35,346 bases of DNA. It comes from Peptococcaceae bacterium (lineage in GTDB: Bacteria > Bacillota > Peptococcia > Peptococcales > Peptococcaceae). How positions within the stretch are numbered: position 1 is the stretch's first letter; every line of letters starts with the position of its first letter. The notes below the pieces were generated by a model that was given only the letters and a program-made list of their open reading frames with translations, was not told the origin of the DNA and made no database searches. Shown piece by piece: positions 1 through 35,346 of this stretch. The DNA lies in assembly GCA_030524315.1 (NCBI GenBank), contig JAUNGU010000017.1, positions 1 through 35,346 on the forward strand. The letters run 5' to 3'. The position numbers and the translations under genes were made by a program.

Positions 1-38
1 CCTCTACCGATGGCAGCACCTCCACTGTCATCGACTAA
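1..38 (+). CDS. 3' end of an unidentified protein
   Basis: Only the last eleven codons of a gene entering from the left are present; they read STDGSTSTVID and end in TAA at 36-38. The reading frame is fixed by the stop and by the intrinsic terminator that follows it within ten bases. The Ser/Thr/Asp/Gly-rich end resembles an exposed or extracytoplasmic tail, but this is too short to name a family. Confidence 0.5.
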   Translation, partial: STDGSTSTVID

Positions 39-46
39 ATATCCTG

Positions 47-78
47 AGACAGCCCCCCTTCGGCTGTCTTTTTTTTTG
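47..78 (+). terminator. intrinsic terminator
   Basis: AGACAGCC (47-54) pairs perfectly with GGCTGTCT (62-69) across a seven-base loop and is followed by a run of T. It closes the partial gene at the window edge. Confidence 0.9.
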
Positions 79-82
79 TGTG

Positions 83-100
83 GGCGCAAAATTTTTCGCT
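83..100. repeat. AT-core palindromic motif, copy 1
   Basis: GGCGCAAAATTTTTCGCT is a near-palindrome ending eight bases before the -35 box of the GntR operon. It differs by one base from the copy at 32613-32630, which sits nine bases before another TTGACA box. See the finding on the shared upstream motif. Confidence 0.7.
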
Positions 101-108
101 GGGAGGCG

Positions 109-137
109 TTGACAGGAAAAAAGTTCTCGTGTACACT
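109..137 (+). promoter_or_regulatory. sigma-A promoter of the GntR-ABC operon, with inverted repeat
   Basis: TTGACA at 109-114 and TACACT at 132-137 are 17 bp apart. Just downstream, over the expected transcription start, TATCA (143-147) and TGATA (152-156) form a perfect inverted repeat, and GTAC occurs on both sides (131-134, 157-160). An operator for the first gene of the operon, a GntR repressor, would be expected in this position. Confidence 0.8.
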
Positions 138-207
138 AACTGTATCAGCAATGATAGTACAGACGAAAATTTTCGACTGACGATGACGAGACGAAAGGAG
201 GCTAGCC

Positions 208-606
208 ATGTTTCGGATCAACCAACGGAGCGCGCAGCCGATTTACGAGCAGCTGGTGGAAAACATCGAGCAGCTGATTCTCACCGGCGCCCTGCTCAAG
301 GATGAGAAGCTGCCGAGTGTGCGCAGCGTGGCCAACGATTTGGCGGTCAATCCCAACACCATCCAAAAGGCGTACGCCCTTTTGGAGGAGCGGGGCCTCA
401 CCTACTCGCAGCCAGGCCGCGGCAGCTTTGTGGCGCTGGATGAGGCGGATCTCAGGGCGCGCAGATTGCCCCAGGCGATGGCGCAGCTGGATACGGCGGT
501 GGACAATTTGCGTCTGCTGGCTGTGCCGGTGGAGGACATCACCGAGCGGGTGCGCAGACGCATGGAAGGACTAGAAGAAGGAGGCGAGGGCCATGATCAC
601 AATTGA
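208..606 (+). CDS. GntR-family repressor, YtrA subfamily
   Basis: This 132-aa protein has the winged helix-turn-helix of GntR regulators at residues 10-75, starting QPIYEQLVENIEQLILTGAL and containing the recognition stretch VRSVANDLAVNPNTIQKAY. Only about 55 residues follow, forming a short helical dimerisation tail and no large effector domain. That size is typical of YtrA-type members, which repress the ABC transporter genes next to them. An AAAGGAGG ribosome binding site precedes the ATG at 208. The gene overlaps the following ATPase gene by 14 bp, so translation is probably coupled. Autoregulation is inferred from the inverted repeat at 143-156. The effector is unknown; relatives often respond to cell-wall-active antibiotics. 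Confidence 0.92.
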   Translation: MFRINQRSAQPIYEQLVENIEQLILTGALLKDEKLPSVRSVANDLAVNPNTIQKAYALLEERGLTYSQPGRGSFVALDEADLRARRLPQAMAQLDTAVDNLRLLAVPVEDITERVRRRMEGLEEGGEGHDHN

Positions 607-1492
607 CAAGCTCACAAAAAAATTCGGCAACCATTTTGGCGTGCGCGGCGTGGAGACGGTGGTGCCGTCGGGCTGCATCTACGGCCTGGTCGGGAGCAAT
701 GGCTCTGGCAAATCGACGCTCTTGCGGTTGGTGAGCGGCATCTACCATCCCGAAAAGGGGCAGGTGCTTCTGGACGGGCAGCCGGTGTTTGAGCATCCCG
801 AGACCAAGGAGCGGATTTTCTATATTTCCGACGACCAATACACCGACCGCAACAGCTGCATCTTGGACATGGCGCGCATGTACGCGCAGATTTATCCCGG
901 CTACGACGTGCAAATGGCGCTGGATCTGACCAAGCAATTCAAGCTCGACGCCAAGGCGCGGTTCAAGACCTTTTCCAAGGGCATGAAGCGCCAGGCGCAC
1001 ATTATCCTCGGCCTGGCGGCAAAGCCAGCGGTGCTTCTCTGCGACGAGACCTTCGACGGCCTCGATCCCGTCAAGCGCCGCGCCGTCAAGAAGGCGTTTT
1101 CCGAGCTCATGCTCAGCGAGGGCGCGACGATCATCATCGCCTCCCACAATTTGCGGGAGCTCGAGGATATTTGCGATGTCATCGGTCTCATGCACGACGG
1201 CAAGTTTGTTTTCCAGCGGGCGCTGGATGATTTGGAGCTCGATTTTTACAAGCTGCAGACGGCGTTTACAATGGTGCGTCGGCGCGAGGATTTTGCGGCG
1301 CTCTCGCCCCTGTCCTTTGAGCAGCGCGGGCGCATGATTTCGATGATTGTCCGCGGCAAGGAGGACGAGATTCTGCAGGCGATCAACGCCATGAAGCCCC
1401 TCTACGCAGAGGTGCTGCCACTGAGCCTAGAAGAAATATTCATCACTGAAATGGAGGTGCTCGGCTATGACACGAACGACATCCTACAATAG
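593..1492 (+). CDS. ABC transporter ATP-binding protein (YtrB-like)
   Basis: This 299-aa cytoplasmic ATPase powers the membrane protein encoded next. Walker A is GSNGSGKS at residues 34-41, the signature is the degenerate FSKGMKRQ at 127-134, and Walker B is VLLCDE at 147-152, followed by the D-loop GLD and the switch histidine in SHN (H185). FSKGM instead of LSGGQ is usual in ABC-2 type ATPases. The ATG lies inside the end of the GntR gene and its own end overlaps the permease gene by 26 bp, so the three form one operon. The pairing with a YtrA-type regulator suggests an antibiotic- or envelope-stress exporter; the substrate cannot be read from sequence. Confidence 0.92.
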   Translation: MITIDKLTKKFGNHFGVRGVETVVPSGCIYGLVGSNGSGKSTLLRLVSGIYHPEKGQVLLDGQPVFEHPETKERIFYISDDQYTDRNSCILDMARMYAQIYPGYDVQMALDLTKQFKLDAKARFKTFSKGMKRQAHIILGLAAKPAVLLCDETFDGLDPVKRRAVKKAFSELMLSEGATIIIASHNLRELEDICDVIGLMHDGKFVFQRALDDLELDFYKLQTAFTMVRRREDFAALSPLSFEQRGRMISMIVRGKEDEILQAINAMKPLYAEVLPLSLEEIFITEMEVLGYDTNDILQ

Positions 1493-3578
1493 TCTCGGCA
1501 AGGACCTTCGTCTGGAGCTGGGACGGCTGCGCAGCTTCATCCTGCTGTTTGCCATTGTCTATTTGGCAGCGGGGCCGGTGCTCTTGGGCTTTAGCATGGT
1601 TTTGACCAACAACCGCATCAGCGATGTGTCGATGCTCAGCTATTTCTTTGTGACCTACTTTACGCCGTTTTATTGGCTGGCAATCATCGCCGGCTTCCTC
1701 GGCGGCCTCTACGCGACGCGCTATCAGACGGTGCCGAGCCAGAGCAATTTTTACCACAGTCTGCCGGCGACGCGCGCCGGACTCCTGTCGGCGCGGGTGC
1801 TGGCGCTGGCGCTCGTTGAGGTGGTGCTGCTAGTGATGGTGACGCTTGTCGCCATTGTTGCCGGGCTCCTCTATGCAAGCCAGCTCGGGGCGGACGGCGT
1901 CGGCACTAAGCTCTTGGCGGCAATGGGGCTCCATTTTGGCTACATCCTCTTGCTTTTTGCCATCAGTTTGGCGACGACCCTCTTTGCCGGACAGCTCACC
2001 GCCAACACCATCGGCCAGGTGCTGATGACTGTGGCCATCCATGTGGTGCTGCCGCTGACGGCAATTTGCCTGCGAGCCGGGTTTACCAACTTCACGACCA
2101 CCTACGTGTCGACGGGGCTGGTGGCACGGCTCAGCCACTGGAACGTGTTCTACAATTTCATTGCCATGGGCAGACGCGTCAACGATGTTTTTGATGGCAT
2201 CGATCCGGTCTTCATGACATCCGGCGAGGCGGCCCAGTATCTGAACGTCTCGGCCCTCTGCTGGCCAACGTCAAGCACAGTGATCTACGTGATTCTCACG
2301 GCGCTCTTCTTTGTGCTGACCTATCTCCTCTATCAGCGTCGCCCCGTCGAGCGGGCAGGCGACACGCTGGTTTATGCGCCGGTCGGCTCCTTTGTCAAGG
2401 GCGTGTTCGTGCTCTTGGGCGGCATGGTGGCGACCCTCTTTGGTGGCAAATCCCTGCCCGTGGCCATTCTCTGCATGGTCATTGCCGCAGCGATTGTGCA
2501 CATTGTCGCCGAGCTCATCTATAGCCGCGATCGCAACGGCATCCGCCACCATCTCGCCAGCACCGCTGTGGGGCTCGCATTAGCGCTGGCCGTGGGGATC
2601 ATCATGCAGGGCGGCTACTTTGGCGCCGACGACAAGCTGCCACAGACAGACGATATCGAGGCGGCAACCATCAGCCTCTATGATGAAAACGACGGCGTCC
2701 TGAGTCTGGACAATACGGCGGCGCAAAATCCGACCTACATCAAAAAGGTCATGGCCGTCGCCAGTGACGCCCTCTCCCAGCGCGTCACCACAAATGGCAC
2801 CACAGACATTGTCACGGCGCCGCTGGATTTGGTCTATCGCACAGCTGCTGGCGGCTACACCCGCCGCAGCATCGCCGTACCTCGCGAGCAGGCAGCCGAG
2901 ATTCTCGCACCTGTCACCAGCGATGGCCATTCTACCCTCGCCAACTGGTCGACGCTGGCCACTGCCACGCCAGAGGATCTGCGCATGGCCATCCTCCATC
3001 CAAATGGCATCAGCAGCCTGCTTCCTAGCGGCAGATACTGGCGCGTGACCCGCGGCATCGAGACCGAGCCAATCACCGACGCCGACGAGGCGCGGCTGAA
3101 AGCGCTCCTCAAGGCCGTGCAGACCGACATGGCCAACCGCAGCGACGCAGTTTTGAAAACCCGCATCATCGGCTTTTTCCACTACGTCCTGCCGCGGGCC
3201 ACGGATTACACTGAGCACAGCTACCCGATTTACGCCGGTGATAAGGAAACCGCCGCCCTCATTGACAAGTGGCGCGCCGATGGCATCCTCGACGACGAAA
3301 GAACCAACGACATTTCCACCCTCGAGACCACGGTCATCAAGTCGATCTCCATTGCCAAATCCGGCAAAATCACCCTCGGTGACGACCTCGACGCCGAAGC
3401 CGTCGTCGATGCCTGGCTGGCAGGCGACCTCATCGGCGAAAACCAAGCCGTTCGCAATCAGATGGATGTGGACACGCGCCACGGCGTCGGCATCTACACC
3501 CAGCCTGATGAAGTCGACCAAGGCCTCGATCCGGATATCATTTTCTACTACCGCAAGGGCGCAGACCGACTCAGCTAA
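1467..3578 (+). CDS. ABC-2 type permease with large C-terminal extracytoplasmic domain
   Basis: This is a 703-aa membrane protein. The first 390 residues hold hydrophobic segments, beginning with FILLFAIVYLAAGPVLLGF near residues 24-42 and ending with a helix near GLALALAVGIIMQGGYF. The last 310 or so residues are polar, beginning DDIEAATISLYDENDG, and probably lie outside the membrane. The layout resembles Firmicutes YtrC/YtrD-like permeases that carry an added C-terminal domain; that assignment is from memory of the family. The start overlaps the ATPase gene by 26 bp. The protein would form the channel for the ATPase at 593-1492. Whether the outer domain senses or binds the substrate is unknown. 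Confidence 0.85.
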   Translation: MTRTTSYNSLGKDLRLELGRLRSFILLFAIVYLAAGPVLLGFSMVLTNNRISDVSMLSYFFVTYFTPFYWLAIIAGFLGGLYATRYQTVPSQSNFYHSLPATRAGLLSARVLALALVEVVLLVMVTLVAIVAGLLYASQLGADGVGTKLLAAMGLHFGYILLLFAISLATTLFAGQLTANTIGQVLMTVAIHVVLPLTAICLRAGFTNFTTTYVSTGLVARLSHWNVFYNFIAMGRRVNDVFDGIDPVFMTSGEAAQYLNVSALCWPTSSTVIYVILTALFFVLTYLLYQRRPVERAGDTLVYAPVGSFVKGVFVLLGGMVATLFGGKSLPVAILCMVIAAAIVHIVAELIYSRDRNGIRHHLASTAVGLALALAVGIIMQGGYFGADDKLPQTDDIEAATISLYDENDGVLSLDNTAAQNPTYIKKVMAVASDALSQRVTTNGTTDIVTAPLDLVYRTAAGGYTRRSIAVPREQAAEILAPVTSDGHSTLANWSTLATATPEDLRMAILHPNGISSLLPSGRYWRVTRGIETEPITDADEARLKALLKAVQTDMANRSDAVLKTRIIGFFHYVLPRATDYTEHSYPIYAGDKETAALIDKWRADGILDDERTNDISTLETTVIKSISIAKSGKITLGDDLDAEAVVDAWLAGDLIGENQAVRNQMDVDTRHGVGIYTQPDEVDQGLDPDIIFYYRKGADRLS

Positions 3579-3584
3579 ACACAA

Positions 3585-3608
3585 GGGCTCCAATCGGGGC
3601 CCTTTTTT
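3585..3608 (+). terminator. intrinsic terminator of the GntR-ABC operon
   Basis: GGGCTCC (3585-3591) pairs with GGGGCCC (3596-3602), with one G-T wobble and a four-base loop, followed by six T. It lies only about 20 bp before the VanZ-like gene, so some readthrough into that gene is possible. Confidence 0.85.
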
Positions 3609-3628
3609 CAAAAAACGAGGTGTTTCTC

Positions 3629-4264
3629 ATGAGCTTTCTATTCTTGTTGCTTTGTACCGTTTTCGATCTCGTGCTCGTCGTTGGCATGGCATTTTTGTAT
3701 GAACGGGCTGTCTGCGCCCATCGTGGACGCAGCTTTCAGATCAAACCATGGCGCGTGGTGGCGCTGGTGTGTTTTGCCGCATCGCTTTTTGTCATCGCCT
3801 TTCTCACCGGTGGTCAAGGATTGCCGATGACTCAATTTGTGCCGCGTGTAGAGTGGCGGCCGTTCGCCAATTTGCCGAGGGGCTGGTTGCAATATGCGCT
3901 CAATGTGGTGCTGTTTTTGCCGGTGGGATTTTTCTTGCGCCTGCTCTACAGCCGCTATCGCCATTTTCTGCGCGTGGCAGTCTACGGGCTGTGCTTCTCA
4001 CTGTACATCGAAATTGTGCAGATGTTTGGCTTTGGCCTGTCGGATGTGAACGATCTCCTCATGAACACCCTTGGCGCAGTCTTTGGCGCCATGCTGGGGG
4101 CGCTCGCCGTGAAGATTTTCCCGTCGCTCAAATCATGCAGCGACAGCCACGCCGAACCGTTTTCGCCCTTTGAGGCCGAGTGGGCGCTGGTGCTCACCTG
4201 GCTGGTGAATCTCTGCGTCATGCCCCAGATTTTGCAGGGGATGATCGGCGTTGGACTCCTATAG
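3629..4264 (+). CDS. VanZ-like membrane protein
   Basis: This 211-aa integral membrane protein has five or so hydrophobic segments. The VanZ-type core runs from NVVLFLPVGFFLRLLY through YIEIVQMFGFGLSDVNDLLMN to TLGAVFGAMLG, with the conserved E..Q and D.nDl..N..G pattern. VanZ of enterococci gives low-level teicoplanin resistance; the role of most homologues is unknown. I chose ATG 3629 because an ACGAGGTG ribosome binding site lies seven bases before it; a GTG at 3620 overlaps that site. No separate promoter was found, so it may rely on readthrough from the ABC operon, which would fit a shared envelope-defence role. Confidence 0.82.
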   Translation: MSFLFLLLCTVFDLVLVVGMAFLYERAVCAHRGRSFQIKPWRVVALVCFAASLFVIAFLTGGQGLPMTQFVPRVEWRPFANLPRGWLQYALNVVLFLPVGFFLRLLYSRYRHFLRVAVYGLCFSLYIEIVQMFGFGLSDVNDLLMNTLGAVFGAMLGALAVKIFPSLKSCSDSHAEPFSPFEAEWALVLTWLVNLCVMPQILQGMIGVGLL

Positions 4265-4364
4265 ATGCATTTATGCGAGAGATGGCAGGCGGCGAGCGAG
4301 CAGCTATTAGCCGCGAGAATATTGCAGGCATCAAAGGAGATATCGGGGAATTTGTAAAGGATTC

Positions 4365-4393
4365 TTGCAAGGGTCATATAAATCGCGTATAAT
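4365..4393 (+). promoter_or_regulatory. sigma-A promoter of the 77-aa gene
   Basis: TTGCAA at 4365-4370 and a perfect TATAAT at 4388-4393 are separated by 17 bp and lie 43 bp before the start codon. This near-consensus promoter suggests strong expression of a very small protein. Confidence 0.88.
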
Positions 4394-4435
4394 ATATGTA
4401 TCTAAGAGGAAAATTATAAAAGGAGTGAATCCAAC

Positions 4436-4669
4436 ATGGGTGAACAAGTAGATCTGCGTAATCTTGTAGAAGATGAATATTGCCAGGACGTTAAAGAAGT
4501 CGCCACCAAGGTCGGCGTGACTGTTGTTTGCGACGACGAGGATGTCGAAGCACAAAAGAAGGAAGACGAAAAGAACGCCATCCACATGCAAGACTTTGAA
4601 GGCTGCGATAACGTCAAGGAAACCGCTTCCCGCTTTGGCGTGCAGGTGGTTTGCGACGACGAAGAATAA
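4436..4669 (+). CDS. 77-aa acidic protein with an internal duplication
   Basis: I do not recognise this protein. It is very acidic and built from two copies of a 22-residue unit: residues 15-36 (YCQDVKEVATKVGVTVVCDD and two more) and 56-77 (GCDNVKETASRFGVQVVCDD and two more), 13 of 22 positions identical. Each copy has two cysteines 15 residues apart (C16/C32 and C57/C73), and both end in CDD plus acidic residues. A charged linker, EAQKKEDEKNAIHM, separates them. There is no signal peptide or membrane segment. It has its own strong promoter, an AAAAGGAG ribosome binding site and its own terminator, so it is a genuine monocistronic gene. Cysteine pairs with acidic ends could bind metal or act in redox chemistry; that is speculation. 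Confidence 0.85.
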   Translation: MGEQVDLRNLVEDEYCQDVKEVATKVGVTVVCDDEDVEAQKKEDEKNAIHMQDFEGCDNVKETASRFGVQVVCDDEE

Positions 4670-4680
4670 TTTCATTCACA

Positions 4681-4717
4681 AAAAAATCTCTGATGCACGC
4701 GCGTCAGAGATTTTTTT
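4681..4717 (+). terminator. intrinsic terminator of the 77-aa gene
   Basis: AAAAAATCTCTGA (4681-4693) pairs perfectly with TCAGAGATTTTTT starting at 4704, with a ten-base loop, and ends in seven T. The A-run on the left also makes it usable from the other strand. Confidence 0.93.
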
Positions 4718-4762
4718 ATGGGCGAAAATCGACAGCCCGAGATGAATTACTGAGAAAATTCG

Positions 4763-4771
4763 TGGTATACT
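4763..4771 (+). promoter_or_regulatory. extended -10 promoter of the ABC fusion gene
   Basis: TGGTATACT gives an extended -10 (TGn plus TATACT at 4766-4771) 30 bp before the start codon. No good -35 box is visible 17 bp upstream, as is common for extended -10 promoters. Confidence 0.6.
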
Positions 4772-4801
4772 AGAGGAATCACGAAGGAGGGAAGCACAAA
4801 G

Positions 4802-7537
4802 ATGCTACAAATACAACACATTCGCAAAACCTACACCACCGGCGATTTTACTCAGGTGGCGCTGGATGATGTGTCGCTCACGCTCCGCGACAACGAATTT
4901 GTCGCCATTCTCGGGCCGAGCGGCTCGGGCAAGACGACGCTCCTCAACATCATCGGCGGCCTCGACCGCTACGAGGCGGGGGATCTGGTCATTAACGGCG
5001 TCTCCACCAAGCGCTACAAGGACCGCGACTGGGACGCCTACCGCAATCACACCGTGGGCTTTGTCTTCCAAAGCTACAACCTCATCGGCCACCAGAGTGT
5101 GCTCGCCAATGTGGAGCTTGCGCTGACGATTTCCGGCATTGGCAAGGCGGAGCGCACCCGCCGCGCCCGCGAGGCGCTGGCAGCGGTGGGCTTGGCCGAC
5201 CACGTCGACAAAAAGCCCAACCAGCTTTCCGGCGGCCAGATGCAGCGCGTCGCCATCGCCCGCGCCTTGGTCAACGATCCCGACATTGTCCTCGCCGATG
5301 AGCCGACGGGGGCGCTTGACAGTGACACGAGCGTGCAGATTATGGAGCTCCTCAAGGAGGTCGCCAAGGATCGCCTCGTCGTCATGGTCACCCACAATCC
5401 CGAGCTCGCCGAAGCCTACGCCACGCGCATCGTGCGCCTGAGGGACGGCCAGATCACAGACGACAGCAATCCTGTCGAGGACATTCCTACTGGCGAGGCG
5501 GTGCACAAGAACCTGGGCAAATCGTCCATGTCCTTTGCCACGTCGTTGTCCTTGAGCTTCAAAAATCTCTGGACCAAAAAGGCGCGCACCCTGCTCACGG
5601 CCTTTGCGGGCTCCATCGGCATCATCGGCATCGCGCTGATTTTGTCCCTCTCGACAGGCGTCAATGACTACATCAACGACATCCAGCAGGATGCGATGAA
5701 CGCCTATCCCATCACCATCAACGCCGAAACCGTCGACATGTCCTCGATTATGAACAGCATGGGCATGATGGCGGGCAAGGCGGCCGAGGTCGACAAGGAC
5801 CGCGACAAGGTCTACGCCAACAACGCCATGCTGGAAATGGAAACGACCATGAACGCCAGCATCACCGAAAACGACCTCACCGCCTTCAAAAAATACCTCG
5901 ACAATCCAAAGAGCGACATTCGCCAGCACGTCGGCAAGAGCGGCATCGTCTACACCTACGACGTGCAGTTTAGCGTCTTTGCGAAGGACGAGGATGGCAA
6001 AATCATCGACACCAGCCGCGACACCAAGACCTCCCAGGACGAGCAGCGCAAGGCTGCCGAAACCGACGAGAAGGCCGAGCTCTCGATGAATATGAATCCG
6101 ATGACCACCGGCAGCACCGTCGGCGCAGAAAATTTTGGCGAGATCATGCCAGGCACCGATGGCGACCTCATCAGCCCCGTCATCAAGGACAGCTATGACC
6201 TCGTCGACGGCAGCTGGCCAAAATCTGCCGAGGAGGTCGTCCTCGTTCTCGATGAAAACAACAGTGTGCCAACCTCGACCCTCTATCAGCTCGGGCTTAT
6301 CAGTGAGGACGAGTATGACAAGATTTTCGACGAGCTGGAAAAGGACAAGGAACCGAAGGCGCTGAGCTGGTCCTATGAGGACATCCTCGGCAAAACCTTC
6401 CGCCTCGTGCCCGCCAGCGATTTCTATGTGAAAAACGACGACGGCACCTTCAAGAGCGTCAAGGACGACGCTGCTTACGAGGCGCAGCTTTACGATGACG
6501 GCATGCCCCTCGAAATTGTCGGCGTCATCCGTCCAAAGGACGGCTCGGAAAACCAGGCCCTGCAAAAAAGCATCGGCTACACCAGCGCCCTGACCGACAA
6601 GCTCATCGACCACACCGATGCGAGCGCCGTTGTTCAGGCCCAGGAAAAGGACAAGGACACCAACGTCCTCACCGGCGTCGAGTTCAAGGCTGCCGACGAT
6701 GCTGCCAAGGCCCGCGACGCCAAGGAATACCTCCAGACCCTCGGCGTCTCCGAAAAAGCCAACCTCTACAAAATGATGGCTGCCCAATCTGGCCAAGCCG
6801 GCGCCCAGAGCGCTGTGGCAGCGACCGACGAAGCGACGATGGCAGCGGCCCTCGACAGCTGGCTTGCCGCTGATCCCGACGAGGAGATTCTCGTCGGCTT
6901 CTACGACCAGTACCTGGGCGACGCCACCTACGAGGACAACCTCAGCGATTTTGGCAAGGTCAGCAAGGACGCGCCTTACGCCATCAGCATTTACACCGAC
7001 ACCTTCGAGGACAAGGAAGCCGTCTCGGCAGCCATCGACCGTTACAACGAGGACGTCGGCGAGGACGAGCAGATCACCTACACCGATTATGTGGCGCTTT
7101 TGACCTCGTCCCTGACCTCGATGGTCAACGTCGTCACCTACGTGCTCATTGCCTTTGTCGCTGTCTCGCTGGTTGTCTCCTGCATCATGATCGGCATCAT
7201 CACCCACATCAGCGTCATGGAGCGCACCAAGGAAATCGGCATCCTCCGTGCCATCGGCGCCTCCAAGCGCAACATTTCCCAGGTCTTTAACGCCGAGACC
7301 TTGATCATCGGCCTCTGCTCCGGTGCCCTCGGCGTCGGCCTCTCGATGCTTTTGACGATCCCAATCAACGCCATCCTAAAGAGCCTCATCGAAAGCACCA
7401 GCGTCCACGTCGCCCTGCCGCCAGAAGCCGCAGGCATTCTCGTGCTCATCAGCGTCGTCATCACCATGCTTGGCGGCATGCTCCCAGCCCGCAAGGCGGC
7501 CCATAAGGACCCCGTCAACGCCTTGCGCAGCGAATAA
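4802..7537 (+). CDS. fused ABC transporter ATPase/permease (MacB/FtsX type)
   Basis: This 911-aa protein joins an N-terminal ATPase to an FtsX-type membrane domain. Residues 1-225 carry Walker A GPSGSGKTT (38-46), signature LSGGQ (142-146), Walker B IVLADE (162-167) and the switch histidine H198, in the LolD/MacB style. A first transmembrane helix near 265-285 (TLLTAFAGSIGIIGIALIL) is followed by a large, acidic extracytoplasmic region of roughly 480 residues, then three helices near the C-terminus (from VVTYVLIAFVAVSLVVSCIM). MacB-family proteins work by mechanotransmission rather than classical transport, and in Firmicutes often deal with peptide antibiotics or lipoproteins. An AAGGAGGG ribosome binding site precedes the ATG. 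It is monocistronic, with no regulator or two-component system beside it. The substrate is unknown. Confidence 0.9.
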   Translation: MLQIQHIRKTYTTGDFTQVALDDVSLTLRDNEFVAILGPSGSGKTTLLNIIGGLDRYEAGDLVINGVSTKRYKDRDWDAYRNHTVGFVFQSYNLIGHQSVLANVELALTISGIGKAERTRRAREALAAVGLADHVDKKPNQLSGGQMQRVAIARALVNDPDIVLADEPTGALDSDTSVQIMELLKEVAKDRLVVMVTHNPELAEAYATRIVRLRDGQITDDSNPVEDIPTGEAVHKNLGKSSMSFATSLSLSFKNLWTKKARTLLTAFAGSIGIIGIALILSLSTGVNDYINDIQQDAMNAYPITINAETVDMSSIMNSMGMMAGKAAEVDKDRDKVYANNAMLEMETTMNASITENDLTAFKKYLDNPKSDIRQHVGKSGIVYTYDVQFSVFAKDEDGKIIDTSRDTKTSQDEQRKAAETDEKAELSMNMNPMTTGSTVGAENFGEIMPGTDGDLISPVIKDSYDLVDGSWPKSAEEVVLVLDENNSVPTSTLYQLGLISEDEYDKIFDELEKDKEPKALSWSYEDILGKTFRLVPASDFYVKNDDGTFKSVKDDAAYEAQLYDDGMPLEIVGVIRPKDGSENQALQKSIGYTSALTDKLIDHTDASAVVQAQEKDKDTNVLTGVEFKAADDAAKARDAKEYLQTLGVSEKANLYKMMAAQSGQAGAQSAVAATDEATMAAALDSWLAADPDEEILVGFYDQYLGDATYEDNLSDFGKVSKDAPYAISIYTDTFEDKEAVSAAIDRYNEDVGEDEQITYTDYVALLTSSLTSMVNVVTYVLIAFVAVSLVVSCIMIGIITHISVMERTKEIGILRAIGASKRNISQVFNAETLIIGLCSGALGVGLSMLLTIPINAILKSLIESTSVHVALPPEAAGILVLISVVITMLGGMLPARKAAHKDPVNALRSE

Positions 7538-7545
7538 GCGCATAC

Positions 7546-7586
7546 AAAACTCCCCCAGCCTGTTGATGGCAGCTGGGGGAGTTTTT
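7546..7586 (+). terminator. intrinsic terminator of the ABC fusion gene
   Basis: ACTCCCCCAGC up to 7559 pairs perfectly with GCTGGGGGAGT starting at 7572, followed by five T. It faces the brnQ terminator, insulating the convergent genes. Confidence 0.93.
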
Positions 7587-7595
7587 CGCGCGCGC

Positions 7596-7624
7596 AAAAA
7601 ACCGGTCGCAGCTTTGCGACCGGT
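7596..7624 (-). terminator. intrinsic terminator of brnQ
   Basis: On the minus strand ACCGGTCGCA pairs perfectly with TGCGACCGGT (7601-7610 with 7615-7624) and is followed by a T run (A at 7596-7600 on the plus strand). Confidence 0.93.
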
Positions 7625-7637
7625 TCTGGTGATAGAA

Positions 7638-8981
7638 TTATTCCTTGCCTTCGTCGTAGACGCTGTATTCGACGGCAGTGGTGTCGGTTTTGCGTGGGAT
7701 GAAGGAAAAGATGGCGGCGAGGATGATGGCTGGCAACACCCAGGCGAGGCCAAAGCCGTCCAGCGGCAGGCTTGCCTTGAAGGCGACGAGGGCGTCGATC
7801 CAGCCTGCGCTCACGCCCAGGGAGCTAAAGGAAGCCAGGGCATCGACGGCGCTAATGAGGAAGGCCCCGATGACGGCGCCGATGTAGGCGTTTTTGTTTG
7901 GAATGAAGCGGTCAAAGCAGGTGCAGAGGATGAGCGCCATGAGCACCGGATAGACCAAATTGAGGAACGGCACGGCGAGATTGATGATGGCGGTGACGCC
8001 GAGCATGGAAATGAGCAGCGAGACGAGGACCGTGATAATGACCACCAGCTTGTAGGAGAGGCGGCCGCCGGAGAGCTCGTTGAAATATTCGCCGCAGGTG
8101 ACGCAGAGGCCGACGGAGGTCGTCAGACAGGCGAGGGTTACCGCTGCCGAGAGGCAGTAGGTGCCGATGTTGCCGAGGAGATGGTTGGTCAGCTGCACCA
8201 AGAGCGCCGTGCGTTCAATATCCGCCGGGAAGACGTCGGTGGCGCTGGCGCCGCCGTAGGTCAGCCCGCAATAGACGAGCGCCAAGAGCACCGCCGCGAG
8301 TACGCCGCAGCGAATGCTCAAGGAGAGCTGTTCCTCGCGGTTGTTGTAGCCGCGGGCGACAATGCTCGCCAGGGCGACGCCTGCAAACATCGTCGCTGCG
8401 AGGGCGTCCATCGTCTGATAGCCCTCGGTGAAGCCACCGGCGAAGTTGTAGACAGGGTCCGCTGGCGCGCCGGGATGGCCCACAGGATTGAAAATCCCGG
8501 CAGCGACAATGGCAAAGAGGGTCAAAAGCAGAAACGGCGTCAAAAATTTGCCGAGACGGTCGATGACCTTGGAATTATTGATGGCAATGAAGAGCACGCA
8601 GGCAAAAAAGACGATGCACGTCACCTCGATGCTCACATTTGGCAGAATTGGCTGCACGCCGACCTCGAAGGTCGTTGCCGCCGTGCGCGGAATCGCAAAC
8701 ATTGGCCCGATGGAGAGCACCACCACCAGCCCCAGCAGGCGGCCGAAGGGCTTGCCCACGTGGCGCGCCATGGTCATAATCGTGCCGCCGCTGCGCAGCG
8801 TCGCGTACACCCCCAGGAGCGGCAGCCCCACGCCCGTGAGCACGAAGCCCAAGAGCACCGGCAGCCAGTTTTCACCGGCGTGCAGCCCCAGATACGGTGG
8901 AAAAATCAAATTGCCCGCGCCGAGAAACATTGAAAACAGCGCAAAGCCGACAACCAAGGTGTCTTTCAATCGTCGATTCAT
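7638..8981 (-). CDS. brnQ: branched-chain amino acid transport system II carrier protein
   Basis: This 447-aa cation-coupled carrier imports Leu, Ile and Val across the cytoplasmic membrane (LIVCS family). The N-terminus, MNRRLKDTLVVGFALFSMFLG followed by AGNLIFPPYLG, is the family hallmark, and about twelve hydrophobic helices follow along a typical length. I chose ATG 8981 because AAAGGGAGTG precedes it; an in-frame extension to 9038 adds a polar stretch with no ribosome binding site. A terminator-like hairpin lies in the leader at 9001-9027. The gene stands alone, but ilvA and a Leu tRNA lie nearby, so branched-chain amino acid supply recurs in this part of the chromosome. Confidence 0.95.
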   Translation of the reverse strand: MNRRLKDTLVVGFALFSMFLGAGNLIFPPYLGLHAGENWLPVLLGFVLTGVGLPLLGVYATLRSGGTIMTMARHVGKPFGRLLGLVVVLSIGPMFAIPRTAATTFEVGVQPILPNVSIEVTCIVFFACVLFIAINNSKVIDRLGKFLTPFLLLTLFAIVAAGIFNPVGHPGAPADPVYNFAGGFTEGYQTMDALAATMFAGVALASIVARGYNNREEQLSLSIRCGVLAAVLLALVYCGLTYGGASATDVFPADIERTALLVQLTNHLLGNIGTYCLSAAVTLACLTTSVGLCVTCGEYFNELSGGRLSYKLVVIITVLVSLLISMLGVTAIINLAVPFLNLVYPVLMALILCTCFDRFIPNKNAYIGAVIGAFLISAVDALASFSSLGVSAGWIDALVAFKASLPLDGFGLAWVLPAIILAAIFSFIPRKTDTTAVEYSVYDEGKE

Positions 8982-9000
8982 GTCAACACTCCCTTTTTGT

Positions 9001-9027
9001 AAAAAATCAGCGCCCGCTAGCGTGCGC
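9001..9027 (-). promoter_or_regulatory. terminator-like hairpin in the brnQ leader
   Basis: Read on the minus strand, GCGC-A-CGC-TA-GCG-G-GCGC forms a compact hairpin (plus-strand 9010-9027) followed by GATTTTTT, ending about 20 bp before the brnQ start. A weak promoter candidate, TATAAT at 9083-9088 with no clear -35 box, would place it in a leader of about 95 nt. It could be an attenuator or simply a leftover terminator. No T-box is visible. The stretch from 9090 to 9220 holds no gene I can support. Confidence 0.45.
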
Positions 9028-9220
9028 CGTCTCCCCAATGCGCCAGCCGCAGATGACGCGAAAAATGCGAAGATTTCAAAACATTATAACTAATATTGTA
9101 ATATAAAAAAAACGTTTCCTCAAGCCAAAACCGCCAATTCCCGCGCCCATTTGGATAAAAAAGGATAATCGCTCATATGGATTCTTTGTTCAAAAGCGGG
9201 CAGCCGGAAATTTTGGGCAC

Positions 9221-9247
9221 AAAAAAACCACTCGCTAACGAGTGGTT
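9221..9247 (-). terminator. intrinsic terminator after tRNA-Leu
   Basis: On the minus strand CCACTCG pairs perfectly with CGAGTGG (9228-9234 with 9239-9245), with a four-base loop, followed by seven T. Confidence 0.93.
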
Positions 9248-9253
9248 ATGCTC

Positions 9254-9335
9254 TGCGGATGAAGGGACTTGAACCCATACGCCTTGCGGCATGCGCACCT
9301 GAAACGCACGCGTCTGCCTATTCCGCCACATCCGC
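9254..9335 (-). tRNA. tRNA-Leu (anticodon CAG)
   Basis: The minus strand reads a class II tRNA of 82 nt. Acceptor arms GCGGATG and CATCCGC pair perfectly. The anticodon stem TGCGT/GCGCA carries the loop TTCAGGT with anticodon CAG, decoding CUG. A long variable arm, TGCCGCAAGGCG, is as expected for Leu, and GGGTTCAAGTCCC marks the T arm. The discriminator base is A, also as expected for Leu. CCA is not encoded (GAG follows), so it must be added by the CCA-adding enzyme. Confidence 0.95.
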
Positions 9336-9350
9336 GAAAGAACAATACAT

Positions 9351-9379
9351 ATATTACAGCAATTTCGCGGCGCTGTCAA
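9351..9379 (-). promoter_or_regulatory. promoter of tRNA-Leu overlapping the recR stop
   Basis: On the minus strand TTGACA (9374-9379) and TAATAT (9351-9356) are 17 bp apart, placing the start about ten bases before the tRNA. The -35 box includes the recR TGA stop codon. Confidence 0.8.
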
Positions 9380-9981
9380 GGCTGAATTTCGGTGCGGCCG
9401 TCAAAAGCGCGGGAGAGGGTCATGTGGTCGGCATATTTGATGTCGCTACCGGCCGAGAGCCCCTGGGCGATGCGGCTGACGCGGACGTTTTTGTCGCGTA
9501 GATGGCTGATGAGGTAGAGGGTCGTGGCCTCGCCTTCGACGCTGGCGTTGAGGGCGATGATGACCTCCTCGATGGGCTCGGTCTCTAGCCGCGCAAAAAG
9601 CGCCGCAATGTGGAGATCGTCGGGGCCGATGCCGTCCATCGGGCTGATGGTGCCGCCGAGGACGTGGTAGAGCCCCTTGTAGGAGCCGCTGGCCTCGATG
9701 GCGAGAATGTCCCGCGCCTCCTCGACGACGCAGATGCGTGTCTTATCGCGGCGATTGCTGCGGCAGATGGGGCAGAGGTCCTCGTCGGTGAGGTTGAAGC
9801 AGCGCTGGCAGTAGTGGATCGAGTGGCGGCCGTCATGGATGGCGCGGGCGAGGCCGTCGGCAACCTCCGGCGGCGCCTGCAGGAGATGGTAGGTGAGGCG
9901 CTCGGCGCCGCGGCGGCTGATCCCCGGCAGGCGCGCAAAGGCGTCGACCATTTCGCCGATGGCGTCCTGGTAGAGCGGCAT
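9376..9981 (-). CDS. recR: recombination mediator protein RecR
   Basis: RecR (201 aa) works with RecO, and with RecF at gaps, to load RecA onto single-stranded DNA. Residues 1-50 contain the helix-hairpin-helix region (LPGISRRGAERLTYHLL), C58-C61-C70-C73 form the zinc finger, and the Toprim domain follows from about residue 81 (RICVVEEARDIL). The length is standard. The ATG overlaps the ybaB stop by one base (TAATG), giving translational coupling. The order dnaX-ybaB-recR is widely conserved in bacteria. Confidence 0.97.
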   Translation of the reverse strand: MPLYQDAIGEMVDAFARLPGISRRGAERLTYHLLQAPPEVADGLARAIHDGRHSIHYCQRCFNLTDEDLCPICRSNRRDKTRICVVEEARDILAIEASGSYKGLYHVLGGTISPMDGIGPDDLHIAALFARLETEPIEEVIIALNASVEGEATTLYLISHLRDKNVRVSRIAQGLSAGSDIKYADHMTLSRAFDGRTEIQP

Positions 9982-10304
9982 TAGAAGAGGCCACCCATGC
10001 CGCCGGGGAGCTTCATGCCCTTGGTCAGCGCGCCCATGCGATCCTCAGAGAGCTTGGCGGCGTTGGCCATGGCGTCGTTGGTGGCAGCGACAATGAGATC
10101 CTGGAGCATTTCGATGTCGTCAGGATCGACGACTTCCGGTTTGAGCTCAACGGACAGCACCTGGTTGGCACCGTTGACGGTGACCTTGACCATGCCGCCG
10201 CCGGCGGTCCCTTCAACAGGGGTCTGGGCGAGTTCGTCCTGAATCTTTGCCATGTCGCGCTGCATTTTTTGCATTTGTTTCATCATGTGTTGCATGTTTG
10301 CCAT
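9981..10304 (-). CDS. YbaB/EbfC nucleoid-associated DNA-binding protein
   Basis: This 107-aa protein has the YbaB/EbfC fold, which forms a tweezer-like dimer that binds DNA. The N-terminus [20 protein letters not shown] is the Met/Gln-rich helix typical of the family, and the core [20 protein letters not shown] matches the conserved sheet. An AAGGAGG site precedes the ATG, 12 bp after the dnaX stop. It lies between dnaX and recR, its usual place. Confidence 0.95.
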
Positions 10305-10316
10305 TGTGGGGCCTCC

Positions 10317-11918
10317 TTAATGTTTCTTGTCTTCAATAATTTCTATGGGCACGTCGGCGCCAAAAACCTGGCGGACGCCAGCGATGAGGTCAACCTCCGG
10401 TGCCTGGTCATGGTCCTCTTCGAGGAGCCATTCAAACTGGATCGGGTGTGGCCAATGGGGAGCCACGGCGTCGGCGAGGATTTTTTTGTTGTCGGCCAGA
10501 CGCATTTGCTTGTAGTTAAAGATCGCTGAGCGCGGAAAGCGCAGCGTGAGCACGCCGCCTGCGTAGGAGACAATCTCCGCCGGCTTGACAAAGGCGTGGA
10601 TGCGGATGCTCACGTCCTTGAGGGCTTCGACGACCTGGGGCCAGAAGCGGCGAATCTCGGCCAGCGCCTCGGCATCGTCAGCCGATGGCGGCGCGGTGGG
10701 TGCTGCCGCTGGCGCGGCTGGCGTTGTGCCAGCATCAGGCTGGGGCGCAGGCGTGGCGCTCTGGGTCGTCGCAGGTGGCTGCGTGACGGCGACACGCGGC
10801 TGCTGCACCTGCACAGGTGCAGGCTGTGGCGCCCTCTCGGCGTGCAGCGCCAACGACATTTCCACCAGTGCCAGCTCGAGCACGAGCGCCGTGTCCGGGG
10901 CGACACGCATGTCGCGCTCGGCGTCGGCGCAGATTTTGAGCAGCCGCTCGAGCGCCGCCAGCCCCAGCGCCTTGGCCTGGCGCTGCATCGCCTCAGATGG
11001 CGGCGTGCCGTCACCCGTCTGGTGGCCGACGCGCACGAGGAGCAAATCGCGCAGCCGCGCAATCAGGCTCTGGATGATGGCGCGGGCGTCGCTGCCGCCA
11101 GTGATGAGCCCCTCGAGGACGTCAAAGAGCGCCGCTGTGTCGCCGCCGATGAGACCATCGAGGAGCGTGTCCAACGCCGCGTCGTCGAGCCCGCCGATCA
11201 TTTGCGCCACGGCGTGCTTGTCGATTTCGATACCGGCAAAGGCGATGACCTGATCGAGGAGGGAAATCGCATCGCGCATGCCCCCGGCGGCGCTCTTGGC
11301 AATGAGGGTCAGCGCCTCGTCTGTGGCATCGATCCCCTCGCGGTCGCAAATCTCACGCAGGTGGCTTTGCAAGACCGGCGTCGCAATGCGGTGAAAATCA
11401 AAGCGCTGGGTGCGCGAGAGCACCGTCTTTGGCACCTTTTGTGGGCTGGTCGTGGCGAGAATAAAAAGCACATGCGCCGGCGGCTCCTCCAACGTCTTGA
11501 GAAGGGCGTTGAAGGCCTCCGTCGTGAGCATGTGCACTTCGTCGATAATATAGACCTTGCGCTTGCCCATGCTCGGCATGAATCGCACCTGCTCGCGAAT
11601 GTTGCGGATCTCGTCGATGCCGCGGTTGGAGGCGGCGTCGATTTCGATGACATCGAGGAAGCGATCCTCGTTGATGGCTTGGCAATTTTCGCAAGCGTTG
11701 CACGGCTCGCCATCCTCGGGATGCAGGCAGTTGACGGCCTTGGCGAGGATTTTCGAGGTGCTGGTTTTGCCGGTGCCGCGGGGCCCACAGAAGAGATAGG
11801 CGTGGGCCAGACGGTTTTGACGCAGGGCATTGAGTAAGGTTTGGGAGATGGCGTCCTGGCCGATGAGCTCGGCAAAGGTTTGCGGTCTGTAAACGCGGTA
11901 TAAGGCGCGGTAGCTCAA
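10317..11918 (-). CDS. dnaX: DNA polymerase III subunit gamma/tau
   Basis: DnaX (533 aa) is the clamp-loader ATPase that loads the sliding clamp during replication. Walker A is GPRGTGKT at 45-52, the zinc site is C64/C73/C76/C79, Walker B is VYIIDEVH at 122-129, sensor 1 is ATTSPQK, and SRTQRFDF at 169-176 holds the arginine finger region. A Pro/Ala/Gln-rich linker near 385-430 separates the ATPase from the C-terminal tau-type region. Translation starts at TTG 11918, positioned after AAAGGAGG; no better start fits the conserved SYRALYRVYRP beginning. Only 36 bp separate it from pgi, so it probably belongs to the same transcript. Confidence 0.97.
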   Translation of the reverse strand: MSYRALYRVYRPQTFAELIGQDAISQTLLNALRQNRLAHAYLFCGPRGTGKTSTSKILAKAVNCLHPEDGEPCNACENCQAINEDRFLDVIEIDAASNRGIDEIRNIREQVRFMPSMGKRKVYIIDEVHMLTTEAFNALLKTLEEPPAHVLFILATTSPQKVPKTVLSRTQRFDFHRIATPVLQSHLREICDREGIDATDEALTLIAKSAAGGMRDAISLLDQVIAFAGIEIDKHAVAQMIGGLDDAALDTLLDGLIGGDTAALFDVLEGLITGGSDARAIIQSLIARLRDLLLVRVGHQTGDGTPPSEAMQRQAKALGLAALERLLKICADAERDMRVAPDTALVLELALVEMSLALHAERAPQPAPVQVQQPRVAVTQPPATTQSATPAPQPDAGTTPAAPAAAPTAPPSADDAEALAEIRRFWPQVVEALKDVSIRIHAFVKPAEIVSYAGGVLTLRFPRSAIFNYKQMRLADNKKILADAVAPHWPHPIQFEWLLEEDHDQAPEVDLIAGVRQVFGADVPIEIIEDKKH

Positions 11919-11954
11919 TGGGTCGCCCTCCTTTGTGCGGCGCGCGCCGCGGGA

Positions 11955-13226
11955 TTACGGAATAGAGTTGATCATCGAATTGATGCTTTCCTTGAGCTCG
12001 GTCTTGTAGCTTTCGACGCCCGGCTGGTTGAAGGGGTCGACCCCGGTCAGGTAGCAGCTCATGGCGCAGGCCTTTTCGAAGAAATACACCAGCTCGCCAA
12101 AGGTGAAGGCGGAGAATTCGCTGATCTTTAAGAGAATGTTCGGCGTGTTGTTTTTTTGGTGCGCCTTGCAGACGCTGTGGCGGATGATGTCGTTGAGGCA
12201 GTGCAGGCTCGTGCAGTTGCCGGCGACACCGGCTGGAATCTTGATCTTGTCCTCAATGTTTTCGACAAAGAGAATCGTCTCGATAAAATCCTGCCGTCCC
12301 TCCTGGAGGAATTGCCCCAGGGAATGCAGGTCCGTGGTCATTTGCATGGCCGCAGGGAAGAGGCCCTTGCCGTCCTTGCATTCGCTTTCGGCAAAGAGCT
12401 GACGCAGCCATTCAGTGAAGTAGAGGAGGTTGCCCTCGTACACCTCAAAGATTTCCATGCGCTTGCCTGCCGCCGATTGCAGGTAGCGAGTCGCCGCATA
12501 TTGGTAGCAATCGTTGTATTCGAGGCGTGGCTCCATAAACACCGACGCCGCCTGGCGCGCCCCACCGATGATGGCGTGAATGTCGATGCCGGCCACCGCC
12601 AGCGGAAAGAGCCCCACCGCTGTCAGCACCGAATAGCGGCCGCCGATGTCGCTTGGGATTTCAAAGCAGCGGATGTGGTTGTCCTGGGCCTCTTTTTGCA
12701 GATAGCCCTGGTTGAAATCGGTGATGATGGTAATGCGCTCGCTCAGCTTGTCGCCGTAGCGCTTGCGCAGGGCTTCCTTGATGATGGCGTAGATGACCTT
12801 TGGCTCGGTGGTGCTGCCGGATTTGCTGACCATGCAGACGCAAATCTCCTCGGCAGGGTCCTCGAGCACCGTCATCAGATGGTTGTAATATTCGGAGCTC
12901 AGGTGGTGGCCCGCGAAAATAATGCGCGGATTGCCCATGGTGCCGCCTTCGTCAAAAGGTGGGCGCAACAAATTGACACCGGCGATGGTGCCAAGATAGG
13001 AGCCGCCGATGCCAATGACAATGAAGACGCTGCATTTTTCTCGGACTTTTTGCGCGGCCTCGGCGATTTCGCTGATTTCCGCGTCAGACACCTGAAATGG
13101 ATATTTGACCCAGCCGCACATAAAGTCCGGATGGTGATGTAAGCGTTTATGAATATCGGCGACGCGGGCAATGAGCGCCGGGTCGGTGAGGTCTGTATGA
13201 GCGTTTGTAAAATCCGCTTGTATCAA
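11955..13226 (-). CDS. pgi: glucose-6-phosphate isomerase
   Basis: This enzyme interconverts glucose 6-phosphate and fructose 6-phosphate. Both family signatures are present: SDIGGRYSVLTAVGLFPLAV and the C-terminal FNQPGVESYK. VIGIGGSYLG and SKSGSTTEP are sugar-phosphate binding loops of the SIS fold. At 423 aa it is of the shorter bacterial type. The start is TTG at 13226, and its first bases overlap the pgm stop (TTGA), so translation is coupled to the phosphomutase. Pairing the two enzymes links glucose 1-phosphate, glucose 6-phosphate and fructose 6-phosphate in one operon. Confidence 0.96.
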   Translation of the reverse strand: MIQADFTNAHTDLTDPALIARVADIHKRLHHHPDFMCGWVKYPFQVSDAEISEIAEAAQKVREKCSVFIVIGIGGSYLGTIAGVNLLRPPFDEGGTMGNPRIIFAGHHLSSEYYNHLMTVLEDPAEEICVCMVSKSGSTTEPKVIYAIIKEALRKRYGDKLSERITIITDFNQGYLQKEAQDNHIRCFEIPSDIGGRYSVLTAVGLFPLAVAGIDIHAIIGGARQAASVFMEPRLEYNDCYQYAATRYLQSAAGKRMEIFEVYEGNLLYFTEWLRQLFAESECKDGKGLFPAAMQMTTDLHSLGQFLQEGRQDFIETILFVENIEDKIKIPAGVAGNCTSLHCLNDIIRHSVCKAHQKNNTPNILLKISEFSAFTFGELVYFFEKACAMSCYLTGVDPFNQPGVESYKTELKESINSMINSIP

Positions 13227-14917
13227 CTTGAAGCCGCCTCCTTCACTCGGGAAACAATTTGATGAAACGCTTCAGCCAGATCGTTCTTGGTTTTTTCTGC
13301 CGCGGCCGGCGTTACGCCGCGCGCGCTGATGTAGCATTTCATTTTTGGCTCGGTGCCAGAGGGCCGGAAGCTCACAATGGAGCCATCGGCCAATTTATAT
13401 TGTAACACATTTTCTTTCGGCAAAGTATTAAGACCGGTGATATAGTCTATATTTTTCTCGATGGGTATATCCGCCAAGGCTGTCGGTGGTTGGCGGCGCA
13501 GGCTCGCCATGACGAGATCGCTGATGGCTGCCTGCCCCGGCACGGGATCAAAGACCACGTTGATGAGGGCATCGGCAAAGGCGCCGACCTTGTCCTTGAG
13601 GGCGGCGAGGCGGTCAAGGAGACTCTTCCCCCGGGCCTTGTCGCACTGGGCCATCGCCGCTACGAGGTAGGCGGTGACGATGGCGTCCTTGTCGCGGGCG
13701 TGGTCGCCGTAGAGATAGCCGTAGGATTCTTCGTAGCCGAGGACGAATTGGCGATGCGGATCGTTCACAATCTCGGTGACGCAGTTGCCAATGTATTTGA
13801 AGCCTGTGAAGGTCTCCTCGACGTCAAAGCCGTGGTAGCGCGCCGCTTCCTTGCCAAATTCGGAGGTGACGATGGTCGTGACGACCGCATCGCCTGGATG
13901 CACGCCGCGACCTTCGGCGAGAAAATCGATGAGGAGCGCCCCCAGGTCGTTGCCGCTGATGCGCTGCCACTGGCCGTGCGCGTCCTTGGCGGCGACGCCG
14001 AGGCGGTCGCTGTCGGGATCGGTGGCAATGAGAATGTCGCAAGGCGTCTCGGCGGCGAGGGCAAAGAGGCCGTCAAAGGCGACGGCGAGCTCGGGATTTG
14101 GCGTGGCGATGGTTGGAAAATGGCCATCCGGCGCAAATTGGCTCTCGACGACGCGCACCGTAAAGCCCGCGCCCTCGAGAATCTGGCGCACCGGCGCGCC
14201 GCCGACACCGTGCAGCGGCGTGTAGCCAATGGCCAGGGGCGTGGCGGCAGCCGTTTGCAGAGGCCGCACCGTCTCGCGAACGGTGGCGAGATAGTCGTCC
14301 AGCTCGCTTGCGAGGAGACGGACCTTTCCTGCGGCGACGAGGACGTCAAAATCTCCGGCCAGCGGCAGATCCTTTCCGGCGAAGTATGGCGCCGAATGCT
14401 TGGTCACACAGTCGGCGTCGGCGGCCAAGAGCTGGCAGCCGTTGGCGTCGTAGGCCTTGTAGCCGTTGTAATCGCGAGGGTTGTGGCTGGCGGTGATCAT
14501 GATCCCTGCCGCTGCGCCAAAATGGCGCACGCTCCAGGAGAGAATCGGCGTTGCCGCGGGCATCTGCCAGAGCAGCACCTCAAAGCCCGCATGGGCGAGG
14601 ACGCTCGCCGCTGTCTCGGCAAAGAGGGCGTGGTTCAAGCGGCTATCGGTCGAGATGACGACGCGGCGGCTACTGTCGCCGCGCTCAGCGAGCCAACCGG
14701 CGATGCCCGCCGTGGCCCAGGCGATGGTGAAGCGATTGAGGCAGTTGGGCCCCATGCCCATGATGCCGCGCAGCCCCGCCGTGCCAAAGGAGAGGGTCGC
14801 ACCAAAGGCCTTGGTGATGGCAAGCGCATCGCCTGCCATGGCGGCGAGCTCGGCTCGCTCTCTTTCGTTCAAATCGTCTCGCGCGCACCACGCCTGGTAA
14901 GTGTCCATTGCCGTCAT
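13223..14917 (-). CDS. phosphoglucomutase/phosphomannomutase family protein
   Basis: This 564-aa alpha-D-phosphohexomutase moves phosphate between C1 and C6 of hexoses, probably making glucose 1-phosphate for cell-wall sugars and glycogen. The phosphoserine loop ITASHNP lies at 141-147 (S144), the metal loop DPDSDRLG follows in domain 2, and RPSGTEPKMKCYI near the C-terminus is the phosphate-binding loop. Length and order match the PgcA-type long family. The ATG at 14917 overlaps the ksgA stop (ATGA); a second ATG three codons on is also possible. The fourth domain (13380-13470) is noticeably more AT-rich than the rest. Confidence 0.95.
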   Translation of the reverse strand: MTAMDTYQAWCARDDLNERERAELAAMAGDALAITKAFGATLSFGTAGLRGIMGMGPNCLNRFTIAWATAGIAGWLAERGDSSRRVVISTDSRLNHALFAETAASVLAHAGFEVLLWQMPAATPILSWSVRHFGAAAGIMITASHNPRDYNGYKAYDANGCQLLAADADCVTKHSAPYFAGKDLPLAGDFDVLVAAGKVRLLASELDDYLATVRETVRPLQTAAATPLAIGYTPLHGVGGAPVRQILEGAGFTVRVVESQFAPDGHFPTIATPNPELAVAFDGLFALAAETPCDILIATDPDSDRLGVAAKDAHGQWQRISGNDLGALLIDFLAEGRGVHPGDAVVTTIVTSEFGKEAARYHGFDVEETFTGFKYIGNCVTEIVNDPHRQFVLGYEESYGYLYGDHARDKDAIVTAYLVAAMAQCDKARGKSLLDRLAALKDKVGAFADALINVVFDPVPGQAAISDLVMASLRRQPPTALADIPIEKNIDYITGLNTLPKENVLQYKLADGSIVSFRPSGTEPKMKCYISARGVTPAAAEKTKNDLAEAFHQIVSRVKEAASS

Positions 14918-15762
14918 TGGATATCGCCTCGCTTGTAAAATACGTCCGATAGGGTCACAAAGTCTTGCACCGAGAGGGTCTCGGCGCGGCGGCCGTCGGC
15001 GATACCTGCCTCGGCGAGGGCCGCTGCAATGGCGTCCTTGGATGCGCCGAGGCTCGCCAGGGAATTGCGCAGGGTCTTGCGGCGCTGGCTGAACGCCGCC
15101 TTGACCACGCGGCGAAAGGCCGCATCATCCGCTGCCTGGATGGGCCGCGCCTTAAATGGGCGCAGGTGGAGAATCGCCGAGTCGACCTCCGGCGCCGGGG
15201 TAAAGGCGCGACGGCCGACGTCAAAGGCGCGGCGAATCTCGCAGGCGTACTGCACCATCACCGTGATCGCGCCGTAGGTGCGGGAGCCGGGACGTGCCGT
15301 CAGGCGCTCGGCGACCTCCTTTTGCACCATAATCACCAGCTCGTCCACATGAGCGCAATCCTCCAGCACATGCATGATCAGCGGCGTCGTAATATAATAA
15401 GGAAGGTTTGCGACGAGCTTGTAGCGCGCCTCCGTGCCAAAATGCTCGGCAGCCAGGGCGTCGAGGTCGGTTTTCAGGGCGTCGCCAAAGACGAGGTCGA
15501 CGTTGTCGAGGTCCGCGAGGTTTTCTGCGAGCACCGGCGCCAGGCGCTTGTCGATTTCGATGGCCACAACTCGCTCGGCGCGTGCCGCAATCGCCTGGGT
15601 CAGGGTCCCGGCGCCGGGGCCAATTTCTAGGGCCACGTCGCCCGCTTGCCAATCGCAGACATCCGCGATGCGCTCAAGCAGGGCAGGGTCTGAGATGAAA
15701 TTCTGGCCGAATTTTTTTTGCAGCTGGATACGGTGCTTTTTCAGTTGGTCATTTAGGGTCAT
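14914..15762 (-). CDS. rsmA: 16S rRNA (adenine-N6)-dimethyltransferase
   Basis: RsmA/KsgA dimethylates A1518 and A1519 in helix 45 of 16S rRNA during late 30S assembly, using SAM. In the 282-aa protein the SAM motif is EIGPGAGTLT (46-55), the acidic motif EID at 69-71, and the catalytic motif NLPYYI starts at N119; the region FSQRRKTLRNSL is the usual C-terminal signature. I chose ATG 15762 because TTGGAGG precedes it and QLKKHRIQLQKKFGQNF is the normal N-terminus; a longer reading to 15834 lies inside rnmV. The 14-bp overlap with rnmV matches the common rnmV-ksgA pair. Confidence 0.96.
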   Translation of the reverse strand: MTLNDQLKKHRIQLQKKFGQNFISDPALLERIADVCDWQAGDVALEIGPGAGTLTQAIAARAERVVAIEIDKRLAPVLAENLADLDNVDLVFGDALKTDLDALAAEHFGTEARYKLVANLPYYITTPLIMHVLEDCAHVDELVIMVQKEVAERLTARPGSRTYGAITVMVQYACEIRRAFDVGRRAFTPAPEVDSAILHLRPFKARPIQAADDAAFRRVVKAAFSQRRKTLRNSLASLGASKDAIAAALAEAGIADGRRAETLSVQDFVTLSDVFYKRGDIQ

Positions 15763-16315
15763 CGTTGGCCTCCAATTGGCTAAGGGCGTCGGAAATCGCA
15801 TCGGGCGCGATGCCAAAGCGGTTGAGCCGCGCAAGCAGCGCCTTGCCGTTGGCCTGGCCCAGATGCAGCATGTCGCAAAAACGGCTGCGGCGCGCCTTGC
15901 TGTCGGCGCGGCCCACCAGGCCCCACTGCATGAGATCGCTCATCGTGTAGCGGGCGCTCGGCGCCTGAGTCGTCGCATAGCATTTTTCCAGCGCCTGGCG
16001 AATCGCCTCGGGGCTTGCGTATTCGACGCCGAGGCGCCCCGTCTGGGGATGGCGCGCCGCCTTGCGCGTGAGAAAGGCGTGCTTGACGCCGGGGATCCGC
16101 GCCGCCACCGCCTCGCGAATGAGGGTGCCGGGCACGTCCGGGTCGGTGAGGATGATCGCGCCCTGCTTTTTTGCCATGGCGGTCATTTCTGCGAGCCGCG
16201 CCTCCTCGAGCCCCATGCCGTTGGTGATGAGCACGGTGGCGTTGACGGCGCGCTGCACAGCGCTGACGTCGTCCTTGCCTTCGACGATGATGATTTCTTG
16301 GATTGTTGGTTTCAT
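15749..16315 (-). CDS. rnmV: ribonuclease M5
   Basis: RNase M5 matures the 5S rRNA precursor in low-GC Gram-positive bacteria. The 188-aa protein starts with a Toprim domain: IIIVEGKDD has the catalytic glutamate at E12, and LTDPDVPG near residue 57 holds the DxD metal site. The C-terminal part (about 110-188) is the typical substrate-binding extension. It is the first gene of a run of seven with overlaps or short gaps, and has its own promoter at 16356-16384. Together with ksgA it puts two ribosomal RNA maturation steps at the head of the operon. Confidence 0.95.
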   Translation of the reverse strand: MKPTIQEIIIVEGKDDVSAVQRAVNATVLITNGMGLEEARLAEMTAMAKKQGAIILTDPDVPGTLIREAVAARIPGVKHAFLTRKAARHPQTGRLGVEYASPEAIRQALEKCYATTQAPSARYTMSDLMQWGLVGRADSKARRSRFCDMLHLGQANGKALLARLNRFGIAPDAISDALSQLEANDDPK

Positions 16316-16355
16316 AAACGCCCACCTGAAAATTTAATTAAAGTCAATTCATTTT

Positions 16356-16384
16356 ATTATACCCTTTATGAGGGCGGCTATCAA
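16356..16384 (-). promoter_or_regulatory. promoter of the rnmV-ksgA-pgm-pgi-dnaX-ybaB-recR block
   Basis: On the minus strand TTGATA (16379-16384) and a perfect TATAAT (16356-16361) are separated by exactly 17 bp. No other gap in the block is long enough to hold an obvious promoter, so this probably drives all seven genes. Confidence 0.85.
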
Positions 16385-16397
16385 CGGCGATTTGGGC

Positions 16398-16567
16398 AAA
16401 AAAAGCGGCCGGCGCGCACAATAAGGGGGGCTTATTGAGATGCGCGTCGACCGCAAATTTATTGAGACATCACACGCGAGAGATCATGAGGGGGTAGGCA
16501 ACCCGGCCATGAATAATTAAAAATGTCTCAACATACGCCAATGACAGCATAGCTACCATTTTTGTAT
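16398..16567 (-). ncRNA. candidate structured small RNA, three hairpins
   Basis: A free-standing unit of about 170 nt has its own promoter and terminator and does not resemble 6S, SRP, tmRNA or RNase P RNA. Hairpin 1 is closed by CATAC/GTATG with an inner helix AATGGTAGC/GCTGTCATT. Hairpin 2 is closed by a perfect nine-pair helix TTGAGACAT/ATGTCTCAA (plus-strand 16523-16531 and 16462-16470) and holds TCATG/CATGA and GGGT/ACCC stems. Hairpin 3 (16405-16454) is a long terminator stem capped by CAATAAG-CCCCC-CTTATTG, then seven T. The exposed five-C loop and the ACCCCCTC stretch of hairpin 2 could pair with G-rich ribosome binding sites. AAGCCCCC in hairpin 3 matches the ilvA site GGGGGCTT perfectly. 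A 29-codon ORF (16470-16559) lies within it. Confidence 0.7.
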
Positions 16568-16573
16568 GAAAAA

Positions 16574-16602
16574 ATTATAAGCCATCGACGGCCCGTTGGC
16601 AA
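16574..16602 (-). promoter_or_regulatory. promoter of the small RNA
   Basis: On the minus strand TTGCCA (16597-16602) and TATAAT (16574-16579) are 17 bp apart. The predicted start near 16567 coincides with the foot of hairpin 1. Confidence 0.82.
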
Positions 16603-16614
16603 GAAAAAATCAGC

Positions 16615-16632
16615 GGCAAAAAATTTTTCGCC
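16615..16632. repeat. AT-core palindromic motif, copy 2
   Basis: GGCAAAAAATTTTTCGCC lies between the divergent small RNA and ilvA promoters, twelve bases behind the -35 box of the small RNA. Next to it, GTTAT and ATAAC (16634-16638, 16642-16646) form another short inverted repeat. Confidence 0.65.
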
Positions 16633-16679
16633 CGTTATTATATAACAGAAAAATTCGCGGCGCGCGCCTACGCAAAAAG

Positions 16680-16709
16680 TTGAAAAAAATTTCCGCTCTG
16701 TGTTATACT
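16680..16709 (+). promoter_or_regulatory. promoter of ilvA
   Basis: TTGAAA (16680-16685) and TATACT (16704-16709) are 18 bp apart, and TGT before the -10 makes it an extended type. The spacer contains AAAAAATTTCCGCTC, a string repeated at 35246-35261. Confidence 0.82.
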
Positions 16710-16750
16710 GTAGCAAAAACGTCAACCATTCTAGCAAGGGGGCTTTTGTC

Positions 16751-17971
16751 ATGGCCGATGAGGCATTGAACAAACATTTAAAAGATATCCAGGAAGCAGC
16801 CGCCCATCTCAAGGGCGTCGCTGCCGAAACACCGCTGATGCACAGCACCTATTTCTCCGAGATCAGCGGCAACGACATTTTCATCAAGCCGGAAAATCTT
16901 CAGAACACCGGCAGCTTCAAGCTGCGCGGTGCCTACAACCGCATTTCCCAGCTCAGCGATGAGGAACGCGCCCGCGGCATCGTCACCGCATCCGCCGGCA
17001 ACCACGCCCAGGGCGTGGCCTACGCTGCCCAGCATTATCACTGCCCATGCACCATCATCATGCCAGAGGTCACACCGCTGATTAAAATCAAGAGCGCCCA
17101 GGAAAAAGGCGCCAACGTCGTCATTCACGGCGAAAACTACGACCAAGCCTATCGTCGCGCTCTGGAAGTGGCCATGGAAACCGGCGGCCTCTTCATCCAC
17201 GCCTATGACGATTACGGCGTCATCTGCGGCCAGGGGACCATCGCCTTGGAAATGCTCCACGAAAATCCGGACCTCGACGAAATCATTGTGCCAATCGGTG
17301 GCGGCGGCCTCATTAGCGGCGTGGCCATGGCGGCCAAGGCCCTCAAGCCGGACATTCGCATCATCGGCGTTGAGCCGGAAGGGGCAGCGAGCATGAAGCT
17401 CTCCCAGGAACGTGGCAAGGTTACGCCACTCGATCACATCAGCACCTGCGCCGAGGGTGTCGCCGTTTGCGAGGTCGGCAAGCACACCTTCGAATTTGTC
17501 CGCGACTACGTCGATGAAATCATCACCGTCAACGAAACAGAAATCATGGAAGCCGTGCTGCTCCTGCTTGAAAAGCACAAGCTCGTCGCCGAAGCCAGCG
17601 GCGCCCTGCCACTGGCTGCCCTCAACCATCTCAAGGACCGCGACAAAAAAATCGGCTGCGTCATCAGCGGCGGCAACATCGACATGGTCACCATCTCCTC
17701 GATGATCCGCTCCGGTCTGGTTACCAGCGGCCGCATCTTTGCCTTCAGCGTCGAGCTGCCGGACGCCCCTGGCCAGCTCCTGCTCATCGCCAAGATCATC
17801 GCCGACCAGCGCGCCAACATCATCGGCCTCGACCACAACCAGTTCAAAGCCAAGGACCGCTTCAATCGCGTCGTCCTCGAAGTCACCGTCGAAACCAACG
17901 GCCACGAGCACGTCAAGCAAATCATCAAAGCCCTCGAAGACTACGGCTTCACCATCAACCGTCAATATTAA
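16751..17971 (+). CDS. ilvA: threonine ammonia-lyase with C-terminal ACT domain
   Basis: This 406-aa PLP enzyme deaminates threonine to 2-oxobutanoate, the first step toward isoleucine or, in fermenters, toward propionate. The PLP lysine is K57 in GSFKLRGA, SAGNHAQG at 81-88 binds the substrate, and PIGGGGLISG holds the cofactor phosphate. Residues from about 335 form one ACT domain (AFSVELPDAPGQLLLIAK). One ACT of this kind is shared by many 400-aa enzymes annotated as ilvA or tdcB, so biosynthetic versus catabolic use is not settled. I chose ATG 16751 because AAGGGGG precedes it. That ribosome binding site is complementary to the loop of the neighbouring small RNA. Confidence 0.93.
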   Translation: MADEALNKHLKDIQEAAAHLKGVAAETPLMHSTYFSEISGNDIFIKPENLQNTGSFKLRGAYNRISQLSDEERARGIVTASAGNHAQGVAYAAQHYHCPCTIIMPEVTPLIKIKSAQEKGANVVIHGENYDQAYRRALEVAMETGGLFIHAYDDYGVICGQGTIALEMLHENPDLDEIIVPIGGGGLISGVAMAAKALKPDIRIIGVEPEGAASMKLSQERGKVTPLDHISTCAEGVAVCEVGKHTFEFVRDYVDEIITVNETEIMEAVLLLLEKHKLVAEASGALPLAALNHLKDRDKKIGCVISGGNIDMVTISSMIRSGLVTSGRIFAFSVELPDAPGQLLLIAKIIADQRANIIGLDHNQFKAKDRFNRVVLEVTVETNGHEHVKQIIKALEDYGFTINRQY

Positions 17972-17980
17972 TTGCATCGC

Positions 17981-18018
17981 AAAAAAATTGCACCCGCAAA
18001 GGCAGGTGCAATTTTTTT
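17981..18018. terminator. bidirectional terminator between ilvA and the M20 peptidase gene
   Basis: AAATTGCACC (17985-17994) pairs with GGTGCAATTT starting at 18005. A T run follows on the plus strand and the A run at 17981-17987 gives one on the minus strand. It overlaps the stop codon of the convergent gene. Confidence 0.9.
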
Positions 18019-19174
18019 ATTTCCAACTCAGCGCTGCGGCGGCGTAGGTGGCGCAGCCAATGGCGAGGGCGCGCTCGTTGAAGCAGACCTTGGGGTTGTG
18101 CTGGGCGTAGACGGGGCCGTCGTCGGCTTGGGCGCCGATGGCAACGAAGGTGGCGGGGACGTGCTGGGCGTAGAAGGCAAAATCCTCCGAGGCGGTGGTG
18201 TGCAGCCCTTCGCGAATGGTGAGGTCTGGCGAGAGCTGGGCGAGGGCGGCGGCAAAGGCGGCGTTTTGCGCCTCGTCGCAGACCAGCGCCGGGCTGTCGC
18301 TGAGGACCTCGAGGTCCACGCGCGCGCCAAAGGCGGCGGCAAGACGATCGCTGACCTCGCTGATGCGGCGGATGAGGCGCGTGCGCAGATCGCCCTCGAA
18401 GGTGCGCAGGGTGCCCTGGAGCACCGCGGTCTCGGGAATGATGTTGGCGGCGCTACCGGCGGCGAATTGGCCGATGGTCAGCGAGACCTCCTGGCTTGGC
18501 GCGCATTCGCGGGCGATGAGATTTTCTAGCGCCAGATAAATGTGCACGCCGACGTTGATCGGGTCGATGCCGCCCTCGGGCATGGCGCCGTGGGTGCCCT
18601 TGCCGGTGATGGTCAGCTTGAAGCCGTAGACTGAGGCGTTGGGCGTGTGGCCGTAGCAGAGGGTGCCGACGGGGACATTGGAGATGACGTGGGTGGCAAA
18701 GGCAGCGTCGACATGGGGATTTTCGAGGACGCCATCGCCGATGCAGGCCTTGGCGCCGCTGAAGGTTTCCTCCCCGGGCTGAAAGAGCAGCTTGATGGTT
18801 GCGCCGAGCTCGGCTTCGTGGCGCTTGAGTAGTGCCGCTGCACCGAGGAGCGCCGTGGCGTGGAGATCGTGGCCGCAGGCGTGCATGTTGCCGTTGATCG
18901 CGGCAAAATCGAGGCCGCTTTCCTCGCGCATGGGCAGGGCGTCCATGTCGGCGCGCAAGAGGAGACAGCGATCGCCCTGACCGAGGGTCGCAGCGATGCA
19001 GCTGCCGCCTGCCTTGCGCTCAAAATCGATGCCCAGCGCAGCAAGCTGATGCGCCACATAGGCAGCCGTCTGCGGGAGATCCAGGCCGATTTCCGGCATC
19101 TGGTGCAAATCGCGCCGCCACTGGACGAGGGTCGGCGCCAAGGCCTGGGCCTCTTGGTAAAGTTCTGCGTACAT
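18017..19174 (-). CDS. M20 family amidohydrolase (N-acyl amino acid hydrolase type)
   Basis: This 385-aa metallohydrolase belongs to the M20D group, which removes acyl groups from amino acids (hippurate hydrolase, N-acetyl-diaminopimelate deacetylase and IAA-amide hydrolase relatives). Metal ligands are visible in MHACGHDLH (C100, H102) and in the EE pair of FQPGEETFSGAK; TASEDFAFY near the C-terminus carries another conserved acidic site. The dimerisation domain lies in the middle third (from GFKLTITGKGTHG). I chose the ATG at 19174 because the upstream ATG at 19183 sits on the AAAGGA ribosome binding site itself. It stands alone between ilvA and the ABC pair. The substrate is not known. Confidence 0.9.
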   Translation of the reverse strand: MYAELYQEAQALAPTLVQWRRDLHQMPEIGLDLPQTAAYVAHQLAALGIDFERKAGGSCIAATLGQGDRCLLLRADMDALPMREESGLDFAAINGNMHACGHDLHATALLGAAALLKRHEAELGATIKLLFQPGEETFSGAKACIGDGVLENPHVDAAFATHVISNVPVGTLCYGHTPNASVYGFKLTITGKGTHGAMPEGGIDPINVGVHIYLALENLIARECAPSQEVSLTIGQFAAGSAANIIPETAVLQGTLRTFEGDLRTRLIRRISEVSDRLAAAFGARVDLEVLSDSPALVCDEAQNAAFAAALAQLSPDLTIREGLHTTASEDFAFYAQHVPATFVAIGAQADDGPVYAQHNPKVCFNERALAIGCATYAAAALSWK

Positions 19175-19228
19175 GAGAATCATCCTTTCGCGGGTTTTTC
19201 TCTATTGTACGGCGCAGGCGCGGCGGAT

Positions 19229-20971
19229 TCAAGCGTCGGCAGCCAGCTGCCAGCGCGCGCCCGCCTGCTGCAGACGCACCATGTGCGGATAGATCGTGCC
19301 TGTTTGCATGAGGGCTGCTGGCGTGCCCGTCTCGGCGACGACGCCGCCTGAGAGGACGACGATGTTGTCGGCAGCGCTGATGGTGCGCATGCGGTGAGCG
19401 ATGATGAGGACGGTCTTGTCCTGGATGAGCTGGCTCAGGGCTTCCTGGATGAGGTTTTCGTTTTCCACGTCGAGGCTCGCCGTCGCTTCGTCCAGGAGAA
19501 TGATCGGCGCATCCTTCAAAAAGGCGCGGGCGATGGACAGCCGCTGGCGCTCGCCGCCGGACAGCTCGCAGCCGTTTTCGCCGATGAGGCTCTGGTAGCC
19601 GTCGGGGAGCTTATTGATGAAGTCCTCGCAGCCGGCGCGACGGGCGGCGGCCATGACCTCCTCGTCGGTGGCGCCTTTGCGGCCGATGCGGATGTTTTCC
19701 ATGACCGTGTTGTTAAAGAGGGTCACATCCTGAAAGACAATCGAATACAGCGTGAGCAGGGTTTCCGGCTCGACCGTCGAAACGTCCATGCCGCCGACGG
19801 TGATGCGGCCACGACTCGCATCCCAGAAGCGCGCCGCCAGACGTGAGGCCGTCGTCTTGCCGCAGCCCGACGGGCCAATGAGTGCCGTGACCTCGCCCTG
19901 CTTGGCGGTGAAGGAGACATCCTCGAGGACCGTCTCGCCGCCGTCGTAGGCAAAGCCGACGTGGTCAAAGACAATGTCGTAGCCGTCGTTGGTGAGCTGG
20001 TCGCTCCCTTCCTGAACGGGATGGAAGAGGATCTCGTTCATGCGGCCAATATTGGTGCGGGTGGAGATGATGGCGGCAAGATTTTGCAGCGCGCCCTCCA
20101 GCGGCGCGTAGAGACGGCTCGCCACAAGCAGGAACATGAAGAAGAGAGGGATGTCAATCTCGCCACGAATGAGCAGCGTCGAGCCGACCAGCGCCACCGT
20201 GGCAATGCCGAATTTGAGCACCGCCGTCGAGGAGGTGACAAAAATCGCCGTGCAAAGCTCGGTGATGATCTGGCGGCCCTCGACGCGGTCGATGAGGGCA
20301 GAGAGGCGATTGAAATAGCTGCCCTCGGCGTTGTTGGATTTGAGATCGGCCATGGCCTCAATGTATTCCTGGACGCCCGTTTCGAGGGCGACATTCACCG
20401 CCGAGGATTTGTTGTTAAAATATTCCTGCACCGGCGCGGAAAAATAGACAATCGCCAGGGCAATCGGCAGCACCCACACCGCCGCCAGCGCCATGCGCCA
20501 ATCGTAGGCAAAGAGGCAGCAGCCGATGAAAACCGTCGAGCACAGAGACCCCGCCAGCTGCGGCACAAAATGGGAGAAGGCCTGCTCCAGCGTCGCGCAA
20601 TCGTCCATAATCGACTTGGTCAAATCGGCCAGGTCTTTTTTTGAGAAAAAGGACAGGGGAATCTTGCGCAGCTTTTCCGCCAACGCGATGCGGCGCACGC
20701 CGCTTTCGCGGTAGGTCGCCAGATAGGTGGCGTTGTATTGAAACCAAGCGCAGATGAAAATGAGCACGAGGCAGACCGCGACGCCCACAGCGTAGAAGGT
20801 GATGCGGCTGCTGCCCAGGGTGCCGTTCATGAGATCGAGGACGAGAAAATAGAGAAGCCCCACCGGGAACATGAAGGACAGGTCCTGGAGCAAGCACGCC
20901 AGGCAGCCCTTGATGAGATCCCGCGCGCCCTGCTCCGAGAGGGCGAAGCGTTTTTGTAATGCGTGAATCAT
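19229..20971 (-). CDS. ABC exporter half-transporter B (TetR-linked pair)
   Basis: This 580-aa protein has an N-terminal six-helix membrane domain (residues about 20-310) fused to an ATPase. Walker A GPSGCGKTT lies near residue 364, the signature LSGGERQR near 468, Walker B IILLDEAT near 485, and the switch histidine is in IIAHRMRT. All motifs are canonical. The ATG at 20971 overlaps the stop of the preceding half-transporter gene (ATGA) and follows GGAGGTGGCACA; an upstream in-frame start lies inside that gene and is rejected. It most likely forms a heterodimer with the protein at 20968-22743. The pair layout resembles IrtAB/YbtPQ-like and multidrug exporters; direction and substrate are not certain. 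Confidence 0.92.
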   Translation of the reverse strand: MIHALQKRFALSEQGARDLIKGCLACLLQDLSFMFPVGLLYFLVLDLMNGTLGSSRITFYAVGVAVCLVLIFICAWFQYNATYLATYRESGVRRIALAEKLRKIPLSFFSKKDLADLTKSIMDDCATLEQAFSHFVPQLAGSLCSTVFIGCCLFAYDWRMALAAVWVLPIALAIVYFSAPVQEYFNNKSSAVNVALETGVQEYIEAMADLKSNNAEGSYFNRLSALIDRVEGRQIITELCTAIFVTSSTAVLKFGIATVALVGSTLLIRGEIDIPLFFMFLLVASRLYAPLEGALQNLAAIISTRTNIGRMNEILFHPVQEGSDQLTNDGYDIVFDHVGFAYDGGETVLEDVSFTAKQGEVTALIGPSGCGKTTASRLAARFWDASRGRITVGGMDVSTVEPETLLTLYSIVFQDVTLFNNTVMENIRIGRKGATDEEVMAAARRAGCEDFINKLPDGYQSLIGENGCELSGGERQRLSIARAFLKDAPIILLDEATASLDVENENLIQEALSQLIQDKTVLIIAHRMRTISAADNIVVLSGGVVAETGTPAALMQTGTIYPHMVRLQQAGARWQLAADA

Positions 20972-22743
20972 TGTGCCACCTCCGTTTTGAGCTGCCAATC
21001 GGCAGATTGGTTGTATTTGTGCCACATCTCGGCAAAGAGGCCGCCGGCGGCGACGAGGTCGTCGTGCTTGCCGCTTTCGACAATTTGCCCGTCGGCCAGG
21101 ACGAAGATGCGGTCGCAGTCGGTAATCGACGAGAGCCGGTGGGCGATCATCAGCACCGTGCGGCCACGAGAGAGGGCCGACAGCGCCTGCTGCACGCGCA
21201 CCTCGTTGTCGGGATCGGCGAAGGCCGTCGCCTCATCGAGAAGCAGAATCGGCGAATTTTTGAGGACGGCGCGGGCGATGGCGATGCGCTGGGCCTCGCC
21301 GCCCGAGAGATAGACGCCGCCGGTGCCGATTTGGGTGTCGATGCCCTCGGGCATTTTCTGGATGATGTCCATGCACTGGGCGGCGTCGAGCGCATGCAGA
21401 ATCTCCTCGCGCGTCGCCTCCGGCTTGGCCAGGCGCACGTTGTCGGCAATGCTGCCTTTGATCATCTGGCTGTTCTGGAAAACGAAGGAGACCGCCTCCA
21501 TCAGCCGTTCTTTTGGAATCTCGCGAATGTCGACGCCGCCAATTTTCACCGCGCCCTCCTGGGGATCAAAGAAGCGCGTCACCAGCGTCGCCAAGGTCGA
21601 CTTGCCGCCGCCCGACGGGCCGACCAGCGCCACCGTCTCGCCCTGGCCAATGTGCAGGGAAATATCGGTGAGGGCGTTTTTCTGGCCGTCGTAGCTGTAG
21701 CTGGCGTGCTCGATGGCAATGTCGTAGCGCGCTGGCACCTGTCCCGGCGTCGCCTCAGGCAGCGGCGCGGCATCCAGCACCTCGTCGATGCGGCCCATGG
21801 CGTCGGCGACGAGCATGCCGTCCTCGCTCATGAACATGATCTTCGTCAGCGTCGTGCCGATGACCGGCGTGATGATGATGTAGAAAATCAGATTGAGAAG
21901 CAGCGCGCCATCTGCCCCGCCGCGGCTAAAGACAATCCCACCGGCGATGAGAAAGGCAAAGACGGCGTTGATGGCCGTCGTGTACAGGAGCATCGGCGTG
22001 CGACACTCCTTGGTGTAGGCGATGGCCCACTTGGCGTAGTCGTCGATGGTCGCCTTGAAGCGGCGGAAGGTAAAAATCGTCTGGCCGAAGGTTTTGACCA
22101 CCGGCACACCGCGCACGTATTCCACCGCCTCGTTGGACATATTGCCGAGGGCGTTCTGGTATTCGCCCATTTTTTCGGCCATGCGCGGGCCGGTCATGCG
22201 CAGCATGCAGAGAAAGCCCAGCACCACCGGTACCAGGCTGAGGAGCCCCAGCCGCCAGTCAAAGGCCAAAAGCAGCACCACCAGCCCAATTGGCGTAGCA
22301 ATGGCCCCCGCCTTGTCGGGCAGGCGATGAGCCAGGTAGGTCTCCGTCGCCGCCGTCGAGACGTTGACAATACGGCGCAGCTTGCCGCTGCCGATTTTTT
22401 CTATAGTGCCCAGGGGCAGGGCGGCGATTTTGGCGAGCAGCTCTTTGCGCAGATTCGCCGCCACGCGAAAGGCGCCCATGTGGGAGCACATCAGCGCAGT
22501 GATGTAGATGAGCATCGAGGCGATGGCAAAAATCACCGCCATCCAGCCGTAGCCGGTGACCGCTGTCGCCTGGCTGTAATCAGGCGCCACCGCCAGGACG
22601 TCGTGCAAAATCCGCCAAATGTACCAAAAAGGCACCAGCGCCAGAAGGGCGCTCACCGCCGAGAGCAGCCAGGAGCCATAAATCAGCACCCGCCTGCCGC
22701 CGGCGATTTGCAAGAGCCGGGAGAGTTGAGATTGCTTGCTCAT
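20968..22743 (-). CDS. ABC exporter half-transporter A (TetR-linked pair)
   Basis: A 591-aa membrane-ATPase fusion like its partner. The membrane domain covers about residues 15-310. Walker A GPSGGGKST lies near residue 374, the signature LSGGEAQR near 478, Walker B ILLLDEAT near 495, and IAHRLSS holds the switch histidine. Both halves have intact catalytic motifs, unlike the degenerate pair at 28921-32567. The start has a strong AAAGGAGG site. It lies 66 bp after the TetR gene on the same strand with no terminator between, so TetR probably controls it. The substrate is unknown. Confidence 0.92.
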   Translation of the reverse strand: MSKQSQLSRLLQIAGGRRVLIYGSWLLSAVSALLALVPFWYIWRILHDVLAVAPDYSQATAVTGYGWMAVIFAIASMLIYITALMCSHMGAFRVAANLRKELLAKIAALPLGTIEKIGSGKLRRIVNVSTAATETYLAHRLPDKAGAIATPIGLVVLLLAFDWRLGLLSLVPVVLGFLCMLRMTGPRMAEKMGEYQNALGNMSNEAVEYVRGVPVVKTFGQTIFTFRRFKATIDDYAKWAIAYTKECRTPMLLYTTAINAVFAFLIAGGIVFSRGGADGALLLNLIFYIIITPVIGTTLTKIMFMSEDGMLVADAMGRIDEVLDAAPLPEATPGQVPARYDIAIEHASYSYDGQKNALTDISLHIGQGETVALVGPSGGGKSTLATLVTRFFDPQEGAVKIGGVDIREIPKERLMEAVSFVFQNSQMIKGSIADNVRLAKPEATREEILHALDAAQCMDIIQKMPEGIDTQIGTGGVYLSGGEAQRIAIARAVLKNSPILLLDEATAFADPDNEVRVQQALSALSRGRTVLMIAHRLSSITDCDRIFVLADGQIVESGKHDDLVAAGGLFAEMWHKYNQSADWQLKTEVAQ

Positions 22744-22809
22744 AAAAATTCCTCCTTTGTCGCGTGCAAGCGTTAGAAACGACTAACCGCAGCGCCAACG
22801 AAAAGGGGC

Positions 22810-23433
22810 TCATTGCCCCATGATCTTCAGCCAACCGGCGGTGTAAAAATCGCGCATCTCGCAATAATAATGCTCCGCCTGGGCCAGTGGCAGCTCGTGG
22901 CGGATGATTTCAAAAAACATGTTGATCATCCCCGTCGTGAGCATGTGCTCAAGCTGGGGATCGATGGTCGGCGCAGGTCTGCCGAGATGGGCAAGCACCT
23001 GCATGTAATCCTCGGTGGACTGCACCTCAATATCCACCATCTCCTCGAGGAGATGGGCAAAGGCCGTGCCCTCGGCGCCAAAGAGCAAAAGCTGCATCGC
23101 CGGTAGATGCTCGGGCGAAAGGGCGTAGCGCAAAATCTCGCGCATGCAATCGTCTGATGCCGTCCCCATGAGCTCCGGCTGGCTTTCCTCGGGCAGCTCG
23201 GCAAAGGCGCGCTGAGCAGCCGTGTAGCTGTCCAAAATAAAGTGGTATTCCTCGCCGACCAGCGCCGCAAAGAGCGCCTCCTTGTTTTTGAAATAGCCAT
23301 AGAGGGCCCCCGTCGTCACGCCTGCCTCCTTGGCAATGCGGCGCAGGGACGCATCCATAAATCCCTTGTCCGTAAATTCCGCCATGGCCGCGGCGCGAAT
23401 TTTTTCGAGGGTCGATTCTTCTTGAACAGTCAT
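22810..23433 (-). CDS. TetR-family repressor
   Basis: This 207-aa regulator has the TetR N-terminal helix-turn-helix at about residues 29-48 (SLRRIAKEAGVTTGALYGYF) and a divergent all-helical ligand-binding domain. I chose ATG 23433, preceded by AAAGGAG; the longer reading frame to 23676 runs through the promoter. A 26-bp inverted repeat lies immediately before the ribosome binding site, so the protein very likely represses its own promoter and, by readthrough, the two ABC genes downstream. The ligand is probably a substrate of that exporter. Confidence 0.93.
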   Translation of the reverse strand: MTVQEESTLEKIRAAAMAEFTDKGFMDASLRRIAKEAGVTTGALYGYFKNKEALFAALVGEEYHFILDSYTAAQRAFAELPEESQPELMGTASDDCMREILRYALSPEHLPAMQLLLFGAEGTAFAHLLEEMVDIEVQSTEDYMQVLAHLGRPAPTIDPQLEHMLTTGMINMFFEIIRHELPLAQAEHYYCEMRDFYTAGWLKIMGQ

Positions 23434-23446
23434 CGTTCGCTCCTTT

Positions 23447-23472
23447 GTAACAATGTTATATAACACTGTTAC
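23447..23472. promoter_or_regulatory. operator of the TetR-ABC operon
   Basis: Two 13-bp arms, GTAACAATGTTAT (23447-23459) and ATAACACTGTTAC (23460-23472), are inverted copies that differ at one position. The repeat abuts the -10 box of the TetR promoter, where a bound dimer or dimer pair would block transcription. Confidence 0.88.
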
Positions 23473-23502
23473 ATCGTAATATAAAAATCCGCCCGCTGTC
23501 AA
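23473..23502 (-). promoter_or_regulatory. promoter of the TetR-ABC operon
   Basis: On the minus strand a perfect TTGACA (23497-23502) is followed 18 bp later by TACGAT (23473-23478). The -10 box is weak but touches the operator. Confidence 0.65.
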
Positions 23503-23522
23503 TAGCGAAAAATATGTGAACG

Positions 23523-23539
23523 GGCGAAATTTTTTCGCC
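23523..23539. repeat. AT-core palindromic motif, copy 3
   Basis: GGCGAAATTTTTTCGCC is an inverted repeat with perfect seven-base arms, twenty bases behind the -35 box of the TetR promoter. Confidence 0.65.
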
Positions 23540-23554
23540 GCTCGCGTCGGGCGC

Positions 23555-23593
23555 AAAAAAATCGCGCGCCCTCCTCGTTGGAGAACGCGCGAT
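23555..23593 (-). terminator. intrinsic terminator of the GNAT gene
   Basis: On the minus strand ATCGCGCG (plus-strand 23586-23593) pairs perfectly with CGCGCGAT (23561-23568) and is followed by a T run. Confidence 0.9.
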
Positions 23594-23605
23594 GGCCGTG
23601 TGATT

Positions 23606-24139
23606 TTAGTTGATAGGGAAAATTTTTGCTGCGGGCATCCATTTTGGACGCACGGTGGCCAGACACCTTGGATCAAAATCGGTCGTTGTGGCGAGAATGT
23701 GGTAGGTCATGCAGCCGCTGTCCAGGGCGTAGCCCGTCAGGTGGAAGCCGTTTTTTGCATAAAAGGCCAGCCGCTTGGCGCGCTCGACGTAGTTGGGCGC
23801 CGTTGTCACCACCGGCTCAATGTTGAGGGTCAGTGTAAGCGGCGCATAGCGCGCCTTGAGCCAGCCGAGCATCTCAGAGCCCACGCCTCGGCCCCGCGCC
23901 TGTGGCGCCACCGCCAGATAGAGCACAAAGGCCACCGACTCTCCGCGCACCACATATGCCATGCCGCTGAACCTGCCCACATCGTAAAACGCCCAAAAAT
24001 CCACCGACGGCACCGCGCTGTAGGCTTGTAACAGCGCAAAAGGAAACCGCTCCTCCTTGGGAAACGCCTGCAAATACAACTCCCGCGCCCGCCCACACGA
24101 CCGCGTCCCAACCGCCACCCGCTTCGCTTGTAAATTCAT
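23606..24139 (-). CDS. GNAT-family N-acetyltransferase
   Basis: This 177-aa protein has the GNAT acetyl-CoA site: the strand VAFVLYLAVAPQARGRGVGSEM contains the Q/RxxGxG/A loop (QARGRGVG). The region YAKNGFHLTGYAL near residue 125 is the usual motif B end. The acceptor cannot be told. The ATG follows GAGGAGCG. It has its own promoter and terminator. Relatives include aminoglycoside, ribosomal-protein and small-molecule acetyltransferases. Confidence 0.85.
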   Translation of the reverse strand: MNLQAKRVAVGTRSCGRARELYLQAFPKEERFPFALLQAYSAVPSVDFWAFYDVGRFSGMAYVVRGESVAFVLYLAVAPQARGRGVGSEMLGWLKARYAPLTLTLNIEPVVTTAPNYVERAKRLAFYAKNGFHLTGYALDSGCMTYHILATTTDFDPRCLATVRPKWMPAAKIFPIN

Positions 24140-24169
24140 ACACTCGCTCCTCTGCTTGTGATTGATGAC

Positions 24170-24198
24170 ACTCTACCACAAGCGGCTATTTTGGGCAA
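24170..24198 (-). promoter_or_regulatory. promoter of the GNAT gene
   Basis: On the minus strand TTGCCC (24193-24198) and TAGAGT (24170-24175) are 17 bp apart, with TGG before the -10 box. Confidence 0.65.
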
Positions 24199-24200
24199 GC

Positions 24201-24225
24201 AAAAGCGCGCCCTTGCGAGCGCGCT
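24201..24225 (-). terminator. terminator of the ppk2/lysine-tail operon
   Basis: On the minus strand AGCGCGC pairs with GCGCGCT (24204-24210 with 24219-24225), followed by TTTT. The T run is short, so strength is moderate. Confidence 0.7.
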
Positions 24226-24231
24226 GCAAGC

Positions 24232-24579
24232 TTATTTTTTCTTTGCTTTCTTTTTATCCTTCTTCTTGGATTTCTTTTTGTCCTTTTTCTTCTCTTGCTT
24301 TTTCTTTTTCTTCTTATCTTTCTTCTTCGACTTCTTCTTTTTGTCGGCTTTCTTCTTATCCTTCTTGGATTTTTTTGCGGCTTTCTTTTTCTTCACTGGC
24401 GCTTCTTCCTCGAGGGGTTCGGCTTCGCTGACGATGATGGCGTCTTCGGTGGCGGCGACGAGGATGGGTGCCATTTCTAGGGTGAGGTCGCCGGTGGTTT
24501 CTGGGGCGTCATCTTCTGGCAGCGGTGGCACGAGGCGAGTGGCGTCTAGGAGTTCTTTGTCGTCGGTTGGGGTGCTCAT
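24232..24579 (-). CDS. protein with acidic N-terminus and poly-lysine tail, coupled to PPK2
   Basis: I do not recognise this 115-aa protein. Residues 1-62 are acidic (17 Asp/Glu, about two basic residues) and proline-containing. Residues 63-115 are almost pure lysine: 39 of 53 positions, in KKK blocks broken by single S, D, A or QE (for example KKKSKKKDKKK, which occurs twice). It has no signal peptide or membrane helix and is probably disordered. Its ATG overlaps the PPK2 stop (ATGA), with AGGAAG just upstream inside ppk2, so the two are made together. Lysine-rich stretches bind polyphosphate, and eukaryotic acidic/serine/lysine tracts are polyphosphate targets. A polyphosphate-binding partner or modulator of the kinase is therefore my inference. 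A DNA- or RNA-binding tail is the main alternative. Confidence 0.85.
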   Translation of the reverse strand: MSTPTDDKELLDATRLVPPLPEDDAPETTGDLTLEMAPILVAATEDAIIVSEAEPLEEEAPVKKKKAAKKSKKDKKKADKKKKSKKKDKKKKKKQEKKKDKKKSKKKDKKKAKKK

Positions 24580-26126
24580 TGGTCGGTCTTCCTTTCTTCA
24601 TTAACAGGTGCGGCGTTGTCATCAGCAATGTCTTGTTCGATGGTTTTTTCGAGGTCCTTGGCAGGATGGTGGACGCCTTTTTTCTCCAGGGCTTTGCTGG
24701 CGGCGTCGATGAAGTGCTCGAGGACGTGGATGCGCGCGTATTGCTTGCTCATGCTTGGGAGCACGATCCATGGCGCGTGCATCGAGGAGGTGCGCACGAC
24801 CATGTCGTTCATGGCGTCGACGTAGGCGTCAAACTTGTCGTGGTTGCGCCAGTCTTCGGCGGTAATTTTGTAGTTCTTTTCGGGGGTGTTTTCACGGTCC
24901 TTGAAGCGTGCGAGTTGTTCTTCCTTGTCGATAATCAGGAGGAACTTGAGGATGATGTAGCCGTCGGCGCAGAGGGATTCTTCCATTTCGTTGATCTCGG
25001 CGTAGGCTTCCTGCCAGCGCTGGGTGTTGGCAAAGCCTTCGATGCGCTCGACCATGACGCGACCATACCAGCTGCGGTCGTAGATGGTGAGGTGGCCGGG
25101 CGTTGGGAAGGTTTGGTAGAAGCGCCAGAGATAGTGGTGTGCGAGCTCGTACTTGGTTGGCGCGGCGGTGGTGGCGACGCTGTAGCTGCGCGGGTCCATC
25201 TGGCGGGTGAGGCGCTTGATGCAGCCGCCCTTGCCCGAGGCGTCGGTGCCTTCAAAGACGACGATCGTCGGGATCTGGTGCAGATAGAGCTGATAGAGGA
25301 GCTCGGCGGCGGTTTTTTGCAGCGGGCGCAGACGCTCGCGGTACTCTTTTTCGTCGAGGGTCTTGGTCAGGTCTACCTGGGACAGGGGCTTGTTGATGAC
25401 TGGTGGCAGAGGCTGCGCCGTGGTTGGCTCGGGTTTGTCGAGGTGCCACTGGAGGTTTTGGATGAGGGTGACGAGGATTTGCTTGGACGCCTTCTTTTTG
25501 TCGGCGGCGTCGATGACGCGCCATGGACAGGCGAGGGTGCCGGTGTCGTTGAGAATGCGTTCAAAATGGTGGCGGAATTTTTTGTAATGCTTGAGCTGGT
25601 ACTTGTCAAAGTCTTCCAAGAGAAAGCTACGGCTCTTGTCCTTGGCGAGATCGTCGAGGGATTTTTCCATTTCCTCCTCGCTCTGGTCCATGAAAAATTT
25701 CACCACCAGGCAGCCGTCGTCGGTGAGCAGGCGCTCGACAAAGGAAATGTCGCGCACCTCGTGGAGGTAATCCACCTCGTTGATGTCGGGATGGTGCATG
25801 AGCTCGCGGTAGAAGCTGTGGTCAAAAATGGCGACGCGGCCGTGTACCGGGAAGGATTGGAAAAATCGCCAGAGCATCGGGTGCGCCTTGTCGACGTCGG
25901 TGGCGTCGGCAAACTGGGTGAGGTGATAGTAGCGCGGGTCGAGCTCGCGCACGAGGTCGTTTAAGATCTGGCCCTTGCCGGTGCCCTCCCAGCCCGAAAG
26001 GAGAATGAGCAGGCTCTTATCTGTGTCCTTGAGCTGGCGCTGCAGGGTCGCCAATTTTTCGCCGAGCTCAGAAATTTTGAGCTGCATCAGGGGATCGTCC
26101 TTGGGAAAATCGAGTTTTTTTAACAT
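24576..26126 (-). CDS. two-domain polyphosphate:AMP phosphotransferase (PPK2 family)
   Basis: This 516-aa enzyme has two tandem PPK2 domains, the arrangement of class II PPK2 (polyphosphate:AMP phosphotransferase), which uses polyphosphate to turn AMP, or a related NMP, into the diphosphate. Domain 2 is the likely catalytic half: Walker A EGTDASGKGG at 292-301, Walker B and lid in YDRSWYGRVMVER at 349-361, and EDWRNHDKFDAY near 424. Domain 1 (about 15-230) has the variant loop GWEGTGKG at 45-52 and FDHSFYREL, less typical and perhaps structural. AAAGGAG precedes the ATG. The downstream lysine-tail gene is translationally coupled. No ppk1 or ppx is in the window. Confidence 0.93.
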   Translation of the reverse strand: MLKKLDFPKDDPLMQLKISELGEKLATLQRQLKDTDKSLLILLSGWEGTGKGQILNDLVRELDPRYYHLTQFADATDVDKAHPMLWRFFQSFPVHGRVAIFDHSFYRELMHHPDINEVDYLHEVRDISFVERLLTDDGCLVVKFFMDQSEEEMEKSLDDLAKDKSRSFLLEDFDKYQLKHYKKFRHHFERILNDTGTLACPWRVIDAADKKKASKQILVTLIQNLQWHLDKPEPTTAQPLPPVINKPLSQVDLTKTLDEKEYRERLRPLQKTAAELLYQLYLHQIPTIVVFEGTDASGKGGCIKRLTRQMDPRSYSVATTAAPTKYELAHHYLWRFYQTFPTPGHLTIYDRSWYGRVMVERIEGFANTQRWQEAYAEINEMEESLCADGYIILKFLLIIDKEEQLARFKDRENTPEKNYKITAEDWRNHDKFDAYVDAMNDMVVRTSSMHAPWIVLPSMSKQYARIHVLEHFIDAASKALEKKGVHHPAKDLEKTIEQDIADDNAAPVNEERKTDQ

Positions 26127-26172
26127 ATGATCACTCCTTTACCAGGAATATATTTCTTCTTTACTTACTCAT

Positions 26173-26181
26173 ATTATAGCA
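26173..26181 (-). promoter_or_regulatory. extended -10 promoter of ppk2
   Basis: On the minus strand TGCTATAAT gives a perfect -10 box with TGn extension, 47 bp before the start. No clear -35 box is seen; the sequence there is CGAAATTTTGCGC, related to the AT-core motif found at other promoters. Confidence 0.65.
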
Positions 26182-26263
26182 TGGCGCAGGCGCAAAATTT
26201 CGTTTATTTGTCGACAATATTGAAAAGTCTGTGAAAAATAGGCGTCACAATTGGCTCGCGGGC

Positions 26264-26296
26264 AAAAAAATTGAGCCACCGCAGCGGGTGGCTCAG
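26264..26296 (-). terminator. intrinsic terminator of the MFS gene
   Basis: On the minus strand GAGCCACC pairs perfectly with GGTGGCTC (26273-26280 with 26287-26294), followed by AATTTTTTT. Confidence 0.92.
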
Positions 26297-26298
26297 AA

Positions 26299-27723
26299 TT
26301 ATTTGGCAGGGGAGATGGTTTTGATTTTCTTTTTGCCGTCCTTGACGGTGAAGAAGGCGAGGATCAGCGCAAAAAGCATGAACATTGCCGAGGCGGCAAA
26401 GGAGACGCGCAGCCCAAAGAGGCTGTCGGCCTTGGTGACGGCGTCTCCACCGGCGGCCATCGTCTGCACCATCATGTAGATCGAGACGAAAATCGCCGTG
26501 CCCACAGAGCCAGCGATCTGGCGCAGGGTGTTGAAGACGGCGTTGGCGTGGGGCACCGATTCGCCACGGAAGGCGGCCATGCTCCAGGTGTTGACGGGCA
26601 TCATCACGAGGTTGATGCCGCAGATGCGCACCGTGTACACCAGTGCAATGTACAGGAGCCCCGATTCCTCGGTGAAGGTCGCATAGAGGAAGCTGCCAAT
26701 GGTCAGCATCGTCAGCCCAAAGAGAATGACCGGGCGGCCGCCGATGCGGTCAAAAACCGAGCCCACCACAGGATTGATGGCGGCGGCAATGAGGGCCGCT
26801 GGCATCATGACCAAGGCCGAGACGAGGGCGCTGTAGCCGTGGACGTCCTGCAAATAAATTGGCGTGAGAATCCCGCCGACGAGCAGCGCCGCGTTGATGA
26901 TCATACCGATGATGAGCCCGGCGGTGAAATTGTGGCTCTGGAAGCAATCAAAACGCAAGAGCGGCTCCTCGAGCTTGCTTTGGCGCTTGACAAAAATGTA
27001 GATGATCACCGCGCCCAAAATCAGCGGCACATACACGTGCGCCGAGAGCCAGCCGTAGCTGCCCACCGAGCTAAAGCCGTAGAGCAGGCCGCCAAAGCCC
27101 AGGGTCGATAGGAGCACTGACGTCTTGTCCAGCGGCACGTGGCCCGTTTCGCCAATGTGAGGCATGACCACGGCGCAGAGGATGATGTCGAGGACGATGA
27201 AGGGCACGAGCCCGAGGAAGACCGTGTTCCAGCCGTAGTTGTCGACGACAAAGCCGGCGATGGATGGGCCGATGGCCGGTGCCACGCTAAAGACCATCCC
27301 CACCATGCCCATGGCCTTGCCGCGTTGGCTAGGCGGATAGACCATCAGCACCGTCGCCGACAAAAGCGGCATGAGAATGCCAAAGCCCAGCGCCTGGAGC
27401 ACGCGCGCCACCAAAAGCAGAACGAAGGAATGGGAGAGCCCGGCGCAGAGGGTGCCCAGGCCAAAAATGGTCATTGCTAGCAGATAGAGCTGGCGAGTGG
27501 TAAAGCGCGCCATTAAATAAGCGCTGCATGGGATCATAATCCCGTTGATCAGGAGAAAGATTGTCGTCAGCCATTGGCCGTCGGCGGCATCGATGTGCAA
27601 ATCCTGCATAATGCTAGGCAGCGCAGGGCTGAGGATGGTCTGGTTGATCCCACCCAAGAAACAGCCGATGAGCATTAGATAGATCATATTGCGATCACGT
27701 GAACTAATTTGTTGTCTTGCCAA
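26299..27723 (-). CDS. MFS drug exporter, DHA2 (EmrB/QacA) type
   Basis: This 474-aa membrane protein has about fourteen hydrophobic helices, the DHA2 pattern of proton-driven drug exporters. Motif A appears as YLMARFTTRQLYL in loop 2-3, and GPSIAGFVVDNYGWNTVF resembles motif C, the antiporter signature. The start is TTG at 27723, nine bases after AAGGAGG; the first ATG lies 12 codons inside, close to the first helix, and longer readings lack a ribosome binding site. It lies downstream of the SCIFF precursor on the same strand, but two terminator-like hairpins separate them, so co-expression would need readthrough. An export role for a SCIFF product is possible but unsupported. Confidence 0.9.
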   Translation of the reverse strand: MARQQISSRDRNMIYLMLIGCFLGGINQTILSPALPSIMQDLHIDAADGQWLTTIFLLINGIMIPCSAYLMARFTTRQLYLLAMTIFGLGTLCAGLSHSFVLLLVARVLQALGFGILMPLLSATVLMVYPPSQRGKAMGMVGMVFSVAPAIGPSIAGFVVDNYGWNTVFLGLVPFIVLDIILCAVVMPHIGETGHVPLDKTSVLLSTLGFGGLLYGFSSVGSYGWLSAHVYVPLILGAVIIYIFVKRQSKLEEPLLRFDCFQSHNFTAGLIIGMIINAALLVGGILTPIYLQDVHGYSALVSALVMMPAALIAAAINPVVGSVFDRIGGRPVILFGLTMLTIGSFLYATFTEESGLLYIALVYTVRICGINLVMMPVNTWSMAAFRGESVPHANAVFNTLRQIAGSVGTAIFVSIYMMVQTMAAGGDAVTKADSLFGLRVSFAASAMFMLFALILAFFTVKDGKKKIKTISPAK

Positions 27724-27791
27724 AAAAATCAACCTCCTTATTTTTTGTTTTTGTCGTGGCGGCAGGGCGGCTTGACAACCCTGCAGAGAAT

Positions 27792-27820
27792 AAAAAAAAT
27801 TGCGCCCTTGCGGTTGCAAT
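27792..27820 (-). terminator. terminator-like hairpin upstream of the MFS gene
   Basis: On the minus strand ATTGC and GCAAT close a stem with inner CC/GG pairs, two mismatches and a GCAA loop, followed by eight T. A second hairpin with GCAGGG/CCCTGC arms follows at about 27761-27785. Together they look like an untranslated leader in front of the MFS gene. Confidence 0.6.
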
Positions 27821-27860
27821 CTTTTTGAGAAAAGTATCCGATTCCAAAAGCACTCAAAAT

Positions 27861-27888
27861 ATAAAAGACCCGCGCCACAGGCAGGTCT
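27861..27888 (-). terminator. terminator after the SCIFF gene
   Basis: On the minus strand AGACC and GGTCT (plus-strand 27884-27888 and 27866-27870) close a stem with inner GCC/GGC pairs, followed by TTTTAT. It lies 13 bp after the SCIFF stop codon. Confidence 0.65.
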
Positions 27889-27900
27889 CTCGGGATGGGA

Positions 27901-28041
27901 TTAGTGCTTGCAAACTTGGTTGCCTACGGTGCAGCTTGTTTTGCATGCCGATTGGCAAGAGGTCTGGCATTCGCCGCAGCCACCAGTCTTCAAAGTTTTT
28001 TGGAGCTTTTGTGCGCTGACGGTTTTGATGTGTTTGGACAT
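27901..28041 (-). CDS. SCIFF ranthipeptide precursor (six cysteines in about 45 residues)
   Basis: A 46-aa ribosomal peptide. It begins MSKHIKTVSAQKLQKTLK and continues with GCGECQTSCQSACKTSC then TVGNQVCKH; cysteines are at 22, 25, 29, 33, 37 and 44. The block CGECQTSCQSACKTSCT is the near-invariant hallmark of SCIFF peptides, which are widespread in Clostridia. In known systems a radical SAM enzyme with extra iron-sulfur clusters links Cys sulfur to residues such as Thr (ranthipeptide thioethers). AAAGGGG precedes the ATG, and a strong promoter lies at 28077-28105. The usual adjacent maturase gene is absent from this window; the flanking genes are an MFS exporter and a GNAT protein. The mature product's role is not known, although quorum-sensing-like roles have been proposed in clostridia. 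Confidence 0.96.
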   Translation of the reverse strand: MSKHIKTVSAQKLQKTLKTGGCGECQTSCQSACKTSCTVGNQVCKH

Positions 28042-28076
28042 ATTCCAATACCCCTTTCAGATAAATTTACTATAAT

Positions 28077-28105
28077 AGTATAGCATGAGTTTTTTAAGGT
28101 GACAA
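28077..28105 (-). promoter_or_regulatory. promoter of the SCIFF gene
   Basis: On the minus strand TTGTCA (28100-28105) and TATACT (28077-28082) are 17 bp apart, with TGC before the -10 box. The -35 box is half of an inverted repeat, TGACAA (28100-28105) and TTGTCA (28119-28124) on the plus strand, which could be an operator. Confidence 0.85.
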
Positions 28106-28174
28106 GCACTAAGCGCGATTGTCATTTTTTTAGCGAGATTTTTTGGTTGAGCGTTTTCCGCTGGCGGCTCGCTG

Positions 28175-28183
28175 TGGTAAAAT
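28175..28183 (+). promoter_or_regulatory. extended -10 promoter of the 28214 GNAT gene
   Basis: TGGTAAAAT places TAAAAT at 28178-28183 with a TGn extension, 30 bp before the start codon. The -35 region (TTTCCG) is poor. Confidence 0.55.
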
Positions 28184-28213
28184 AAATCGATTAATCGTGG
28201 GGAGGGACGAGGC

Positions 28214-28780
28214 GTGGCCTTTTTCAAAAATTTATTTCATCCGCTGGTGGCGCAGCCGACCAGCCATCTCACAGACGGCGAAATTTTCTTGCTCCTGCGC
28301 CAATACCAGTGGGGCTCGGCCTACGTTGGCGGGCTGCCGAGCTATTTTTTTAGCATTGTCGACGCCACAGAAATGCGCCGCGAATTTGGCCGCTGTGATC
28401 TGCGCGTGGGCATGCATCCGGAGCTGGCTTACGCGGGCCACATTGGCTATCGCGTGCATACGCCTTACCGCGGCCACCACTATGCCCTCAAGGCCTCGCG
28501 GCTGTTGTTGCATTTTGCCTACGAGCTGGGGCTGCGCGAGTGCATCATCACCTGCGACCCCGACAACGCGCCGAGCCGTCGCACGCTGATGGCGCTCGGC
28601 GGCGAGCTGGTGCGAACGGTGCGGGTGCCCTCCGATTCGGCGTGCTACGCGGCAGGCGACCGGGAAAAATGCCAGTTTTTCTATCACACAGCCGATTATT
28701 TTGACCCAGCGCGCCACGACGCGCGCGTAGAATTTGTCACCGGCGACGATGCGACATTCTTGAGAAAGAATGAAATATAA
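28214..28780 (+). CDS. GNAT-family N-acetyltransferase
   Basis: This 188-aa protein has the GNAT core: GHIGYRVHTPYRGHHYALKA covers motif A, with the acetyl-CoA loop in the YRGHHYA part, and CDPDNAPSRRTLMALGGEL is the motif B region typical of RimJ/RimL-like members. The start is GTG at 28214, nine bases after GGGGAGG; no upstream ATG fits. It is not closely similar to the GNAT protein at 23606-24139. It may act on a small molecule or on a protein N-terminus. Confidence 0.85.
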   Translation: MAFFKNLFHPLVAQPTSHLTDGEIFLLLRQYQWGSAYVGGLPSYFFSIVDATEMRREFGRCDLRVGMHPELAYAGHIGYRVHTPYRGHHYALKASRLLLHFAYELGLRECIITCDPDNAPSRRTLMALGGELVRTVRVPSDSACYAAGDREKCQFFYHTADYFDPARHDARVEFVTGDDATFLRKNEI

Positions 28781-28790
28781 AGCAAACGTA

Positions 28791-28819
28791 TTGACCTTTA
28801 TTTTTTTATCGTGTAAAAT
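28791..28819 (+). promoter_or_regulatory. promoter of the heterodimeric ABC exporter operon
   Basis: TTGACC (28791-28796) and TAAAAT (28814-28819) are 17 bp apart. Transcription would start near 28826, directly before the two leader hairpins. Confidence 0.82.
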
Positions 28820-28827
28820 AACTTAGT

Positions 28828-28899
28828 TGAATGACGCGCAGGGAGAAGCGCCCATTCATCATGCAAAAAATCGGGACCTCGGAGGAGGTCCTTTATTTT
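28828..28899 (+). promoter_or_regulatory. attenuator-like leader of the ABC exporter operon
   Basis: Hairpin 1 has TGAATG (28828-28833) with CATTCA (28853-28858) and inner GCGC/GCGC pairs. Hairpin 2 is GGACCTC-GGAG-GAGGTCC (28874-28891) followed by TTTATTTT, an intrinsic-terminator shape, 22 bp before the start codon. Since it lies between promoter and gene, it probably controls readthrough. The B. subtilis bmrCD exporter is similarly controlled by drug-triggered attenuation in its leader, a suggestive parallel. Confidence 0.65.
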
Positions 28900-28920
28900 C
28901 TACAGAGAGGAAGGGATACC

Positions 28921-30669
28921 ATGCTCAAAACGATTCTCGCAAGCGTACGAGAATACAAACGGCCCACCTTTGTCACGATCTTTTTTGCCGGGATCGAAGC
29001 GCTCTTTGAAATTGTCATCCCCTTTTGGATGAGCTATCTCATCGACCGCGGCATCCAGGCGGGCAATCTCGCCGAGGTCTGGCGCTACGGGCTTTTGCTG
29101 TTGCTCTTTGCGGGGCTGCAAATGTTCAGCGGCGTCATGGCCGCCTACAAGGGCTCAGAGGCGTCGGCAGGATTTTCCGGCAATCTGCGCCACGACATGT
29201 TTGCGCGGGTGCAGGACTACTCCTTTGCCAACATTGACAAATTCTCCACCGCCTCGATTGTCACCCGTCTCACCACCGACATCACCTACATTCGCAACGC
29301 CTACAACATGCTCATTCGCATGGCGGTGCGCTCGCCCTTGATGATGATTTTTGCGATCATCGCTGCCTTTTCGATTAACCGCGAGGTGTCGATGGTCTTT
29401 GTCGTCGTCATGCCGGTGTTGGCAGTGGCGCTGGGACTGATTATTTATTTTTCGTTTCCGATTTTCAACGACATTTTTGCCAATTACGACCACCTCAACA
29501 ACGTCGTCCAGGAGGACATTCGCGGCATTCGCGTCGTCAAATCCTTCAATCGACAGGCCCACGAAATCGGCAAATTCAACGCCGTCAGCGCCATCATCCG
29601 CAGGCTCTATTTTAAGGCCGAGGCGATCATCTCCCTCAACGGCCCGATCATGCAGCTGTGTATGTACGCCTGCATGATGCTCATCAGCTGGTTTGGCGCC
29701 CACGCCATTGTCGCCAGCGGCAACAATGCGGCGCAGGGGCTGACCACCGGCGAGCTCACGGCGCTCTTTACCTACGCCATGCAGATTCTCATGGGAATGA
29801 TGATGATCTCCTTTGTTTTTGTAATGATTCTCATCGCCCTCTCGCCATGTCGCCGCGTTGCCGAAATTCTCACCGAGGAGAGCACCATCACCTCGCCGGA
29901 GGGTGGCGTGCGCACAGTGCGCGACGGCGAGGTCTGCTTTGAGCACGTCTATTTCAATTACCGCGACGCCCAGGACCAGGATGTGCTTTCTGACATCAAC
30001 CTGACCTTCCCGAGCGGCTCGACCATCGGCATCCTCGGCGCCACTGGCGCCTCCAAGAGCTCGCTGGTGCAGCTGATCCCCCGCCTCTACGACGTGGCCA
30101 GCGGCCGCGTGACCGTTGGCGGCGTGGATGTGCGCGATTACGACATCGAGGCCCTGCGCGAGGAGGTGGCGATGGTCCTCCAGAAAAACGAGCTCTTTGG
30201 CGGCAGCATCCGCGACAACCTGCGCTGGGGCAATCCCGACGCCAGCGACGCCGACATTGCCCACGTCTGCGAGCTGGCCTGTGCCGATGAGTTCATCGCG
30301 CAAATGCCGGACGGCTACGACACCCACATCGAGCAGGGCGGCAGCAATGTCTCCGGCGGCCAAAAGCAGCGCCTGTGCATCGCCCGCGCCCTGCTCAAGC
30401 GGCCAAAGATTCTCATTCTCGACGACTCGACCAGCGCCGTCGACACGCGCACCGATGCCAAAATTCAGGCGGGCCTGCGCGAGTACATTCCCGAGACGAC
30501 CAAGATCATCATTGCCCAGCGGGTGTCGTCCTTGGCCCACGCCGATCAGATCGTCGTCATGGATGAGGGCCGCGTCGTCGCCACCGGCGACCACGAGACG
30601 CTCTTGGCCCACTGCGACATTTACCGCGACGTTTACGAGTCGCAACAGAAGGGAGGCATGGAAGAATGA
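28921..30669 (+). CDS. heterodimeric ABC exporter, degenerate-site subunit
   Basis: This 582-aa membrane-ATPase fusion is like TM287/BmrC-type subunits. The six-helix domain covers about residues 15-310. In the ATPase, Walker A is GATGASKSS near 373 (Ser replaces the glycine before Lys), Walker B is ILILDDSTSAVD near 498 with Asp in place of the catalytic Glu, and the switch residue is Gln (Q534 in IIIAQRVSS). The signature VSGGQKQR is intact. This is the expected pattern for the subunit that contributes the inactive ATP site. I chose ATG 28921 with GAGAGGAAGGG; an in-frame ATG at 28831 lies in the leader hairpin. It overlaps the partner gene by ATGA. Confidence 0.93.
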   Translation: MLKTILASVREYKRPTFVTIFFAGIEALFEIVIPFWMSYLIDRGIQAGNLAEVWRYGLLLLLFAGLQMFSGVMAAYKGSEASAGFSGNLRHDMFARVQDYSFANIDKFSTASIVTRLTTDITYIRNAYNMLIRMAVRSPLMMIFAIIAAFSINREVSMVFVVVMPVLAVALGLIIYFSFPIFNDIFANYDHLNNVVQEDIRGIRVVKSFNRQAHEIGKFNAVSAIIRRLYFKAEAIISLNGPIMQLCMYACMMLISWFGAHAIVASGNNAAQGLTTGELTALFTYAMQILMGMMMISFVFVMILIALSPCRRVAEILTEESTITSPEGGVRTVRDGEVCFEHVYFNYRDAQDQDVLSDINLTFPSGSTIGILGATGASKSSLVQLIPRLYDVASGRVTVGGVDVRDYDIEALREEVAMVLQKNELFGGSIRDNLRWGNPDASDADIAHVCELACADEFIAQMPDGYDTHIEQGGSNVSGGQKQRLCIARALLKRPKILILDDSTSAVDTRTDAKIQAGLREYIPETTKIIIAQRVSSLAHADQIVVMDEGRVVATGDHETLLAHCDIYRDVYESQQKGGMEE

Positions 30670-32567
30670 GCCAAGCAAAAAAATCCAGCGCCATCAGCGG
30701 CGCCACCCTCAAACGCCTCTTTAATTATTTCGGCGTCTACCGGCCGCTGCTCATTATCGTCGTGCTCTTTGTCATGCTCTCGGCGGTGGCATCGGCGGCC
30801 TCGTCCCTGTTTCTGCGATCCCTCATTGACGACAACATCATGCCCCTGGTCGGCGTGGCCAATCCCGATTTTAGCGGCTTGGCAGAGGCGATTTTGCGCA
30901 TGTGCATGATTCTCGCAGGTGGGGCGTGCTCGACCCTCATCTATGGCTGGATCATGGCCTACGTCGCCCAGCGCACGATGGAGCTCTTGCGCGATGAGAT
31001 GTTTGAAAAAATGCAGCGGCTGCCGATTCGCTACTTCGACACCAACGAATATGGCGACATCATGAGCCTCTACACCAACGACGTCGACACCCTGCGTCAG
31101 ATGATGGCCCAGACCTTCACGGCGGCGGTGAGCTCGGTGTTCACCCTCGTCACCGTCTTTGTCTCGATGCTCACTGTGAGCGTCTGGCTGACGGTGCTGA
31201 TGGTCCTCGGCATTTTCTGCGTCATCGCCATCACCCGCGCCATTCTCAAAATCAGCGGCCCCTATTTTGTCCAGCAGCAGCAAACCCTCGCCGCCCTCGA
31301 CGGCTACGTCGAGGAAATGATCAACGGCCTCAAGGTCGTCAAGGTCTTCTGCCACGAGCAAGAGGCCAAGGCCACCATGAACGCCCGCAACGCTGCCTGG
31401 GTGGAGGCGGCGCGGCTGGCCAACGGCCACTCCATGGCGATGATGCCAATCGTCAACGGCATGGGCTATCTCCAGTACATTGTCGTCGCCGTCGTCGGTG
31501 CCTACATGGCCATCGCCGGCGTCACCAACCTGAGCTTGTCGGGCACCGGCACCATGACCGTCGGCATGATCGCAAGCTTTTTGACCCTGTCGCGCAATTT
31601 CACCATGCCGATCACCCAGATCTCTAGCCAGATGAACGCCATCGTCACGGCCATGGCCGGGGCAGTGCGCATTTTCGACATGCTCGACGAGCCAGAGGAA
31701 GAGGACGACGGCGATGTGGTCCTCGTCAACGCCCGCGAAAATGCCGACGGCAGCCTCGCCGAATGCACCGAGCGCACCGGCATCTGGGCCTGGAAGCACA
31801 CCGACGCCGACGGCAGCGTCCACTACCAGCGCCAGCGCGGCGATGTCGTCATGGAGCATGTGGATTTTTCCTATCAGCCGGACAAGCCCGTCCTCCACGA
31901 CATCAGCCTTTACGCCAAGCCGGGGCAGAAGGTCGCCTTCGTCGGTGCCACCGGCGCTGGCAAGACGACCATCACCAATCTCCTCAACCGTTTCTACGAT
32001 ATTGATGACGGCGCCATTCGCTACGACGGCATCAACATCGGCCGCATTCGCAAGGACGATTTGCGTCGTTCGCTTGGCATCGTCCTCCAGGATGTCAACC
32101 TTTTCACCGCCAGCGTCATGGACAACATTCGCTACGGCAATCCCGAGGCGACCGACGACGATTGCATCCGCGCCGCGCGTCTGGCCAACGCCGACGGCTT
32201 CATTCGCATGCTGCCCGAGGGCTACGACACGATTCTCTCGGGCGACGGCGCCGGACTCTCCCAGGGCCAGCGCCAGCTGCTCTCGATTGCCCGCGCCGCC
32301 GTCAGCAATCCGCCGGTGATGATCCTCGATGAGGCTACTTCCTCCATCGACACCCGCACCGAGGCCCTCGTTCAGGACGGCATGGATAAGCTCATGGCAG
32401 GGCGCACCGTTTTCGTCATCGCCCACCGCCTATCCACCATCCAGAATGCCGACGTCGTCATGGTCCTCGACCACGGCCGCATCATCGAGCGTGGCAACCA
32501 CGACGAGCTCATGGCCCAGCGCGGTACCTACTACCAGCTCTACACCGGCGCCTTCGAATTGGAATAA
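30666..32567 (+). CDS. heterodimeric ABC exporter, catalytic subunit
   Basis: This 633-aa partner has canonical Walker A GATGAGKTT near residue 428, Walker B MILDEATSSID with the catalytic Glu, and IAHRLST with the switch His. Its signature is LSQGQRQLL, the degenerate form found in the catalytic subunits of TM288/BmrD-like pairs. The motifs therefore complement those of the upstream subunit, leaving one active ATP site. A polar insert of about 45 residues (from VNARENADGSLAECTERTG) lies between the membrane and ATPase domains. The pair is probably a multidrug or lipid-like substrate exporter. Confidence 0.94.
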   Translation: MSQAKKSSAISGATLKRLFNYFGVYRPLLIIVVLFVMLSAVASAASSLFLRSLIDDNIMPLVGVANPDFSGLAEAILRMCMILAGGACSTLIYGWIMAYVAQRTMELLRDEMFEKMQRLPIRYFDTNEYGDIMSLYTNDVDTLRQMMAQTFTAAVSSVFTLVTVFVSMLTVSVWLTVLMVLGIFCVIAITRAILKISGPYFVQQQQTLAALDGYVEEMINGLKVVKVFCHEQEAKATMNARNAAWVEAARLANGHSMAMMPIVNGMGYLQYIVVAVVGAYMAIAGVTNLSLSGTGTMTVGMIASFLTLSRNFTMPITQISSQMNAIVTAMAGAVRIFDMLDEPEEEDDGDVVLVNARENADGSLAECTERTGIWAWKHTDADGSVHYQRQRGDVVMEHVDFSYQPDKPVLHDISLYAKPGQKVAFVGATGAGKTTITNLLNRFYDIDDGAIRYDGINIGRIRKDDLRRSLGIVLQDVNLFTASVMDNIRYGNPEATDDDCIRAARLANADGFIRMLPEGYDTILSGDGAGLSQGQRQLLSIARAAVSNPPVMILDEATSSIDTRTEALVQDGMDKLMAGRTVFVIAHRLSTIQNADVVMVLDHGRIIERGNHDELMAQRGTYYQLYTGAFELE

Positions 32568-32576
32568 GTTTTCTCA

Positions 32577-32606
32577 CCGCTGACGCGACACCGTCAGCGG
32601 TTTTTT
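32577..32606 (+). terminator. intrinsic terminator of the ABC exporter operon
   Basis: CCGCTGACG (32577-32585) pairs perfectly with CGTCAGCGG (32592-32600), followed by six T. Confidence 0.95.
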
Positions 32607-32612
32607 GTTAGC

Positions 32613-32630
32613 GGCGCAAAATTTTTCGCC
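32613..32630. repeat. AT-core palindromic motif, copy 4
   Basis: GGCGCAAAATTTTTCGCC is the most symmetric copy, ending nine bases before the TTGACA box of the MarR promoter. Confidence 0.7.
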
Positions 32631-32639
32631 GAGGGCCCC

Positions 32640-32668
32640 TTGACATTGCTACTATGTAGTAGTAAATT
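32640..32668 (+). promoter_or_regulatory. MarR promoter with operator in the spacer
   Basis: TTGACA (32640-32645) and TAAATT (32663-32668) are 17 bp apart. The spacer holds the perfect inverted repeat CTACTA-TG-TAGTAG (32649-32662), extendable to TTGCTACTA/TAGTAGTAA with one mismatch. A MarR dimer bound there would block RNA polymerase directly. Confidence 0.88.
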
Positions 32669-32729
32669 AAGACCGTGGAAAAATTCTAGTGAATTGGTAG
32701 GAAACCCATGTCGGAGAAATGAGGAAATT

Positions 32730-33188
32730 ATGGCCAACGAGGACGTTGCAAAAATTTTAGAGGAATACGCCCTGCCGCTGCACGCGATGATCGTCTTTCG
32801 CCGTGCCGAGCGCACGATTCGCAGCCAGGAGGACACAGCCATCAAGGCCCATGGCCTGACGCCGGGGCAGTTCGGCGTCCTCGATGTGCTCTATAGCAAG
32901 GGGCCGATGCGCGTCTGCGCCCTCGTTGAGCGCATGCTCGCCACCCCGGGCAACATGACCGTCATCATTCGCAACATGGAACGCGACGGCTACATTACCC
33001 GCAGCCCCGACCCGGACGACAAACGCGCCAGCCGCATTGCCCTCACCGACAAGGGCCGCGCCATCATCGAAGAGACGTTGCCGGACCACGCTCGCCATGT
33101 GGCGCAGATCTTCCAGGTCCTGTCCAAGGAGGATCAGCGCGCGCTCATCCGCATACTCCGCCAATTCAAAAATCTCAAAGACATCTAG
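32730..33188 (+). CDS. MarR-family repressor
   Basis: This 152-aa winged-helix regulator has the MarR layout: a dimerisation helix, then LTPGQFGVLDVLYSKGPMRV, the recognition region LVERMLATPGNMTVIIRNME, and the wing DGYITRSPDPDDKRASRIALT with its conserved D(x)R. I chose ATG 32730, preceded by GAGG; a reading frame opening at 32640 runs through the promoter. It lies 12 bp before a flavin reductase gene in one operon. The palindrome in the promoter is the likely autoregulatory site. MarR regulators paired with flavin reductases commonly respond to quinones, phenolics or oxidants. Confidence 0.93.
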   Translation: MANEDVAKILEEYALPLHAMIVFRRAERTIRSQEDTAIKAHGLTPGQFGVLDVLYSKGPMRVCALVERMLATPGNMTVIIRNMERDGYITRSPDPDDKRASRIALTDKGRAIIEETLPDHARHVAQIFQVLSKEDQRALIRILRQFKNLKDI

Positions 33189-33200
33189 GAGGACAATATA

Positions 33201-33758
33201 ATGAAGAAACAAATCTTGATGATCGTCGGCTCTACCCGCAAGGATTCTTTTAACCAGCAGCTCGCAGACAAAATTGTCGTCCAAATCGCAGACGCCGCAG
33301 ACGTCACCTTCCTCGATTACAGCGACGTGCCATTTATGAACCAGGACATCGAATTCCCGGCACCGGAGGCCGTCGCCCGCGTGCGCGACGCCGTTCAGGC
33401 TGCCGATGGGCTCTGGATCGTCAGCCCGGAATACAACTTTAGCTATCCAGCTGTCGTCAAAAACCTCCTCGACTGGCTCTCCCGTCCCCTCGTCGCAGGC
33501 GATTACTCCTCCGGCACCGCCATCCTCGGCAAGAAGGTCACCGTCAGCGGCGCCGCCGGCAAATCTGCCGCCGCTGGCTGTCGCAAAAAGCTCGGCGAGC
33601 TCCTCATCGCCATCAAGGCCGACCAGATGACCACCCCGGAAACCGGCATCGCCTTGGGCATGGACGCCTTCGCAACGAACACCCTCACCCTCACAGCAGA
33701 TAACGAAAAATCCATTGCCGACCAAATCGCCGCCTTCCTCAAATTCATCGGCGCGTAA
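33201..33758 (+). CDS. NADPH-dependent FMN reductase-like flavoprotein
   Basis: This 185-aa protein has a flavodoxin-like fold. GSTRKDSFNQQLA (10-22) is the FMN phosphate loop, SPEYNFSYPAVVKNLLDWLSR near 75-95 is the family signature, and the GKKVTVSGAAGKSA segment follows. Members reduce FMN, quinones, azo dyes or chromate with NAD(P)H. An AGGAGG site precedes the ATG. Being the second gene of the MarR operon suggests induction by an electrophile or quinone that it detoxifies; this is inference. Confidence 0.9.
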   Translation: MKKQILMIVGSTRKDSFNQQLADKIVVQIADAADVTFLDYSDVPFMNQDIEFPAPEAVARVRDAVQAADGLWIVSPEYNFSYPAVVKNLLDWLSRPLVAGDYSSGTAILGKKVTVSGAAGKSAAAGCRKKLGELLIAIKADQMTTPETGIALGMDAFATNTLTLTADNEKSIADQIAAFLKFIGA

Positions 33759-33760
33759 AC

Positions 33761-33805
33761 AAACGAGGCCCCATTCTTCCGCGAGAAGAATGGGGCCTCG
33801 TTTTT
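33761..33805. terminator. strong terminator of the MarR operon
   Basis: A 15-bp perfect stem begins GAGGCCCCATTCTTC (33765-33779), has a CGCGA-type loop, and ends at 33798 before GTTTTTATTTT. The AAACAAAC on the left gives a weaker signal for the convergent sigma/anti-sigma operon. Confidence 0.93.
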
Positions 33806-34415
33806 ATTTTCCGCCGGCGTTAAAGGATGCCGGGTCGGGATACTTGTCCTTGCTGGTGGCGTAGCCTTGGCCGCGTTTGACGGTCATGTAGAGGGTGTCA
33901 TCGCCGTCCTTGAGCTGGATGTAGGCGACGCCATCGCTGTTGAATCTGTCGGTGATGTCAAGGGTCTGATCCTTGTAGTAGACGGTCACGGTGCCATCGG
34001 CGTTGTCCGAGACCTCCGGCTGATTGAGCTGATCCTCGATGATGTCTTCGGCGCTGGCTGGCTGGGTGGAGCCATCTGGGGCGATGGTCACGCCGCCGCC
34101 GACGGCCTTGGTGGTGGTGCTGCCGTCCTCGTCCTTGGCGGTTACCGTGTAGCCGCCATCCTCGTTGACCTCAAGGGTGGCAGTCGTCTGATCCCCGTGC
34201 ATCCAGATTTGCACCGTGCGCTGGATGTTGCCTAGATTGGTGGCGTAGGCCGTGCCGCTGCCGCCGACCACCAGGATGCAAATCACTGCCGCTGCGGCGG
34301 CGCGCTTCATGCGTGCGGTCCTTTTCTTTTCTACCATAAGCTGTACCTCCTCGATACTCGTCTCAGAAGGTGCTAAGGCAGAACAGGCTTTTTTGTACTT
34401 GTCGCTATTCGTCAT
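33804..34415 (-). CDS. putative anti-sigma factor, single-pass membrane protein
   Basis: This 203-aa protein has a cytoplasmic N-terminus of about 37 residues, one transmembrane helix (AAAAAVICILVVGGSGTAYA, about 39-58) and an outer domain of about 145 residues rich in D, G, T and V (repeated short strands such as GGYTVTAKDEDGS). I do not recognise the outer domain. Its start overlaps the sigma gene by 11 bp and follows GGAGG, the usual sigma/anti-sigma layout. It probably binds the sigma factor through its N-terminus and senses a signal outside the membrane. Confidence 0.78.
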   Translation of the reverse strand: MTNSDKYKKACSALAPSETSIEEVQLMVEKKRTARMKRAAAAAVICILVVGGSGTAYATNLGNIQRTVQIWMHGDQTTATLEVNEDGGYTVTAKDEDGSTTTKAVGGGVTIAPDGSTQPASAEDIIEDQLNQPEVSDNADGTVTVYYKDQTLDITDRFNSDGVAYIQLKDGDDTLYMTVKRGQGYATSKDKYPDPASFNAGGK

Positions 34416-34887
34416 CTTCCCAAGCCTCCTTCAAAGATTGTCTCAGCATGTTCCTGCCACGGGAAAGCCGTGTCTTCACATTACTCTCAGAAAGCTTCAA
34501 AATCTGCGCAATCTCACGCACCGCATAATCCTCATAATAGAAGAGATGAATCACCACGCGATACTTCTCCGGCAGCGCCATCACTGCCTCAAATAGAGAG
34601 CGGTCATCCTCATCTGCAAAAGAGAGGGCGAGAATCTCCTCCTCGAGGCTGCACTTGTTTCTGCGCCAGAAGCTGCGGCTGATGTTCTTGGCGCGATTGA
34701 TCGCCACGCGCAAGAGCCAGGCGTGAATATGCGTCTCGCTTTCAAATTCCTTCTTACTCATGTAATACTGGACGAACGCCTCCTGCACCGCATCCTCCGC
34801 ATCCATGCGATTGCCGCACATGCTGAAGGCTGCGCGGTACAAGCTGTCCTGCTCGCGCTCGACCAGCGTCTGTAATGGTAATCTCAT
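34405..34887 (-). CDS. ECF-type RNA polymerase sigma factor
   Basis: This 160-aa sigma factor has only regions 2 and 4. Region 2 runs from LYRAAFSMCGNRMDAEDAVQEAF to HIHAWLLRVAINRAKN, and region 4 from LPEKYRVVIHLFYYEDYAV through EIAQILKLSESNVKTRLSRGR, containing the -35 binding helix-turn-helix. I chose ATG 34887 because GAAGGA precedes it; a GTG at 34923 is too close to the likely transcription start. It is co-transcribed with its probable anti-sigma. A non-consensus promoter upstream suggests autoregulation. Confidence 0.93.
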   Translation of the reverse strand: MRLPLQTLVEREQDSLYRAAFSMCGNRMDAEDAVQEAFVQYYMSKKEFESETHIHAWLLRVAINRAKNISRSFWRRNKCSLEEEILALSFADEDDRSLFEAVMALPEKYRVVIHLFYYEDYAVREIAQILKLSESNVKTRLSRGRNMLRQSLKEAWEDDE

Positions 34888-34926
34888 GCCTATGTCCTTC
34901 ACTTTCTTGTAAGGGTCCCTCACCTA

Positions 34927-34956
34927 GAATACAAATGAGGCGCCAAAAAGGTGACA
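34927..34956 (-). promoter_or_regulatory. candidate ECF-type autoregulatory promoter
   Basis: On the minus strand TGTCACC (34950-34956) is followed 17 bp later by GTATTC (34927-34932). It lacks sigma-A boxes and has the shape of an ECF promoter, with the start near 34920, about 33 nt before the sigma start codon. The match is by shape only. Confidence 0.5.
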
Positions 34957-34975
34957 CGAATTTCAAAAAGCGCAC

Positions 34976-35130
34976 AAAAAAACCGGCGGCTGGAGAGTGG
35001 CCACCGGTTTTCCATTTCGGCTTGACGTTTCAGCGCTGTGAAAAAAGGATAAAAAACACAATCGCTGAAGTGATAGTCCGTCGACAGCTGAGGCAATGAA
35101 AAAAAGGAGATAAAAAGGAACCTCAACTGT
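34976..35130 (-). ncRNA. candidate structured small RNA with CU-rich loops
   Basis: About 155 nt form three consecutive hairpins after an extended -10 promoter. Hairpin 1 begins at the predicted first base: ACAGTTGAGG (35121-35130) pairs with CCTCAGCTGT (35084-35093), with one wobble and a 27-nt pyrimidine loop containing TATCTCCTTTTTTT. Hairpin 2 pairs TTCAGCG-TGTG with CACA-CGCTGAA (35057-35069 with 35029-35040) and has the loop TTTTTTATCCTTTTTT. Hairpin 3 (about 34981-35009) pairs AACCGGTGGC with GCCGCCGGTT, loop CACTCTCCA, then a T run, making the terminator. All three loops carry TCTCC or ATCC, complementary to AAGGAG-type ribosome binding sites. The layout resembles Gram-positive sRNAs with repeated CU-rich loops. 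No convincing ORF lies within it. Confidence 0.68.
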
Positions 35131-35136
35131 GCCCTT

Positions 35137-35145
35137 ATTATAGCA
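35137..35145 (-). promoter_or_regulatory. extended -10 promoter of the second small RNA
   Basis: On the minus strand TGCTATAAT gives a perfect -10 box (35137-35142) with TGn. The best -35 candidate, GACAAC, is weak. The predicted start at 35130 matches the foot of hairpin 1. Confidence 0.65.
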
Positions 35146-35270
35146 CGCCACTAGGGAAAAGTTGTCGGGAAAAAGTGATGATTTTATCAAAGCGACATAA
35201 AGAACGAATCCGCGCAAAAATCATTGGTGCAAGCCTGCGCGAGTAGAAAAAATTTCCGCTCGCAAGCCGC

Positions 35271-35307
35271 CAGCGAAAAATTATCGTAAGACAGAAATTT
35301 TTCGCTG
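35271..35307. repeat. AT-core motif, copy 5, as a long inverted repeat
   Basis: CAGCGAAAAATT (35271-35282) and AATTTTTCGCTG (35296-35307) are perfect 12-bp inverted arms. The right arm ends eight bases before a -35 box, the same relation as copies 1 and 4. Apart from this and the GAAAAAATTTCCGCTC string at 35246-35261, I see nothing else in 35146-35315. Confidence 0.7.
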
Positions 35308-35315
35308 AAAACCCC

Positions 35316-35344
35316 TTGACGAGAAGCCGCCAGGTGCGTATAAT
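35316..35344 (+). promoter_or_regulatory. sigma-A promoter reading out of the window
   Basis: TTGACG (35316-35321) and a perfect TATAAT (35339-35344) are 17 bp apart. The gene it serves lies beyond the right edge. Confidence 0.88.
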
Positions 35345-35346
35345 AA

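Follow-up and report, generated by a model that had tools for sequence, protein, structure and literature searches.

PASK tracts are defined as stretches of 20 amino acids in which at least 75% are D, E, S or K, with at least one K (PMC12345225). Two P. aeruginosa proteins with 9 Lys in 20 amino acids, including 4 in a row, bound polyphosphate (polyP) (PMC12077175), and the current view is that lysine and polyP attach non-covalently (PMC12345225, PMC12077175). AlgP of Pseudomonas, which has a tail of KPAA repeats, localises to polyP granules, binds DNA and affects granule spacing (PMC9239181). Positioning of granules on the nucleoid has been proposed for AlgP and PhaF (PMC9239181 for AlgP). 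CHAD proteins are dedicated polyP binders encoded in polyP operons (PMC6537752).

The locus described here lies in a window of 35,346 nucleotides (the whole stretch of DNA that was analysed) from a Peptococcaceae bacterium. It encodes a small protein with an acidic N-terminal half and a dense C-terminal lysine tail, directly behind a PPK2-type polyP kinase. Any polycation binds polyP, and unrelated target proteins have been the main subject of work on lysine binding to polyP. To our knowledge, how bacteria hold polyP near its enzymes, and how granules are nucleated and sized outside Proteobacteria, is poorly known.

Operon anatomy and the PPK2 enzyme

The features of the locus are as follows.

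26272..26295, minus strand: terminator of the upstream MFS gene, which bounds the two-gene unit
26173..26181, minus strand: extended -10 element TGCTATAAT, 5' of ppk2, found by eye
26134..26140, minus strand: Shine-Dalgarno-like AAAGGAG of ppk2, read from the sequence
24576..26126, minus strand: ppk2, encoding a two-domain (fused) PPK2 of 516 aa, ATG start
24588..24595, minus strand: Shine-Dalgarno-like AAAGGAAG of the lysine-tail ORF, within the end of ppk2, read from the sequence
24576..24579, minus strand: ATGA stop/start overlap (TGA of ppk2 and ATG of the lysine-tail ORF), from the sequence
24232..24579, minus strand: lysine-tail ORF, the second gene of the operon, encoding an acidic/poly-lysine protein of 115 aa
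24394..24579, minus strand: acidic, Pro/Ala-rich N-terminal 62 residues, predicted to be unstructured
24235..24393, minus strand: lysine tail of 53 residues, by composition
24204..24225, minus strand: intrinsic terminator (hairpin) common to both genes

The MFS gene ends in its own terminator (26295-26272), so ppk2 and the lysine-tail ORF stand as a two-gene unit and are, judged by anatomy, a two-gene operon. The hairpin directly past the lysine-tail ORF has 9 pairs, 7 of them GC, followed by TTTGCTT. The extended -10 element was not called by a two-hexamer promoter scan. An earlier note on this DNA had described an ATGA overlap between the genes, translational coupling, one terminator for both, a two-domain PPK2, and a small protein with acidic first 62 residues and 39 Lys in the last 53. 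The overlap is present at 24576-24579 and supports the coupling, the hairpin at 24225-24204 (minus strand) serves both genes, PF03976 matches twice in one chain, and the recounted composition is as claimed.

Elsewhere in the window, a GNAT acetyltransferase gene (23606-24139, minus strand) with a weak match to PRK10562, an N-acetyltransferase model, lies directly 3' of the operon terminator; acetylation of the lysine tail by its product is conceivable. Two ABC half-transporter genes that overlap each other and a gene for a TetR regulator (19229-23676, minus strand) have a typical drug-export layout. The sole Rfam match in the window is a tRNA gene (9254-9335, minus strand).

The two PF03976 stretches in the ppk2 product (E=2.1e-116) have genome matches at both halves. 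The product scores 532.7 bits against TIGR03708, just under the curated cut-off of 547.65, so an annotation as polyP:AMP phosphotransferase is likely, not certified. Its nearest solved structure is P. aeruginosa PA3455 (3czp_A, E=2.2e-103). The C domain contains EGTDASGKGG (Walker A with Asp) and DRSWYG with Gly 355, and a Gly after Walker B is the signature of class II (nucleoside monophosphate) PPK2 (PMC8776046). In the alignment with 3czp, G355 falls on the Gly that follows Walker B in the active-type domain; it equals G367 of PA3455 only if a 2-residue tag offset is assumed. The N domain has GWEGTGKG, without the Walker A Asp of the C domain, and is probably non-catalytic, resembling in this the N domain of PA3455, which is inactive. 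A C-terminal extension (residues 483-516) is missing in relatives. In a PPK2 tree the protein sits on a long branch, with proteins from Carnobacteriaceae, Aerococcaceae, Erysipelothrix and the genome G002; long branches meet at that place, so we do not claim horizontal transfer.

The host genome also contains an overlapping Ppx/GppA-ppk1 pair on contig C86, and polyP synthesis is therefore expected. Its own PPK1 (L106:1564-3879, contig C86) ends in a low-complexity linker and APQTFMERLKYVLFGKF. Short amphipathic PPK1 ends of this kind occur in G001, G002, G003 and several phylum relatives, and are perhaps membrane or partner anchors.

The lysine-tail protein

Residues 1-62 include 17 D/E and 2 K/R (net charge -15), and residues 63-115 consist of 39 K, 5 D, 4 A, 3 S, 1 Q and 1 E (net +33). 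The last 32 residues follow a loose KXKK period, where X is S, D, K, E, D, S, D and A; the period-4 register over the whole tail has p=0.012. The protein has no Pfam or NCBIfam match. A single-sequence AlphaFold model, too weak to be informative (pTM 0.32), gives coil for residues 1-71 and helix in the tail only, with a pLDDT of 55-65 over the N-terminal 62 residues. The frame is open for just 6 codons 5' of the ATG. Closure at that point rules out a frameshift fusion or extension of PPK2, and the ORF thus encodes a separate protein.

The assembly (2.14 Mb, 87% complete) has a single occurrence of the KKKxKKKK codon pattern, in the lysine-tail ORF; the KKKxKKK codon pattern matches six times in the genome, each time inside the same ORF. 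The dense lysine tract is the only one of its kind in the assembly. The tail reaches 16 Lys in 20 residues, with a run of 6, and holds 34 PASK windows by itself. It exceeds the published values for polyP binding given above, and on this measure polyP binding by the tail is likely.

Lys codons in the tail are 23 AAG and 16 AAA, the same ratio as in ppk2 (25/17), and traces of 12- and 24-nt repeats persist in the DNA. The mixed synonymous codons at a ppk2-like ratio argue against a recent microsatellite of identical, slippage-made copies. With 39 of 53 codons immediately 5' of the terminator specifying Lys, the A-rich tract could act on the mRNA, stalling or slowing ribosomes near the terminator to tune expression or mRNA stability, with the peptide of minor importance. 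We consider this very improbable. The tract lies downstream of ppk2, so ppk2 would be affected only via mRNA decay, and the acidic half and the lysine tails fused to PPK1 in another genus (g6, below) would be left unexplained.

Lysine-rich partners of polyP kinases in relatives

The host genus is a singleton among the genomes compared (13 in the family, 21 in the order, 46 in the class), and a fused PPK2 is present in 4 of the 46 class genomes, host included. We found no lysine-rich ORF beside fused ppk2 in 83 related genes, made up of 3 from order relatives and 80 named-genome loci (Carnobacteriaceae, Aerococcaceae, Erysipelothrix and others; best identity about 50%); one ppk2 locus scanned had merely 12 bp of downstream DNA. 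The earlier note had staked its reading on finding the ORF next to ppk2 in close relatives. Taken narrowly, the count goes against it, yet the nearest genes are only about 50% identical and the genus stands alone.

The other 20 genomes of the order have no credible match to the lysine-tail ORF, and most matches to the KKKxKKK DNA pattern across the order are out of frame or in poly-A. Plasmid searches gave no match. In a phylum sample of PPK2 (20 loci, every ORF scanned), a lysine ORF lies beside the PPK2 gene only in G257. The operon is unique so far. With no ortholog and a singleton genus, an argument from orthology is impossible and homology cannot prove function.

The missing ortholog would fit a young or nearly neutral ORF, in which a low-complexity tract has expanded and is translated through leakage from ppk2 without serving any selected function. 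The remnants of 12/24-nt tandem units within the tail and the position at the extreme end of the transcript would fit it too. Such an ORF would not be expected to have its own Shine-Dalgarno sequence and an exact overlap, or Lys codons that match those of ppk2 and are not slippage-identical copies. A 39-Lys product is also costly, and there are parallels at other ppk genes. We regard this origin as distinctly unlikely.

The parallel in cis is a lysine-rich C tail on all four PPK1 copies of genus g6, in the host's family (two in G005, one each in G009 and G011), which were reached via weak lysine matches to the lysine-tail ORF.

L110:3165-5567, PPK1 of g6 with lysine tail
L111:2246-4474, PPK1 of g6 with lysine tail
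L112:2282-4675, PPK1 of g6 with lysine tail
L113:3846-6251, PPK1 of g6 with lysine tail

These tails have 69-77 residues after DSQ, with 24-28 Lys, a net charge of +20 to +22 and a QYGF(L/I)(K/R)K motif close to the end; the best 40-aa windows contain 17-20 Lys. None of 46 other PPK1s (6 from the order, including the host's own, and 40 from the phylum sample) has a lysine tail or more than 12 Lys per 40-aa window. In G009, a single-domain PPK2 gene adjoins the gene for the lysine-tailed PPK1 and is divergent from it.

The parallel in trans is a 148-aa acidic/lysine protein in G257, met while scanning ORFs around a sample of ppk genes. Its gene lies between ppk1 and ppk2 and has its own Shine-Dalgarno sequence. 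An order-wide whole-genome search, blind to ppk, found homologs in genus g33 (E to 4e-15), and this search supplied all 12 loci of the family except the first (G257).

L221:1547-1993; L243-L251 and L253, acidic/coiled-coil/lysine-CKC family, beside ppk1 and/or ppk2

At 11 of the 12 loci, ppk1 and/or ppk2 lies 20-304 bp from the family gene. The sole exception is a second copy in G363, where the ppk-adjacent copy is shortened (71 aa). The N half contains repeats and has a net charge of -10 to -26 in full-length members, and the C half is lysine-rich (net +13 to +20). Family members have a coiled coil and a lysine run; their CKC...CKC end (KVKCKCKxKxVxxxxCKCK) is invariant, and its paired CKC motifs look metal-binding. 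In the AlphaFold prediction (pTM 0.34) the N part is disordered, and the rest comprises a helix and a small hairpin. No Pfam or NCBIfam model matches above its curated cut-off, and we found no description of the family in the non-subscription literature. Its PPK1 partners are without a lysine tail. Directly ahead of ppk1, the g33 ppk clusters (L244:7841-9367 and similar loci) also encode a second Ppx/GppA-like protein, which has a match to an HD domain; this comes in addition to a divergent Ppx gene.

BLASTP of the lysine-tail ORF against this family gave E=34. Orthology was rejected, the N halves scoring at best 52 against a shuffle mean of 48.5 (p=0.29), and a DLTLExAP match between the N halves is no better than shuffles. 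In the absence of detectable homology the likeness is architectural. By architecture only, the lysine-tail ORF appears to be the same kind of solution as the family and not a member of it.

Possible roles and comparison with known systems

Dense basic tails also occur where no polyP link is seen, in a PSP1-like protein of the host's family (L092) and in a small membrane protein of G008 with a lysine-rich C-terminal tail (L132:1460-1831, minus strand). Such tails on non-polyP proteins of the host's family (L092) would suit a histone H1-like nucleic-acid binder, whose tail binds DNA or RNA and whose contact with polyP is incidental or a bridge that sets granules on the nucleoid. AlgP also speaks for this: with its KPAA-repeat tail it is located on polyP granules, whose spacing it affects, and it binds DNA (PMC9239181). 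The 4-residue unit here, however, is KXKK with Asp/Ser/Glu and not KPAA, and neither Pfam nor the weak single-sequence model gave sign of a folded N-terminal domain of DNA-binding or phasin-like type. The genome's only such tail belongs to an ORF coupled with the gene for a polyP enzyme, and in g6 PPK1 itself carries lysine tails. We judge a nucleic-acid binder to be unlikely.

We lean, by a little, towards reading the 115-aa protein as a dedicated polyP-binding accessory of its coupled PPK2, which tethers or buffers polyP. The coupling to PPK2, together with the lack of any other such tract in the genome, argues for a role with PPK2. The cationic tail would wrap polyP chains non-covalently, and the acidic half would keep the free protein soluble. 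By competing for the tail within the same molecule, the acidic half would also let itself be displaced by long chains only, and it may touch the basic surface at which polyP enters PPK2. In this way the protein would concentrate long polyP beside PPK2 as its substrate for phosphorylating AMP (or another NMP), and would buffer or condense free polyP.

Several observations weigh against the accessory reading. At the parallel loci the synthase PPK1 is a partner no less often than PPK2. PolyP is bound by any polycation, and L092 and L132 have dense basic tails with no polyP link seen. There is no ortholog, and the N half is no closer to the acidic/lysine-CKC family than shuffles are. The comparative evidence, from the g6 PPK1 tails and the acidic/lysine-CKC family beside ppk, favours a link to polyP. 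AlgP at its granules (PMC9239181) and the CHAD proteins (PMC6537752) are precedents for the accessory reading. The earlier note had proposed that the protein tethers polyP near the kinase, buffers it or links it to nucleic acid; its interpretation is partly supported, and the polyP link is the part that gains from these two parallels.

Similar lysine-rich proteins may hold polyP near the enzymes that make and use it. More tentatively, we suggest that lysine-rich polyP-holding modules could be recurrent, and probably convergent, at the polyP-kinase loci of the phylum, as a scaffold or coacervate that channels polyP between the synthase and PPK2 and sets granule size. Equally provisional is a division into three forms: in trans behind a fused PPK2, in cis as a PPK1 tail (g6), and as a lysine-CKC protein (g33, G257). 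The g6 PPK1 tails and the acidic/lysine protein of the ppk1-ppk2 clusters would each meet the same need in a way of its own. If the lysine module belongs with polyP kinases, it would offer a system that is simple in genetic terms and open to testing, and would draw attention to a family of proteins in ppk clusters that is still uncharacterised. A polyP tether may also improve substrate supply in PPK2-based ATP regeneration.

The acidic/lysine-CKC proteins are like the lysine-tail protein in being small, with an acidic N half, a lysine-rich C end and a ppk-adjacent gene, and differ in the coiled coil and CKC motifs, both of which the lysine-tail protein lacks in alignment. CHAD proteins are likewise stand-alone and encoded with polyP enzymes, whereas CHAD is a folded helical domain, and Pfam did not match CHAD (PF05235) in the lysine-tail protein. 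AlgP and the lysine-tail protein share a disordered, lysine-rich C-terminal repeat with a 4-residue period, and AlgP is polyP-linked. In AlgP the N domain is helical and the repeats are KPAA, whereas the protein here is small and ppk2-coupled, with KXKK units and an acidic N half predicted to be disordered; we claim no homology between the two, and the tail, being without Pro, contains no KPAA-type repeats (AlgP/PhaF).

Compared with PASK and lysine polyphosphate modification (KPM) proteins, the tail qualifies as a PASK tract and is denser in Lys than proven KPM targets. Most of the bacterial examples known are factors of translation or of the ribosome that polyP modulates, whereas this putative polyP-binding tail is encoded in a polyP-kinase operon. 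The PPK2 itself shares its fused domains, along 468 residues, with the two-domain class II enzymes PA3455 (3czp) and Acinetobacter PAP. Like PA3455, it has an active-type C domain (Walker A with Asp, class II Gly) and an N domain without the catalytic Asp. It differs from the known two-domain class II enzymes in its sub-cut-off TIGR03708 score, in the extension at residues 483-516, and in the lysine-tail ORF to which its gene is coupled.
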